Assembly: GCA_028280785.1 (NCBI GenBank) | Contig: JANQLF010000156.1 | Location: forward strand, 1 to 58,698 | Direction of reading: 5' to 3' | Source: Planctomycetota bacterium | Lineage (GTDB): Bacteria > Planctomycetota > UBA11346 | Length of the DNA: 58,698 nt | In this document: positions 1 through 58,698 of the stretch, piece after piece | How positions within the stretch are numbered: the first letter of the stretch is position 1 | How the letters are laid out: each line of letters begins with the position of its first letter | Translations under genes and position numbers: made by a program | Notes under the pieces: generated by a model | Database searches by the model: none | Seen by the model: the letters and a program-made list of their open reading frames with translations, nothing else | Told to the model about the DNA's origin: nothing

Positions 1-2
1 GT

Positions 3-203
3 CGTGTACCCAAGCAACTGCTCAAAGCATACACCGTAGAAGTTGAGCAAGATGGATCATGGTCAGAGGTACATGCTGAAAATAATAATTATCAGCGACT
101 CGTGCGCATTCCGCTCAATGCGAGCTGTACGGCTTTGCGCTTTACACCCAAAGAAACTTGGGGTGCCGATAAGGTAAGAATTTTTGCTCTCGAAGTAAAA
201 TAA
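3..203 (+). CDS. C-terminal fragment, FAD-dependent oxidoreductase-like protein
   Basis: Only the last 66 codons and the stop are in the window; the gene enters from the left edge. The tail reads as beta-strand-rich sequence ending in a segment with the pattern ALRFTP then TWGADKVRIF. This resembles the C-terminal galactose-binding-like end of the large FAD-dependent oxidoreductases common in PVC-group genomes. The catalytic part lies outside, so the call rests on resemblance of a short tail only. The stop codon sits two bases before a 28-bp inverted repeat of a REP/RAYT unit. Another secreted protein with an F5/8-type C-terminal domain is the main alternative. Confidence 0.45.
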   Translation, partial: RVPKQLLKAYTVEVEQDGSWSEVHAENNNYQRLVRIPLNASCTALRFTPKETWGADKVRIFALEVK

Positions 204-205
204 TC

Positions 206-233
206 CCTGGGAGCGCGACCGTCTCGGTCGCAG
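206..233 (+). repeat. Left REP copy (28 bp, inverted relative to the right copy)
   Basis: This begins CCTGGGAGCGCGACC and ends CGGTCGCAG. It is the exact reverse complement of 871-898. The central 7-bp stem with a 3-nt loop makes a stable hairpin. It directly abuts the stop codon of the transposase gene at 234. Confidence 0.85.
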
Positions 234-824
234 TTAGGTATTCTTTGTTTGTTTAAAATAATTAATCATAGAAAACTTCCATTCTTCTTTCTCATTAACT
301 AGATTCGCTTTAACAGGATTATTGCTAATATAATCAAAAACCCGTTGAAAATGAACCTCATCTCTAATGTATCTATCCCAATAGTCAGGTGCCCAATATT
401 GACCATCTCTACTAAGTATTCTATTAATTTCTCGAACAGAGTAACTTTTCCAATTGTGAACAATCTCACCTAACAGGTAACCATCTTTCTGCTTTATAAG
501 TATATGAACATGGTTCGGCATGATTACCCAGTTAATTAACTCGTACCGTTCACCGTCGTAATAATTCCAGCTATTTATGATGACTTTTGCTATGTCTGGA
601 AATGTTAGGGTGCAGCTACCGTATCCTGCATCTAGCCACTGTTCAATTTGTATGCGTTTCTCATTGGTTAATTCAGGGTCTTTTAATAGGCGGCTATATT
701 TTTCTAATTTGTTCTGCGGAAGGGAATCTGCTAATCGGTAGCAAATAGATTGGTATGTGTTTGCAGCATCAAAGTGAGGGAGATAGCCTCGATTATTCCA
801 TTGTTTGTGCTTGCTATGTGTCAT
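234..824 (-). CDS. REP-associated tyrosine transposase (Y1_Tnp / RAYT)
   Basis: This is a 196-residue protein of the Y1 transposase (IS200-like) superfamily in its RAYT branch. These enzymes nick and join single-stranded REP hairpins through a metal-binding HUH motif and a catalytic tyrosine. The HUH motif is visible near residue 105 (MPNHVHILI). The downstream helix with conserved tyrosines (around YWDRYIRDEVHFQRVFDYI) and the ending pattern NNPVKANLV match the family. The stop codon touches one REP copy and the start lies about 45 bp from the other, so gene and substrate form one unit. Length is normal for the family and no frame disruption is seen, so it is probably intact. Confidence 0.88.
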   Translation of the reverse strand: MTHSKHKQWNNRGYLPHFDAANTYQSICYRLADSLPQNKLEKYSRLLKDPELTNEKRIQIEQWLDAGYGSCTLTFPDIAKVIINSWNYYDGERYELINWVIMPNHVHILIKQKDGYLLGEIVHNWKSYSVREINRILSRDGQYWAPDYWDRYIRDEVHFQRVFDYISNNPVKANLVNEKEEWKFSMINYFKQTKNT

Positions 825-870
825 TATTATAAGTGTTATTAGTTAAATTTAGCTTTCAAGACTTATAAAA

Positions 871-898
871 CTGCGACCGAGACGGTCGCGCTCCCAGG
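871..898 (-). repeat. Right REP copy (28 bp)
   Basis: This is a perfect reverse complement of 206-233, with the same internal hairpin. It lies upstream of the transposase start, which it faces. Confidence 0.85.
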
Positions 899-991
899 AA
901 TTAAATGAAAGTTCGTTTACATTGACGCCAATTAATTAACAGACCATAGTTCTTGGTTATTTCCATTTACTTAGTAGCTTGGTTCTGTTTC

Positions 992-1708
992 ATGCGGCGC
1001 TATCTTTTCCCAACTCTATTCATCCTGGTCATTGCCATAGTTATCCTCTATTACTATGGTCGATCATTGTGGTATCCGGTGTATGCAGAAATGACAGGTG
1101 GAAGATCAATAAGTGAAGTTATCAAACATTACGAGCAAGATCCGCAAAAGAGGCTGAAGCAGCGTTTTGATGCTGCAAACGTTCCGTTTCGCAATACCGA
1201 CGTTACGCTGATTGGTTTAAAAGAAGAAAAGCAGTTAGAGCTATGGGTTAAGCATAATGACGCTTGGCAGTTTATTCACAGTTATCCGGTAACAGCGGCA
1301 AGTGGTATTGCTGGACCAAAATTGCGCGAAGGCGATCGCCAAGTACCTGAAGGTATTTATCAAATAACCTGGTTGAATCCAAATAGCAGTTATCATTTAT
1401 CAATGAAAATCAATTATCCCAATGCTTTTGATTTAAAGCATGCTATTGCAGAAGGACGTAACGAACCAGGTTCGGATATATTTATTCACGGCAAGGCGGT
1501 GTCGATTGGTTGCATTGCTGTAGGTGATGATGCGATTGATGAATTATTTGGGCTGGTTCACAGTGTGGGTAAGGATCGAGTTACTGTAATTATTACACCG
1601 CATGATGCGCGCAAACGATCCTTGTTTCCGGTGGATGCAAAACATGCCGATTGGGTAAAAGATTTATATCAGAAAATAGAATTAGCTATCGGCGTCTATA
1701 AACGCTGA
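992..1708 (+). CDS. L,D-transpeptidase (YkuD family), membrane anchored
   Basis: This 238-residue protein is a probable murein L,D-transpeptidase, which makes 3-3 crosslinks or attaches proteins to peptidoglycan using a catalytic cysteine in the periplasm. The active-site signature is near residues 165-178: an HG pair followed by SIGCIAV, where the Cys of SIGC is the nucleophile. An N-terminal hydrophobic segment (LFPTLFILVIAIVILYYY) follows an Arg-Arg pair and would anchor it in the inner membrane. I chose the ATG at 992 because it places the basic residues directly before the membrane segment; an upstream TTG at 953 is possible. The gene ends base-to-base with the convergent methyltransferase gene. 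Confidence 0.85.
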   Translation: MRRYLFPTLFILVIAIVILYYYGRSLWYPVYAEMTGGRSISEVIKHYEQDPQKRLKQRFDAANVPFRNTDVTLIGLKEEKQLELWVKHNDAWQFIHSYPVTAASGIAGPKLREGDRQVPEGIYQITWLNPNSSYHLSMKINYPNAFDLKHAIAEGRNEPGSDIFIHGKAVSIGCIAVGDDAIDELFGLVHSVGKDRVTVIITPHDARKRSLFPVDAKHADWVKDLYQKIELAIGVYKR

Positions 1709-2317
1709 TTACCACAGACCGGGCACCAAGCGCCAACGCACTTGCTCTTTATAACTGATATAATTTTGATCGCGTGATAAATATTGCTCTTCGCTGATAA
1801 TGCGGCCGGCAATAGTAATGACGACCAGTGCTAATGCGCACAAAGAACCCCACCAGACCTGAGCAAAACAACAGGATAAAATCATGATTATTTCACCAGC
1901 ATAAGCGGGATGGCGTAAAAAACGGTAGGGGCCATGGATAACCACGTCGCGCTGCGCCGGTAAAACGGTAAATGATTTACCGAGATAAAATAAAGAAGAT
2001 ATCGCGATAATGGAGCCAATGATAAATGCAATTATTGCCGTTTCGGGCCATTGATGGAGTACCGGTGAGCTTTTAAAGGCTAATCCGGCGCCGATGAAAC
2101 TGAATAAAACGACAGCACAATCGCGAAAGGTGCTGTTTAACTTTACTGGTGAGCGAAATATAAATAAAAATCCAACCAATAAATGGAGTATGCAGATGCA
2201 TATACGGACTACTGGGACGTAACCGTTCTCATAAGCGCCTGCAAATCCTATCACTGACCACGAGATGACGCTCAGGCCAGCGCAGATATTAAACAGACGC
2301 TCATGAGTGAGTCGCAT
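1709..2317 (-). CDS. Isoprenylcysteine carboxyl methyltransferase-like membrane methyltransferase
   Basis: A 202-residue integral membrane protein with about five hydrophobic helices. The C-terminal half carries the family signature GPYRFLRHPAYAGE, which in ICMT/PEMT-type enzymes helps bind S-adenosylmethionine. Bacterial members rarely have a known substrate; O-methylation of a small molecule or lipid is the general expectation. Its ATG follows immediately, without a spacer, the TAA of a 35-codon membrane-peptide gene. Translation is therefore probably coupled and the two may work together. The stop abuts the stop of the convergent transpeptidase gene. Confidence 0.8.
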   Translation of the reverse strand: MRLTHERLFNICAGLSVISWSVIGFAGAYENGYVPVVRICICILHLLVGFLFIFRSPVKLNSTFRDCAVVLFSFIGAGLAFKSSPVLHQWPETAIIAFIIGSIIAISSLFYLGKSFTVLPAQRDVVIHGPYRFLRHPAYAGEIIMILSCCFAQVWWGSLCALALVVITIAGRIISEEQYLSRDQNYISYKEQVRWRLVPGLW

Positions 2318-2425
2318 TTAGTACAACCAGAAAGACCAGTCAAATAACCAGCTGCATAAATTAACACCACCAAGTAAAATGATTGCGATAATCCAGCCGC
2401 CTGCGCCGCCGTCGTCGTCTGCCAT
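2318..2425 (-). CDS. 35-residue single-span membrane peptide
   Basis: This short open frame starts with MADDDGGAGG, continues with a hydrophobic run (WIIAIILLGGVNLCSWLF) and ends in aromatic residues (DWSFWLY). An acidic-glycine head, one membrane span and an aromatic tail are coherent for a small membrane protein. The start is preceded by a GGAG Shine-Dalgarno sequence 8 bases away. The stop codon is directly followed by the ATG of the ICMT-like methyltransferase. I recognise no family. A longer overlapping frame (2272-2481) looks non-coding. Confidence 0.6.
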   Translation of the reverse strand: MADDDGGAGGWIIAIILLGGVNLCSWLFDWSFWLY

Positions 2426-2575
2426 GGGAATCTCCGAGTTTTATGCGAATGAATCGCAAGTGAATTTAAGATTCGTATCACGATGATTTGAATCTATGAA
2501 CCGAAAACCTATGTGGCAAATTTCAAACTCAAGAGATTGTCTCATACTATACAATGAGACAGTGCGACACTGAAA

Positions 2576-3472
2576 TTATTTACTGACAGATGCAGCTTCG
2601 ACGACGCGATGTTGGATGCCGGGATTATCGGTGGCATGAGCAGCTGACCACGACGCACGCCATTCAGCTGGATCGGTCACAATTGGTGAACCTATAGCAC
2701 TGCGTACTGGCGTTGCCGGATACCAATCACGACCACTAGGTGTTCCGCTGACGTGATAACGCGTGTCCATGCTCCAGCGACATTTTTTACTAAAATTAGA
2801 TGTTGAATGATGCGGACACCACTGGGTCATTAAAATCACGTCGCCTTCAGCGCAGGCACCGAGTACTGGCGTGGTATCGGGCATAAAATCAGGGTGAATG
2901 GTGGTGCCATAATCACTACGGATATGTGGTAATAAGGTTCCTGGTTGGATGCCAGGGATTAAAGACATGCAGCCCATTTCTTCAGTAGCTTCACCAATTG
3001 GATACCAAGCGGTAATAATTAATTGGTCATCAGTATTTTCTGTTAAAACGCCGGCATCTTGATGCCAAGGTACAGAAAAATAACCAGTTTCTTTTTGATG
3101 CGCTGGTGGTTTCGCACGCAAATGATGAATCGGATTAATAGAAATCTCTGGACCAATAATTGATTCAATAACATCTAATATTTTTGGATTACCTAATTGA
3201 GTGAAAAAATCATTAAAACCCAAGCTATCAATGTCAAAGGCACCTTGAATTTCATCGGCCTGTTCAAGTAATAAGCCAAAGCGAGTTTCAAAAGGCGCAT
3301 CATAGTGCGCGTCTTTGATAAGACCTTCAGCAAGAAGCTGTTTACAGCGACGATTAAGTTCGGCAGTAATCGCTTGTTTGAGTGGATTTAAATCACTGGC
3401 ATCAAAAACACCTGATACATGTAAGAATCCATCGCGGTGGAACTGTTCAACTTGGGCAACGCTTAATTTCAT
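2576..3472 (-). CDS. Phytanoyl-CoA dioxygenase (PhyH) family protein
   Basis: A 298-residue Fe(II)/2-oxoglutarate-dependent oxygenase of the PhyH family; such enzymes hydroxylate lipids or small organics. The iron ligands are visible as the HxD of VPWHQDAG and a distal His in WCPHHSTSN, followed by an Arg (in TRYHVSG) suited to bind 2-oxoglutarate. The ATG at 3472 is preceded by AAGGAA at good spacing and fits the family start (MKLSVAQVEQFHRDGF); the longer frame upstream is unlikely. An AraC regulator is transcribed divergently from a 94-bp shared promoter region, so it is the likely regulator. The substrate is unknown. Confidence 0.87.
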   Translation of the reverse strand: MKLSVAQVEQFHRDGFLHVSGVFDASDLNPLKQAITAELNRRCKQLLAEGLIKDAHYDAPFETRFGLLLEQADEIQGAFDIDSLGFNDFFTQLGNPKILDVIESIIGPEISINPIHHLRAKPPAHQKETGYFSVPWHQDAGVLTENTDDQLIITAWYPIGEATEEMGCMSLIPGIQPGTLLPHIRSDYGTTIHPDFMPDTTPVLGACAEGDVILMTQWCPHHSTSNFSKKCRWSMDTRYHVSGTPSGRDWYPATPVRSAIGSPIVTDPAEWRASWSAAHATDNPGIQHRVVEAASVSK

Positions 3473-3566
3473 GAATATTCCTTTATGGGACAGTTCGGCA
3501 TTATAGACAGCAGAATTGCATAGATAAAGGGATAGACAGGACAATATATGGGATAAAATCCGCATA

Positions 3567-4463
3567 ATGGCAAAGCAGGACCTTAATCATGTGGCAGTTC
3601 CAGGCTGGCGCGAATCCCTCGCTCCGTCAGGCCCCTTAGCAGCGATCCAGCTCCAACATACCACTTGGCGCAATCAACCGGATAAATCCCGAGTGCGCCG
3701 ACGTACACACTTCCATGATATTTTTCACATGGTCTCCTTCACAGGTAAGCAGGGCAGCTTTATTATTGATGATCAAATGCATCAAACTGAAGATCAGGTG
3801 CTCATTTTATGTAATCCTGGTCAGCCCCATTCTTTTTCAGCAGATCCTACTGATAAGCATACCTACAATGAAGTCACATTTAGCGTTGCTAATCAAGTAG
3901 CAGAAGATTGGTCAGCTTTGATGAAATTATTTTTTAATGATGAATTGCGAATTCCTGCGATAATTCCTCTAAGTGCTAAAGCACATACAGAATTCGAGGA
4001 CCTTATTCGGCATTTAGTGCGCATTGTCCATACCCAGCCACCACAGGCGTCGATTTTATGCGGAGCCTATATTTATCAGATTTTATTTTGGTTTTATCGT
4101 TTGCTACTTGATCAAGAGCAGGCGGCAATGGTAAGTGATGAATGGGATGAACTGCGTAAGTGGATAGAACGCCATGCCGATGAGGATTGGGGCTTGGAGG
4201 TTTTAGCAAAGCAAATGAATTGCAGTGTTAAACATGTGAGCAGACAATTTGCCAGACGTTTTGGCGAACCACCACTGCGCTTTAAGAAGCAAATACTTAT
4301 GCATCGCGCGCAAATATTACTGCGTACAACCGATATTAGTTTAAGTGAAATAAGCGAACGCCTAGGCATCAATGATGCCCATTATTTTAACCGATTATTT
4401 CGCCATGAATTTGGTATTGCCCCAGCACGCTATCGCAAGCAAACGCGAACTGCGGATATCTAA
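3567..4463 (+). CDS. AraC-family transcriptional regulator (cupin + HTH)
   Basis: A 298-residue AraC/XylS regulator. The N-terminal part is a cupin-like sensor (segments around HFHDIFHMV and LCNPGQPHSF). The C-terminal 100 residues hold two helix-turn-helix motifs, with the usual ending DISLSEISERLGI then NRLFRHEFGIAPARYRK. It diverges from the PhyH gene and probably activates it in response to a small molecule bound by the cupin. It converges with the next AraC gene, only 3 bp between the stops. The start ATG at 3567 follows an AT-rich stretch without a strong Shine-Dalgarno. Confidence 0.85.
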   Translation: MAKQDLNHVAVPGWRESLAPSGPLAAIQLQHTTWRNQPDKSRVRRRTHFHDIFHMVSFTGKQGSFIIDDQMHQTEDQVLILCNPGQPHSFSADPTDKHTYNEVTFSVANQVAEDWSALMKLFFNDELRIPAIIPLSAKAHTEFEDLIRHLVRIVHTQPPQASILCGAYIYQILFWFYRLLLDQEQAAMVSDEWDELRKWIERHADEDWGLEVLAKQMNCSVKHVSRQFARRFGEPPLRFKKQILMHRAQILLRTTDISLSEISERLGINDAHYFNRLFRHEFGIAPARYRKQTRTADI

Positions 4464-4466
4464 GTA

Positions 4467-5243
4467 TCAGGCGCTACGTTGCCGCGCGCGCTTACGCCAC
4501 TGTGTCGGTGTCATCTTAAATAGGCGTTTAAAAGAGCGGCCTAAGCAAGTCGAATCGGCAAATCCATATTCATCGGCAACGCTTTCAATACTGTCGGTGT
4601 TGGCTAATAAATAGTCGGCGCAATGACGCATGCGTTGTTCAAAGTGTAATTCGGCTAGGCCACAGTTAAAAATCCTATGACAGTGACGTTGTGCACTTGC
4701 ACGACTCATGGCTAATTCACTCGCCCATAATTCAACATCACTCGGTTCTTTAAGGTGACGACGCACGACAGCCAAAAACATATCGCGTTGATTTGGTTCG
4801 TGTTCTTTGCTACTAGCAATAAGCGAACAATATAAATCAATAGCTGCTAATTGGACAAGTTTATCAATATGATAAATGCGATCGAGCGGTGGATTACTGT
4901 TGTCGATAATGCAGGGTTCGGTGAATTGTTCGAGCAGGCGCTTTAATAGTCCACGCTCATCGTGTTTGCTATGAAAATTAATGCCAAATTGTTTATGACC
5001 TGTGCTGCTGCGTAGGCGATGTTGGTAACCGGGCGGCAGGATGTGTAATTGGTCCGATTTAACGGACTGCCAACCCTGACCCCAGTCGACTTCTAATTTG
5101 CCCTCCATTACCTGAATGAATTGTAAATAGGGATGGCTATGCCAGTCCATGCTATGGCCTGCTGGCCAGGCAATGTTGTTGACGCTTTGGTAGGGTGACT
5201 GATTAAGGTCGTATTGAGATGAATAGTCGAATATAGGAGACAT
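4467..5243 (-). CDS. AraC-family transcriptional regulator
   Basis: A 258-residue AraC/XylS regulator with an N-terminal cupin sensor (HSMDWHSHPYLQFIQV, then HILPPGYQHRL) and a C-terminal double helix-turn-helix. The second HTH and ending are typical: SIESVADEYGFADSTCLGRSFKRLF then MTPTQWRKRARQ. It is divergent from the 336-residue hypothetical gene at 5305 across a 61-bp intergenic region, so that gene is the likely target. The proteins it shares this island with suggest sugar- or organic-acid-responsive control. No effector can be named. Confidence 0.85.
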   Translation of the reverse strand: MSPIFDYSSQYDLNQSPYQSVNNIAWPAGHSMDWHSHPYLQFIQVMEGKLEVDWGQGWQSVKSDQLHILPPGYQHRLRSSTGHKQFGINFHSKHDERGLLKRLLEQFTEPCIIDNSNPPLDRIYHIDKLVQLAAIDLYCSLIASSKEHEPNQRDMFLAVVRRHLKEPSDVELWASELAMSRASAQRHCHRIFNCGLAELHFEQRMRHCADYLLANTDSIESVADEYGFADSTCLGRSFKRLFKMTPTQWRKRARQRSA

Positions 5244-5304
5244 AGAGCACTAAAATTGGTAAAAAACATGATATTATAAGATTTACAATCGAAAAGGAAG
5301 AAAC

Positions 5305-6315
5305 ATGGATTTACATCTCATCGAAGCACAGATTCGCCAACAATTTGATGCCTTGCATATGCCAGAACGAGCGTTTGGTTGTTACGCAGCCGGCGCAGGA
5401 CAAGAACCAGATAGCTACACCAGTTTGGATGTGGTCTTATCGCGGGTTATTATGGGCGAGGACTTTCATGAGACACTGCGTACAGAAGAACGCGAAGCCT
5501 GGTGTGCTTATATTAATTCGTTTGCCCAAGAGGATGGGACGTACACCTGTTGGAATCATTCGCCGCAGCATGCAAATGGAATGGTTATTGGTGCCTTGGG
5601 TCCACTCGGTGGTAAGCAATTACGTGCGGTTTCGCTTTATGATGAATTTAATACACCTGAAAAAGTCGGGCCATGGTTAGAGACTATCGATTGGTCGAAG
5701 CAGTGGAGTGCTTCTCATTTATTTTGGGGTGGTATGCATTGTTTTGCCATGAGTGATGATTGCGATGATGCTTGGAGAGACGCTGTATTTAATTGGTTGG
5801 ACGCTGAACTTGATCCGCAAACAGGATGGTGGCGTAAAGGCGTTGCCCATTCAGATCGTCATCAACCCTTGGGTGGTAGCGTACATATTATTCCCATTTA
5901 TCAGCACCTCGGGTGTGCATTTCCGTATCCACAGCAGCTCGTTGATTCGTGTTTAAACTTGCAGATGGATAATGCCTGTTGGTTGGCAAAGCATACAACA
6001 AATTTATCATATTTAGAACTTGATGCCTTGTATGTCTTTGCGTTTTGTCGCCAGATTATTCCAGACTATCGAAGAAAAGATGTTGAGGTTGCGGTGGAAC
6101 GCTATGGCAATCATGCCGAAGCTGTTTGGAAACAGCGATCTCAGGAAATAGTAAACGCTCACCCCCATCATATCTTAGCCGCAGTTGGCATTTTTGGTTT
6201 GCTCAATCAATTAAATCCACAGCGCTGGACACATGAAAAGCAATGGACGGATATTTTTTCCGATCCGAGGTTGTATATGGTTAAAGAGGTAAGTTCTTCT
6301 ATTTTAGTTAACTAG
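5305..6315 (+). CDS. Uncharacterised alpha-helical protein (possible terpenoid-cyclase-like toroid)
   Basis: A 336-residue soluble protein without signal peptide. I do not recognise a named family. It is rich in Trp, His and aromatic residues. It has several helical segments with small conserved-looking blocks (HANGMVIGALGPLGG, HLFWGGMHCFA, TGWWRKGV, LGGSVHIIPIY). Repeated helix pairs with glycine turns are reminiscent of prenyltransferase/squalene-cyclase-type alpha-toroids, but no DxDD or QW motif is clear. An AAGGAAG Shine-Dalgarno precedes the start. Divergence from an AraC gene suggests an inducible catabolic role. Its stop codon lies inside a hexamer-repeat palindrome shared with 44789-44879. 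Confidence 0.7.
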   Translation: MDLHLIEAQIRQQFDALHMPERAFGCYAAGAGQEPDSYTSLDVVLSRVIMGEDFHETLRTEEREAWCAYINSFAQEDGTYTCWNHSPQHANGMVIGALGPLGGKQLRAVSLYDEFNTPEKVGPWLETIDWSKQWSASHLFWGGMHCFAMSDDCDDAWRDAVFNWLDAELDPQTGWWRKGVAHSDRHQPLGGSVHIIPIYQHLGCAFPYPQQLVDSCLNLQMDNACWLAKHTTNLSYLELDALYVFAFCRQIIPDYRRKDVEVAVERYGNHAEAVWKQRSQEIVNAHPHHILAAVGIFGLLNQLNPQRWTHEKQWTDIFSDPRLYMVKEVSSSILVN

Positions 6316-6413
6316 TATGGGTTTTGGTCTTAGTCCATCGCTACGCGATTCTTAGTATTAGTGATGTGCATGTGTACTAAGACCAAGACTAATCCTAAGA
6401 CTCATACCAGTTA
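6309..6413. repeat. Long imperfect inverted repeat with hexamer periodicity (copy A)
   Basis: This lies between the convergent genes ending at 6315 and 6415. The left arm (6309-6334) pairs with the right arm (6376-6413), with about 12 extra bases in the right arm. The right arm reads in exact 6-bp steps from 6378: TAAGAC, CAAGAC, TAATCC, TAAGAC, TCATAC, CAGTTA. A close relative lies at 44789-44879, also between convergent genes. It could act as a bidirectional terminator. Confidence 0.7.
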
Positions 6414-6414
6414 G

Positions 6415-6966
6415 CTATTCATCAATAGGTAGAGCATCAAGTCCCTCAATACTCTTCTGATTATTTTTAACTTGATAATCAGCGATACCTTCGGGTCCTA
6501 ATTTATTTGCCCATTTTGGTAGTGTAGGACGTTGTTGTTTGAATTCATATTCAGGGACACCGTAACCACAGGAGTCACCGATGCGTGTAATATCTAAACT
6601 GATAATACTGCGCGTGCCGGGAAGCGTTGGTAATTGCTTGGCTAATGCATCATAGGTTTCTTCGCCAGGGAGGTGGACTGAACCGGTACCATAGAGGCGT
6701 AATATCTTTGCCTTACCAGCAAAGGCACAAAACATAATAATCATGCGCCCATTTTCTCTAATGTGCGCAATGGTTTCAGCACCACTGCCAGCCATATCAA
6801 CATAGGCAACTTGATGACCGCTAATAACGCCAAAACAATCCATGCCTTTTGGTGAACAATTTAATAAGCCATCAGCCGCCATTGGAGCTGTGGCAACAAA
6901 AAACATGTGTTGTTCTTCAATCCAAGCTTTGAGATCGTCGTCTATTTCTTCGTATACAGCACCCAT
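6415..6966 (-). CDS. Pyridoxamine 5'-phosphate oxidase-like flavin protein
   Basis: A 183-residue protein of the PNPOx-like split-barrel family, which usually binds FMN or F420 and reduces or oxidises small molecules. Features include an N-terminal MFFVATA strand, the segment LNCSPKGMDCFGVI, and a later RLYGTGSVHL strand. Its size and order match the pyridoxamine 5'-phosphate oxidase family proteins annotated in many bacteria, which are mostly not true vitamin B6 enzymes. A good AGAGGT ribosome site lies before the ATG. It is the last gene of an apparent three-gene operon with an NAD-epimerase and a Gfo/Idh/MocA oxidoreductase, 43 bp after the latter. Confidence 0.82.
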   Translation of the reverse strand: MGAVYEEIDDDLKAWIEEQHMFFVATAPMAADGLLNCSPKGMDCFGVISGHQVAYVDMAGSGAETIAHIRENGRMIIMFCAFAGKAKILRLYGTGSVHLPGEETYDALAKQLPTLPGTRSIISLDITRIGDSCGYGVPEYEFKQQRPTLPKWANKLGPEGIADYQVKNNQKSIEGLDALPIDE

Positions 6967-7009
6967 AATCTACCTCTGTTTCTGTGTAGACTATGAGTGC
7001 TATTTCTGC

Positions 7010-8041
7010 TTACCCAACAGCTAATGCGCCGCGATCACTCCAGTTAAAACACTGCCCTTTATAATCTTCGACATAGCGTATGAGTTCGATGTCCGATGCC
7101 GCCTCTTCGATGCTCGGTAAATCTTGCGGCCAATCAGCTTCGCCATCGAGATGCAGTGCAAATAAATCATAAATGCTTGAACTGCGCGGCTGGAAGGCAA
7201 AAAAGCGATCGTCTTCTCCGTGTTTATGCGCCAGCATACCACCTTGGCCATTGCGTTGTACTTCGGTGCAATGCCAACCGTGATCGGTAACCATGAATAA
7301 TTGATCGATGTGCTCGCGATCGTTACCTGTCGTTCCTTGATAATGCAAGTCAGCAGCCCAGGTAATAAATAAATGAGCAGACGCACCTCGTTCGGTATCT
7401 ATTTTCAAAAATTCCGTATCAGCACAGGCTAATTCAGGGTGACTGTGTTGGGAGCTTGAGAAGTATCCACTGGTCACCGAGTCATCGAGTAAATAACGAG
7501 CGATGTTCAGATTGTGAATCATCGCATCCATAAATGGACCGCCATTTTTTTCAGGATCAGTAGCCCAATTATTCCACTTCGGATAATGATGAATCCAGTC
7601 TTGCTTAAATAAAGCAAGCTGGCCAATTTCACCGGTTTGAAAAACACGACGTGCGGTACGACATAATTCATTGTCGGTACGATTATAAATCACGCCTGCT
7701 TTAACGGTGGAACAAGCGTCAAGAATGCGTTGGCAATCAATGTTATTCGGACTGAGTGGTTTGGTGGTTAAAATATGTTTACCAGATGACGCAGCTTCTT
7801 CGACACAATCAGCACGCGCCCAAGGTGGGACGAACAAAAGAACAATATCAACATCATTTGCTTGATAAATCGCTTCAGCACTGTTTTCAACACGCCCACC
7901 AAGTTTAGTAGCAAATTTTTCAGCCTGCTCTTGGCGTGGGTCGAAGAGTGCTTTGACGCTGACGTGTTCGCTTTTAAGTAATTCAGGTGCTTGCCAGCGT
8001 AAAAAATCACCACAACCGATTATGCCTATGCCGTAACTCAT
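7010..8041 (-). CDS. Gfo/Idh/MocA-family oxidoreductase
   Basis: A 343-residue NAD(P)-dependent dehydrogenase. The N-terminal Rossmann fold shows IGIIGCGDFLRW, then the family block VDIVLLFVPPWARAD and the EAASSGKHILTTKPLSPN segment, whose Lys-Pro is the catalytic region. The C-terminal half is the alpha/beta substrate domain. Members oxidise sugars, inositols and related polyols. The start codon overlaps the stop of the epimerase gene by 4 bp, so the two are translationally coupled. Together they suggest oxidation and rearrangement of a sugar derivative. A divergent AraC pair is the likely regulator. Confidence 0.88.
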   Translation of the reverse strand: MSYGIGIIGCGDFLRWQAPELLKSEHVSVKALFDPRQEQAEKFATKLGGRVENSAEAIYQANDVDIVLLFVPPWARADCVEEAASSGKHILTTKPLSPNNIDCQRILDACSTVKAGVIYNRTDNELCRTARRVFQTGEIGQLALFKQDWIHHYPKWNNWATDPEKNGGPFMDAMIHNLNIARYLLDDSVTSGYFSSSQHSHPELACADTEFLKIDTERGASAHLFITWAADLHYQGTTGNDREHIDQLFMVTDHGWHCTEVQRNGQGGMLAHKHGEDDRFFAFQPRSSSIYDLFALHLDGEADWPQDLPSIEEAASDIELIRYVEDYKGQCFNWSDRGALAVG

Positions 8042-9045
8042 GCTAAAGCCTCCTGGCCATTTAAGCGTGCGTGCAGGGCAATTAATTTGTCATTAAGTTC
8101 ATGAATATTATCACTGATGACCATGCGCTTCGGATCTGCTTTAAACCAATTAAGCGTGCGTTCGATGCCATCGCGATAGCGAATCGTTGCATTAAATTCA
8201 GGAACAAAACGTTTGATCTTGCTGTTATCGAAAATAGCGCTGACCGATTTATCACCGAGTAAGCTACCAGTTTCTTCCGGTGCTACTGAAATTATTTGTT
8301 CACTGGTTAGGTGAATAATGTTAGCATTACAGCCAGCTGCTTCAGCGGTTTGCTGATGGATTTGATCCCAGGTCAATAATTCGTCAGAGGTGATGTGGAA
8401 GGCATGACCGATGCTTTGACGATGACCGAGTAGGCCAACTAAGCCGATGGCGAAATCATCGCTGTGAGTAATTGTCCATAAAGAGGTGCCATCACCTTGA
8501 ACAACGATTGGCTTACCATCCAGCATGCGTTGAATTAAGGTCCATTGATTCCAACCACTCAAAGGCAGCGGAATAACCGTATCGTAGGTCAATGACGGAC
8601 GCACGATCACGCCTGGAAAATCTTCGTCGCGTAGTGCTTGGGTTAAACGTTCTTCACTGGCAATTTTATCGCGTGAGTATTGCCAATAGGGATTCGCTAA
8701 TGGTGTGCTTTCGGTAATGATTGGTGAGGTTGCTGGTTTTTGATAAGCAGATGCCGAACTAATAAATATGTACTGATCGCATTTATGTTTAAATAAGCGA
8801 ATGTCGCGTTCGATATCAGCGGGGGTAAAGGCAATCCAATTCACCACGGCATCAAAGTGTAAATCTTTAATCGCGTCACTGACAGCGGTTTCGTCGTTAA
8901 TATTGGCGACGATGCTGTGTGCACCTGCAATTTCGATTGGGCGATTGCCACGATTTAATAAATATAATTCCATACCGCGTTCAATGGCGAGGCGACTGCT
9001 CGCGGTACTGATGTTTCCGGTTCCACCAATAAATAGAACTTTCAT
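8038..9045 (-). CDS. NAD-dependent epimerase/dehydratase family protein
   Basis: A 335-residue extended short-chain dehydrogenase. The N-terminal nucleotide-binding motif is MKVLFIGGTGNISTASSRLA, with GGTGNIS in place of the common GGxGFIG. A later SSASAYQKP segment holds the catalytic serine, and a YSRDKIASE segment gives the YxxxK pair. The ATG at 9045 is chosen because a GGGAGA ribosome site lies 7 bases upstream and the Rossmann motif begins at once. It is the first gene of the operon with the Gfo/Idh/MocA and PNPOx-like genes, divergent from the AraC gene at 9124. The substrate is probably a nucleotide sugar or sugar acid. Confidence 0.85.
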   Translation of the reverse strand: MKVLFIGGTGNISTASSRLAIERGMELYLLNRGNRPIEIAGAHSIVANINDETAVSDAIKDLHFDAVVNWIAFTPADIERDIRLFKHKCDQYIFISSASAYQKPATSPIITESTPLANPYWQYSRDKIASEERLTQALRDEDFPGVIVRPSLTYDTVIPLPLSGWNQWTLIQRMLDGKPIVVQGDGTSLWTITHSDDFAIGLVGLLGHRQSIGHAFHITSDELLTWDQIHQQTAEAAGCNANIIHLTSEQIISVAPEETGSLLGDKSVSAIFDNSKIKRFVPEFNATIRYRDGIERTLNWFKADPKRMVISDNIHELNDKLIALHARLNGQEALA

Positions 9046-9123
9046 AAATTGTCTCCCTAGGCCCGGCAGCATATATGAGCAACTGAGGCTTTCCTATGCA
9101 GCACTGACTGGTAGTATACTTTT

Positions 9124-9966
9124 ATGACCTCAGAACCGGTGCATCTATGTTGGCGTGATGCCGATTGGGCATACAGGGATGTACTTTTATCGGTAGATTC
9201 TGCATTTTACCCACCTGGATATGCATTTCCGCTGCATAACCACGATTATGCCGAATTGTATTATATTGATCAGGGGAGTGGCTGGCACTGCTTGCCTGAT
9301 CAGCGCATCGCTTTAACTGCAGGGGACTTAGCGCTAATTCACCCCAAAGTAGTACATGCCCTCGCAGCCAGTGATGAGGAAGCCTTATTGTTTCGCAATA
9401 TCGCCATACCCGGTTCGATGTACGAAGCGTTACAGGAACATTTTCATCAAGCCTGGCCATGGACCTACCAAGAAGTACCGCCTAACCACCGTTTATTTAA
9501 AACTGATCTTCAGTGGTTTAATGAAGAAGTAATTCGTTTTGGTAATTATGATGTGTGTCGCGATCGCTTGCAGGTCGAAGCATTTATTATCGGTTTATGT
9601 GCACGCCTAGCCCGACACAGTCAGGGTGATAGTGCACCGGCGTGGTTATCACAATTAATGCAAGAATTACGTCAGGGTCATTTTTTAGAAGGTGGCGTTA
9701 AAGCCATGGCTGAGCGCGCTGGTGTTAGCAGTGCGTATTTAACCCGCAGTTGTTCCAAACATTACCAACTCAGTGCCATGCAATTAGTCCAGCATGCACG
9801 TTTAGATCACGCCGTCAGTTTACTCAACAGCACCCATAAAAGCTTAATTGAAGTTGCTGAAGAAAGTGGCTTCAATAATATAGCAAATTTTCATCGACGT
9901 TTTAAGCAGCGCTATCACACCACGCCAGCGGCATACAGACGCCAAAACAGCACAGGATTTGTTTAA
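9124..9966 (+). CDS. AraC-family regulator with cupin sensor
   Basis: A 280-residue AraC/XylS regulator. The cupin segment is clear (FPLHNHDYAELYYIDQG, LIHPKVVHAL), with histidines that may bind a metal or effector. The C-terminal double helix-turn-helix ends with SLIEVAEESGFNNIANFHRRF and TTPAAYRRQN. It is divergent from the epimerase operon across 78 bp and overlaps the next AraC gene by one base, so both are probably co-transcribed. The two together may respond to different signals for the same operon. Confidence 0.87.
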   Translation: MTSEPVHLCWRDADWAYRDVLLSVDSAFYPPGYAFPLHNHDYAELYYIDQGSGWHCLPDQRIALTAGDLALIHPKVVHALAASDEEALLFRNIAIPGSMYEALQEHFHQAWPWTYQEVPPNHRLFKTDLQWFNEEVIRFGNYDVCRDRLQVEAFIIGLCARLARHSQGDSAPAWLSQLMQELRQGHFLEGGVKAMAERAGVSSAYLTRSCSKHYQLSAMQLVQHARLDHAVSLLNSTHKSLIEVAEESGFNNIANFHRRFKQRYHTTPAAYRRQNSTGFV

Positions 9967-10751
9967 TGGCGAAGCAATTTGATATCCGTGTGCGAAACAT
10001 TGGGCTGAATTGGAAAAACTCCCCGGAAGATATTACCGACCGACCGAAGGGTGTGCGTAATTGGCAAATTAATCTCTACCATGACCCGATGATTGTCGGT
10101 ACCAGCAAAGAGAATGCGCTGGAAATTAACAGTCCTTGCATGTGCTTTTTTAAGCCCGTCACCGGAATTTGGTATCGGGGATTAAAGGCAGGCTATACCG
10201 ATGACTGGATGTCAGCAAACGGTGATATTGAAAAAGCCCTAGATTATCACGGGCTTGAAGCCAACCAGGGAATTGCTGTTAATAATATAAGTGAATTACA
10301 GCGCTGTGTGCGTAAATTACACGTCGAGTGGGAACAGCGGCCACCATTTGCTGAAGAAGCGTTACGTGATGGTTTACTAGAAATAATCCGCTTGTGCGCG
10401 CGTGGGCGCATTGAAATTGAAGACGGCAAAGAGCAGCACCTCGAGGCTATTTTGGCCGTACGTAAAAAAATCAGCCAGCAATTCGAAAAACCATGGACCG
10501 TTACCGAAATGGCTGAAATGCTAAGCCTGAGCGAAAATAGATTTTCGTATTTATATAAACGCTATTGCGGCGAAGCACCACAACGAGATCTCATCGCCTT
10601 TCGCATGCAACGTGCCATCGATTTGCTAACCAATAACAGAGAAATGACCGTTGCCGATGTCGCTGAAGTCTGTGGCTATGATGACTCACTGTATTTCAGT
10701 CGTGTGTTCAAGCGCTATCATGGTCGAACGCCAAGTTCGTGTAGAGAGTGA
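9966..10751 (+). CDS. AraC-family regulator, second of a tandem pair
   Basis: A 261-residue protein with a C-terminal AraC double helix-turn-helix (TVTEMAEMLSLSENRFSYLYKR, then VADVAEVCGYDDSLYFSRVFKRYHG). The N-terminal 130 residues are not an obvious cupin; they resemble the looser sensor part of some AraC proteins. The ATG shares its A with the TAA stop of the preceding AraC gene, so translation is coupled. Two AraC regulators encoded back to back in one transcript is unusual. I would look for a joint role at the divergent operon promoter. Confidence 0.8.
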   Translation: MAKQFDIRVRNIGLNWKNSPEDITDRPKGVRNWQINLYHDPMIVGTSKENALEINSPCMCFFKPVTGIWYRGLKAGYTDDWMSANGDIEKALDYHGLEANQGIAVNNISELQRCVRKLHVEWEQRPPFAEEALRDGLLEIIRLCARGRIEIEDGKEQHLEAILAVRKKISQQFEKPWTVTEMAEMLSLSENRFSYLYKRYCGEAPQRDLIAFRMQRAIDLLTNNREMTVADVAEVCGYDDSLYFSRVFKRYHGRTPSSCRE

Positions 10752-10788
10752 TGTGAAAGATTTTATTCTGGTATGATAATTAATAATT

Positions 10789-11067
10789 GTGAACAAAGCA
10801 CTAGTAGTGACTCTTATCGTTTATGTTTCTGTCTATGCTTGTTTGAGAGTCACAAATTACATATCAGTTTTAGATAATGTGACCAATGATGTGAGACCTG
10901 GACATCAATTACCTTTAATGCAGGGCACTTGGATTGAAGTACGGGATGCGGAGGCTTGGGTGCCAGTTGTTTTTGCTCAAAGTGTAGTTTGTTACAGGAT
11001 GAGTAATAAATATGTCTCAAAGGTTCTAGCTACTATCTATTATCCAGTTTCGAGTGTTGGTTTGTGA
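10789..11067 (+). CDS. Small hypothetical protein with N-terminal hydrophobic segment
   Basis: A 92-codon frame starting with GTG. It has an N-terminal hydrophobic stretch (ALVVTLIVYVSVYACL) that could be a signal anchor, then a polar middle and a hydrophobic end (TIYYPVSSVGL). No Shine-Dalgarno is obvious and I recognise no family. It lies 38 bp after the AraC pair and may belong to that transcript. It could also be non-coding. Confidence 0.4.
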   Translation: MNKALVVTLIVYVSVYACLRVTNYISVLDNVTNDVRPGHQLPLMQGTWIEVRDAEAWVPVVFAQSVVCYRMSNKYVSKVLATIYYPVSSVGL

Positions 11068-11109
11068 ATTAGCCATGCTGCATCTCTTTTCCGTTTGGGT
11101 GATTCTGTT

Positions 11110-11448
11110 TTACGAACTATTGTTCATAAGCTTGTAGAGCATTGCTCCTACATGGTCTATATTTTGAATAGTCGTTTGAGTTTTGTTGTGTGGATTTAAA
11201 TCTGCTAATATCTCTAATTGCGTTTGTAATTCACGATTGGATGCCTTGGCATACCCGAGGAATCTGTTGAAGTTGGCAGGACTATTTGTACCGGTTGCTT
11301 CTGCAATATTCGATACAACTGATAATGCAGATCGTTGGATCTGATTCTTCAGATCGCCAAAGTCTCTCATGGATTTGGTGAGAGTAATAATAGTTCTCAG
11401 GTTTTCACGGGCTACATGATAGACGCGAAGTTTTTGTAAATTGTGCAT
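11110..11448 (-). CDS. Four-helix-bundle protein (S23 / 23S rRNA intervening-sequence protein family), copy 1
   Basis: A 112-residue all-helical protein of the family first found in intervening sequences of 23S rRNA genes. Freestanding members are widespread and their role is unknown. Family features are the early KLRVYHVAREN segment, QIQRSALSVVSNIAEATG, and the FLGYAKASNRELQTQLEIL helix. It is clearly paralogous to the gene at 17978. Both share a similar leader of about 100 bp directly upstream, ending in an AAGGAGCA ribosome site. That suggests the leader and gene were copied together. Confidence 0.85.
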   Translation of the reverse strand: MHNLQKLRVYHVARENLRTIITLTKSMRDFGDLKNQIQRSALSVVSNIAEATGTNSPANFNRFLGYAKASNRELQTQLEILADLNPHNKTQTTIQNIDHVGAMLYKLMNNSS

Positions 11449-11548
11449 GGGATTATGCTCCTTTCATAACCTGTCCGTTCGCATGCGCGCAAAGTGTCAA
11501 GGACACGTAGTGCCGCGAAGCGGTTTGCCTTTACACTTGAGCACATGT
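11449..11548 (-). other. Conserved leader of the four-helix-bundle gene, copy 1
   Basis: Read on the minus strand, this 100-nt stretch matches 17881-17977 in several blocks: CATGTGCTC, GTAAAG, GGCACTACGTG, CTTGAC, and AAGGAGCA before the start. It includes CCGCTTCGCGG, a stem with a TTCG loop. It may be a structured 5' RNA or part of a mobile unit. Confidence 0.5.
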
Positions 11549-11671
11549 GAAAAGGTCGGGTTAAAGAAAGGAAATAAAACGTTGGTTACACAGGCCGAAG
11601 GCAAACTTTTCGCGAGTGAGGCACTCGCAATCCCAGGGAAAGTGCCTTGATTAATTAATAAGTCTGTAAAT

Positions 11672-13306
<1,635 letters not shown>

Positions 13307-13331
13307 GTTAATTACCTTTTGTTATTAAAAT

Positions 13332-15131
13332 TTAATTATGGACGAGGCCCTGTTTAATCGCGAGTTCGCAATACAGGCCATTATCGTGAACGAGTTTTTC
13401 ATGATTGCCTGATTCAACAATTTCACCGTGATCCAGGACATAAATACAATCGGCGTGACGAACCGTGGCCAGGCGATGAGCAATAATAATGCAGGTGCGA
13501 CCAGCAAAACATTGCTTAATCGCATCCATCACCAGTTTTTCACTTTCCGCATCAAGAGCACTAGTTGGTTCGTCTAAAATTAATAATTTCGGATCAGCGA
13601 GTAAGGTGCGAGCAATACCGAGGCGTTGGCGTTGACCGCCGGATAGAGTTACGCCGCGTTCACCGACTATCGCATCAAAACCTTCGTCGATCGCTTCAAT
13701 AAATTGCAGAGCGTTGGCTTTGCTACAGGCATCACGTAATTCTTCGATCGTCGCCTCTGGTTTGGCAATGCGTAAATTGTCAGCGATGCTGCCGTGAAAC
13801 AAAAAGGTGTCTTGGCTGACGTAGCCAAGTTGTTGGCGATAGGAATTGGGTGCGAGGTCGTGAATAGTATGCCCGTCTACAATTAAATTACCCTTGGTCG
13901 GTTTGTAAAAACGACATAGCAAATCAACCAAAGTGGATTTACCCGCACCGGATGGTCCAACCAGGGCAATGCATTCGCCTGCATTGGCCGAGAGTGAAAT
14001 ATTTTTCAAAACGGGTTGTTCTGGGACGTAGGAAAAATCGATGCGTTGTAAGTCGATGTTGCCGTGTAGCGGTGGGCATGGTGTTTTGCCAGCTTCATCT
14101 TCATCACCGGTATGTTGGTCTAATATTTCACCAATGCGCTCAATCGCCACACCAGCATCGGTAATGTATTGCGTAATTGCATGAGCCATCGCAGAGAGTG
14201 GCTGTAAAACAACGGATGATGCTAAGTAAAAAGTCACCAATAAGCCTGGGGTTAAATTACCATTAATCACTGCAACACCACCAAGGCATAAAATCAGTAC
14301 GCCAGTTAAGCGGGTGCAGGCATTCGACATGGCCCCGAGTTTCGAATAACCACGCACTAATTTTTTATTGTGCGCATAAAGTTCGCGTAAGTCTTCGGCA
14401 AAGGCTTCGGATTCCTCATCGGCACGACCAAAACTACGAATTACGCGGATACCGCTGATGCGTTCTTGCAGGCGGCTGTAAATATTGCCGAGCGCTTCGC
14501 GTTGATTACGACCGGCATCGCGGGCACGCTTACGCGTAATACCAACGAGAATTAGTAAAGCCGGTACACAGGCAAATAAAGTCAGCGCTAAACCAGGATG
14601 AATAAAAAACAAACTGACGCTCATGGTGGTAATTAAAATACCATGTCCAATGATGTGGATGGTGCCTTGATTTAAAATGTGATAGAGGGCATCGGCATCG
14701 GTGGTAATCCGCGCCATGATGCGACCGGTGTAGGATTTATCAAAAAAGCTTAATGGTAATTTTTGCAGGTGATCAAATAAGCGCTGACGTAGATCTAAAT
14801 GAACACGCTCGCCGACCTCATTAAAAAAGGCGTCGCGACCATATTGGGCAAAGTTGCGTAAGACCACTAATCCGACACCAAATGCCAATACAATCATCAA
14901 TGCCGCGGTTAAATCTGTTACACCAAAACCAGGTAGCATGATTTTACCAGCTTCGAGGATGGCTGGATCACGAAGGGTATCGATAACGATGCCAACGACC
15001 CACGGCATCAGCGCTTCACCGGCGAGAAAAATTAACATGCAGGTGATGGCACCAGTCAGCACCAATTTGTGTTTGAAAACCAAACCGAGCCACCAGGCCC
15101 AAGTCTTTCGTGTCATAGCTGTATTCGTCAT
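13332..15131 (-). CDS. ABC exporter, fused permease and ATPase (MsbA-type)
   Basis: A 599-residue half-transporter with six membrane spans in the first 320 residues and a nucleotide-binding domain after it. Visible motifs are Walker A GPSGAGKST, signature LSGGQRQRLGIARTLL, Walker B LLILDEPTSALD and the switch His in IIAHRLATVRHAD. It would work as a homodimer exporting a lipid, drug or peptide. It is upstream of the GH51-like gene on the same strand. The 193 bp between it and the divergent SGNH gene hold the promoters. Confidence 0.9.
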   Translation of the reverse strand: MTNTAMTRKTWAWWLGLVFKHKLVLTGAITCMLIFLAGEALMPWVVGIVIDTLRDPAILEAGKIMLPGFGVTDLTAALMIVLAFGVGLVVLRNFAQYGRDAFFNEVGERVHLDLRQRLFDHLQKLPLSFFDKSYTGRIMARITTDADALYHILNQGTIHIIGHGILITTMSVSLFFIHPGLALTLFACVPALLILVGITRKRARDAGRNQREALGNIYSRLQERISGIRVIRSFGRADEESEAFAEDLRELYAHNKKLVRGYSKLGAMSNACTRLTGVLILCLGGVAVINGNLTPGLLVTFYLASSVVLQPLSAMAHAITQYITDAGVAIERIGEILDQHTGDEDEAGKTPCPPLHGNIDLQRIDFSYVPEQPVLKNISLSANAGECIALVGPSGAGKSTLVDLLCRFYKPTKGNLIVDGHTIHDLAPNSYRQQLGYVSQDTFLFHGSIADNLRIAKPEATIEELRDACSKANALQFIEAIDEGFDAIVGERGVTLSGGQRQRLGIARTLLADPKLLILDEPTSALDAESEKLVMDAIKQCFAGRTCIIIAHRLATVRHADCIYVLDHGEIVESGNHEKLVHDNGLYCELAIKQGLVHN

Positions 15132-15324
15132 AGCTCTCTAGCTTACGCTTTATGTGCTCAGAAGTGCAAGATGGGTCTTTACATCGGATATGGACGATTC
15201 GTATGCAAATGACCATAGATCTTGACCAATCGTTTACGTAAGTCCTTATCTCACCCGTCTCTTAGATAATCAGCTTGAGTTGAAAAAAGTTACATCCTCT
15301 TAGAGTTTGGGACCAGGTGACTAG

Positions 15325-16536
15325 ATGAGCGAATCGATCTATCGTATCAATTGTGGAGCAATCAGTCAGGGCATTGATGGCTGGCTTGATGATCAGGAAT
15401 GGACTGACGGAGCTGACTATGGATACATCGGTGGGGGCAACGTTACTCGTGAGCCAGATCTACCGATTCACGCCGATGAATTAAAAGAGGTCATACGCAG
15501 TGAACATTTTAATGCTGAAGGCTATAAGTTAAAACTCGAAGCTGGCACCTATTGCATTCGCATTATTTCCGCCGTGACTTTTGAAGGTCAGATACCGGTA
15601 CAGAAATCCTTTAGCGTTGGATTAAATGGTGATCAATTAATTAAAGAATTTGAGCCCTATAAAATAAGTGGTGGCTTAGGACGACCAGCGATTATCGAAG
15701 TCGACGGTTATAAACATGAGGGTGGTGAACTTAGTATCGATCTTGGCGAGCAAAGTCTGATGAATGGCATAGAGATAAGCACATCATCAGCGAGTGCAGA
15801 GGCCGTAACGATACAGGCACCAGCAAAAGATTATAAACCACCAATGCCGTCAATTCGCACCAAGATGGCCAAGCATTTTAAAATATTATTCATTGGTAAC
15901 AGCGGCACATTTTTCTGGGCCATTCCTGAAACCCTGCGCTCGATGTTAAATAACAGCTCAGCAAATATTTCGATTAGTTTTGAAAAGAGTCTCAGCGGCG
16001 GTAAACGCTTTGAGTGGCATTACAACGAATCAGACGTGTTGGAAAAGATTGCTGAAAATAAATATGACATTGTAGCTATGCAAGATAGCTCGGGTGGTCC
16101 GCTCGATTTTACCGATTCGATGAAAGAATACGGTGGTAAATTAATTGAAGCAGTTCGCGCTGCGGGATCTCAGGCTTTATTGTATGCCTATCAAGGTCCG
16201 GAGCGCTACACATCCGAGCAACGCCATCAAGTGATGCAGTATTATTTAGATATTGCCAAAGAGCACGATGTACGCGTCGTTCCAGGTGCAGTGGCCTTGG
16301 ATAATGCAATGAAAGCCTTGCCAAATACCAATTTTCATAATCCAGATCGCCATCATCTCGGCATGTTTGGTGGCTATGTGATGGCCTGTTGTTTTTTCGA
16401 AGTTTTATCCGGTATGAATGCGGAAAACCACGAATATCCGGCAGTCTTTGGCCAAGAGGTTCTAATTCCGAAAGACATCGCCCGTGTTTTAGAACGCTGT
16501 GCGCATGAAGCCTGCGTTGATTATTCTAATTATTAA
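15325..16536 (+). CDS. Two-domain protein: malectin-like carbohydrate-binding domain + SGNH hydrolase
   Basis: A 403-residue protein without a signal peptide. Residues 1-155 begin IYRINCG and read like a malectin or CBM-type beta-sandwich (WTDGADYGYIGGG, KLKLEAGTYCIRI). From about residue 185 an SGNH/GDSL-type hydrolase follows: the block-I motif is FIGNSGTFFW, with Asn where GDSL enzymes have Asp before the Ser. The end has PDRHHLGMFGG, supplying the Asp/His pair. Such enzymes remove acyl groups from carbohydrates. The next gene, 9 bp downstream, is a second SGNH hydrolase, and the pair probably forms an operon. Confidence 0.75.
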   Translation: MSESIYRINCGAISQGIDGWLDDQEWTDGADYGYIGGGNVTREPDLPIHADELKEVIRSEHFNAEGYKLKLEAGTYCIRIISAVTFEGQIPVQKSFSVGLNGDQLIKEFEPYKISGGLGRPAIIEVDGYKHEGGELSIDLGEQSLMNGIEISTSSASAEAVTIQAPAKDYKPPMPSIRTKMAKHFKILFIGNSGTFFWAIPETLRSMLNNSSANISISFEKSLSGGKRFEWHYNESDVLEKIAENKYDIVAMQDSSGGPLDFTDSMKEYGGKLIEAVRAAGSQALLYAYQGPERYTSEQRHQVMQYYLDIAKEHDVRVVPGAVALDNAMKALPNTNFHNPDRHHLGMFGGYVMACCFFEVLSGMNAENHEYPAVFGQEVLIPKDIARVLERCAHEACVDYSNY

Positions 16537-16545
16537 GAGCAACTG

Positions 16546-17205
16546 ATGAGTATTACACTAGAAAAAGACCAAACACTCTTATGTGATGGTGATAGCTTAA
16601 CTAATTTTCGTGGTGGCGCTGGTTATTCTAACTGGCCCTACATGCGTTTGAATAATTGGGATCGCAACTGGGGCGATATTGTTGCTGAAAATATATTCGC
16701 CTGGTTTCCACATTTAAATATTACGATGCGTAATGTTGCAGTAGGGGGCAGCACCAGCGTTGATGTCTTAAATCGCTTCGATGAATTTGTTGCGCCGCAT
16801 AAACCTGATTATGTATTTATGACTATTGGTGCCAATGATGCGAATAAAGGTCTGAGCGAGGACGAAACACGTGAGGCATTAAGCGAGTATTGTAAAAAAT
16901 TAAATGACGTATCCGGTGGGCAATTGTGTATTTTAGGAAATTTCCAAGTGTGCCCAAACGCAATCGAATCACGTATCGAACGTGAAGGACGTTTGCAAGC
17001 ACGCGCAGCGGTAGTTAAAGAAATAGTCGAAAAAAATAACGGTGTCTATTTAAATATTGGTGATGGCATGAAGCAAAATGCTGATGCTTTGGCCGAACAA
17101 TACGCTGGGCATAATGTCTATTGTGAAGGCGACAGTCATTTCAGCCACCTTGGTAATATGGTTATTGCTGGTGAATTAATGCGTGCCTTAGGTTTGCTCC
17201 ACTAA
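16546..17205 (+). CDS. SGNH/GDSL-family hydrolase
   Basis: A 219-residue single-domain esterase. Four blocks are visible: block I LLCDGDSLTNF with the nucleophile Ser, block II NVAVGGSTS, block III TIGANDANKG, and block V DSHFSHLGN giving Asp and His. No signal peptide is seen. It probably de-esterifies an imported sugar fragment, alongside the preceding malectin-SGNH protein. An intergenic distance of 9 bp suggests co-transcription. Confidence 0.87.
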   Translation: MSITLEKDQTLLCDGDSLTNFRGGAGYSNWPYMRLNNWDRNWGDIVAENIFAWFPHLNITMRNVAVGGSTSVDVLNRFDEFVAPHKPDYVFMTIGANDANKGLSEDETREALSEYCKKLNDVSGGQLCILGNFQVCPNAIESRIEREGRLQARAAVVKEIVEKNNGVYLNIGDGMKQNADALAEQYAGHNVYCEGDSHFSHLGNMVIAGELMRALGLLH

Positions 17206-17393
17206 TGCATTCATAGCTGCCAAGCACTTAGAACTTGTCAAAAACCCCGTAAATTCCTGTATTAACGGTACTTGTCGGATTTGTACAAAATCACTATGTG
17301 CAAAAAAGCAATGAAATTACTGTGAATATTGCATGAATGCTAAGCCGGAATTCGCTGGAATTCTGTTCAAACGTTGCATAACATTGCACTTAT

Positions 17394-17720
17394 ATGGCCG
17401 AAGAAATCGTAGCTATTATTACACTAGTTGGACTCATGGTAGTCTGTAGTGCGGTATTCGGTTTAACGGTTCAAAATGCCAGCAAAGCAACTTTATTAGC
17501 GGTTATAACCAGCACATCTATGTGGACCGCCATTGGCATTATCGTTTATGAAGTGCACCTTCAGGATTCAATGTGGATACTCGGCGTCATAGCCGGTTTT
17601 TTTGTTTCCTTAATCGGATGCATTATTTTAGTGAACATGTTTGACGGATTGAAAAATTCGATGAGTAAACATGTGCCGGATGAGCATAAATTTTCGGATA
17701 GTTCGATTAGTCACGGTTAA
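17394..17720 (+). CDS. Small three-span membrane protein, unknown
   Basis: A 108-residue protein with three hydrophobic segments: VAIITLVGLMVVCSAVFGL, LLAVITSTSMWTAIGIIVY and WILGVIAGFFVSLIGCIILV. The tail is short and polar. I recognise no family. It stands alone, 188 bp after the SGNH genes. It is followed by the TCGA-heptamer repeat. Confidence 0.6.
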   Translation: MAEEIVAIITLVGLMVVCSAVFGLTVQNASKATLLAVITSTSMWTAIGIIVYEVHLQDSMWILGVIAGFFVSLIGCIILVNMFDGLKNSMSKHVPDEHKFSDSSISHG

Positions 17721-17749
17721 TTAATTTTTCGAATTTAGAATATGGAATT

Positions 17750-17805
17750 TCGAATTTCGATTATCGAACATCGAGTCTCGACTATCGAACTTCGAGACTC
17801 GAGGT
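17750..17805. repeat. Degenerate heptamer array TCGANNN (8 units, exact period 7)
   Basis: TCGA occurs at 17750, 17757, 17764, 17771, 17778, 17785, 17792 and 17799, always 7 bp apart, while the other three bases vary. Inside it, TCGAGTCTCGA (17771-17781) and TCGAGACTCGA (17792-17802) are perfect inverted repeats around a 10-nt gap. Flanking GAAC (17766-17769) and GTTC (17804-17807) extend the stem. It may also act as a terminator. Confidence 0.9.
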
Positions 17806-17880
17806 TCTAAACTTGAAATTCGGAAATGAAACGAACCCTTACCAACGTAAAAATAGCTCCTCATTAATTCCAACCTTACC

Positions 17881-17977
17881 GCATGTGCTCGCCGTAAAGA
17901 GTTCCCTCACTGTGTTCGGCACTACGTGCTCTTGACTGCTCCGCGCAAGCGGGCGGCAGGAATTATAAGGAGCAACA
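17881..17977 (+). other. Conserved leader of the four-helix-bundle gene, copy 2
   Basis: This 97-nt stretch matches the minus-strand leader at 11449-11548 in blocks: CATGTGCTC, GTAAAG, TTCGGCACTACGTG, CTTGAC, GCGCAAGCG, and AAGGAGCA at the ribosome site. Conservation of non-coding sequence between two paralogues suggests function or recent copying. Confidence 0.5.
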
Positions 17978-18316
17978 ATGCACAACATCAACAACCTTCG
18001 CATTTATCAAAAAGCACGAGAAAATCTTCGTGCTATTCATCAACTCAGACAACGTGGTAGAAACTTCGGTGATTTAGCCAATCAACTCGAACGTTCAGCT
18101 ATATCAGTAGTGTCAAATATAGCGGAAGGTGCTGCGCAGGATTCGGATAAACAATGCCTGCGCTTTATGGGTTATGCGCGCGCATCGAATACGGAATTGC
18201 AAAGTCAATTAGCGTTGCTGAGCGATATTGGAAAAATGACAGAGGATCATCCGTTGCACGATCACATAAGCCATCTCGGTGCAATGATATCCGCCTTCAT
18301 GGCTTGCCTACGTTAG
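17978..18316 (+). CDS. Four-helix-bundle protein (S23 family), copy 2
   Basis: A 112-residue helical protein, same length as the copy at 11110-11448 and similar over its whole length (MHNINNLRIYQKAREN, NQLERSAISVVSNIAEGAA, RFMGYARASNTELQSQL). The family occurs inside 23S rRNA intervening sequences and as single genes; function is not established. An AAGGAGCA ribosome site lies 7 bases before the ATG. It marks the left end of the accessory region with small plus-strand genes. Confidence 0.85.
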   Translation: MHNINNLRIYQKARENLRAIHQLRQRGRNFGDLANQLERSAISVVSNIAEGAAQDSDKQCLRFMGYARASNTELQSQLALLSDIGKMTEDHPLHDHISHLGAMISAFMACLR

Positions 18317-18337
18317 TATTCCTGGGGTGAGCACGGT

Positions 18338-18358
18338 AAAATCACGTAGTGATTTTTT
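18338..18358 (+). terminator. Rho-independent terminator after the four-helix-bundle gene
   Basis: AAAATCAC and GTGATTTT form an 8-bp stem around a 3-nt loop, followed by two more T residues. It begins 22 bp after the stop codon at 18316. Confidence 0.7.
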
Positions 18359-18378
18359 AAGGCCATGGGCATGGCCTT
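18359..18378. repeat. Short perfect inverted repeat
   Basis: AAGGCCATG and CATGGCCTT are separated by GG. The hairpin lies directly after the terminator at 18338-18358. It may be a second stem of the terminator or a protein-binding site. Confidence 0.6.
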
Positions 18379-18616
18379 ATTGCCGAGCGCAACGCGACGA
18401 AGTGCCCGCAGCGTAGCGAGGACACGAGGAGATGGTCAAGGGTGGCCTCACTCTCGATTATCTGTGTCAAAAGACTTGTGAAAACACCACCAAAATTCCT
18501 TGCTACAGAGTTTTTCCCTATAACTATAGATCTAGAGAAAAGCAAAGTGGTAATACAGCGAACTCATAAACAAAAAGGCATACAGTTGATGCAATTGAAA
18601 CCCAGGGATCTGCGAA
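18379..18616. other. Intergenic stretch without convincing gene
   Basis: Part of a 352-bp gap between the four-helix-bundle gene and the first cassette-like gene. A 76-codon open frame crosses it (18442-18672), but it has no ribosome site and overlaps the attC-like sequence at 18617, so I do not call it. The region begins with several GC-rich imperfect palindromes (18385-18430). Confidence 0.4.
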
Positions 18617-18662
18617 GCCAAACAGGGTTCTCAGGTTTTTCTGTAGAATTATACTGTTGGGT
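18617..18662. repeat. Possible short attC-like (or attI-like) site
   Basis: A 46-bp imperfect palindrome. Outer arms are GCCAAAC (18617-18623) and GTTGGGT (18656-18662), and inner arms TCTCAG and CTGTAGA have one extra base. GTTGGGT is a perfect GTTRRRY core, and its sequence is the exact reverse complement of ACCCAAC, the left core of the next site at 18974. That is the relation expected for the two ends of one integron cassette (18657-19034). It is shorter than usual for an attC site. Confidence 0.4.
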
Positions 18663-18668
18663 TGACCT

Positions 18669-18956
18669 ATGAAAAATCTAAATGCAAATGAGAAACCCGT
18701 TGATCCGAGAAATGAAAATGAGGAAAAATTCTATTCAAAAATTGGTGAAATCGACAATGGTGATGTAATAAAAATATGGACTAGATCTGAGTACATGGAC
18801 AACCATTGGGATATAGATGAAAATCCAATAGATCCTGGATTTGATTATGTCGCCAGAGTGTCTGAAAAATCAAAAAACGGATTATATATAGGTGGCTCTC
18901 ATTACGGATATACTTTAGACAATCAAAAGGTAACATTAATTGACACATGTATTTAA
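18669..18956 (+). CDS. Hypothetical protein, first cassette-like gene
   Basis: A 95-residue acidic, soluble protein with no recognised family (segments EEKFYSKIGEIDNGDVIKIW and PGFDYVARVSEKSKNGLYIGG). It starts 12 bp inside a putative integron-cassette boundary at 18657 and ends 17 bp before an attC-like site. It has no Shine-Dalgarno, common for cassette genes. Its AT-rich composition differs from the flanking core genes. Confidence 0.6.
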   Translation: MKNLNANEKPVDPRNENEEKFYSKIGEIDNGDVIKIWTRSEYMDNHWDIDENPIDPGFDYVARVSEKSKNGLYIGGSHYGYTLDNQKVTLIDTCI

Positions 18957-18973
18957 TACAATTATTATGGGCA

Positions 18974-19040
18974 ACCCAACAATGCGTTTCAAAACGCGGA
19001 GCCTTGCTCCGCTCGGCCCCGCTGACCTTGGGCGTTGCTA
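18974..19040. repeat. attC-like recombination site 1 (67 bp)
   Basis: Left core ACCCAAC fits RYYYAAC exactly; the right core is GTTGCTA. After AAC come 8 bases then TCA, and before GTT come 8 bases preceded by TGA. The same geometry (AAC-N8-TYA ... TGA-N8-GTT) is found in the two following sites. Between the arms lies GC-rich sequence with its own palindrome (GCGGAGC, GCTCCGC), which is usual for attC. Confidence 0.65.
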
Positions 19041-19042
19041 AA

Positions 19043-19336
19043 ATGAAAGCGCTGCCAAATGAAGAGGTAAAAAAGGAATTATTGCCAAATGTGGAAGACA
19101 GGACTGCTGTCTTTTCTTTTGCTATGTCATTTAATGGTTATAACCACTTCGGATCATTTGAGGCTGCTAGTGAAAATGTAAAATTGAGAAAACGAAATAC
19201 TCTTACAGACTTAAGGAATGAATTGTTTATGAGTGCGCGCGGTTCAAATCATCGAGGGGATGATATGTTTTTAGAGAGATATAAAGAATTGCTACCATTG
19301 ATTAAAGAGGCTATAGATACAGGCCGATTGGAGTAA
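19043..19336 (+). CDS. Hypothetical cassette-like protein
   Basis: A 97-residue protein starting 8 bp inside a putative cassette boundary. I took the ATG at 19043 because the frame upstream runs through the attC-like site. The protein is helical and charged (RKRNTLTDLRNELFMSARGS, then FLERYKELLPLIKEAID). An N-terminal strand reads AVFSFAMSFNGYNHFGSFE. I recognise no family, and no membrane or signal segment is seen. The next attC-like site follows 20 bp after the stop. Confidence 0.6.
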   Translation: MKALPNEEVKKELLPNVEDRTAVFSFAMSFNGYNHFGSFEAASENVKLRKRNTLTDLRNELFMSARGSNHRGDDMFLERYKELLPLIKEAIDTGRLE

Positions 19337-19356
19337 CGGAGTGTATAACTATAGAA

Positions 19357-19423
19357 ATCCAACTATGAGTTTTATGACGCCATGCCACGTTCCGTGCGGA
19401 TTTGTTGATATGGTACGTTGGCC
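19357..19423. repeat. attC-like recombination site 2 (67 bp)
   Basis: Left core ATCCAAC fits RYYYAAC; the right core is GTTGGCC. The spacing is AAC, 8 bases, TTA on the left and TGA, 8 bases (TATGGTAC), GTT on the right, as in the neighbouring sites. The arms pair less well than in sites 1 and 3. A central hairpin CCACG-TTC-CGTG is present. The following lipoprotein gene starts 7 bp after the site. Confidence 0.55.
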
Positions 19424-19429
19424 ATCAAT

Positions 19430-19876
19430 ATGAAACCACTGTTACCGATTCTATTATCCTTAATTATTCTTGTTGCTTGCAATGATGATAAAGAAGAAGT
19501 GCGGATGAATAATAACGGTGCATTGATCATAATTGATTTTATTGACAATTATCCGGGTATATTTTGGATATCTAACTGGTCGAAAGATGAACACTATCCG
19601 AATGGATTCCGATATAAGATTGTGTCATCTGTGAATAAAAATACTGATTCTGCTATCTTGGTTGTGATTATAGAGGAATCGGATGGTTTAAAGACAGAAA
19701 TGACCAGAATGGAAGCAGATACATCTTCTCTTAAAAAAGTTGGACAGGTCTTCGTTGATGGACTAGCTGATGAATATGGGCTCAATTTTCAAGAGCAGGA
19801 TTACACTCATGTTGATACAGAAGAGATGTTTGTGATTGAAACGACTAAAAATGGATGGAATAGCAGCGATGGCTAA
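19430..19876 (+). CDS. Small lipoprotein, cassette-like gene
   Basis: A 148-residue protein with a lipoprotein signal: MKPLLPILLSLIILVAC, the Cys being the lipid-modified residue, followed by acidic NDDKEE. The mature part has beta-strand character and no family I know. The ATG at 19430 is chosen over an upstream TTG that is inside the attC-like core. The TAA stop lies within the left core (GGCTAAC) of the next attC-like site, an arrangement frequent in integron cassettes. Confidence 0.7.
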   Translation: MKPLLPILLSLIILVACNDDKEEVRMNNNGALIIIDFIDNYPGIFWISNWSKDEHYPNGFRYKIVSSVNKNTDSAILVVIIEESDGLKTEMTRMEADTSSLKKVGQVFVDGLADEYGLNFQEQDYTHVDTEEMFVIETTKNGWNSSDG

Positions 19877-19939
19877 CGATATATTTCATAAAATAGGAAG
19901 TCACACTTTTTACGATTTTTCTGATCTAGTGCGTTAGAT
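19871..19939. repeat. attC-like recombination site 3 (69 bp)
   Basis: Left core GGCTAAC and right core GTTAGAT, the latter a perfect GTTRRRY. Spacing is AAC, 8 bases, TCA and TGA, 8 bases (TCTAGTGC), GTT. The arms pair at CTAACG, TA, TCA and AAAA with mismatches between. The left core also pairs, with one wobble, with GTTGGCC at the start of the same cassette (19417). Confidence 0.65.
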
Positions 19940-19947
19940 GAATAAAA

Positions 19948-20364
19948 ATGAAATACACTGGGAATACATGGCGAATAAAGTGCGAAATAATAGGTATAGG
20001 GTTTGCAGTCTTCGCTATCGACTATCTTGTTTTCAGTAAGGAGCTATTTTGGGTGTCAATAATAGTCACTACCATACTCCTGTTTGTATTCCAATTTTTC
20101 AGCTGGAAACACTACGATATTGAAGTTACGGAATCGCCTATCATAGGCCCAGCGATGACTTACACGGAAAATAAGCAGGTTGAAATCGAATTGAAAACGG
20201 TTGCTTCAATTAAGTCTAGATCCGTTGGATGGTATCAGCGCAACATCGTAGTTACCTCAATGGATGGAACGAGTCTAATGATACACAGAGCCTATCATGG
20301 TCGAAAGCAGACACAGGCTATTCTTGATGAAATTAAACCATCTGTAAATATCGATCTAAGATGA
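19948..20364 (+). CDS. Two-span membrane protein with PH-like tail
   Basis: A 138-residue protein with two adjacent hydrophobic segments (residues about 12-48: IIGIGFAVFAIDYLVF and FWVSIIVTTILLFVFQFF). A cytoplasmic-type beta domain follows (HYDIEVTESPIIGPAM to MDGTSLMIHRAYHG), similar in layout to small bacterial PH-like (YdbT/bPH2-type) proteins; this is a shape-based guess. It starts 14 bp after the boundary at attC-like site 3. Its stop overlaps the start of the next lipoprotein gene by 4 bp. Confidence 0.65.
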   Translation: MKYTGNTWRIKCEIIGIGFAVFAIDYLVFSKELFWVSIIVTTILLFVFQFFSWKHYDIEVTESPIIGPAMTYTENKQVEIELKTVASIKSRSVGWYQRNIVVTSMDGTSLMIHRAYHGRKQTQAILDEIKPSVNIDLR

Positions 20365-20819
20365 TTATGAAATTAATAGTGTGTATGTTGGCTGTTTTAT
20401 TTATACAGGGGTGTTCCGATACGAGATCATCTGAAACTCGTGTTTTTGTCCGTAATTCATTATCAAAGTTGCCAGAGGGTAGAGGAACTTTGTTTCACTC
20501 ATTTAGTGAATTCGAGAAAATAACTGAAAAAGAGCGAAAATCACTGTTGCTTACCTATGACTCAAATTGGTATAAAGAAGTAGGTCAATATGGTAAGTAT
20601 AAAATAACGGGAGTTGAGTTTTTTCGCCATAAAACAGAGTACTATATTATCGCAGTTGCATTAATTGGATTCGTTGGTTCACATGAAACACTTTATCTTG
20701 ATGGTTATCCGCCTAAGGCTACCGCAGCTTATTACCTAACGCCTGACAGAGATAAGGCTTTTGTTTCCTTTGAAGAACTTTTAAGTGAAAGTCAAAGAAG
20801 GTACGAAAACAGAAGGTAA
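20361..20819 (+). CDS. Lipoprotein of unknown function
   Basis: A 152-residue protein with a type II signal (MKLIVCMLAVLFIQGCSD, Cys lipidated). The mature part is charged and has segments such as KYKITGVEFFRHKTEYYIIAV. Family not recognised. The ATG overlaps the stop of the preceding membrane protein gene, so they are probably translationally coupled. No attC-like site separates them. Confidence 0.65.
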   Translation: MIMKLIVCMLAVLFIQGCSDTRSSETRVFVRNSLSKLPEGRGTLFHSFSEFEKITEKERKSLLLTYDSNWYKEVGQYGKYKITGVEFFRHKTEYYIIAVALIGFVGSHETLYLDGYPPKATAAYYLTPDRDKAFVSFEELLSESQRRYENRR

Positions 20820-20820
20820 G

Positions 20821-21318
20821 ATGATCGCCGTCTTCGATAATCACTATTTTGATGAAACCGTGCGTTCAGCAGTTTGTTGTATACAAGACTGGAGCGATGA
20901 CATACCTGCACTTGAAAAGTGTATGATGGATGCGATTAGTTCAGATTATGTGCCTGGCGAATTTTTCCGGCGTGAATTGCCGTCGATAATTAAGTTGATT
21001 CAGGAACTTGATGTGGAATTACACACACTCGTTATTGATGGCTATGTGGATTTATCAACTGGACGTCCCGGCTTAGGACGGCATTTGTATAATCACTTTG
21101 AAGAGCAGGTTCCGGTCATCGGTGTGGCTAAAAATGCATTTAAAGAATCTGATACGCATCATGAAGTCTTACGTGGTGAGTCGCAGAGCCCCGTGTTTAT
21201 AACTGCTTGCGGCTTGGATACTTCGACAGCAGCTGATTACATTAGCGCTATGCATGGACAATTTCGAATTCCGAGTATCCTCAAATGCGTGGATCGATTG
21301 GCTAGAGATGGTGAATAA
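20821..21318 (+). CDS. Endonuclease V family protein (short form)
   Basis: A 165-residue protein with the endonuclease V core, which cleaves DNA or RNA next to inosine. Visible blocks are an early Asp (MIAVFDNHY), the FFRRELPSIIKLI helix, the LVIDGYVDLSTGRPGLGRHL metal-binding block and VIGVAKNAF. Classic NfI enzymes are near 220 residues; this one lacks part of the N-terminus but resembles known compact homologues. The ATG at 20821 begins with MIAVFD; upstream frame sequence is overlap with the lipoprotein gene. It may be a repair or defence-related accessory gene. Confidence 0.75.
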   Translation: MIAVFDNHYFDETVRSAVCCIQDWSDDIPALEKCMMDAISSDYVPGEFFRRELPSIIKLIQELDVELHTLVIDGYVDLSTGRPGLGRHLYNHFEEQVPVIGVAKNAFKESDTHHEVLRGESQSPVFITACGLDTSTAADYISAMHGQFRIPSILKCVDRLARDGE

Positions 21319-21347
21319 TTATCATTTCTTTAACGCAGGAGCATATC

Positions 21348-21590
21348 ATGGATCGTAATAGCCCACATATTCAACTGGCCTATCACTCGATAGCCTGTTT
21401 TAGTGATGATGGCACCTTAGATTTAGAAGAAATAAATTTTCTGATGGGTATTGCACTTGCCGACAAGAACATTGATGATGATGAGAGGCGGGTCTTGTCT
21501 TCGATTTTCTCAAAGATTTCGATGGCCGATGTCGCGCCCAAGGTCTGGGATCGGATCAAGGCAATAAAAGAAAAACATTCAATTCCTTAA
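21348..21590 (+). CDS. Small TerB-like / EF-hand-like helical protein
   Basis: An 80-residue helical acidic protein. The block TLDLEEINFLMGIALADKNI followed by DDDERRVLSSIFSKI resembles the helical repeats of TerB-like proteins, in which acidic loops may bind metal. A GCAGGAGC ribosome site precedes the ATG. It lies between endonuclease V and a GNAT gene in a tight plus-strand series. Confidence 0.6.
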   Translation: MDRNSPHIQLAYHSIACFSDDGTLDLEEINFLMGIALADKNIDDDERRVLSSIFSKISMADVAPKVWDRIKAIKEKHSIP

Positions 21591-21607
21591 ATTGTCTTAG
21601 AAATAAA

Positions 21608-22168
21608 ATGCACATTAATAACGTAGCGCCGAATGATCTTGCTGATTATGCAAAGATTCCTATCTCATTTGAGGTGGGGTCTCGCTTTGATATTACTAGT
21701 GAGCCTGGGTCGTTTGAAATTATAGAGCAGCAAGTGGATGAGGTGTGGCTTAAAGATTATGACGCACATGAATCGCCTGCCGCGTTAGCGAATCGATTTG
21801 ATTTACAAAACTGGGGAATTTTATTGGCCTGTGAAGCTGATGCGCCGATTGGTGGCTGTATCATTGCTCACAATTCAGCGGATGTGGATATGCTTCGGGG
21901 GCGAAGTGATCTTGCTGTCTTGTGGGATATTCGCGTGGTACCTGAATCTCGCGGGAGCGGTTTAGGTAAGCAGCTTTTTACTGCGGCTATTAATTGGGCC
22001 AAGGATCGCGGTTGTACTGAAATGCATATCGAAACGCAGAACATCAATGTTCCAGCATGCAAATTCTATCAAAGGATGGGTTGTCACCTGCACAGTGTTG
22101 AGCGAAATGCTTATGCTGCATGTCCTGGTGAAGATAGACTAATCTGGGCGATTGATCTTCGATCTTAA
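21608..22168 (+). CDS. GNAT-family N-acetyltransferase
   Basis: A 186-residue GNAT protein. The acetyl-CoA binding motif is seen as VLWDIRVVPESRGSGLGKQL, then the helix LFTAAINWAKDRGC, and the NINVPACKFYQRMGC segment typical of the C-terminal strand-helix. Substrate unknown; GNATs are common in cassette arrays and often modify antibiotics or proteins. It starts 17 bp after the TerB-like gene. Confidence 0.85.
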   Translation: MHINNVAPNDLADYAKIPISFEVGSRFDITSEPGSFEIIEQQVDEVWLKDYDAHESPAALANRFDLQNWGILLACEADAPIGGCIIAHNSADVDMLRGRSDLAVLWDIRVVPESRGSGLGKQLFTAAINWAKDRGCTEMHIETQNINVPACKFYQRMGCHLHSVERNAYAACPGEDRLIWAIDLRS

Positions 22169-22191
22169 CTGGTACATTGTGTTGCATTAAT

Positions 22192-22629
22192 ATGAGTGTT
22201 GAATGGTTTAATTGGTATTGTCAACAGATTTCAAAGTCTAAGAATTATTCAACATACCGCGAGAATTACATTTGTCCCTGTTGTTTCTTGCCAACATTGA
22301 GTTCAAGAAACGAATTTGATATATGCCCTGTTTGTTTTTGGGAAGATGATGGCCAAGATTCCGATGATGCTGATATGGTTAGAGGTGGACCCAATAAAGA
22401 TTATTCATTAACAGAAGCACGTTTAAATTTTGAGAAATATGGTACTATGTACCGAATTGAAGACAAAAAAGGTTTTGCTGTAGGAATGGCAGCGGCTGAG
22501 AGATCTGCAGATTATCGAGAAGCTGTAATTAAAGCTGTCAATTCTGGCACAATCGAAGATTGGAAAGTAGCTTGTTCTGCAAAGGAAGAGATTTATCAAG
22601 ATGATGAAGAAGACTTGGATGGCACATAA
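22192..22629 (+). CDS. CPCC-type zinc-ribbon protein
   Basis: A 145-residue protein with two Cys pairs: YICPCCFLPTLSSR and FDICPVCFWEDDGQDSDD. This matches the CPCC family of cysteine-rich proteins, small zinc-ribbon proteins frequent in mobile or toxin-immunity loci. The rest is charged and helical. I took the ATG at 22192. The stop codon touches the start of the next gene, so the two are probably coupled. Confidence 0.75.
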   Translation: MSVEWFNWYCQQISKSKNYSTYRENYICPCCFLPTLSSRNEFDICPVCFWEDDGQDSDDADMVRGGPNKDYSLTEARLNFEKYGTMYRIEDKKGFAVGMAAAERSADYREAVIKAVNSGTIEDWKVACSAKEEIYQDDEEDLDGT

Positions 22630-23175
22630 ATGAAAATATGCCTCATGTTCATATTTCTATTATGTATCATCCTATTCAATGGATGCGAAGATCCAAAAAA
22701 AGAGGTATCTATGGACGACGATCAATTTGCTGCTTTTGTTGACGAGAGCTATGACTGGCTGGAAAAGCAGCAGGCTCAATTACAAGAAACCTATGATATC
22801 GGTTCTTATGATGCTTATTGGTATGATCAGGAACAAGGTGTTTTGCAGTTTAAAAATAATGATGTGGTAGAACTTGAGTTTTCCTATGTCGGTATCGGTT
22901 CGTGGAATAATGAAAAGAACAGTTACATGTGGGCATGGGGTAATAATACGGTCGTGGAAGAGCGGCAGCGCGAGTCACTGCGTATCCAAGCCTTGGCTGA
23001 AAAAACCGGAATTGCGCTTTTTACGACCAAGGCCTTTGAATGCGATGAAGGCATGGCTTGGGAGTTAGCAGCGATGGCAGCAAAGGAATTGAATGCACTT
23101 GGTGTTTATCGTATTCCACATGGCAGTCTTGAAATCTTTTTGGCTATCATGAAGCCGACTCAAAGCCCTAAATAG
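22630..23175 (+). CDS. Lipoprotein with DUF6882-like domain
   Basis: A 181-residue protein with a lipoprotein signal (MKICLMFIFLLCIILFNGCE). The mature part resembles DUF6882: FVDESYDWLEKQQAQLQETY, YMWAWGNNTV, then a closing GVYRIPHGSLEIFLAI strand. DUF6882 proteins often occur near toxin or immunity genes; the role is unknown. The ATG follows the preceding stop directly. Confidence 0.6.
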   Translation: MKICLMFIFLLCIILFNGCEDPKKEVSMDDDQFAAFVDESYDWLEKQQAQLQETYDIGSYDAYWYDQEQGVLQFKNNDVVELEFSYVGIGSWNNEKNSYMWAWGNNTVVEERQRESLRIQALAEKTGIALFTTKAFECDEGMAWELAAMAAKELNALGVYRIPHGSLEIFLAIMKPTQSPK

Positions 23176-23214
23176 ATAAATTTCAGCTAAAAAGGCCGAA
23201 GAAAATTGATAATG

Positions 23215-23235
23215 ACTCATTAAATTTTAATGAGT
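23215..23235. repeat. Perfect 10-bp AT-rich inverted repeat
   Basis: ACTCATTAAA and TTTAATGAGT with one central T. It lies upstream of the next small gene. It could be an operator; there is no run of T to make it a clear terminator. Confidence 0.4.
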
Positions 23236-23285
23236 GATGTTTTGTCATGGAATTGCTAGGTCACTAGTTAAGCTGTTTGATTAGT

Positions 23286-23681
23286 ATGCCTGTCCGCATT
23301 TTTCTCATTATCGTTCAGCCGATCTTGTTCTTAGTGATCTGTATTTCGGTGTATGTGATCACTGGTGTAGGAGCGATTCTCTACGCCATGGCATTTGCAT
23401 TTTTTGTTATTTTTACGGTGAGTGGAATTGTTATCATGGTACGTCGTGGCGTGGCGCGTTGTGTACATATAGATGATCAAGACTTAGTCGTTGAACGCCG
23501 TTGGCCGTGGGATGCTATTCAGGTTAAATTATCGGAAGCAAAAATACATCACGTTGGTGCTAAGTTTTATCGCATCGAAGCTAATGATGAATCCATCTCA
23601 TTTGATAAGAGTGTTTGTACCTGCATGAGTGAAGAAGCGTTTAAATCGCTGTGTGAGCAGAATGAGGCTCAATATCAGTGA
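23286..23681 (+). CDS. Two-span membrane protein, unknown
   Basis: A 131-residue protein with two hydrophobic segments near the N-terminus (IFLIIVQPILFLVICISVYV and AILYAMAFAFFVIFTVSGIV), then a soluble beta-rich tail. The layout is similar to the cassette-associated membrane protein at 19948, so the two may be distant relatives. The ATG at 23286 is preferred over a TTG 9 bp upstream. Its stop is 4 bp before a hexamer repeat array. Confidence 0.6.
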   Translation: MPVRIFLIIVQPILFLVICISVYVITGVGAILYAMAFAFFVIFTVSGIVIMVRRGVARCVHIDDQDLVVERRWPWDAIQVKLSEAKIHHVGAKFYRIEANDESISFDKSVCTCMSEEAFKSLCEQNEAQYQ

Positions 23682-23685
23682 TGTG

Positions 23686-23721
23686 TAGTACTAGTACTTG
23701 TACTAGATCTAGTACTAGTTT
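23686..23721. repeat. Hexamer array TAGTAC (six units), copy C
   Basis: Six exact 6-bp steps: TAGTAC, TAGTAC, TTGTAC, TAGATC, TAGTAC, TAGTTT. 33 of 36 bases match the array at 25458-25493. It sits between convergent genes and touches the stop codon of the PhyH gene. TAGTAC and TAGATC make it partly self-complementary. Confidence 0.9.
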
Positions 23722-24502
23722 AAACGCTTACGCTATTTGCACGATCTCTCGTCATCGCCCAGTTATGGCCGCGTAAAACGTCGCCGCTGTAGGGGTGACC
23801 TTGTGTTTCCATGCTGTCATCACCGGCATGCATTTGCACTAAGACGCTTTGGCGATCGAATGGACTGCGGTTCACATCACTGCCGTGCAGTGTGAAATAA
23901 TGGAAGAAAATCACATCGCCGGCTTTACCGATCATTGGGACAGCTGATTCAAGCGGATGTTCGGCAATAAATTCTTTTTGTCGTTCATCACCATTGTGAT
24001 TAATGCTGAATCCTGGTTCTAAGCGGCCAAGTTTATGACTGCCAGGGACAATGCGAATGCAACCGCGATCTTCGGTACTGTCACTGATTAATATAACCGC
24101 AGCGATCATCGAATCGCAAACAGTGGGAAAATATGGATAGTCTTGATGCAGTGGAAACGGTGCGCCGTTACCAGCAGGCTTATGAAATAATTTACTGTGA
24201 TGTAAGATAATATCAGGGCCAATTATATCTTCAGTGATATCCAAAAATTGTTTTTGGTGAAAAGCTTGATTCCAATAAGCGCTGTAGGCTTGAACTTGGT
24301 GGGTGTGTACAACCACGGTGCCTTGGCTGTCGGCGATATGATCGGCACTCGACCAACGCGCATTGGCGTTCTCGGTATGTTCCTGCAATTGATCGACGAT
24401 GATGTTGAAATCATTTTGTAGATTTTCTAATTCTTCACCGGCAAAAACATTGCGGGCGACATAGTAGCCGTTTTCATCGAAGAAGTCTTTGGCAATTCCC
24501 AT
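23720..24502 (-). CDS. Phytanoyl-CoA dioxygenase (PhyH) family protein
   Basis: A 260-residue Fe(II)/2-oxoglutarate oxygenase. HxD iron ligands are in PLHQDYPYFP; the distal His is in HYFTLHGSDVN and the 2-oxoglutarate Arg in the following NRSPFDRQSV. It has no signal peptide. An AraC regulator is divergent across 99 bp, as for the other PhyH genes in the window. This is the shorter bacterial form. The substrate is unknown. Confidence 0.87.
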   Translation of the reverse strand: MGIAKDFFDENGYYVARNVFAGEELENLQNDFNIIVDQLQEHTENANARWSSADHIADSQGTVVVHTHQVQAYSAYWNQAFHQKQFLDITEDIIGPDIILHHSKLFHKPAGNGAPFPLHQDYPYFPTVCDSMIAAVILISDSTEDRGCIRIVPGSHKLGRLEPGFSINHNGDERQKEFIAEHPLESAVPMIGKAGDVIFFHYFTLHGSDVNRSPFDRQSVLVQMHAGDDSMETQGHPYSGDVLRGHNWAMTRDRANSVSV

Positions 24503-24601
24503 ATCTGCTCCTGTAGACTGACATTATAGGCACCAGGCTTTTGATTTGGTAGATACAGTTTAGGCCATATACTTGCTGTATTCGGACATATTGAGGTCTA
24601 A

Positions 24602-25441
24602 ATGCTCATTTCACTTGCTGAACACGGACTTGGTTTGGAGATCGGCGGACATTGTTTGTTTGCTGGCGAGGAGCGCAGCAACCATTTACATCGCCATCCT
24701 GATTTTCAGGAAATATGCTGGGTGATCGCTGGCAGTGGTGCTTTTCGTCATGATGGGCAAATTCACGAATTGCGTGTCGGTTCGTGTTTTATTTCCGAGC
24801 CAAACGTGGTGCATGAGATTTTTTCTAAGACCGAAGATTTAGAGTTATTTTTTATGACGTTTCGCGAAGCAGTGTCGCTGCAATCGGTTGATCATGAAGC
24901 GGCTAAAATATGGGAAACGTTTCAAGCATCACATGAAATTATTGCCTATGTACCAAATGCAGAAATGTATTGGCAATTAATAAGCAGTGCGCCGCATCCA
25001 CAGCGTGAATCATTTTTAATGCGCGCTTTATTTTTAGAATCACTGATGGCTTTGAGTAGCACGGCCGATGAAAAGCCGCAACAAGTAGAAGATCCGTCGC
25101 AGCAAGCGATGGTCTATATTCGTCACCACTGTCGTGAAGCCCCAAGTGTTGGTGAAATTGCAGCAGCGGTTGGCTTAAGTGAACGTCAATTACGCCGCCG
25201 TTTTCAAGCGCGTTATAATATCGGTTTGGTTGAGGCGATTAATAAAGCACGCTTAGATCACGCACGCGGTTTATTACTAATGCAGGCGAGTATTAGTTCC
25301 GCGGCACGAGCGGTCGGTATTGCTTCGCCAGCGATGTTTACGCGCTTATTTAAACAGGCATTTGGCTGTACGCCAAGTCAGTGGCGTAAACAGCAGGTGC
25401 CTGCGGATATGCTACCGCGCACGGTATTTGGCAGAGATTGA
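24602..25441 (+). CDS. AraC-family regulator with cupin sensor
   Basis: A 279-residue AraC/XylS regulator. The cupin part has HLHRHPDFQEICWVI and ISEPNVVHEIF. The DNA-binding part has PSVGEIAAAVGLSERQLRRRF and SSAARAVGIASPAMFTRLFKQA. It diverges from the PhyH gene at 23720 and converges with the AraC gene at 25487. It is likely to control the PhyH gene. Confidence 0.87.
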   Translation: MLISLAEHGLGLEIGGHCLFAGEERSNHLHRHPDFQEICWVIAGSGAFRHDGQIHELRVGSCFISEPNVVHEIFSKTEDLELFFMTFREAVSLQSVDHEAAKIWETFQASHEIIAYVPNAEMYWQLISSAPHPQRESFLMRALFLESLMALSSTADEKPQQVEDPSQQAMVYIRHHCREAPSVGEIAAAVGLSERQLRRRFQARYNIGLVEAINKARLDHARGLLLMQASISSAARAVGIASPAMFTRLFKQAFGCTPSQWRKQQVPADMLPRTVFGRD

Positions 25442-25445
25442 GTAG

Positions 25446-25493
25446 TGGTACTGGATTTAGTACTAGTACTGGTTCTAGATCTAGTACTAATTT
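25446..25493. repeat. Hexamer array TAGTAC-type (eight units), copy D
   Basis: Eight 6-bp steps from 25446: TGGTAC, TGGATT, TAGTAC, TAGTAC, TGGTTC, TAGATC, TAGTAC, TAATTT. The last six align with copy C at 23686-23721. It lies between two convergent AraC genes, and the final unit overlaps the stop of the minus-strand gene. Confidence 0.9.
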
Positions 25494-26302
25494 TCCTTCC
25501 GCCATTGCCGTGGACTTTTTTGAAAGCGTGCGCGAAAGCGATTGGAAAAATAAAACGGATCATCAAAACCAATTTCATGCGCAATGCTGGTGATGCTGTG
25601 ATCGGTGGCGACTAATAAACGGGCAGCACGATTCAAACGTTGGCGTTCATGAAATTTAATCGGCGACATACCCATTTCTTGTTTAAATAAATGCGCTAAT
25701 CGTGAGGTTGATGTATGGCAGGCACTGGCAATTTGTTCAAGGCTGAGTGATTTATCTAAATGGTCGGCCATAAAATTAAGTGCATATTGAATGCGTTGAT
25801 CTGTTTGTGCGTCAGTGCGCTGCGGATTGGCGCTATCAATATAAATCAAGGCGCGTTCTAAGGCATTTTTAGCCAAGCGAAAATTTGATGCTTGGGGGCG
25901 ACGTGCTTCTTGATGCATAAAATGTAATTCATCGATAATATGCCCAAATAATTCTTCTTGTTCAATGTGTAAATAAACTAAGCCGGGACAGAGGGCTGGT
26001 AATTCTAAGAAATTCTGCCAGTCATGGTCAGCGTCAAAATGAGCCCAATAAAATTCCCAATGTTCGGCCTCGGCATGACAGCGATAATCCTGCGGAATGT
26101 TTGGCGCATAGGCGACAATATCTCCTGGGCCGAGATCCTGATGGACCGAGCCACTGGCGGCGTAGCCCTGGCCACTGACCGTTGCCATTAACAGCCAATC
26201 TGGACTGCCTTTAGGGCGTTTATTGCCGTATCGATCATCGGAATAGGTGTATCCAGTGAGTAATCCGGTGCGCTGAAGATCGCGAAGGCGCTGCTCTGAC
26301 AT
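25487..26302 (-). CDS. AraC-family transcriptional regulator
   Basis: A 271-residue AraC/XylS regulator with a sensor domain (HQDLGPGDIVAYAPNIPQDY) and a double helix-turn-helix ending (SLEQIASACHTSTSRLAHLFKQ, then ITSIAHEIGFDDPFYFSNRF). It is divergent from the PhyH gene at 26392 with 89 bp between. Thus three PhyH genes in the window each face an AraC gene. Confidence 0.85.
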   Translation of the reverse strand: MSEQRLRDLQRTGLLTGYTYSDDRYGNKRPKGSPDWLLMATVSGQGYAASGSVHQDLGPGDIVAYAPNIPQDYRCHAEAEHWEFYWAHFDADHDWQNFLELPALCPGLVYLHIEQEELFGHIIDELHFMHQEARRPQASNFRLAKNALERALIYIDSANPQRTDAQTDQRIQYALNFMADHLDKSLSLEQIASACHTSTSRLAHLFKQEMGMSPIKFHERQRLNRAARLLVATDHSITSIAHEIGFDDPFYFSNRFRARFQKSPRQWRKEN

Positions 26303-26391
26303 GACAAGATCTTATAGGTTTATGGGAGGAATGCCAATGTTGATGAAGGAGTAGCTGATAAAATAGCGGGCATCTGTAAGGAGAACGGACC

Positions 26392-27126
26392 ATGGTCCTA
26401 ACAAATCAAGAACTACATCGTTTTCACCGCGACGGCTACATTGTAGTGCGACAATTATGCAAGCGTGCTGATATGGAGGTACTTCAACCAAAATTAGATT
26501 GTTTGCATGAACAAATGGCAACGAATCAGCCAGACAACGTTAATTGCTCATGGGAAGATCCTGAAAAGAAAAATCGCATTCGCCAATTAATGAATTCTGA
26601 AAATGTGGTTGATGAATTAGATCAGATATTACACAGCGATGCGATGCTGGATATTGTTGAACAATTGATTGGATCGAACATCGTTAAATTCCATTCAAAA
26701 TTAATGATGAAAGCAGCCGAAGATGGCAGCTTCACACCTTGGCATCAGGATTGGGGCTATTGGCAATATAAACATCGAGAGCCCAAGCAGGTAAATTGCA
26801 TGTTGGCTATTGATCCAGCGACCAAAGAAAATGGCTGTATTCGCTTTGTACGCGGTTCGCATAAGCAGGGTCCAATCGATCATAAGGATTTTCAAACGCA
26901 TAGTTTTACCATCGGTCTTGAGGGCGGGCTTGATGCCTATGAGGCCGATATTGTTGAATTAGCTCCAGGTGATGCGGTATTTTTCGGTCCCTTAATTATT
27001 CATGGGTCGGCACCAAACACATCCAAACAGCATCGTCGTTGTAACACCTTTGCGTTTGATGTGATTAATAACCATGTTGACGATCACCAGTTTGAAGTGC
27101 TGCGTCAGGCAGCAGTGCACGCATAA
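26392..27126 (+). CDS. Phytanoyl-CoA dioxygenase (PhyH) family protein
   Basis: A 244-residue Fe(II)/2-oxoglutarate oxygenase. HxD ligands are in TPWHQDWGYW, the distal His in FFGPLIIHGSAPN, and the Arg in KQHRRCNTF. The start is supported by a GGAGAA site 8 bases upstream. The protein is distinct in sequence from the other two PhyH proteins here, so substrates probably differ. An AraC gene is divergent. Confidence 0.88.
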   Translation: MVLTNQELHRFHRDGYIVVRQLCKRADMEVLQPKLDCLHEQMATNQPDNVNCSWEDPEKKNRIRQLMNSENVVDELDQILHSDAMLDIVEQLIGSNIVKFHSKLMMKAAEDGSFTPWHQDWGYWQYKHREPKQVNCMLAIDPATKENGCIRFVRGSHKQGPIDHKDFQTHSFTIGLEGGLDAYEADIVELAPGDAVFFGPLIIHGSAPNTSKQHRRCNTFAFDVINNHVDDHQFEVLRQAAVHA

Positions 27127-27180
27127 GTAGGGCTGACTTTTCACTTGTCGTTGGGTGTGGCTAGCTAGGATGCCGCGCCC

Positions 27181-27915
27181 ATGGTTAAAACACGTTCGCG
27201 TTTTGTAGACGAATTCGATTTACGCCCAGGGCGTATTTTATCGAGTAAATACGAGGTCCTCGAATTACTCGGTGGCGGTTGGGAGGGCGAAGTTTACCGC
27301 GTTCGTGAAATAGCGACTGACATTGAACATGCAGCCAAATTGTTTTATCCCCAACGCAATGTACGGGCCAAGGCCTCTACTGTTTATGCCAAGAAGCTGT
27401 TTAAATTAAGAGATTGCCCAATTCTTATTCATTATCTGACTTCTGATATTGTTCGCCTGCGTGGCCACAACATCACGATGTTGGTTTCCGAATTCGTTGA
27501 GGGGCAACTGCTCTCTGATTATATTCTGCATCAGCGTGGAAAAGTCTTGCCGATTTTTCAGGCAGTGCATTTACTGCATGCGCTGGCAGTGGGTCTTGAG
27601 CAAATTCACGCGCTCGGTGAATACCATGGTGATTTGCACTCAGAAAATATTATTGTGCAACGTCTCGGTTTATCATTTGATTTAAAACTCATAGATATGT
27701 TTCACTTTGGGCGCACCACAGCAGAAAATCGCAACGATGATATTTGTGATTTAATCCGCATATTTTATGACGCACTTGGTGGTGCTGATCGTTACGCCAA
27801 GCAGCCTAAGAAAGTAAAAGACATTTGTTGTGGATTAAAACGATCGCTCATCCTCAAAAAGTTTAGGAAGATGAGCGATCTACGTGTGCATGTTGAAAAT
27901 CAATCGTGGTCATAA
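27181..27915 (+). CDS. Atypical protein kinase-like protein
   Basis: A 244-residue protein with kinase features: a glycine-rich loop (LLGGGWEGEVYRV), a likely catalytic Lys in HAAKLFYP, the catalytic loop YHGDLHSENII with HGD in place of HRD, and DMFHFG in place of the DFG motif. There is no clear APE motif and the C-lobe is short. The HGDLH form resembles aminoglycoside-phosphotransferase or ABC1/RIO-type kinases more than Hanks Ser/Thr kinases. Substrate unknown. It converges with the glycosidase gene with no spacer. Confidence 0.7.
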   Translation: MVKTRSRFVDEFDLRPGRILSSKYEVLELLGGGWEGEVYRVREIATDIEHAAKLFYPQRNVRAKASTVYAKKLFKLRDCPILIHYLTSDIVRLRGHNITMLVSEFVEGQLLSDYILHQRGKVLPIFQAVHLLHALAVGLEQIHALGEYHGDLHSENIIVQRLGLSFDLKLIDMFHFGRTTAENRNDDICDLIRIFYDALGGADRYAKQPKKVKDICCGLKRSLILKKFRKMSDLRVHVENQSWS

Positions 27916-29295
27916 TTACTCGCCAAAGATAATATAGGCTGGGTTTTCACTGACGGTGAGTTTAATGGCTTTAGAGCCAGTCTTTTCAAAGCTTATTGCT
28001 GGAATGTTTGTTTTCTTGGTTGCCATACCCTGAATGCCGCTTGGTTGTCCTGGTAGTTTATCAATTTCTATTTCCGCAGTTTTACCGACGTAACCATCTT
28101 TTTTGTGCGATTGTGTGCCAGTAGGTGACCAAGCGACCCACACTTGTTTATTCTTGTCACTCTCGTGGCTAAAGGCATAGATGTATGCGGTTTTATCTTG
28201 GCGCACGATCTTATCTAATCGATAATCGCCAAGCACGTCTAAGAACTGTTTAACGGCCCAATACGATGGCTTCGGCTTATCGTTGCGAGTTAGTCCAGCT
28301 CCGGCATGAACGCCAGGGGCATTTTTATCGTCGTAAAAATAAATATAAGCACGATCGACATCGCGTTCGGCAAATAAGAAAATGGAACGCACGATGTATT
28401 GCGCCTGCATCAAGTCGCTAACGCCTTGCCAGTCTAATTTCTTAAACCAACCCGTACGTTTATTCATCGCATCAGGCGTTACCGAATCGTAACCAAATTC
28501 AGTAACCCAAATCTCTTTACCCTTGGCATGTTTATTACGCCAATCGATAGTGTCATCGACAACTTTCATATACACAAGGCTGTCATCTTCTGGATAGCTA
28601 CGATTCCATGGACTTTCGCTATTATTTTTGCGTTTGATTTGCGCGTAGGTGTGCACGTTAATAACGTCATATAATTTTTTCATTTCAGCTGAACCATAGG
28701 TTTCATCCATATTTTTCGAATAATCGTCAGCAGGATGAGAATGCGCAGTGGCAGTGACAATTTTTAATTTGGGGTCGCCGTCACGTAATCCTTGGGCCAT
28801 TTTTAAATACAAGGCTTGATACGCTTCATCATTAAAACGTCGCCCAGGTTCATTGCCAATTTCAACAGAGGTGGCTATTTTATTGGCGCCGCTCGGTCCA
28901 TAAAATTCAGAAGTGCGCTTACCGTATTCATAGCACCAGTCGAGATTATCCAGCCACACTTGCTTATGGTTCTCCATCTTGTGGCCAAAACTGCCGAATT
29001 GCAGACACATATCGATTTCATAGCCAGCTTTAATCCATTTATTATAGACATTGTTAAGCCAGTGCACTTTATTAGCGCAAACCGGGATGGTGATCGGATC
29101 CCCGACGTTCTTCACATCCCAATTGATGTTGTGGTAATTACGTGCCAGACGGCAGGTCTTGATATAGACCTCGGGCTTAAACGTATAATGGCCGTTTATG
29201 CCGAGGAAGTCTTTCATCAGTGGTTTCTGGTCGGCAGCTTGAACGCCAATAAGGCTGATGCTGCAGATAAAGGCGCTGAGGAGTAACTTTAGCAT
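27916..29295 (-). CDS. Secreted clan GH-A glycosidase-like protein
   Basis: A 459-residue protein with a signal peptide (MLKLLLSAFICSISLIGVQAA). The catalytic (beta/alpha)8 domain has an acid/base Glu in SVEIGNEPGRR and a nucleophile Glu in IWVTEFGYD. These are the hallmark pair of clan GH-A. It resembles GH39/GH5-type cellulase-like or xylosidase-like proteins. A C-terminal beta domain follows (IYAFSHESDKNKQVWVAW). The ATG at 29295 has GGAG 8 bases upstream. Substrate probably a polysaccharide outside the cytoplasm. Confidence 0.75.
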   Translation of the reverse strand: MLKLLLSAFICSISLIGVQAADQKPLMKDFLGINGHYTFKPEVYIKTCRLARNYHNINWDVKNVGDPITIPVCANKVHWLNNVYNKWIKAGYEIDMCLQFGSFGHKMENHKQVWLDNLDWCYEYGKRTSEFYGPSGANKIATSVEIGNEPGRRFNDEAYQALYLKMAQGLRDGDPKLKIVTATAHSHPADDYSKNMDETYGSAEMKKLYDVINVHTYAQIKRKNNSESPWNRSYPEDDSLVYMKVVDDTIDWRNKHAKGKEIWVTEFGYDSVTPDAMNKRTGWFKKLDWQGVSDLMQAQYIVRSIFLFAERDVDRAYIYFYDDKNAPGVHAGAGLTRNDKPKPSYWAVKQFLDVLGDYRLDKIVRQDKTAYIYAFSHESDKNKQVWVAWSPTGTQSHKKDGYVGKTAEIEIDKLPGQPSGIQGMATKKTNIPAISFEKTGSKAIKLTVSENPAYIIFGE

Positions 29296-30009
29296 GGGAG
29301 CTCCAATTCTAGTCAATACGTATACTGAACTTAAGGCAATCTATCTACAAAAGGAAGAGGGTGGGCCACTTGTGACGACTAGCGTGTGCTGAGCGCAGAT
29401 GCAGCGATAGCGCCTTCAGAAACCTGATCAGTGGGTCTTTATTTCAAGCGAGGGGATTAGTAAGGCTGAGGCCTGCTTCTACTGACCCTCACGGGCCTAT
29501 ACAGCTTGTCGATCCCCGGGTTTATCACACACAGTGATAAAACATATCAATAAGCGTATAACTTAGTGCTAATAAAAAAACATTTAAGTATGGAAATGAA
29601 TGTAAAAATAAAAGAAAGTGTACCTTAAGTAATGGTCTAGTCTAAATTATAAAATAAATTTAATTTTATTGTAAATAAAAATTAATTTAAGTATGTTTTT
29701 AATCAGTTTCGATACATTCATATGTTAATTTTAAAAAATATGACACGAATTAAATTATTAATTTTGTCCCGTGTTTTACACAAAAGCAATCTAACAAAAA
29801 ATATTATAGACAGATAATAAATTATTATTTTGGTGTTATAAATCGACAAAATTGTAAGTCATGTAATTTAAATAAATTGCAAAGAATAAATTATTCGTGT
29901 CTTACACGCGTGTTTTTTGCCGATATTTTTCAACGACTAAATCGTATATTTCTAGCAATTATTGGTGGAAACCAAGCCACTCCACGCCTTTTTAACAAGG
30001 AGAATCCAC
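29296..30009. other. Long AT-rich intergenic region
   Basis: This 714-bp stretch between the glycosidase and the fibronectin lipoprotein has no credible gene. From about 29540 it is very AT-rich. It contains an inverted repeat TTTATCAC/GTGATAAA at 29521-29541. It also has two near-identical 12-mers, CGTGTTTTACAC (29770-29781) and CGTGTCTTACAC (29896-29907), which could be regulator sites for the lipoprotein gene. The part at 29440-29510 has imperfect stems but no riboswitch I can name. Confidence 0.6.
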
Positions 30010-30447
30010 ATGGATATCTCACGCGGTATTTTATTGTCTTTTTTTAGCCTCTCGCTCATTTCGTGCGGGGTTAATGAGAACAAAATTCCCGGATCACCTG
30101 GCTACGTTCCACCAGTTGAAGCTAACGTCATACCCGACGCGCCCAGTAACTTAGAGGCAAATGTCCTCGATTCATCTCGCATCAATATTCGGTGGTCAGA
30201 TAATAGTGCAGAAGAACTAGGGTTCGAGCTACAGCGTAGCATGACTTATAATGGCGTCTCTTCAGACTTTGCGACGGTGACAACGCTGCCGGCCAATGCT
30301 AATTCTTATATTGATTCGACCATTCAAGGGGGGCGTTCCTATACCTATCGGGTGCGCGCCTATAATAATTCAGGTGAGTCTGGATTTTCCAACGATGGTA
30401 CCGGTGTTGTGCCGTTAAATATCCGAGCACCTGTGGGTTTTAATTAA
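30010..30447 (+). CDS. Lipoprotein with one fibronectin type III domain
   Basis: A 145-residue protein with a lipoprotein signal ending in LISCGV. It then has one FnIII domain: SNLEANVLDSSRINIRWSDN, GFELQRS, and RSYTYRVRAYNNSGES. FnIII domains in bacteria mediate carbohydrate or protein contact at the surface. The ATG at 30010 has AAGGAG 7 bases upstream. The very AT-rich upstream region suggests its own regulation. Confidence 0.75.
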   Translation: MDISRGILLSFFSLSLISCGVNENKIPGSPGYVPPVEANVIPDAPSNLEANVLDSSRINIRWSDNSAEELGFELQRSMTYNGVSSDFATVTTLPANANSYIDSTIQGGRSYTYRVRAYNNSGESGFSNDGTGVVPLNIRAPVGFN

Positions 30448-30473
30448 GTGTGGGAAGGAAGATGGTAGCGATG

Positions 30474-30514
30474 TTTACCTGAGGCACGGTTAAAGGGGCT
30501 GTGTCTCAGGTAAA
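30474..30514. terminator. Probable bidirectional terminator
   Basis: TTTACCTGAG and CTCAGGTAAA form a 10-bp stem around a GC-rich loop that can pair further. It lies between the convergent lipoprotein and sigma-factor genes. Confidence 0.65.
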
Positions 30515-30522
30515 TATCAATA

Positions 30523-31092
30523 CTACGCATCACCACATGCGACATCTGGCTCGCAGTGCTTGCATTCTTTTTGATGAATGTCGCTGACTGATCCATGCGC
30601 GTTGTAGGTAATCGAGCAGCATTCTTCAAATAAGTCGCGCATTTTTCTTCGCGCACGTTGTACTCGACTTTTTGCTGCGCTGATACCTAGGTTGCAGGTG
30701 CTAGCGTAATCTTGAATCGACAATTGTTTAATGTGTACATGTTCAAGGGCTTCTTGATCTGCTGGATCTAAATGCCGAATCATTTTTTCTAAACACGGAC
30801 TTAATTCTTTAGTAAAATCTTCTGTTGGTTCATCTGCGCTCAGGTCTTCGAGTTCACCAACATTTAATTTGCGTTTACGATAAAAATCGATGATCCGATT
30901 CCGCACGATTTGATAAAGCCATGATTCAAAACGATCTTGGTCGTGTAGCTGACCTAGGTTATTTTGCATGCGTTGATAAGAATCCTGAAGGATTTCATCA
31001 ACGTCATCAGGATTGGCGACACGCTTGGCGATAAAACCATGCAGTCGGGCATTCAATGCTAACCAATCCTGATCGTTGAGTTGTGGGCTCAT
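30523..31092 (-). CDS. ECF-type RNA polymerase sigma factor (SigZ-like) with Cys-rich C-terminus
   Basis: A 189-residue sigma factor with region 2 (DVDEILQDSYQRM to DRFESWLYQIVRNRIIDFYRK) and region 4 (QLSIQDYASTCNLGISAAKS, VQRARRK). The tail has several cysteines (EECC, then KECKHCEPDVAC), as in SigZ-type factors. In the copper-sensing CorE type a Cys-rich tail binds metal directly and controls activity, so metal or redox sensing is a possibility here. A Cys-rich metallothionein-like gene lies 6 bp upstream on the same strand. Confidence 0.8.
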   Translation of the reverse strand: MSPQLNDQDWLALNARLHGFIAKRVANPDDVDEILQDSYQRMQNNLGQLHDQDRFESWLYQIVRNRIIDFYRKRKLNVGELEDLSADEPTEDFTKELSPCLEKMIRHLDPADQEALEHVHIKQLSIQDYASTCNLGISAAKSRVQRARRKMRDLFEECCSITYNAHGSVSDIHQKECKHCEPDVACGDA

Positions 31093-31098
31093 AATAAC

Positions 31099-31251
31099 TT
31101 ACTTACGAGTATCCGCGCAGCAGGATTGCTGTCCATCGCTATCACAGCATCCGGGTGGGCATTCGCAGCTTGAGCAGGTGCAGGGGTTACAATCGCAAGT
31201 CTTGTCATTACAGCAACTTGTATCTTTAGGTGTTTGTTGTTCTTGAGACAT
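31099..31251 (-). CDS. Cysteine-rich metallothionein-like small protein
   Basis: A 50-residue protein with 12 cysteines, arranged as CC, CDCNPCTCSSCEC, CC and CC between short polar spacers. It is acidic and soluble, with no hydrophobic segment. The pattern suggests binding of several Zn(II), Cu(I) or Cd(II) ions, as in bacterial metallothioneins, though sequence identity to a named family cannot be claimed. A strong AAGGAG site precedes the ATG. It is 6 bp upstream of the sigma factor gene, so both are probably co-transcribed. Confidence 0.75.
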   Translation of the reverse strand: MSQEQQTPKDTSCCNDKTCDCNPCTCSSCECPPGCCDSDGQQSCCADTRK

Positions 31252-31344
31252 GGTGGCTCCTTTCTTTGCCTTGTTTCTTATACAGACGAGTGATAGTGCC
31301 GCAGGACGCAGGTGAATCTGCTACCTGCCACAAGGAGTGTTTTC

Positions 31345-31539
31345 ATGCTGCGTAAGATTATCACCGTTTTCATTATCATTTGCATTGCTGTGCCCCTGGT
31401 GATTTTGGCCATGAATTACTGTGGAAACTGCAGCAAAGGTGATGCACCTGCGGCAAACTCGGAAGCACCCATTGAGCAGCCGGCTTCTGAACCTGCTACG
31501 CCTACCGCTGCCCCCGCAGAAGTGCCAGCAGCCAAATAA
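31345..31539 (+). CDS. Small membrane protein with Pro/Ala-rich tail
   Basis: A 64-residue protein with one membrane span (IITVFIIICIAVPLVILAM), a CGNC motif just after it, and a Pro/Ala/Glu-rich tail. AAGGAG lies 8 bases before the ATG at 31345. It is divergent from the metallothionein-like and sigma factor genes, so all three may belong to one regulon. The tail is probably periplasmic. Confidence 0.65.
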   Translation: MLRKIITVFIIICIAVPLVILAMNYCGNCSKGDAPAANSEAPIEQPASEPATPTAAPAEVPAAK

Positions 31540-31615
31540 TCTCGCTTTATACCCCAACAAAGCCTAGATACGACAAATAAAGACGAAGATTGTCTATGTA
31601 TGTTGCTGTAGTCAG

Positions 31616-31630
31616 TGGATATAATATCCA
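31616..31630. promoter_or_regulatory. Palindrome upstream of the hydroxyacid dehydrogenase
   Basis: TGGATAT-A-ATATCCA is a perfect 7-bp inverted repeat 24 bp before the ATG. It may be an operator. Confidence 0.35.
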
Positions 31631-31653
31631 TCGATATACAGGGGAATTGAGTT

Positions 31654-32628
31654 ATGAGTAAAGCGAACGTTTATATACATCGTGTCGAGTGGGTGCCTGC
31701 TGATTGGTACATGAATCAGCGTAATTGGGATCATTTAGCGTCCTTTGCGAATTATAATGATCACGGCAATGATAGTGTTGTGCCAACTCATGAAGAAATG
31801 GTTGAATATTTAAGTGGTGCAGAAGCTGTGCTTGTATTAAATGGTTCGCATGCTGATGAAATTACCGCTGCTGCATTAAAAGAAGCAGGTACGATAAAAA
31901 CTATTGCTATTACTCATTGGTTTTCTCCTGAATTAGCCAATGCTTGTAAAGAAGCAGATGTAAAATTACAGGATATCACCTGGCCATGCAGTCAGGCTGT
32001 CGCTGAGTGGTCGCTTGGTTCGATAATTAATGGCCTACGTAAAACTGATGTCTTAGACCGCGGCATTAAAAATGGTGAGTGGCCAGATTGGCGTACGTGT
32101 GGTCAATTAAACGGCAGTACGGTTGGTCTTGTCGCAACAGGCCGTATTGGTCAATATTTATTAAAATATTTAGCACCGTTTGATGTTGAGGTTTTGGTGT
32201 TCGATCCGTATTTAACACCAGAGCGTGCTGATGAGCTAGGCGTAACGGGTGTCGACTTAAACACCCTCATGTCGTCGTGCGATGCGATTGCCTTGCATGC
32301 TCCGAATACGCCTGAAACCAAAGACATGATTGGTAAAGAGCAATTAGCATTGATGAAAGATGGTGGGCTTTTGGTTAACGGGGCACGTTCTTTCTTAATC
32401 GATAGCGATGCCTTTCGTGATGAAATTAAGAAAGGTCGTATTCGTGCGGCACTTGATGTATTCGATAATGAGCCTTTGGAAGAAAGCGAATATTACCTGC
32501 GTGATTTAGACAACGTTATTTTGACACCGCATGTTGCAGGCACTACAGAATTAATGTTCGAACGCTGTGCTTATTATGCGATGGAGGCCATTCGCGAACG
32601 CTTGCTTGTTCCCGCAAGCAGCGCTTGA
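31654..32628 (+). CDS. D-2-hydroxyacid dehydrogenase family protein
   Basis: A 324-residue NAD-dependent dehydrogenase. The cofactor motif is VGLVATGRIGQYLLKYL, where the first glycines differ from the usual GxGxxG. The catalytic Arg is in LVNGARSFLID, the Glu in LDVFDNEPL and the His in ILTPHVAG. It probably reduces a 2-keto acid or oxidises a D-hydroxyacid. A GGGGAA site lies before the ATG, and a palindrome lies upstream. Confidence 0.85.
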   Translation: MSKANVYIHRVEWVPADWYMNQRNWDHLASFANYNDHGNDSVVPTHEEMVEYLSGAEAVLVLNGSHADEITAAALKEAGTIKTIAITHWFSPELANACKEADVKLQDITWPCSQAVAEWSLGSIINGLRKTDVLDRGIKNGEWPDWRTCGQLNGSTVGLVATGRIGQYLLKYLAPFDVEVLVFDPYLTPERADELGVTGVDLNTLMSSCDAIALHAPNTPETKDMIGKEQLALMKDGGLLVNGARSFLIDSDAFRDEIKKGRIRAALDVFDNEPLEESEYYLRDLDNVILTPHVAGTTELMFERCAYYAMEAIRERLLVPASSA

Positions 32629-32659
32629 GTTTTATAATCAGGCGGGACAGTAGGCCGCG

Positions 32660-33028
32660 ATGAAAATATTTGCCATCGTGTTCATGCTGCCCTTTGTTGC
32701 TGTTCCTCTATTTATGATGGCCATGTTGTGGGGAGAGAGTGGTTTTGGTGGCCCACCTTTATTTATGAAATTAGCAGGGACTTGTATTTGCCTTGCAGTG
32801 ATGAGTGGTGGCTTATTTGGAATGTATAGCATCGTCACAGGCAAGGCCAATCGATTTAAACTCAATCGACAAACTGGTTCTTTTAACCATGGCCCGACTG
32901 CTCATCGTGAACGTGGTGATTATTCTTGCCCACACTGTGGTGCAGCCATCAGTACCGAGGCTGAGATTTCGCCATCAGGTGATGTGAAATGCCCCTACTG
33001 CAAATCCTGGTTTAACGTCAATAAGTAA
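32660..33028 (+). CDS. Membrane protein with C-terminal zinc ribbon
   Basis: A 122-residue protein with two membrane spans near the start (IFAIVFMLPFVAVPLFMMAM, FMKLAGTCICLAVMSGGLFG) and a cytoplasmic-type tail with four cysteines (YSCPHCGAAI, then VKCPYCKSWF). The tail is a classic zinc ribbon. Role unknown. Confidence 0.7.
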   Translation: MKIFAIVFMLPFVAVPLFMMAMLWGESGFGGPPLFMKLAGTCICLAVMSGGLFGMYSIVTGKANRFKLNRQTGSFNHGPTAHRERGDYSCPHCGAAISTEAEISPSGDVKCPYCKSWFNVNK

Positions 33029-33073
33029 TGCAGCACGGTTGCCCTGTCTCAAGAAGGCTCAGACTCTCAACTA

Positions 33074-33925
33074 ATGCAACATTCTAGGCGTTTTCAATCA
33101 GTTGTCGAAAAGACTGCCATCAGCACCTTTAAGCCTGATGAGCTTAAACTCAATAATGTTGTGGTTATCGTTGACCAAAATGTTGAAGATGCGGCTGCTT
33201 ATCTAGCTGAGCTGAAATCATACTTTGCTGGAATAATTGAAGCAGATGCCATCGATGTGGTTGGGCCTGATCGATATCGTAATGAAGAAGACATTCTTAA
33301 GATTGTGGCTGAAAAACAGCCTGACTTGATGTGCATTTATCGACATCTTTGTTCTCAGTCCTATCGTTTGCCGCACGGTCTTGGCGAATACGTTAATATT
33401 CTAACCCAGGCAACCGATATACCGGTATTGGTATTACCACATCCGAAGGCGCGACAGGCAGCTCAGGCCTTGCAAAGTCACAATCGAGTCATGGTGATGA
33501 CGGATTATATTTCAGGTGACCATGCATTAGTCAGCTGGGGTGTAAAAATGTGCTCCGATCAAGCTGATTTATATTTATGCAATATTGAAGATCAAATTAC
33601 CTATAAGCGTTATATGCAAGCAATAACCAAAGTTGATGAATTGGATACTGAACTTGCTCGTGATAAAATTTTAAAACAGCTATTAAAAGATGCAGAAGAT
33701 TATACGGCCTCGTGTCAAGCTGCTTTAGGTGAGTCGCATCAACACATTCAAGTCCATTCAATTGTGCAAGTTGGTAGTCAGCTGAGTGATTACAAAAATT
33801 TGGTTGATGAGCATAAAATCGACCTGTTGGTTATGAACAGCAAGGATCATGATAATATGGGAATGCATGGTCTTATTTATCCGATTGCTGTAGCTGTTCG
33901 CACTATTCCATTGTTGTTATTATAA
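33074..33925 (+). CDS. Universal stress protein (UspA family), two domains
   Basis: A 283-residue protein with two Usp-like halves. Segments such as LNNVVVIVDQNVEDAAAYL, ATDIPVLVLPHPK and IDLLVMNSKDHDN, then VRTIPLLLL, match the beta-alpha-beta core. The usual GxxGx9G ATP loop is weak: the second half has DNMGMHGL. It may bind a nucleotide poorly. Confidence 0.75.
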   Translation: MQHSRRFQSVVEKTAISTFKPDELKLNNVVVIVDQNVEDAAAYLAELKSYFAGIIEADAIDVVGPDRYRNEEDILKIVAEKQPDLMCIYRHLCSQSYRLPHGLGEYVNILTQATDIPVLVLPHPKARQAAQALQSHNRVMVMTDYISGDHALVSWGVKMCSDQADLYLCNIEDQITYKRYMQAITKVDELDTELARDKILKQLLKDAEDYTASCQAALGESHQHIQVHSIVQVGSQLSDYKNLVDEHKIDLLVMNSKDHDNMGMHGLIYPIAVAVRTIPLLLL

Positions 33926-34004
33926 AACGCTTTTGATTAGAATATATTGTTTCAAGTCTGTTTCTTCGATCTGGAATCTGGGTTGCTAGGCTTAATCTAG
34001 CGTG

Positions 34005-35165
34005 ATGCAAAAACATAAAATGAGCGTCGGCGCCAGCGGTTGTGATATCGAGGGCTTTACTAACCAGCATGTTCAAGCAGCGGTGGATCGTATCGCCTAT
34101 ATGGGTGGTGGTACGGTTGAACTCAGTGAAGGTGTTTTTCACTGTGCAGATGCTGTGCATGTACGCAGCGATGTATGTTTACAAGGTCAGGGAGAAAAAA
34201 CTGTTCTGCGTAAAAATAAAATGAAAGTATCTTTGTTGTCTGGTTATATTGCGTATGGACATGAAGATTTGATTGTTGCCGAGCCAGATAATTTTTCGAT
34301 TGGTGATGGGTTTATTCTTAGTGATGAGCGATCGGGTGGGTTTAAAGACACGCAGGGCACAATTATAGGTCGCGATCATGATATTTTAGTGGTGAATACC
34401 AAACATGAGTGTGATTATTGGCATACGCGTGGTGGTGTGGTAAAATCACTTTATTCCTTGGTGTCAGTTATCCATGAGAACAATGTCTTAATTAAAGATA
34501 TTCACATCGATGGTAATAGTGCTGAGAATGATACCTTAAATGGATGTCGTGGCGGTGCGTTTTTTGCATATTTTTCTAATGATGTCAGTGTGCATAATGT
34601 ACATGTGAACGATTTTAATGGTGAAGGTTTTTCTTTCCAAACCTGTGATCGTATGCACATTTCCGATTCGAGTGCCCGTGGCTGTCATGGTAATGGTTTT
34701 CACCCAGGTAGTGGTTCGCGCGATTTTCATATTCATCACTGTCATGGCTATGAGAATAAACAATCCGGTTTGTTTTATTGTGTGCGCGTACGTAATGGTT
34801 TGCTTGAGCACAGTGAATTTAATAACAATAAACGTTTTGGTGTTTCGATTGGTGAACGCGATGTCTCAAGTGTAAACCAAGAACTCCACTGTTACAATAA
34901 TGGTGGCCCTGGAATTTATTTTCGTGGTGGTGATGAGATGGTTGCTTCTCATGACACGCTGATCGAAAAGTGCAATGTCCATGACAATGATGAAGGGCCT
35001 GAGGGTCAGGGCCAAATTCATGTCAAAGGCGTGGTTAGAGATGTACGGATCATCAATAATCAGCTGAAAGGTGATTGTGGTATTTATATCGCCAATGAGG
35101 TGCAATCGCTCGAACAGGCGGATAATCGTTTCGATTGTCGCATCGAATGTATTGATGAACGTTGA
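34005..35165 (+). CDS. Right-handed beta-helix protein (pectate-lyase-like)
   Basis: A 386-residue protein without signal peptide. The start has the pectate-lyase superfamily layout (NQHVQAAVDRIAYMGGGTVE, then CLQGQGEKTVLR). The middle and end consist of many short coils with NNV/HVN and GxGxxF patterns (DFNGEGFSFQTCDRMHISDS, GCHGNGFHPGSGS). Such folds occur in polysaccharide lyases, epimerases and hydrolases; no catalytic set is certain. Confidence 0.75.
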   Translation: MQKHKMSVGASGCDIEGFTNQHVQAAVDRIAYMGGGTVELSEGVFHCADAVHVRSDVCLQGQGEKTVLRKNKMKVSLLSGYIAYGHEDLIVAEPDNFSIGDGFILSDERSGGFKDTQGTIIGRDHDILVVNTKHECDYWHTRGGVVKSLYSLVSVIHENNVLIKDIHIDGNSAENDTLNGCRGGAFFAYFSNDVSVHNVHVNDFNGEGFSFQTCDRMHISDSSARGCHGNGFHPGSGSRDFHIHHCHGYENKQSGLFYCVRVRNGLLEHSEFNNNKRFGVSIGERDVSSVNQELHCYNNGGPGIYFRGGDEMVASHDTLIEKCNVHDNDEGPEGQGQIHVKGVVRDVRIINNQLKGDCGIYIANEVQSLEQADNRFDCRIECIDER

Positions 35166-35238
35166 TCTTTCCTGCTTAGCCTTGCTATCGGAATGATTTC
35201 CCAGAACATGCCGCACTCTCACCTACTAGGAGTGGCGC

Positions 35239-36201
35239 ATGCCAGACAAGACAAGCGGCCAAGGGGCCTTTACCTTCGCATTACGTGACGACCTCTACAC
35301 CTTACCAGGCGCAGCCGAAGAGCACGAAGTAAAATTACACGGTGGCTTTGCTATTGATAACCGACCAGATAAAGGTCAAATTTATTATGGCATGCCTGGT
35401 GCCGGTATTATGCGCATCAGTGCTGACTTAAAATCTCAAGATATTATTGCGATCCCTGAAGATTTGCGTGATATTAATTTCCACTCAACAAAAATTGGTC
35501 AATTCGATGGTAAAGAGCGTTTAATTTTACCAGCCAATGGTAATGAAAAAGTCGTGGTTATGGATCTTGAGGGTAAGCTTGAGCATACCTTAGCCCGCCC
35601 TGAATTTGAAGAATACAAAAGCGCTGATGTTGGGTATTTGCCAACCGACACCGTTTTAATCGATGACACCTTATACATCGCTGATGGTTATGGCGCGAAC
35701 TACATTTCATCTGCCGACGCCAATGGATTTAATTGGAAAAGTATTTTTGGTGGTAAGGCTGAGAGCGATACCGATGACGGTAAATTCTCAACCGCGCACG
35801 GATTGAATTTAAACCCTGTGCATAATCACATCGATATTTGCGACCGTCCAAACTCACGCATTCAAGCCCACGGATTTGATGGTGGCTTCCTCGGTTCGTA
35901 TAAATTGCCGAAGGGCGCCTTCCTCTGTGGTATCAACTACTTCCAAAAGGAAGAGCGCTGGTACGCCGTGGTTGGCTGCTTGAATGATCCAGACAAGGGT
36001 GAGGGACGCCCAGCCCCGATCTACATCATCGATGCTGAATCCTATGAGTTACTTTCAATCGTACGTCCAAAAGAAGAGTTGGGCGTCGAGCTAGCAGAGC
36101 ACATCCACAACGCGGTTATGCACGTCCACGACGGTGTGCTCTATTTGGTCTGCCAAGCCTGGAATCCAGGACACTACTTCGTCCTTCAGCAAGTTGTTTA
36201 G
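35239..36201 (+). CDS. Beta-propeller-like protein (NHL-type), unknown
   Basis: A 320-residue protein without a signal peptide. It has repeated blades with patterns such as GGFAIDNRPDKGQIYYGMPG, NEKVVVMDLEGKLEHTL, DDTLYIADGYGANYI and NHIDICDRPNSRIQ. This fits a six-bladed NHL-type propeller. An AGGAGTGG ribosome site lies before the ATG. Enzyme activity is not inferable. Confidence 0.7.
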   Translation: MPDKTSGQGAFTFALRDDLYTLPGAAEEHEVKLHGGFAIDNRPDKGQIYYGMPGAGIMRISADLKSQDIIAIPEDLRDINFHSTKIGQFDGKERLILPANGNEKVVVMDLEGKLEHTLARPEFEEYKSADVGYLPTDTVLIDDTLYIADGYGANYISSADANGFNWKSIFGGKAESDTDDGKFSTAHGLNLNPVHNHIDICDRPNSRIQAHGFDGGFLGSYKLPKGAFLCGINYFQKEERWYAVVGCLNDPDKGEGRPAPIYIIDAESYELLSIVRPKEELGVELAEHIHNAVMHVHDGVLYLVCQAWNPGHYFVLQQVV

Positions 36202-36504
36202 GGGGCGCTGCCCCCTAGCCCCCGCGGCGGTTGTCGCTTGCTATTTTTGCATTGCAAAAATTAGGGCCAAATAGGCCCTACCGCAGCTCGGTCGCCGCCG
36301 GCTCGAGAACTCGCCGTGTGCTATCGGAGTTGTTTTCTAAATTCAAAAAAGCGCGCACCTATACGGTACGCGCTTTTTTAGTGGGTCGTGATGTTAACCG
36401 TAAGTTTATTTGACTTTTATTGAACGCGTCCAAGGTTCTGCGCGATCGCGGACAGAAAATTGTGCATACTGAGATGCATATCACTTGTCTCGCTAGGAAT
36501 TACC
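36202..36504. other. Intergenic region with several hairpins
   Basis: This 303-bp gap has no gene. It has palindromes ATTTTTGC/GCAAAAAT (36243-36261) and TAGGGCC/GGCCCTA (36262-36280), and a strong terminator at 36345-36379. The part before the terminator is GC-rich and repeat-like. Confidence 0.6.
36345..36379 (+). terminator. Rho-independent terminator
   Basis: AAAAAAGCGCG and CGCGCTTTTTT make an 11-bp stem with a loop of 13 bases, and the 3' arm ends in six T residues. It lies 144 bp after the propeller gene. Confidence 0.85.
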
Positions 36505-37362
36505 ATGGCAACTTCACGCTATCGCCGCCGCAAAACGCCACGCCAGCAGGTCCTTCGCAAGGCTCATCCTGAGTTTGTCGACTTGGATTCTGTGGAAATC
36601 ATTACCCCAGATTCTTTAAAAGAGGGTGCTGTTGCTGAGCTGACACCGCCTGAGGCACAACAAGTGCTGCCGCCAACTATCCAGGCACACGTCTATGTTG
36701 CTCCCAAGCCTGAGTCTGAGCTGAGCCGTGAAATAACCGAAGCAGCATCGCCATTGAGCCCATCAGCGGGTCGCTTGACTGCAATTCCAGTTGCCATGCC
36801 GGTTGGCTCCTCTTCAGTATCGGAGTCCATTTCTGAGTCCTATTCGGAGGAAGTGGAATATAGCGATTCACAAGAGGACGACTGGCCCGAAATAGATTCG
36901 TATGATGATGGTGAGGTCGTCGCTGATCTCAGTGAAGATGAGAGCGAACGCGCAACCGTTGCGATCAGTCGTGAGATGCCGCAGCCGGTTCTCCCTGTGT
37001 TTGCCCCTCGTGAAGAAGAAGTCGAAGAGGCGGTCGAGGAACTTGTCGAGAACGAAATCGTTGAAGCACCGGTATTAGAACGTAGCCAAACCAGAACGAC
37101 GCATGATCTACGTCCTGTGGCTGATGAAGTGGAAACTGAGCTCGAACCAGAAACCACGTCGACAACAAAAGTGGCCCATACAGGTTCACGTCGATCAGTT
37201 CTCTTTGTGCCATTGATGTTTGCCCTTGGCATATGCATTGGCTTGCTTGCTGGCAAATGGGCTGAGTTAGAAACCTATTATCTGGCGCAATACCAGGCCT
37301 GGCAGGCCTCGCAGAACGTCACGGCGCCCATGCCAGGCGATGAAGCACCTACTATCGAATAG
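36505..37362 (+). CDS. Low-complexity acidic protein with C-terminal membrane anchor
   Basis: A 285-residue protein. Residues 1-25 are basic (MATSRYRRRKTPRQQVLRK). The middle is long, acidic and Ser/Glu/Val-rich, without a fold I recognise. One membrane span near the end (VLFVPLMFALGICIGLLAGK) leaves a short tail. The ATG at 36505 follows TAGGAA. A hairpin after the stop overlaps the start of the next gene. Confidence 0.6.
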   Translation: MATSRYRRRKTPRQQVLRKAHPEFVDLDSVEIITPDSLKEGAVAELTPPEAQQVLPPTIQAHVYVAPKPESELSREITEAASPLSPSAGRLTAIPVAMPVGSSSVSESISESYSEEVEYSDSQEDDWPEIDSYDDGEVVADLSEDESERATVAISREMPQPVLPVFAPREEEVEEAVEELVENEIVEAPVLERSQTRTTHDLRPVADEVETELEPETTSTTKVAHTGSRRSVLFVPLMFALGICIGLLAGKWAELETYYLAQYQAWQASQNVTAPMPGDEAPTIE

Positions 37363-37387
37363 TTAGTAAAAGCTTGGATTTACCTCT

Positions 37388-37419
37388 AAAACCCATGATC
37401 ATCTTTGGTCATGGGTTTT
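37388..37419 (+). terminator. Hairpin overlapping the rlpA start codon
   Basis: AAAACCCATGA (37388-37398) and TCATGGGTTTT (37409-37419) pair perfectly over 11 bp with a 10-nt loop. The 3' arm contains the ATG of the rlpA gene (37411). It ends in four T residues, so it may act as a terminator for the upstream gene or hide the start codon. Confidence 0.6.
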
Positions 37420-38037
37420 CGCATTCTTGTTGTTTTATTTATGTGTTTGTGCGTTGCGTGTAGTCCGCGCAGCCGTGTGCAGCAATCTACAAGCATTGAC
37501 CAAACAGAAACTGTTGAGAACGACCGTGTAGAGATTCGTTATCACACTATTAAGCGTGGAGATACCCTAGGCGAAATTTCACAGCGTTACTATGGAACCA
37601 TGACGCATTGGCAAAAAATAGTTCAAGCAAATCCAAAGTTGGAACCAAAACGTTTAACGGTTGGTATGAAAATAATTATTCCTCCGTTAAACCATGTTTA
37701 TGCAGTTGCTGATTTGCCCAAAGAGGAACCGTCAGCGCAAAAGGGAGAAGTCGGAAAAGCGAGTTATTACGCCGATAAATTTCACGGTCGTAAAACGGCC
37801 AGTGGTGAACGTTATAATAAACGTGCTTATACAGCAGCACATCGAACCTTGGCATTTGGCACACAAGTTCGTGTTATTAATCCGAAAAATAAACGCCAAG
37901 TTATTGTAAGAATTAACGACCGTGGACCATTTGTACGGGATCGGATAATTGATTTATCGTATCAAGCAGCCAAAGATTTAGATATTATACAAGACGGAAT
38001 CGCTAACGTTATTATTAGCGTCATAAATAATAAATAG
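37411..38037 (+). CDS. rlpA: RlpA-family lytic transglycosylase with LysM domain
   Basis: A 208-residue lipoprotein (signal ending [12 protein letters not shown]). A LysM domain follows ([30 protein letters not shown]) and then a double-psi beta-barrel ([28 protein letters not shown]). The Asp of NDRGPF is the catalytic residue in RlpA, which cleaves glycan strands lacking peptides at the septum. A SPOR domain, usual in E. coli RlpA, is absent; the LysM takes the binding role. Start uncertain by 2 codons. Confidence 0.88.
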
Positions 38038-38063
38038 CATTTTTAAGCAGCAGAAATATGCAA

Positions 38064-38078
38064 AAAACCACTGGTTTT
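38064..38078 (+). terminator. Weak terminator after rlpA
   Basis: AAAACC and GGTTTT pair around ACT, 27 bp after the stop at 38037. The stem is short, so it may be only a partial terminator. Confidence 0.4.
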
Positions 38079-38170
38079 CTTGTAATTCTGGCATTTTGTA
38101 GGTTTATTCTGCTATTTAAACGCTTGTAATTTAAATATTACTTGGCATTTTATGGGTAACGATAGACGAT

Positions 38171-40033
38171 ATGAGCTCTTTAGCACAAGAAAACGCGCAA
38201 AATTCTAATGCGCCGAAACGAGATTCGCAGTACGCAGACAACATTGATTCTGAACAGAATACCAATCAAGTCCCTTTAATTCAGTTATTAGAACCACTTA
38301 AGGCTCCGTTATTAAAACGTTGGTCTTTATTGGTTTTAACTATTGTTGCTGGATGGGGTAAATTCATTGTTCCGCTTGGTATTCCGCTGATTATTGGCGC
38401 AGTTATCGATATGGTGGGTAAAGACGGGCTGCTCTATGACGATCCTATAGCAGCAGAGCGACAGTTGTGGATGTATGCAATGTGTGCAGCAGGTTTGGTT
38501 TGTGTTATTAGTATATCGACCTTTTTTCGTTCAGCCTTGGCACATAAATTAACAGCAGCTGTTCAGCATAGTTTACGTAAACGCTTGTTTTTTCACATGC
38601 AACGACTCAGTGTAAGTTTTTTTCATAAACATCATGCCGGTGCATTGGGTTCGCGGGTAAGTTCAGATATCAATCATGCCGCGGTTATTTTAAATCGTGG
38701 AATTATTCAGTGGGCCATGGATGGCACGGCATTTTTAGTTTCGGCTTGTGTTATGTTTAGTTTAAACTGGCAATTGGGATTGCTTACCATTCTATTGTTA
38801 AGCTCAAATGGCATTGTTATTCGTAAATTAGGCCCACCAATTCGTCGCCAGCGTAAAGCTATTCAAGAGCGTCAGAGTAATGTAACCGGTACCGCCGCAG
38901 AATATTTTGCGGGAATAAGCGTGGTAAAAGCCTACGCGGGTGAAGATGAGAGCTTAAGGAATTTCAAACATTCCAGTCAACATGTACGCGATGCGCAGGT
39001 TGAAAATGCAACGATGCAGGGGCGATTCCAAGCAATTACCAGCAGCATTGTTTTATTAACGCAGATCTCAGTGGTGATTGTTGGTGCTTGGTTAATTATT
39101 CATTATCCTGAAACATTAAGTATAGGTAATTTGGTTTCATTTATTTTTATTATCACTTATGTGAATGGCAGCATTCAGCGATTAACTGATTCAATGATGG
39201 AATTGCAGGATGGCGTTGCGGCGCTTGATCGTATGCATGATATTTTTTCTATTTTACCTGCACCACCTGAAGCAGCGCATCCAAAATATCCTGAATTGAA
39301 AGGACAAATACATTTTGAAAATGTGAATTTTGGATACACCGATGATAATCCAGTCTTACATGATTTTAATTATCAGTTTGAGGCAGGGAAAAGTTATGCA
39401 TTGGTTGGTGCCTCAGGTGGAGGCAAAAGTACCATTACTCAGTTAATGTTGCGTTTTTATGATCCGCAGTCTGGTCGTATTCAAATTGACGGACATGATC
39501 TCAAGGATGTCGCGAAGCAATATTATCGCAGTCACGTAGCTGTCGTTCTTCAGGATCCGATTATCTTTTCCAGTACCGTGCTTGAAAATATTGGTTTTGC
39601 TGATGCTGATCCGAGTTTTGAGCGCATCAAAGAAGCGGCTCTGGCTGCACAGGCGCATGAATTCATTGAAGAACTGCCGCATGGTTATGAAAGCCGTCTC
39701 GGTGAGCGAGGGGTAGCCTTATCTGGTGGCCAGCGTCAGCGCGTAGCTATCGCACGTGCATTGATGCGCGACCCGAAACTGCTGATTCTTGACGAGGCAA
39801 CATCAGCCTTGGATACGGTGACCGAACGCTCTATTCAGGAGGTCATCGAGTTACTCAATGGAACGAGGACGATGATCGTCATTGCCCATAGATTGTCGAC
39901 CATACGACATGTCGATCGCATTCTGGTTATCGATGACGGGCAGCTCGTCGAAGAGGGTGATTACGAAAGTCTGATGGCGGCCAACGGTACCTTTGCCACA
40001 CTCGCGGCTGAGCAAGAAGAATCACAGGCATAG
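38171..40033 (+). CDS. ABC exporter, fused permease and ATPase
   Basis: A 620-residue half-transporter. An N-terminal polar extension of about 40 residues precedes six membrane spans. The nucleotide-binding domain has Walker A VGASGGGKSTI, signature ALSGGQRQRVAIARAL, Walker B KLLILDEATSALD and switch His in VIAHRLSTIRHVD. It is related to but different from the exporter at 13332. The exported substrate is unknown. Confidence 0.9.
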   Translation: MSSLAQENAQNSNAPKRDSQYADNIDSEQNTNQVPLIQLLEPLKAPLLKRWSLLVLTIVAGWGKFIVPLGIPLIIGAVIDMVGKDGLLYDDPIAAERQLWMYAMCAAGLVCVISISTFFRSALAHKLTAAVQHSLRKRLFFHMQRLSVSFFHKHHAGALGSRVSSDINHAAVILNRGIIQWAMDGTAFLVSACVMFSLNWQLGLLTILLLSSNGIVIRKLGPPIRRQRKAIQERQSNVTGTAAEYFAGISVVKAYAGEDESLRNFKHSSQHVRDAQVENATMQGRFQAITSSIVLLTQISVVIVGAWLIIHYPETLSIGNLVSFIFIITYVNGSIQRLTDSMMELQDGVAALDRMHDIFSILPAPPEAAHPKYPELKGQIHFENVNFGYTDDNPVLHDFNYQFEAGKSYALVGASGGGKSTITQLMLRFYDPQSGRIQIDGHDLKDVAKQYYRSHVAVVLQDPIIFSSTVLENIGFADADPSFERIKEAALAAQAHEFIEELPHGYESRLGERGVALSGGQRQRVAIARALMRDPKLLILDEATSALDTVTERSIQEVIELLNGTRTMIVIAHRLSTIRHVDRILVIDDGQLVEEGDYESLMAANGTFATLAAEQEESQA

Positions 40034-40094
40034 GCGCGCATTCAGCTAATTTCAGCCCTACAAGCTTGTTACGCAAGTAGCTCAATATAATTTA

Positions 40095-40119
40095 CCTCCA
40101 GCTTTAAAAGTGGTGGAGG
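40095..40119 (+). promoter_or_regulatory. Hairpin sequestering the TIGR03546 ribosome site
   Basis: CCTCCA (40095-40100) pairs with TGGAGG (40114-40119), with CTTT and AAAG forming an inner stem. The GGAGG ribosome site for the GTG start at 40127 lies in the 3' arm. Translation may depend on melting of this stem. Confidence 0.5.
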
Positions 40120-40126
40120 GTGTCTG

Positions 40127-40663
40127 GTGTTTTTATTGAAATTAATCATGAAAACCATCAAGGTGATGGGCTCGGAAACCAGCCCCTACTCAATCGCCTT
40201 TGCAGTGGTGCTCGGTTTAATCATGGCTTTTAATCCGTTTGTTAGCATTCAAGTCATGACGTGTTTAGTCTTATTGATTTTTTTCAAAGTGAACATTGGC
40301 GCTTGGTTATTCTCTTTTTTAACCCTCAAGGGTGTAGCGATTTTATGCTCTGGTCTTTTTGATTCGATAGGGACATCGCTGTTAGAAAGTGAATCATTAT
40401 ATGGCATGTGGACATCGTGGTATAATTCTTCGCTATTCTCTCTAACTGGATTTTATAATTCGGTCGCTCTCGGCGGCATGCTCTGCTCGGTAATCTTAGT
40501 GATTCCAGTATTTTTTGGCATGTTGGTATTTGTTAAATATTATCGTAACAAATTAGAACCAAAAATTGTGAATTCTAAAATAGCAAAAGCGATCAAAGCC
40601 AATAAACTCTATAAAATGTATAAACTCATGACGACACCTATCGGTGGTGGAGGTGAAGCATGA
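40127..40663 (+). CDS. TIGR03546 family membrane protein
   Basis: A 178-residue protein with about four membrane spans. The start FLLKLIMKTIKVMGSETSPY, the loop GLIMAFNPFVSIQVMTCLVL and the C-terminal KIAKAIKANKLYKMYKL match the TIGR03546 family. This family is almost always next to TIGR03545 and its function is unknown; part resembles DUF2062 proteins. The GTG start at 40127 has GGAGG 7 bases upstream, inside a hairpin. The stop overlaps the next start by 4 bp. Confidence 0.8.
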   Translation: MFLLKLIMKTIKVMGSETSPYSIAFAVVLGLIMAFNPFVSIQVMTCLVLLIFFKVNIGAWLFSFLTLKGVAILCSGLFDSIGTSLLESESLYGMWTSWYNSSLFSLTGFYNSVALGGMLCSVILVIPVFFGMLVFVKYYRNKLEPKIVNSKIAKAIKANKLYKMYKLMTTPIGGGGEA

Positions 40664-43359
40664 GGTTATTATTAATACTTCCACAAACCGAAGAGCTGAA
40701 CACAGCGCTCGGCACCTGTCGTGACCAATTCAAAAAGGTGCCATGGATCAAGGTTGCTGACCTTGATGGGGGTGCTGACGCTTTAGCGCAACGTTTAACT
40801 CAAGATGACTGTGCCAACGGATATGTGGTCGAAGATTTTCCGAATACACTTGAAGAATTACAAAAGCTTGATGAGCAACTGAAGGACATAAATAAAAAAA
40901 TAAAATTACCTTTAGCGCTCTATTGGAGTGGCAAGGCGAAAAAAGAACAGTGTGATGAGATCAAAGCGTATCGCGATGAACATATGCCACTGTCAACGTA
41001 TCTGTATGCCAATCGACGCCTCGTTTCAGTTATCAAGCCAAAAAAACTTGCTAAAGGATTTAAGGAAGCCGCCACTCGCTCAAAGAATGTTCAATTATTG
41101 CGTCGCGGTACGACGGGTGCATTTGTTGCTTGTTTAATTATTGCGTTGATCGCAATTTTATTCTTCCGTAATCCGTTCTTAAGAGATTTATTAGTTGATA
41201 CGGCCCAATTAAAATTACAGGCAAAATTTGATGTCGTTGAATTTGATACCACGCTCAGTGACTTAGGTGTACATATAAAAGGTGTCCAAGCGGCTGATGC
41301 ACAAGAACCGATGAAAAATGTATTCGAGTTTCAATCGGCCAGTGCTAGTTGGGACCTTGCTGCCTTGTCGTCATTTAAATTACATGCAGAGGAAATTGCT
41401 GTTGAAGGGTTACAATTTGGCACGCTACGCAAAGAGTCCGGTGCATTGCCAGACGTAAAGGTTGAAGCGCCAGCAGAGCCAGCAGAGCCAGCAGCAGCAG
41501 AGCCAGAGGACAGTAAGTTTCTTGACGCGTTGATGAATACGATGGGTGATTTTAAACCACCCGCAGTCGGAGACCTCGAAACAACCAAGACAATTAATAA
41601 ATTGAAAGCTGATGCGACACAAAGTCGTAAATCGATCGCCTCAAAGGCATCGGCCTTAGATGTTGATAAAAGCGTTGCTGAATCGAAAGCGGCTGCAGCT
41701 AATTTAAAACAGGTTTCCTTCAAGCTAGCACAGGGCAATAATGTACAAGCTGAGCTTGATAAAAATAAGGCAGAATTGGCGACCGTATCAGCAAAAACCA
41801 CGGCAGATGTGGCTAAGGTTAAAGAAACGCTCAAGACCTTAAAGGCTTTTAAAATCAAGGATCCGAAAAAAGACGCTAAAAAGGCCAAAGAATTAATCGA
41901 ATCGACCAAGTCTGTGTCTGATCAGATTAAATCTATAAAAGACAATATTGATCGCGGTAAAAAAATAATGAAGGCAAGTAAAGCAAGCGTTGATCAAGCC
42001 GCCAAAGATATCAAAGCACAAGGTGAGCAGGCAAAGAAAGAACTCCAAGACTCACTGCAAGCAGTGCGCGCGCCAATTGAAAAAGCTTCCGCGGATATAT
42101 CTGCTATCAGTAATGAATCGAAGCGTATGGCGCAACAGCTTAAAGAGGCCAAAGGTCTGGTTGAAAAAGCTATTGAGCAAGATGTCACTGCAGTCAAAAA
42201 ACAATACAGTGTCGACGGTATTAAAGCTGGTAGTGAGAAGCTGGTCAAAGCATTAGTTGGTGAAAGTGTGTATAATACCTTAGAAACTGGTCTTGGTTAT
42301 TATAACACGATTAAACCATACCTACCGGTTTCGAGCAAAAAGAAGAAGAAACCAAAAAGAAAAGGCCAGACTGGAACAACATATGAATTTCCATTGGCAA
42401 GTGAAGAAGGTGGGATGGCCGATTTATGGATAAAAAAATCCAAACTCGATGGTCAATTTCCTGTGAATGATGATGTTATGCAATTTACCGGTGCGCTTTT
42501 GGACTTCACCAGCAATATGGCCTTTACCAATAAGCCAGTGCAATTAAAGATGACGGGCAATTCACCTGATAAATCCAAAGACCTACAGGTAGATTTAGAG
42601 TGTAATGAAGAACAACTCATTACCGGTTCGCTGAGTATTGGTGGTCTTAAAATGGATTCTATGCCGGTAAAAATTGGCGGGAATGCTGCTGGCATTGCGC
42701 CGCAGTCTCTTTCAGGAAGCGATATTCGTGTACAACTGAATGATCTAGCAATTGGTAATGACCAACGTGATGGCCTTATAGAAATAGAAGTGAAAAATTT
42801 AAAAGTAGGTGCACCAAGCGGCAAAGATATACATCCGGAAATTGCTGCTGTCTTTACCGAAACCTATGCGAATTTAGATAATATCACTTTAAAGCTTGGT
42901 ATGGGTAAGGATAAGACCTTTCGTACGGAACCAGACATTTCACAGCTCATTGCCAGTGGCTTAAATAAACGGGTTCAGGCTAAAATGGAGAGTGCCAAGC
43001 AAAAAGCGGAAGCAGCAGTTCGTGCTCACGGTAAATCCCAGCTTGGTGAACTCGAAAGCTTGGCAGCTTCCTTTGATTCGATTAAAGAGCTTGATGATAA
43101 GAAAGCCGCTCTGGCCAATGCTACTAAGGATATAGATGGATTGCAGGAAAAAGAGCAAAAGCGCTTATTGGGCGACGAACAGGCTGCTTTAAAGGGCCTC
43201 GATGTATTTAAAAAGGACCTCGAAGATCAAGAATCGAGCGTTAATGAACAACAATCGAAGTTAGATGGCATTACCAGCAAAATAGAAAAAGAACGCAAGC
43301 GCATTCAAAAAGAATTACTTGGGGGCAATCTTAAGGATAAGCTGAAGTTGCCCTTTTAA
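40660..43359 (+). CDS. TIGR03545 family protein with N-terminal adenylate-kinase-like extension
   Basis: An 899-residue protein. A membrane span at about residues 152-170 (GAFVACLIIALIAILFFRNP) is followed by the TIGR03545 body, an AsmA-like beta-rich sequence and long Ala/Lys-rich coiled coils (about residues 300-540 and 770-899). The first 150 residues precede the span and are not usual in the family; they resemble a decayed adenylate kinase (NGYVVEDFPNTLEELQKLDE) with no P-loop. It is encoded with TIGR03546, as is known for the pair. A role in envelope organisation is a guess. Confidence 0.8.
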   Translation: MRLLLILPQTEELNTALGTCRDQFKKVPWIKVADLDGGADALAQRLTQDDCANGYVVEDFPNTLEELQKLDEQLKDINKKIKLPLALYWSGKAKKEQCDEIKAYRDEHMPLSTYLYANRRLVSVIKPKKLAKGFKEAATRSKNVQLLRRGTTGAFVACLIIALIAILFFRNPFLRDLLVDTAQLKLQAKFDVVEFDTTLSDLGVHIKGVQAADAQEPMKNVFEFQSASASWDLAALSSFKLHAEEIAVEGLQFGTLRKESGALPDVKVEAPAEPAEPAAAEPEDSKFLDALMNTMGDFKPPAVGDLETTKTINKLKADATQSRKSIASKASALDVDKSVAESKAAAANLKQVSFKLAQGNNVQAELDKNKAELATVSAKTTADVAKVKETLKTLKAFKIKDPKKDAKKAKELIESTKSVSDQIKSIKDNIDRGKKIMKASKASVDQAAKDIKAQGEQAKKELQDSLQAVRAPIEKASADISAISNESKRMAQQLKEAKGLVEKAIEQDVTAVKKQYSVDGIKAGSEKLVKALVGESVYNTLETGLGYYNTIKPYLPVSSKKKKKPKRKGQTGTTYEFPLASEEGGMADLWIKKSKLDGQFPVNDDVMQFTGALLDFTSNMAFTNKPVQLKMTGNSPDKSKDLQVDLECNEEQLITGSLSIGGLKMDSMPVKIGGNAAGIAPQSLSGSDIRVQLNDLAIGNDQRDGLIEIEVKNLKVGAPSGKDIHPEIAAVFTETYANLDNITLKLGMGKDKTFRTEPDISQLIASGLNKRVQAKMESAKQKAEAAVRAHGKSQLGELESLAASFDSIKELDDKKAALANATKDIDGLQEKEQKRLLGDEQAALKGLDVFKKDLEDQESSVNEQQSKLDGITSKIEKERKRIQKELLGGNLKDKLKLPF

Positions 43360-43426
43360 TAAAATTAATCTGGAAATGACTTGCTAACAACGCTATGACT
43401 ATGCGTATTCTTATTAAGGAGCTTCC

Positions 43427-44779
43427 ATGACTGATCAGACCCAGCACGCCATCCATAAGTTCATGTCAGGATTGGTGAAGCGCAATCCCGATGAGCGTGA
43501 GTTCCATCAAGCGGTCCAGGAAGTTGTCGAAACGCTCATGCCATTCATCATGGAGAATAAAAAGTATAAGGATGCGTGTATTTTAGAACGCATGACTGAG
43601 CCTGATCGTATAATTACTTTTCGCGTTTGTTGGGAAGACGATCGAGGTAATATTCGCGTTAATCGCGCTTGGCGTGTACAATTTAATAATTCTATTGGCC
43701 CCTATAAAGGTGGCTTACGGTTTCATCCAAGTGTGACGCAAAGCGTGTTAAAATTTCTCGGTTTTGAACAAGTCTTTAAAAATAGTTTGACCGGTTTACC
43801 GATGGGTGGGGCCAAAGGTGGATCCAATTTCAATCCAAAAGGTAAAAGTGACAGTGAGGTCATGCGTTTTTGTCAATCATTAATGGTTGAGCTGCGCCGC
43901 CATATTGGTGAGCATGTTGATGTACCTGCTGGAGATATTGGTGTCGGCAGTCGCGAAATTAGTTATTTATTTGGCAGCTATAAACGCATGGAAAATCGCT
44001 ACGCAGGTGTGTTAACCGGAAAAGGTTTGCAGTTTGGCGGTAGCCTAGGTCGTACAGAAGCGACAGGTTATGGCTGTGTGTATTTTGCAGAAAACATGCT
44101 TAATCATATTAATGATAGTTTTAGCGGTAAAAAAGTTGCAATTTCAGGATCTGGTAATGTTGCTACCTATGCTGCAGAAAAAGCCCATGAGCTGGGCGCG
44201 ACTATCGTGACGCTTTCAGATTCTTCAGGCTTTATTCATGATCCAGATGGCATTGACGAAGAAAAATTAGCATTTGTTAAAGATTTGAAAGAAGTGCGTC
44301 GCGGACGTATCAGTGAATATGCAGATAAGTATTCCTCTGCGACATTTACTGCTGATGCACGGCCTTGGTCGGTGCCTGTTGATATCGCGCTTCCTTGTGC
44401 AACGCAAAATGAAATACACATCGATGATGCACGCAATTTGGTTGATAATGGTGTTAAAGTTGTTGCTGAAGGTGCAAATATGCCGACTGATTTAGCGGCA
44501 ACGCATCATTTCCAAGCCAATAAAGTTTTATTCGGACCGGGTAAAGCATCAAATGCAGGCGGTGTGGCGGTATCTGGATTAGAACAAAGCCAAAACGCCT
44601 TGCGCTTATCGTGGTCACACGAAGAGGTCGATCAGCGCTTACAGATAATTATGCGCAAAATTCACGAAAAATGCGTCTATCACGGCGAAGCAGATAATTA
44701 CGTCGACTACGTCAAAGGCGCGAACATTGGCGGCTTTATAAAAGTGGCGGAAGCAATGATAGCCTACGGTGTAGTATAG
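43427..44779 (+). CDS. gdhA: NADP-specific glutamate dehydrogenase
   Basis: A 450-residue enzyme that makes glutamate from 2-oxoglutarate and ammonia. Motifs: the substrate-binding block GPYKGGLRFHPSV, the catalytic GLPMGGAKGGSNFNPKG with the active Lys, DVPAGDIGVG, and the dinucleotide fold VAISGSGNVATYAAEKA. Length and sequence match the hexameric GdhA type. AAGGAG precedes the ATG. It is a stand-alone housekeeping gene. Confidence 0.96.
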   Translation: MTDQTQHAIHKFMSGLVKRNPDEREFHQAVQEVVETLMPFIMENKKYKDACILERMTEPDRIITFRVCWEDDRGNIRVNRAWRVQFNNSIGPYKGGLRFHPSVTQSVLKFLGFEQVFKNSLTGLPMGGAKGGSNFNPKGKSDSEVMRFCQSLMVELRRHIGEHVDVPAGDIGVGSREISYLFGSYKRMENRYAGVLTGKGLQFGGSLGRTEATGYGCVYFAENMLNHINDSFSGKKVAISGSGNVATYAAEKAHELGATIVTLSDSSGFIHDPDGIDEEKLAFVKDLKEVRRGRISEYADKYSSATFTADARPWSVPVDIALPCATQNEIHIDDARNLVDNGVKVVAEGANMPTDLAATHHFQANKVLFGPGKASNAGGVAVSGLEQSQNALRLSWSHEEVDQRLQIIMRKIHEKCVYHGEADNYVDYVKGANIGGFIKVAEAMIAYGVV

Positions 44780-44788
44780 TCATTGGCT

Positions 44789-44879
44789 AACTAGTATGAG
44801 TCTTGGTATTTGGTCTTAGTCTTAGTTACATATAGCGCGAGCTAATACTAAGACCAAGACTAAAGCTCATACCAGTTTA
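44789..44879. repeat. Long imperfect inverted repeat with hexamer periodicity (copy B)
   Basis: A relative of 6309-6413, also between convergent genes. The right half reads TAATAC, TAAGAC, CAAGAC, TAAAGC, TCATAC, CAGTTT in 6-bp steps from 44843. The left half is the imperfect reverse complement. It probably forms a long hairpin and could serve as a terminator for both genes. Confidence 0.75.
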
Positions 44880-44889
44880 CTATTAAAAT

Positions 44890-46347
44890 TTATTCAACAT
44901 ATAAACGATAATCGCGATATTCTTCGCCGTTTACCCATCGGATACGATAGGTCCCTTTTGGTTGATCGACTATCCAGTGTTTAATTAAAATACCTTCTTG
45001 GCCGTCGTTGCCACCAGGGTGTTCTTCTTCGTAAAGTGTTTTAATGGCTTCACCGCTATCGTTGCATAATAAAATACTGACTTTTCCTGGTGAGCGGAAT
45101 TTGCTTACGAAATGGACGTAGCCGCCTTCAATAGTCGCTGCGGGCATGACTAAGGCGACATTGATATTGGCGCATGAACTAAATGGCACCTCAAAAACTT
45201 CAACTGGCAAATCATATTTGCGTTTCATTTCTGTATTCGTAGCTTCTTTTTTAGCTATTTCGGCTAGCTCTGGACTAAATTCACAGAGACTATGCCATAA
45301 ACCGCCAGCTTTCGTGGGATAGGCTTTACTCGGGATAAAATCTTTGCCTTTTCCTGTGGCTGCATTGACAGCAAGGTCATTGGAATTTTTCCAACGTGGT
45401 TTTTCTTTATCGCCATTCCACATGTGTAGGTTAGTTTGGATCAAACGTTTGATATCTGATTCATCAAACGTTAGACCACTATGAAATGCTTCGATAAAGT
45501 TATGAACTTCACCGCTTTGATAGTTGCGATAAGGGTGTGTCGCAACCCATAAGGCTAGTTGTTGTTTACATTTCAAAATATCAGCTGGATGGAATGGTTC
45601 CCAATAATTCCATACGTAATGATCGTTGAATAAATTTAAACGAACCTTGCTGTGATTATAAATAAGACGGGCCATTTCACGGTGTTTTTTATCACCGGTA
45701 ATACGTGAATAGCGCAGGTGGCAAACCGCCATATCGAGTTGTTTGTTAAATTGATAGCCAATTGAGTTGATAGCACGATAATCTTTTTGAAGCACCTTCA
45801 TGTTGATAGGTGTGAGAAATTTATCAAATGTGCGATAGCCACCAAATGGGCCGTTTTGCCACCACGTGCCACGTGCATGCCATTTTTCAAATAAATGTTT
45901 TTTAGTTAATTCGAGATACGATTGAGCCTTTTCACCGAACTCTTTTTTTAGATTTTCATCTTTTAAAATGACTTCGGCGTGGCCAAGGAAAATGCGGAAT
46001 AAAATAGCATCACCGACATGACAATCGGCAATTAAATGTTTTGAATATATTGCTGGACCAACAAATCCTTTAAAGCCATCTGGCGATTCGTACATTTGAG
46101 CGATAAGTGCATCATACCATTGCTCACCAGCTTTCAGATAGGCTGTATTGTTGGTCTTTTCATAGGCATGAATGAAACGGTGACCCTTATAAGCAGCATG
46201 CCAGCAGACCCCTTCACCAGTCATTTGATTTTTGGCTTGCAATAAGCGCGTCTTCATGGCCTGCGCAAGCATCTGCTCAGGGCTTTGCATGGCATGTAGG
46301 CTGCTCATTGCGGTGCTGAGAATGAGTAGGAATGTCAGAATCTTCAT
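44890..46347 (-). CDS. Secreted protein, possible (alpha/alpha)-barrel, unknown
   Basis: A 485-residue protein with a signal peptide (MKILTFLLILSTAMSSLHA). The main part is helical with many Trp and aromatic residues (MTGEGVCWHAAYKGHRFI, GTWWQNGPFGGYRTFD, DHYVWNYWEPFHPADIL), as in alpha-toroid glycosidases or lyases. The end is an Ig-like strand region (IVDQPKGTYRIRWVNGEEY). Family not recognised. The ATG at 46347 has AAGGTG before it. Confidence 0.65.
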   Translation of the reverse strand: MKILTFLLILSTAMSSLHAMQSPEQMLAQAMKTRLLQAKNQMTGEGVCWHAAYKGHRFIHAYEKTNNTAYLKAGEQWYDALIAQMYESPDGFKGFVGPAIYSKHLIADCHVGDAILFRIFLGHAEVILKDENLKKEFGEKAQSYLELTKKHLFEKWHARGTWWQNGPFGGYRTFDKFLTPINMKVLQKDYRAINSIGYQFNKQLDMAVCHLRYSRITGDKKHREMARLIYNHSKVRLNLFNDHYVWNYWEPFHPADILKCKQQLALWVATHPYRNYQSGEVHNFIEAFHSGLTFDESDIKRLIQTNLHMWNGDKEKPRWKNSNDLAVNAATGKGKDFIPSKAYPTKAGGLWHSLCEFSPELAEIAKKEATNTEMKRKYDLPVEVFEVPFSSCANINVALVMPAATIEGGYVHFVSKFRSPGKVSILLCNDSGEAIKTLYEEEHPGGNDGQEGILIKHWIVDQPKGTYRIRWVNGEEYRDYRLYVE

Positions 46348-46418
46348 AGCAATCACCTTGTGTAAGAGAACGTAGTAACAGCTGTTTGTGACGATCTACT
46401 TAAATAGCTGTCTGATTA

Positions 46419-47426
46419 CTATTTGGATTGATCAGTGGGCATACAGCACTCGCTGTAGGGGAGTCCACTGCCGCACGGGCACTCCCGCTGCGTTGTGTCG
46501 GAAGGCCGCAGTTGTTGTAATTCATTTTTTAATTGTGTGCAGCGATAGCTATATTGGATGGCGCTAAAATCGGCAGAATCAGGATGCTGTTCAAGACTCA
46601 TGCGCCATTCTAAAATATCATTTTTAATAACGTCAATTGTTTGCTGAAATGGAAATACCGCCTGTTTCCAATGGGTTAGGCTTTGATCAGGAGCTGTTGA
46701 GATAAATGTTTGATCATCTAACTGTACGGTAAACCATCCGGCGACACCATGGATGGACGTAGCTTTATTCATCGTGAGATAGGTTTGCTGATTAAAAGTA
46801 GTTTCAGTCAGGTTGTTAAGTGAATACTGAGCAATTTGAATAGGGTCGCTTATTAATTGATCTGGAGACACGGTTTCTATGAGCATTTTTGAAGAAAACA
46901 CATCATATGCTTTTTCAAGGTTAATATCAGGCACTTGGCGCCAAATATTTATTTTATCATATGCCGATTGATGTTGAACAGCAGCTACATAGAGGTCTAT
47001 GTGCTGCGGAATGATGCGCGCATTGTCTTTTAATAAGCGTTCGCAGCAATCGTGAGTGAAAAACAATGTCTGTTCATCAATACCAAAGCTACCAAGCGTT
47101 TCCGATATTAATATATCAGCCTTTTCGGCCAGAGTGACATTAGTCGAAAGGTCCTGAATGAATTCTATATGCTTTTCACAGCCATTTTCTTTCGCGATTT
47201 CTTTTGCAAGTTCGATAGTTTCTGTTTTCTCAATTGCATAAACTTTTTTCGCTCCAGCTTGCACAGCCCAAATGCTGAGAATACCAAGACCGGCGCCCAA
47301 ATCGATAACGACATCACCCTTTTGCACGGTATTAAATATTGCGGACTTGTAGGCATTATTACGTACCGCATCGGCCATCATTTGATAATAATTATCATAT
47401 AACGTGTGCGCAGGGCGTTGAGGCAT
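46419..47426 (-). CDS. PRMT-like methyltransferase with SEC-C zinc motif
   Basis: A 335-residue S-adenosylmethionine-dependent enzyme. Motif I is VVIDLGAGLGILSIWAV and the post-I acidic residue is in VYAIEKTE. The double-Glu loop (SETLGSFGIDE) has the same spacing as in protein arginine methyltransferases, and a THW loop (SLTHWKQAVF) is present too. The tail has a SEC-C metal-binding motif (RECPCGSGLPYSECCMP). This strongly suggests a bacterial PRMT-type enzyme. Start is ATG at 47426; a TTG lies 18 bp upstream. Confidence 0.75.
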   Translation of the reverse strand: MPQRPAHTLYDNYYQMMADAVRNNAYKSAIFNTVQKGDVVIDLGAGLGILSIWAVQAGAKKVYAIEKTETIELAKEIAKENGCEKHIEFIQDLSTNVTLAEKADILISETLGSFGIDEQTLFFTHDCCERLLKDNARIIPQHIDLYVAAVQHQSAYDKINIWRQVPDINLEKAYDVFSSKMLIETVSPDQLISDPIQIAQYSLNNLTETTFNQQTYLTMNKATSIHGVAGWFTVQLDDQTFISTAPDQSLTHWKQAVFPFQQTIDVIKNDILEWRMSLEQHPDSADFSAIQYSYRCTQLKNELQQLRPSDTTQRECPCGSGLPYSECCMPTDQSK

Positions 47427-47579
47427 GGTATTAAAATGGGTCAAGTCTTTGGTTTAGCAAGTGCATGCATGGAGCGGTATTTAATCTATGCGCTTAGGTC
47501 ATATTGAGCCAAAAATTTGGAATTATCTGCGAATGAGAGACAGAACATGTTATAATAGCTGTATCTCTAGGAGCTAAGC

Positions 47580-47822
47580 ATGGAACTCGAAATCATACGT
47601 GATGCACTCGGATGGTGTGGACTTATCAATATCGGGATTTTGTTCTTCTGGTTTTTCATGCTGGTGTTTGCTGGCGATCTTGTTTACCGTCTGCATACGA
47701 AATGGTTCAAGATGAGCCGTGAGCAATTTGACATAGTCCATTATAGCGCCATAGCATTTTATAAATTAGCATTTTTCTTATTTAATATAGTGCCCTATTT
47801 AGCATTGCGCATTGTCATTTAA
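47580..47822 (+). CDS. DUF6868 family two-span membrane protein
   Basis: An 80-residue protein with two membrane spans (LINIGILFFWFFMLVFAGDL and FYKLAFFLFNIVPYLALRIV) joined by a polar loop (RLHTKWFKMSREQFDIVHY). This matches DUF6868, of unknown function. An AGGAG site lies before the ATG. It is 15 bp upstream of a SpoIIAA-like gene, and the two often occur together. Confidence 0.75.
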   Translation: MELEIIRDALGWCGLINIGILFFWFFMLVFAGDLVYRLHTKWFKMSREQFDIVHYSAIAFYKLAFFLFNIVPYLALRIVI

Positions 47823-47837
47823 TAAAGGAGGTGCGAA

Positions 47838-48215
47838 ATGATTAGGCATGGTTTGTCATTAGGCATGGAGCGTTCTGACGGTGATTTTTATTTAACCGTT
47901 AAAATTATTGGCAAGTTGATCCATGAAGATTATGAATCATTGAATCCGTTCGTCGATGCAGCAATAGCTGGCATTACAGAGCCGCATATTCGCGCGTTAA
48001 TTGACATGCGTGAATTGGTTGGTTGGGAATGGCATGCTGCGTGGGATGATTTGAAGTTTGGACTGAAGCACGGTAAGGAATTCACCAAGGTGGCAGTTTT
48101 GGCCCATGATAAATGGATGGAAAAAGCAGCAAAAGTATCTTCGTGGTTTATGCCAGGTGAAATTAAATATTTTGAGGACGAACGTGAAGCTGTGAATTGG
48201 CTGCATGCCGATTAA
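47838..48215 (+). CDS. SpoIIAA-like (STAS/CRAL-TRIO-like) protein
   Basis: A 125-residue soluble protein of the bacterial SpoIIAA-like family (DUF3478). Typical segments are FYLTVKIIGKLIHEDYESL, HIRALIDMRELVGWEW, and a closing IKYFEDEREAVNWL. A GGAGGTG site precedes the ATG. It probably acts as a small lipid- or partner-binding protein with the membrane protein upstream. Confidence 0.8.
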   Translation: MIRHGLSLGMERSDGDFYLTVKIIGKLIHEDYESLNPFVDAAIAGITEPHIRALIDMRELVGWEWHAAWDDLKFGLKHGKEFTKVAVLAHDKWMEKAAKVSSWFMPGEIKYFEDEREAVNWLHAD

Positions 48216-48385
48216 ATTGTACTCGCTGCGCTCGTGTTTGGACTGACTGAACAGGCTGTTAAAAGTGTCGGTTTGCTGTATGGAGCTGCGTCTGTGTATG
48301 GCATGGGTGTTTTGGTGCGTAGTTGAATGCTTGGTATTCACGCATGTATAGCTTATTTTATCTACAGCAAACGAGTGGAGCGGAT

Positions 48386-48940
48386 ATGAGAAATGCCTTT
48401 ACCTTAATTGAGATGCTGGTGGTTATGGCCATTATTTTATTATTGGCCGGTTTATTGACACCTGTTGTTGTATCTTCTTTGCATCAATCTGATCGTGCTG
48501 AAATTCAAAATGATGTCTCGCGTTTATCGGCAATTTGGGAAACAATTAAATTAGAAAAGGGTGTCTATCCAACGCCTGAGACTAATAATGTGTTAACCTA
48601 TGATCCATCTGATTCTACGCCTGGTTTACTTAATGATGCCGTTGAGACGCATAATTTTGCCATACCAGGTGATCGTGTTGATGAAAGTAAACGTTACATC
48701 GATCATTGGGGTGAGCCGATTAAATATGTATTAGGTAATTTTGCTAATCGCATTGATAAAACCGCATGGGATCCAGCGGTAAATACGCCACAAGATACGA
48801 ATAAACCGATTGGTGATCCAACAACTGATATTGCTGCTGATTCTAATTGGAATCCAGAAAACAAAGGCGGCTTTGCCTATATTTGGTCTTATGGCGGCGC
48901 GCTTGAGGATGAAAATGAATGGATTTATCAAAAGAATTAA
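48386..48940 (+). CDS. GspG-like pseudopilin
   Basis: A 184-residue protein with a type IV prepilin signal (MRNA then FTLIEMLVVMAIILLLAG); Glu is at position 5 of the mature form and Ala, not Gly, precedes the cleavage site. The globular part is of GspG type (about 160 residues) with a DHWGEPIKY segment. GGAG precedes the ATG at 48386. It is the first of six pseudopilin-like genes, but a 350-bp gap follows it. Confidence 0.82.
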   Translation: MRNAFTLIEMLVVMAIILLLAGLLTPVVVSSLHQSDRAEIQNDVSRLSAIWETIKLEKGVYPTPETNNVLTYDPSDSTPGLLNDAVETHNFAIPGDRVDESKRYIDHWGEPIKYVLGNFANRIDKTAWDPAVNTPQDTNKPIGDPTTDIAADSNWNPENKGGFAYIWSYGGALEDENEWIYQKN

Positions 48941-49290
48941 TCCATGGCTGAAGGTCTATTGACCGGGCTTGCCTTCATGCAACAGAGCGTGAATGCCAGC
49001 ATCCATTCCACAGTGACGAACAACCCACTTTCGTCAAATTTCTGTTGAATTGCACTGATCATGTGAACCAAGCGTAAATATAAGTTTAGGCATGATCTGA
49101 GGTCATAAGTTTATTTTGTAACTACATTTACACATGTTCGAATTTGTTGCTTGCAACATTGTTTGACACAATCCTAAGTAACATATGTTACTAACACATG
49201 TTACTATGTCTGGTAGTAGTGAATCTCATCATCTAATGTTCAAAGGAATGAGATAGCTTCCGAGCACAGTCTGATTAAACTCGCGGAAGC
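48941..49290. other. Intergenic region upstream of the main pseudopilin operon
   Basis: No gene is seen in 350 bp. It contains tandem 13-mers ACATATGTTACTA (49181-49193) and ACACATGTTACTA (49194-49206), and a GTTGC/GCAAC palindrome near 49147. These could be regulator sites for the downstream operon. Confidence 0.55.
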
Positions 49291-50241
49291 ATGAGGCCCC
49301 GGATGAATTTATATAACACTAATTTTGATATGCGTTTATCGCGAACAGCTGCGCTGGGCTTCACCTTAGTCGAGCTGCTCGTGGTCATGGCCATCATTTT
49401 AGTGCTCGCGGCCATCATTCTGCCGCTTTTAAGCGCAGGGGATGTTGCGCGCGACAAGGCGGTTACCAATTCATTAGCGGTAAAAGTTGATCGCGCGATC
49501 AAGTTGGCTGGATCGAAATATCGAACGGAGTTCTTGAGTTGTTACCGCGAAGGTGATGCGCCCGAATCGTGGGGTAATCATTTTTTCTATCGTTTATCAA
49601 AAGATAAATCAGAAGCTGAATTAGTGGCAATGAAAACTGATCTAGCCACGCGTCATACGCAACTAACAACCAATTGGACCTACGCGACTTTGGAAATAGA
49701 TAATTACCAAGGGACGACCCCGAACGGGACGTGGAATCCAGGTGCTCGGACGACGTATTTCAATGGCGTTATGAAAGAAATGCGCAAACGCGAAACGGCT
49801 TTATTTCGTGCCGAGCATTATACCGCTGAGTTTTTAGATCGTAATGATATCCCTGCTGAATTTATTATTGATCATACCGATGATCGTGGTGCAACGCATG
49901 AAGCAGTTGCTGATGCATATGGTAATCCATTAATTCACGCCGTTAAATATGAGCCAGGTGTGCCAGCAAAACAATACTACACGACTTGGCAAAATTGGAA
50001 ATCACTTGGTTATACGAAATTTTTGCGTGGTGGTCGTACCGCGATTAAAGATTTAAACAGTAATGGTATTGATGATGAAGCACGGGCGAGTGATATTCGT
50101 GCTGATTGCTTTGAAGGGTTTGAACATACGCATGAAATATGGTCGGCTGGACCAGATGAAATGTTTAATCCAATTCGCGGTGAAATGGAAAACGAAGATA
50201 ATTTTACCTTTGAAGAGAGTGAGTATCAGGGTCAACAATGA
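49291..50241 (+). CDS. Pseudopilin with large C-terminal domain
   Basis: A 316-residue protein with a prepilin signal (ALG then FTLVELLVVMAIILVLAA). The C-terminal domain is much larger than in GspG or GspH and of unknown fold, with Asp- and Asn-rich loops (DLNSNGIDDEARASD) that could bind calcium. Several start codons are possible (49291, 49303, 49330). The stop overlaps the next start. Confidence 0.78.
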   Translation: MRPRMNLYNTNFDMRLSRTAALGFTLVELLVVMAIILVLAAIILPLLSAGDVARDKAVTNSLAVKVDRAIKLAGSKYRTEFLSCYREGDAPESWGNHFFYRLSKDKSEAELVAMKTDLATRHTQLTTNWTYATLEIDNYQGTTPNGTWNPGARTTYFNGVMKEMRKRETALFRAEHYTAEFLDRNDIPAEFIIDHTDDRGATHEAVADAYGNPLIHAVKYEPGVPAKQYYTTWQNWKSLGYTKFLRGGRTAIKDLNSNGIDDEARASDIRADCFEGFEHTHEIWSAGPDEMFNPIRGEMENEDNFTFEESEYQGQQ

Positions 50242-51494
50242 GATACGCTTTAACACTCGTTGAATTATTAGTAGTTATCAGCTTGATTGTTATTTTATCA
50301 GGAATGATTTTAGCTATTCCTGATAATGAAGATCCAGCGCAATTGGTAAAGCAAGCTGCCGCTGAATTGGAGTCAACACTAAAGGAAGCGCGCAAACTGG
50401 CGATTGAGCATAATAAAACCTACGCCGTTGTTTTTAATTTAGAAAATTCTGGTGACAGTAGTGTTATGAAGAATTATTCACAATTTTATGATGGCCAAGA
50501 AGTGCGTAATGGGCGTCATTGGTATGCGATTATCGGTCCGGACTTATCGCATACGAGCCGTTCTTTATCCGAACCACCAATTCCTAGCGGCTATTCAAAT
50601 ATTCGTACGCTACAGTTTGCAGTGACCAATAATATTGTTGGTAGTAAGCGCTATTTACCAATTGGCACCAGATTTTTAGCCCTTGGTGATATTGATTATG
50701 GCAACCTTTCTTCAGAAAGTAGATACCAAGATGGTGATAAAGGTCCTGCGCATCCTATACCATGGTTTGGTTATTATGACAGTGGTCGCCTCTATCCATG
50801 GGGGGCTTATGATAAAGATCAGGATTTAGCCTACCGCAATTCACAGAGTAATATCAAAAGTTGCACCACAGCGTTTTGCTATGAAGGCATGGACGGCGCT
50901 ATCCCGTATGATGCGAGCATAGACTGCAATGTTGGTCCTGCTTCTGGTGTCCATGGTAAACTTTACGATACGCCGACTGCAACGGCGACTATGCGTTATC
51001 CAGGTTACGGTGGCACTAAAGATACTGGACTTGATGCCGAGTATACATTTGTTGGAAAGGCGCGTCCAATATTCGATGGTCTGACTTTAGATTATGCATT
51101 ATTATTTTTGAACGATGGTCGTTGTGTGCCCTTTACAAATGGACGTCGAGGATTTTATGAGCCGCAATGGCACGGTTCGCGTTATCGTTCGCCCTATGGT
51201 CTAAAACATGTCCACAATAAAACTGGTGGTTATTATATAACTGTCGCACGTGATGTTGATCCACTTGAAGAAATATATGTTGGTACCAATGCAAACACCA
51301 ATCAACCAGATTACACGGCATTTAACTCAGTAGATGATGCATTTAAATCTATATCTCCATACAAGCGTATTTTTGTACAAAAAGACACTGGTGATGTAAG
51401 TGTGCGCCACGATTTTCATCAGGATGCTTATTTAGAACCTGAGCACATGGAACAAAAAGATCCGTATCCACCCAAAGTTATTCCAGATTACTAA
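50238..51494 (+). CDS. GspH-like pseudopilin, oversized
   Basis: A 418-residue protein with a short prepilin signal (MRYA then LTLVELLVVISLIVILSG). The early KEARKLAIEHNKTYAVVFN segment is typical for GspH. GspH is normally about 170 residues, so 240 residues are added. Start overlaps the previous stop by 4 bp. Confidence 0.78.
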   Translation: MRYALTLVELLVVISLIVILSGMILAIPDNEDPAQLVKQAAAELESTLKEARKLAIEHNKTYAVVFNLENSGDSSVMKNYSQFYDGQEVRNGRHWYAIIGPDLSHTSRSLSEPPIPSGYSNIRTLQFAVTNNIVGSKRYLPIGTRFLALGDIDYGNLSSESRYQDGDKGPAHPIPWFGYYDSGRLYPWGAYDKDQDLAYRNSQSNIKSCTTAFCYEGMDGAIPYDASIDCNVGPASGVHGKLYDTPTATATMRYPGYGGTKDTGLDAEYTFVGKARPIFDGLTLDYALLFLNDGRCVPFTNGRRGFYEPQWHGSRYRSPYGLKHVHNKTGGYYITVARDVDPLEEIYVGTNANTNQPDYTAFNSVDDAFKSISPYKRIFVQKDTGDVSVRHDFHQDAYLEPEHMEQKDPYPPKVIPDY

Positions 51495-51922
51495 TGATAA
51501 ATAGACGACGATGCGATGATGGATTTACCTTACTGGAGGTGGCTTTTTCGATAGCGATTTTGGTTATCGGAACGACAGCTGCTATCGGTATGTATATGAC
51601 TGGTCTGAAGTGGTCGGAACAAGTTAAATGTAATTCTACTGCGCCAATTACCGCAAATGGTGTTGCTGAATATCCTAATATATTTTTACACGACGCTCGA
51701 AATACCGGTCCATTCGCTTACACCGCTGATTCTGAGGGTTGGGTGAATGGTTACTATGCTGTGCGCACGGTGTTGAGTAAAAATGAAATCCAAGATATCT
51801 CTGGAAGTCCAACTGGTGGCTATGAGTGTGAAATAGATGTCGATATTTATCACGGTGGTGACAAGGGAACTGGTGCCTTGGTTTATTCCTCTAAACGTTT
51901 AATTACATTTTCGGAGCCATAG
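51494..51922 (+). CDS. GspI-like minor pseudopilin
   Basis: A 142-residue protein with a prepilin signal (CDDG then FTLLEVAFSIAILVIG). Length and the LLEVAFSIAIL helix match GspI, the minor pseudopilin that nucleates the tip. The start overlaps the previous stop by 1 bp. Confidence 0.78.
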   Translation: MINRRRCDDGFTLLEVAFSIAILVIGTTAAIGMYMTGLKWSEQVKCNSTAPITANGVAEYPNIFLHDARNTGPFAYTADSEGWVNGYYAVRTVLSKNEIQDISGSPTGGYECEIDVDIYHGGDKGTGALVYSSKRLITFSEP

Positions 51923-51925
51923 ACT

Positions 51926-53239
51926 ATGTATCTCCGAAAATCATTATCTGCATTTACCTTGATTGAAATTCTAATCGCCTCGACCATTTTCGTGACGCTG
52001 ATGGGTATTGTTGCCGGCATCGCCGCACATTTGTCAGCGGTTAGTAATCGCACCATGGCAATATTGGAAATGCATCGCGATGCTAAAATTATTACTGAAG
52101 GTTTCTTCAAAAATTATGAAAACAGCCATATTACCACCGCGATTGGTTTAGACTTCCGCGATACCAATAAAATCTCCACGACGTTTATGACGAATACGCA
52201 TAATGAAATGGACAAAAATGGTAGCTATACGGTGACCTTGTATCCTAGTCCGACCATTGCGGATTTCGTCTGGAATCGATTAGAATTTGATATGATGACC
52301 GGCACTGCATTTTATGGCCAAACGCGTAATCCAGTTTCCGGACGTACGCATTATTCGCGAATGAGAGATAGTGATCTCCATGCATCAGGTACTGGTTCAA
52401 ATAAAGGCATTAGTAAGTACCATATATTTGCGACGCCACAACGTGAATACCGCTTTTTCGAAGGAACAGGTAACCTCAAGGTGGCCAATGGTAATTGGGT
52501 ATGGGATGATGATAAAGATATCGCTGCAGGTGAAAAACGCCAAATGTATCAACATTGCGATTTCGAAACTCCTTCAGGTGGTAATTCTACTGATCCACGA
52601 TTTACCATGGATGAAAAATGTTACTTCTTTTTGCAAACACATGCAGTTGTAGGAAACAATACCTTATTAAGCGAAGATGCGTATGCGGTACGTAATCCTG
52701 ATGGTATTACTTATAATAAAGATCGACTCAATTTAATCGGTGCACCAGATAAAACGACACATGCTGATCCGTATCAGACTAAGGAACTATATCCAGGTCA
52801 AATGCATCCATTAACGACTAAAAATAATATCGAGTGTGGTATCATTCGTTATATTCGCGCCGATGGTGCTGCGCCGACTGATGATGATACTATGAATGAT
52901 TTAAATGATTCTCTCGATATTGTTGGCGTGAATCCACAGATGCAAAATGCAACTCAGATTGTCGATGAATTAGAAAATCGCCCAAAATATATAGAATGTT
53001 CATTTGTCTTACATAATATCACCAACGATATTGGTGATTATGAGGACATTGATGGTGATCCAGCGACGATTTATTTAATCGATGCGATTCGAAATAAGAT
53101 TCATGTCATCGATGGTGGTATTTTAGACTACGCTAGTTATTTAACCGAAATGCAGACTCGCCAAGATAATTTCATGGCCTTAGTTAAGAAGTCTGGTTTT
53201 ATCGCACTAAAATTTAATTTTGCGAAGAAGCTCCCATGA
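51926..53239 (+). CDS. GspJ-like minor pseudopilin, oversized
   Basis: A 437-residue protein with a prepilin signal (SLSA then FTLIEILIASTIFVTLMG). GspJ is usually about 200 residues; this one has a long insertion. The early ILEMHRDAKIITEGFFKNYE segment is of J type. It overlaps the next gene by 4 bp. Confidence 0.75.
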   Translation: MYLRKSLSAFTLIEILIASTIFVTLMGIVAGIAAHLSAVSNRTMAILEMHRDAKIITEGFFKNYENSHITTAIGLDFRDTNKISTTFMTNTHNEMDKNGSYTVTLYPSPTIADFVWNRLEFDMMTGTAFYGQTRNPVSGRTHYSRMRDSDLHASGTGSNKGISKYHIFATPQREYRFFEGTGNLKVANGNWVWDDDKDIAAGEKRQMYQHCDFETPSGGNSTDPRFTMDEKCYFFLQTHAVVGNNTLLSEDAYAVRNPDGITYNKDRLNLIGAPDKTTHADPYQTKELYPGQMHPLTTKNNIECGIIRYIRADGAAPTDDDTMNDLNDSLDIVGVNPQMQNATQIVDELENRPKYIECSFVLHNITNDIGDYEDIDGDPATIYLIDAIRNKIHVIDGGILDYASYLTEMQTRQDNFMALVKKSGFIALKFNFAKKLP

Positions 53240-55761
53240 TACAAACACACAATCGCGCTAGTGCATTAATTATGACTGTGGCTTTTATTAGCTTGGTGAT
53301 CAGTTTGGGCGCAGTCTTTTTGACCCAGACTTCTTCAAAGTTGTCAGAATCAGTCAGTGAAAAAGTGGTTAATTATGCGCACTTAGCCTGTGATTATGGG
53401 ATGGAGCATGCCAAAAACACCATGCTGTCAGATCATAAGAATCACACCTATACATCTTATAAATCAAAATATGTAACTGATTTTTTACCAGTAACGACAA
53501 GTGGTACACCTGTAGGTTTGCTGGATAGCGTTGATGGTATTTATGCTGACTCAGATGACCGGGTTAATTTAAAACAATCAGACCGCGTTACCTATATCAT
53601 GGCTGAGGCATTTCAAAATTCCCTGCGTGAAACATCAAACTGGAATAGTGCTTATGGATATATGTATGACATTCGCGATACCAGTAACAGCAGCGGTAAC
53701 TCGCGTAGCTCACGCTGGTATGATTTATATTATTTAGATGCCAATGGTGATCGTGTTGCTACCGAAGCAGCAGCTGAATTCGTTGTTCGCTATACGGTTG
53801 AAACTGCCGATGAATATGGCAAAGCTGCTATTAACCCGAGTTATCCTGGTCATCCGATCCCATTTGATTTTAATGATCCGGATAATCTTGATTACTTATC
53901 GTACCAGACTTATTTACACCGTTATGGCAAAGCATTGCGCAGCATGATCGGTGCGCCGCGCTTGTCAGTCGGTGGCAAGCAGGGATACATGAAGGCCGCT
54001 GTAGGTAGTTTCAGACCGCTCTATGCGCAAGAAAAAGAAAATGTGAATGCTGAGGCTGATCCTGGTCACCGTGCTTTAGATGGTAACAAGCAGGATTTGC
54101 GTATTAATTATGACATGTTGTTCCGCGGTGTGGGTTTAACCCAATATCAACCGCGTGATTATAAGGCGATGACGCCAACCATAGCTGGTAAGAATTACAG
54201 TTATGGACAAATGAATGCATCATTCAAAACAGCGAAAAGCGAATTAGCTGATAATCGTCTACCGCGTATGTTTTCACCATTTACCCGAGGTCTACGCGAT
54301 GCTGATTTAGCTGGAGCTGATGACTTTCCAGATTCAGTCAGTAATATTCCCGATCCTAATTGCCCGTGGCACGTGAATGTTTGTACGTCCACATTATTTA
54401 CTATCCAAGGTATGATCTTTGGCATGTCGACTCATACCCAAACCCAGTACAACGGGAAATCTTGGTACTCAGGTAAAGGTGGTGGTAAGACTCTTGATTT
54501 GTTTGGTAAAAATTATCCTGAAGCTTTTCCCTTAGATATCGATGCTGGTAAACCTGTATTTTTAATTGGCGGAGACCGTGATGGCTCTGGGAAGACCATA
54601 AATGGAACGATGCATTTACCGCGCTCACCACGCATTCATAAAATAACTGGTCAACATGGTCGCTTTATATTTCATCGTGCTTATCGCAATTCTTATTGGG
54701 GTGATGTCTGTGTAGCGCTGTATCAAGCTTGCGCAGTCGGTAAGTCGATATGGAACTTTGGCAAGGCGCCAGCGGATTCTGATTGCCGTATAACCACCAC
54801 ACCAGGTGATTTAACTGCCGATCCCAAAGTTATGCAGGCGCAATTAGAAGAAGAATTTTTGCGTATTTTAGGCGAGAACGTTACGATTAACTATTCTTCA
54901 GCGCCAGCACCACAGGGTACCTATTCGTATATCGTAAATGATGGTTTATTGGCAACGGCAAATAAAGTAGGTTTACCTGATACCCCACCATCCGATCCGA
55001 GCACCTACAATGGATCACATTATTCCTTCGTCGGCTATAACCAAATCAGCGATTTGACTGCTGATCTGACCAGATCCAACGGAACCTGGTCAAATAATAA
55101 TGCAGACTCCTATGACGACCGAGATTTTTTACTGCGTCGTCGTGCTTGCAGTTTGCCACCGCATGCCAATACGCGTGCAATGGAATATTTAATTAATGAT
55201 GTGCGCATGAGTGTATTTGGTAGTCCAGCCCTTGATTTTAATCGTGATGGTGTTGCTGAAAGTACGCGCGCAGGTTGGCGTGATGAAAATGGTAATACCA
55301 AATGGAGTTGGTGGTTCGATGGCGTACCATTGGCGCATAGTACTAGTGGTGATTTAAAATGGTTAGAAATACCAACTTGGTATCGCATGTCGCTATCTGG
55401 TGGTGCTGCTCAATTAGAGCGTTGGACTGGCGTTGAGTGGGAACCATGGACCCAAAACATCAATACTTTTTTCCGTGCTAATAAGGCATTTTTAAATGAA
55501 GATTTTGTAACGTCGAATTCTGGATTGCCGATTAAACCATGGTCAGCAACCGGACGTTTATTTGTTGGTAAAAGTCACGTGTTCAGCATTACTTGTCGTG
55601 CAGAAGTATTCGACTTAATTAGTGAAAATCGCATAGCCCAATATACAGCCGAAGAATTCGTTAATATTGATGCAAATAAAGACGGTGAATTTGACGATAC
55701 CTATGTGATTTATCGTCGTACATATGGACGAACAAAGTTTGTCGGGGCACAGGAATATTAA
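53236..55761 (+). CDS. GspK-like / PilX-like protein, very large
   Basis: An 841-residue protein with a weak prepilin-like start (NRASALIMTVAFISLVIS), lacking Glu at position 5, as in GspK. GspK is normally about 330 residues. The following sequence (AHLACDYGMEHAKNTML) is like the first helix of K or PilX proteins. The rest is a long beta-rich domain. It probably forms the tip with the H, I and J proteins. Confidence 0.72.
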   Translation: MIQTHNRASALIMTVAFISLVISLGAVFLTQTSSKLSESVSEKVVNYAHLACDYGMEHAKNTMLSDHKNHTYTSYKSKYVTDFLPVTTSGTPVGLLDSVDGIYADSDDRVNLKQSDRVTYIMAEAFQNSLRETSNWNSAYGYMYDIRDTSNSSGNSRSSRWYDLYYLDANGDRVATEAAAEFVVRYTVETADEYGKAAINPSYPGHPIPFDFNDPDNLDYLSYQTYLHRYGKALRSMIGAPRLSVGGKQGYMKAAVGSFRPLYAQEKENVNAEADPGHRALDGNKQDLRINYDMLFRGVGLTQYQPRDYKAMTPTIAGKNYSYGQMNASFKTAKSELADNRLPRMFSPFTRGLRDADLAGADDFPDSVSNIPDPNCPWHVNVCTSTLFTIQGMIFGMSTHTQTQYNGKSWYSGKGGGKTLDLFGKNYPEAFPLDIDAGKPVFLIGGDRDGSGKTINGTMHLPRSPRIHKITGQHGRFIFHRAYRNSYWGDVCVALYQACAVGKSIWNFGKAPADSDCRITTTPGDLTADPKVMQAQLEEEFLRILGENVTINYSSAPAPQGTYSYIVNDGLLATANKVGLPDTPPSDPSTYNGSHYSFVGYNQISDLTADLTRSNGTWSNNNADSYDDRDFLLRRRACSLPPHANTRAMEYLINDVRMSVFGSPALDFNRDGVAESTRAGWRDENGNTKWSWWFDGVPLAHSTSGDLKWLEIPTWYRMSLSGGAAQLERWTGVEWEPWTQNINTFFRANKAFLNEDFVTSNSGLPIKPWSATGRLFVGKSHVFSITCRAEVFDLISENRIAQYTAEEFVNIDANKDGEFDDTYVIYRRTYGRTKFVGAQEY

Positions 55762-55788
55762 GCGTCTCTATTACCAGAGGGATTGATA

Positions 55789-57954
55789 ATGAAACATTTA
55801 ATTTGCTCACTCTTAGTAATAATTGGCTGGGCAGCCTATGCTGCTGAACCAATGAAAGCTGATGCACCGTGGGCTGTATATTTACCTACTGATCCGACTG
55901 ATATGACCGGTAGCAGCGATGCCAATAAAATTTGTCATGGTGATGATGTTAACGGCTGGAAGACCTATATGGTTATTCAAACTACGCCGTTCACAGTTCT
56001 AACTAATAATAGTGATTTGTATGGTGGTGGTGTGCCCCTGGTAACCCGCCAAGAATTCACCCAACCTTCGGCAACTACCGGTTACATTATTTTAGAATTT
56101 TTATATGTTGATGGTTTTAATACTCCGACAAAAGATTTAGCTACCTGTGATCGATATGATGGTACCAATTTCTTATTTGGTTCGCATTCCTATGAACTGT
56201 CCTACATGTCTACAGAAAAAACTATATTAGATAAACCTGGTTCTTATTGGATTTCAACTCGTGAAATGCAGCAAAAAACCTGGTTTGCCTTTATGACATC
56301 AGTTAATGGTGGAGATTTGATCCCTGATGATCCACCGTTGTACACGGGTACCGTAAAACAGGACATTCAAGATTATTTAACTGAATATTCAAAATTTCCA
56401 TACGGTAATCAATTTGGCCTGACGCTTCCACCAGCTGATTATGTTGATGACGAAATGGCCTTGCATTGTGTAACCTTGGCCAACGTTGAGGCCTTATGCA
56501 ATCGCATTTCGACCTTTACCAGTGGTAAAGCAGTACGCATACCAAATGAACGTGAATGGGAGTATGCAACGCGTGCAGCAGATAATCTCTATGCGCCAGC
56601 GAACTTAGTCTTTGGTGCAGGTGATTGGACCATCAATGATCCAGTTTCTGAAGCAGAGCTGAGCATTCCTCAGGTATTTGATAAGACCAATCACCCAACT
56701 GATATTCCTTATAATTTAACTCGGGAAATTTATGCCAATGAGCAAACAGGTGTTGATGGTGATGGTAACGCTATTTATGAAAATCTTATTTCTAGTTTAG
56801 AATATGAATTATTCCCAGAATTAGAAACCAACCGAGATTTTAAATTTATCTTTGGGCAAGACATTAACTATGACAAACGCTACCCAGCTACTTTTGTCCC
56901 ATTTAAGCGTTTCTTGAAAAAATTCAGATCGTTAAATATCAAAAATAGTAGCAGAAAAATCGATGCGGATTGTTACTTAAGCTGCGATGAAAACGGGGTT
57001 GATGACAGTACCGTTGAGAAGCGAGAATATTATCTCACTGACCAAAATTTAGCGCGTGCTGTTCAAGGTTTGTATATGCCGGTCGACGTAAATGGCCATT
57101 ATGCGGCAACCTTTGATGGTACTTACTATAAGTATGATGATTCGAAGGTGAGTCACTTTGAATTAGTAGGTATCAGTGGTACACCACATGGTGCTGCCTA
57201 TTCAGATGCGCAAATTTCTGCTGCACTGTGGCCACGCAATCATGGACCAAACACGACGAGCTCGGTGCCTGCTCCGGCAATGACACCAACAAATACCGTC
57301 ATGACCTATTTTGCTTATGTTCAACATGACAAAAATAATTCCTTAAAGGGTAGGCCGGCTTTGGACACGGATGTCGATGTCGCTGCGGCACGGGCAAAAC
57401 TGCAGGCGGATGTACGAGATTATTCATTTGCAAATTCACCGCACGGCATTGAAAAGCATGGTAGTCATGATGTCTTAGTTGATGAGCACTCGAATATTGC
57501 TGCTGATATAGCAGATATTAAAAGAAAAATTCACGGTTTAAATCGATCTGTAGCTAAGGGAAACCCAACCCACAAATGGTATTATGTGTATACCAATTAT
57601 GGCGGTGGTAATCCTGGTGATCCAAATAATTGGATTACCCCAAGCCCAGTGCCGATCAGTAATTTTGCGGCACATGAAAAGAATTATTCATTCAAACCTG
57701 GATTAAATAATTGGGAAATGATGGAAACCTGCGGCAATGTTTCGGAGCTATGCATCCCGAATGATGGTACATCGTTCAATGATCGCTGGGATGGAAAGTC
57801 AGATTACAGTAATCATACCACTGGTGGATTTGTAGTTGTGCGCGGTGGCAGTTGGAATTCGCCAGCACCAGTGATTCGCTATGGCGCTCGTCGTGCTGCT
57901 AATCCAGATCAGCGTTCTCCAGAAGTCGGTTTCCGTATCGTTATTGAAAAATAA
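55789..57954 (+). CDS. SUMF1/FGE-like protein, enlarged, secreted
   Basis: A 721-residue protein with a signal peptide (MKHLICSLLVIIGWAAYAA). The formylglycine-generating-enzyme fold is split by long insertions: KPGSYWISTREMQQKTWFAF, RIPNEREWEYATRAAD, and the C-terminal NNWEMMETCGNVSELC with VVVRGGSWNSPA and GARRAANPDQRSPEVGFRIV. FGE normally has about 300 residues. It may be a structural partner of the pseudopilins rather than an enzyme. GAGGG precedes the ATG. Confidence 0.78.
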   Translation: MKHLICSLLVIIGWAAYAAEPMKADAPWAVYLPTDPTDMTGSSDANKICHGDDVNGWKTYMVIQTTPFTVLTNNSDLYGGGVPLVTRQEFTQPSATTGYIILEFLYVDGFNTPTKDLATCDRYDGTNFLFGSHSYELSYMSTEKTILDKPGSYWISTREMQQKTWFAFMTSVNGGDLIPDDPPLYTGTVKQDIQDYLTEYSKFPYGNQFGLTLPPADYVDDEMALHCVTLANVEALCNRISTFTSGKAVRIPNEREWEYATRAADNLYAPANLVFGAGDWTINDPVSEAELSIPQVFDKTNHPTDIPYNLTREIYANEQTGVDGDGNAIYENLISSLEYELFPELETNRDFKFIFGQDINYDKRYPATFVPFKRFLKKFRSLNIKNSSRKIDADCYLSCDENGVDDSTVEKREYYLTDQNLARAVQGLYMPVDVNGHYAATFDGTYYKYDDSKVSHFELVGISGTPHGAAYSDAQISAALWPRNHGPNTTSSVPAPAMTPTNTVMTYFAYVQHDKNNSLKGRPALDTDVDVAAARAKLQADVRDYSFANSPHGIEKHGSHDVLVDEHSNIAADIADIKRKIHGLNRSVAKGNPTHKWYYVYTNYGGGNPGDPNNWITPSPVPISNFAAHEKNYSFKPGLNNWEMMETCGNVSELCIPNDGTSFNDRWDGKSDYSNHTTGGFVVVRGGSWNSPAPVIRYGARRAANPDQRSPEVGFRIVIEK

Positions 57955-57974
57955 GTAAAATTACAGCGCCCAAT

Positions 57975-58005
57975 AAAACCACGGTTCTAAGAACCGTGGT
58001 TTTTT
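57975..58005 (+). terminator. Rho-independent terminator of the pseudopilin operon
   Basis: AAAACCACGGTTC and GAACCGTGGTTTT form a 13-bp stem around TAA, followed by more T residues. It is 20 bp after the stop at 57954. Confidence 0.9.
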
Positions 58006-58058
58006 ATTTCTATTGTCATAATTCGCTTTAGGCTGCGTATCGATATCAAGGAGCGCAG

Positions 58059-58698
58059 ATGATAATTAAAATGGGTGCACCAGTTCTACTTATAATGTCT
58101 ATGTGTGTTGGTTTGAGTGCTGCTGATTTCATTCCTTTTGCACATAAAGACAAATCTAATAGTGAAACGCATACGGGTCTATGGTTCTGTCCACAGTTAG
58201 GTGCTGAAAAAGATGTAGCGCCGATGAAAACGTTTTTGATGCCGACAACTGAATCCGTGACTGGTGGTGTGGCCTTAAAAATGATTATGGAGCCAGGTTC
58301 CAAAGGTGTGCTGACACGCGAGCAGGGTAAATACCCAGCTTCCGCCGGTATTACTTTTTATGCGAAGGCTTCACGCGCATTAACCGTGCATATGGCCAAA
58401 GCAAGTGCACAAGTAGGTACTAGTTGGAAAAAAATAGATTTTACCTGGGAGCAACTAGGAACAACGGCGGATAAACGCAAATTGGGTTGGCAATGGATGT
58501 TGAAAGTCCAGGGACCGATTAAGGAAAAGACTTGGCTTATCATTGATCGACTCGGCGTTGAGACGCCCAACTTTAGCAAGGATCCGCACATAGAAAAAAA
58601 TGATGAGAAAGACAAATTACTTAGCAGTAAAGATATTATTTATTCGCCAGAACACATACAGCAAACAATCGATACATTGTCATCGAAACCGTTTAACT
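58059..58698 (+). CDS. Secreted protein, truncated by the window end
   Basis: An open frame of 213 codons runs off the right edge. It starts with AAGGAG, 5 bp, ATG, then a signal peptide (MIIKMGAPVLLIMSMCVGLSAA). The mature part is beta-rich (TGGVALKMIMEPGSKGVL, ASAGITFYAKASRALTVHM, WLIIDRLGVETP), similar in layout to a carbohydrate-binding jelly roll. Function unknown. Confidence 0.65.
   Translation, partial: MIIKMGAPVLLIMSMCVGLSAADFIPFAHKDKSNSETHTGLWFCPQLGAEKDVAPMKTFLMPTTESVTGGVALKMIMEPGSKGVLTREQGKYPASAGITFYAKASRALTVHMAKASAQVGTSWKKIDFTWEQLGTTADKRKLGWQWMLKVQGPIKEKTWLIIDRLGVETPNFSKDPHIEKNDEKDKLLSSKDIIYSPEHIQQTIDTLSSKPFN

Follow-up and report, generated by a model that had tools for sequence, protein, structure and literature searches.

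A three-cassette attC array with an attI-like left end and no adjacent integrase in a Planctomycetota genome

A classical integron consists of one integrase, one attI site and one array of cassettes, and runs of small genes of the Imm1, SUKH, DUF4303, DUF2314, CPCC and DUF6882 families are typical of polyimmunity loci. Clusters of attC sites lacking an integron-integrase are known as CALIN (IntegronFinder, PMC9024848), and the insertion of integron cassettes at attG sites has also been described (Loot et al. 2024, cited in PMC12901181 and PMC11023631). Both Planctomycetota and Verrucomicrobiota are included in a listing of integron phyla (PMC8618304).

The window analyzed here is a stretch of 58,698 nucleotides from a Planctomycetota bacterium, and all the features located in it below lie on its plus strand. 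Positions 18657-19933 very probably correspond to three integron cassettes, each composed of one gene and one attC site, which form an array devoid of an adjacent integrase and starting at an attI-like left end. By definition, this array is a CALIN and not a complete integron, with three attC sites in less than 1 kb, cassettes of one gene each, all on the same strand, and no intI. It departs from a usual CALIN in that the genome contains at least eight such clusters, most of them beginning at a shared attI-like, promoter-like motif and not at random sites. The attC architecture and the ACTG|TTRGG-like left junction resemble those of the sedentary chromosomal integrons found in relatives (G009, G040, G113 and G252), but here no intI lies by any array, several docking sites are present instead of one, and each array contains only 1-3 attC sites. 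Likewise, the same-strand runs of small genes encoding Imm1, SUKH, DUF4303, CPCC and DUF6882 downstream of the arrays recall polyimmunity loci, except that they are headed by attC cassettes and by a gene for a 23S rRNA intervening-sequence protein (IVP). Its distinguishing trait is that attI-like ends are dispersed and accompanied by a leader and an IVP gene.

The three attC sites, located at 18974-19040 (site 1), 19357-19423 (site 2) and 19871-19939 (site 3), had been singled out in a preliminary description of the sequence by their common geometry, AAC-N8-TYA on the left and TGA-N8-GTT on the right. Scanned for this pattern, with 20-45 bases between its two halves, the whole window yielded exactly these three sites on the plus strand. 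The chance expectation for the same pattern, based on dinucleotide shuffles, was a mean of 0.33 matches per window; within the surrounding 1.4 kb, three matches were observed against 0.007 expected, and none of the 300 shuffles reached three, which ruled out a chance origin of the cluster. The sites span 966 bp; a CALIN is defined by two or more attC sites separated by less than 4 kb.

All three sites (3/3) possess the AAC/GTT cores. Compared with the attC box consensus (R'' = RYYYAAC; R' = GTTRRRY), the R'' box is complete in sites 1 (ACCCAAC) and 2 (ATCCAAC) and near-consensus in site 3 (GGCTAAC), and the R' boxes of sites 1 and 2 are off consensus (GTTGCTA and GTTGGCC, respectively). Folding of the bottom strand, suggested earlier as a check, closed the R stem in two sites: site 1 does so if its own R' is used for pairing, and the lowest-energy structure of site 3 has the R stem and the TCA/TGA stem, with the L stem kept. 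Site 2, in contrast, folded poorly and its R stem was not closed; this diverged site may be decaying. Within the attC family of this genome, the left stem arm of several sites can pair with either of two segments (for example, GCTCCGC or GGCCCCGC in site 1); these sites also have a bulge of 4-6 bases at the position of the single extrahelical base of classical attC sites.

Recognition of the sites by covariance models, also suggested earlier, succeeded for all three with a model derived from the same genome but for site 1 alone with a generic one. The generic model (R1), home-made from class 1 cassettes and from attC sites beside intI in other genera, recovers known attC sites in plasmids and in other members of the phylum. 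In the window, its only match was a weak one to site 1 (10.1 bits, with E = 0.18 in a 7-kb search); it was dropped as a detector of sites 2 and 3, being too divergent. The second model (R2) was built from eleven attC-like sites located on different contigs elsewhere in this genome, the window being held out. Its three best matches in the window have the exact coordinates of site 1 (70.0 bits, E = 5.6e-16), site 3 (42.8 bits, E = 9.4e-9) and site 2 (27.8 bits, E = 9.1e-5), followed by a match at 13.7 bits. Moreover, the top matches of R2 in four loci of relatives (L039, L040, L043 and L046) are genuine attC arrays beside intI, none of which belonged to its training set. As R2 matches both the held-out sites and the intI-adjacent attC sites of relatives, the window sites are attC sites of a lineage-specific type. 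Covariation within the attC family of this genome was not above that of shuffles because its members are too alike. The Rfam scan of the window gave no match, and the plasmid search with site 1 returned only partial matches at chance level.

Cassette 1 (378 bp; 18657-19034) contains an ORF of 95 aa (18669-18956), cassette 2 (383 bp; 19035-19417) an ORF of 97 aa (19043-19336), and cassette 3 (516 bp; 19418-19933) an ORF of 148 aa (19430-19876) encoding a putative lipoprotein with a hydrophobic start ending in ILVAC. None of them belongs to a known family. The limits of cassettes 2 and 3 are given by the R' core coordinates, and those of cassette 1 by the complementarity between R' and R'' and by a homologous cassette on contig C95 that starts at the same base. 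As the preliminary description had pointed out, GTTGGGT (18656-18662) and ACCCAAC at 18974 are exact reverse complements, and the ends of cassette 3 (GTTGGCC/GGCTAAC) differ from complementarity by one mismatch; the ends of cassette 2 (GTTGCTA/ATCCAAC), which it omitted, do not match. It had also placed gene starts 8-14 bp after the boundaries and one stop codon inside a core. Indeed, the start codons lie 12, 8, 12 and 14 bp past the successive G|TT boundaries, and the stop codon of the cassette 3 gene (19874-19876) falls inside the R'' box of site 3. A search of 84,980 species genomes, sensitive to close relatives only, returned no relative of the cassette 1 protein, and the AlphaFold model of the cassette 2 protein (pLDDT 48) was unusable.

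The second copy of cassette 1, on contig C95 (locus L069), is 79% identical at the DNA level over 301 bp and 78% identical at the protein level. Homology between the window and C95 begins exactly at 18656, the G of GTTGGGT (crossover 18656|18657), and the left flanks of the two copies are unrelated, with a docking site in the window and an attC site in C95. This break at G|TT is the breakpoint predicted for recombination by IntI and gives direct evidence that cassette 1 is mobile and has at some time changed its place in this genome. The copy on C95 has lost its own attC site. An empty site was not shown among 22 relatives, none of the same genus, all of which lack the gene at 19948-20364.

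At the genome level, the scan with R2 revealed about 20 sites on C23, C52, C57 (the window contig), C63, C92, C95, C273 and C282, in addition to a doubtful candidate on C292 (C292:25289; 28.9 bits) that looks like a terminator hairpin. Clusters of attC sites are thus found on at least seven contigs besides that of the window, with about 8 arrays in total, all very short (1-3 attC sites each). Truncated attC copies are present on C52.

The window had been described as lacking an integrase, and none was found on its contig; nor does an intI gene adjoin any array of the genome, a complete integron being defined by intI beside attI. Extending the search for an IntI gene to the whole assembly (316 contigs, about 90% complete, 5.7 Mb) yielded nothing over the cut-off of the IntI profile, the two best matches being XerC and XerD. 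With a completeness of about 90%, the assembly could have missed an IntI gene. In the assembled part there is no IntI, and the integrase is therefore missing, was lost, or acted from elsewhere; the cassettes would have been placed by an IntI that has since been lost, was not assembled or acts in trans. The proposal of an integrase-less cluster of attC cassettes was borne out by the held-out model, the attC clusters of seven or more further contigs, the homology with C95 starting at the crossover base and the lack of IntI in the assembly. The accompanying statement that integrons are unusual in this lineage was wrong, since 71 of the 392 genomes examined in the phylum have an IntI above the cut-off and 10 of 23 genomes of the same family have a match, in line with the listing of integron phyla (PMC8618304); integron integrases are common in this phylum.

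The attI-like left end of the window array (18637-18658; TATACTG|TTGGGT, crossover 18656|18657) was recognized by a motif shared between array starts and by its resemblance to attI. The array start was fixed independently in five arrays (window, C23, C63, C95 and C273) because GTTNNNN is there the exact complement of the R'' box of the first attC site, with one mismatch in a sixth array (C52). All six starts read WATACKG|T, and a -10-like hexamer lies within or next to the motif common to array starts, TTTYC..TA..WATACKG|TT. The similarity between left ends extends over about 22 bp. Homology between docking sites ends at the junction, with left/right scores of 57/14 for C92-C273, 52/21 for C138-C92 and 33/16 for C95-C63 (null maximum of about 22), which is the pattern expected if the attI side stays constant and the cassette side varies. 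The motif TTTYCNNTANANHWATACKGTT has three exact matches in the 5.7 Mb, all of them array starts, and array starts account for 5 of its 7 matches with at most one mismatch, these counts being descriptive only because the motif was written from the same array ends. In relatives, the attI site lies at a constant distance from intI and reads AATAARCTG|TTRGG (G009 twice, G040, G113, G252 and G271). The left ends of the present genome show a moderate resemblance to this family attI, each ranking in the top 1-10% of GTT positions.

The hexamer preceding the junction, TATACT or TATAAT, is similar to a -10 box. In the window, the consensus scan detected a promoter-like sequence, TTCTCA-16-TATACT (18628-18655; 9/12 matches), whose 3' end lies 1 bp upstream of the junction G. 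We infer that the left-end hexamer would be a working promoter; transcripts initiated from it would begin about 7 bp into the cassette, in keeping with genes devoid of Shine-Dalgarno sites.

Upstream of the array, the window contains a gene encoding a 23S rRNA IVP-like protein (17978-18316; PF05635, four-helix bundle; Pfam E = 4.9e-21). The genome possesses 13 copies of PF05635 genes, one of which lies directly upstream and on the same strand in 5 of the 8 attC arrays (window, C63, C92, C95 and C273), compared to about 0.006 such neighbours expected by chance (by proportion). C138 combines an IVP gene, a docking site with the same type of start (ATATACTG|TTATGC) and an island without attC sites. 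No IVP gene was found near the intI loci fetched from relatives. Between the IVP gene and the array, a leader repeat, CTGTGTCAAAAGACTTGTGA, is located at 18462-18481. Its five full matches in the genome all precede attC arrays or the C138 island, the next best having 3 mismatches, and it is absent from the 22 relatives. The gap between leader and junction measures 100-200 bp in three arrays (window 18530-18656; L069 555-665; L096 9210-9380), and leader and junction lie close together in C63, C92, C273 and C138.

Behind the cassettes, the window contains a series of small genes on the same strand (19948-23681) among which no attC site was detected, with Pfam assignments including endonuclease V-like, GNAT-like, CPCC and DUF6882. 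Comparable long one-strand runs were observed behind attC cassettes in L069 (2747-8953) and L124 (1246-8201), and the families identified by Pfam in these runs include Imm1, SUKH, DUF4303, DUF2314, CPCC and DUF6882. No trace of the downstream genes being former cassettes was found, with no further attC match in the window. The all-against-all comparison of island genes revealed essentially one shared cassette, and thus gave no proof that genes without attC sites are former cassettes.

Under the reading of the locus as three integron cassettes, the bottom strand of the attC sites would be extruded as a hairpin, and cleavage by an integron integrase would fall at 5'-G|TT in R'. Cassettes would enter at the left end (18656|18657), a putative attI-like docking site ending in a -10-like hexamer, and transcription of the first, newest cassette would probably begin about 7 bp into it, so that its message would be translated with a minimal leader. 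The present genome has several docking sites of this type, each with a different cassette set. The main competing reading accepts the attC sites as real but considers them inert, the array being a fossil left by the loss or deletion of intI, with no movement for a long time. This is a serious possibility, although somewhat short of probable: the lack of IntI in the assembly, the degraded appearance of site 2 and of other sites, the truncated copies on C52 and the C95 copy of cassette 1 without its attC site all agree with it, whereas the 95% identity between site 1 and a site on C282 and the exact R'/R'' complements kept by several attC sites do not, and in an assembly only about 90% complete IntI may simply be missing.

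An integrase may also have inserted the cassettes at non-classical genomic sites (attG) and not at a true attI, as would befit arrays that are scattered, with unrelated flanks and no adjacent intI; insertion at attG, as outlined in the two citing papers, likewise leaves cassettes at dispersed genomic positions without intI. This explanation appears unlikely, as the left ends share an extended motif of about 22 bp and, in part, the leader repeat, which is more than expected of scattered attG events, and they resemble the attI of the family. Far less probable still is an unrelated family of REP-like palindromes between small genes. The sites are indeed short hairpin repeats with about 20 members per genome, but the complementarity of R'' and R' between the two ends of one cassette and the cross-detection of true attC sites beside intI in relatives argue against such an origin, which was rejected on the grounds of the homology between the two cassette 1 copies starting at the crossover base.

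Building on the reading as integron cassettes, a broader scheme is put forward as speculative. The genome might harbour a distributed integron, in which an attI-like docking site exists in several copies, each joined to a promoter and in most cases preceded by a 23S-IVP four-helix-bundle gene, and each would receive different cassettes from an integrase located elsewhere; the arrays would head polyimmunity-like islands, whose genes without attC sites would be older, fixed cassettes. If the docking sites were working attI sites, cassette capture would be spread over many loci, with each new gene expressed at once, and cassettes would have a route to seed chromosomal islands such as polyimmunity loci.

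Other repeated structures were observed around the IVP genes and elsewhere in the genome. Most IVP genes, including that of the window, are preceded by a long imperfect hairpin (17868-17980 in the window) that takes in the ribosome-binding GGAG (for example GTTCTCCTTAT ... ATAAGGAGAAC), which suggests autoregulation or an element similar to an rRNA insert. Further upstream, short palindromic stretches (TCGAGTCTCGACTATCGAACTTCGAGACTCGAGG) are repeated at 17740-17810. Finally, C282 carries a lone, well-preserved attC site (L070 6102-6171; 75.6 bits), located immediately behind one gene and ahead of another, without a cassette array.
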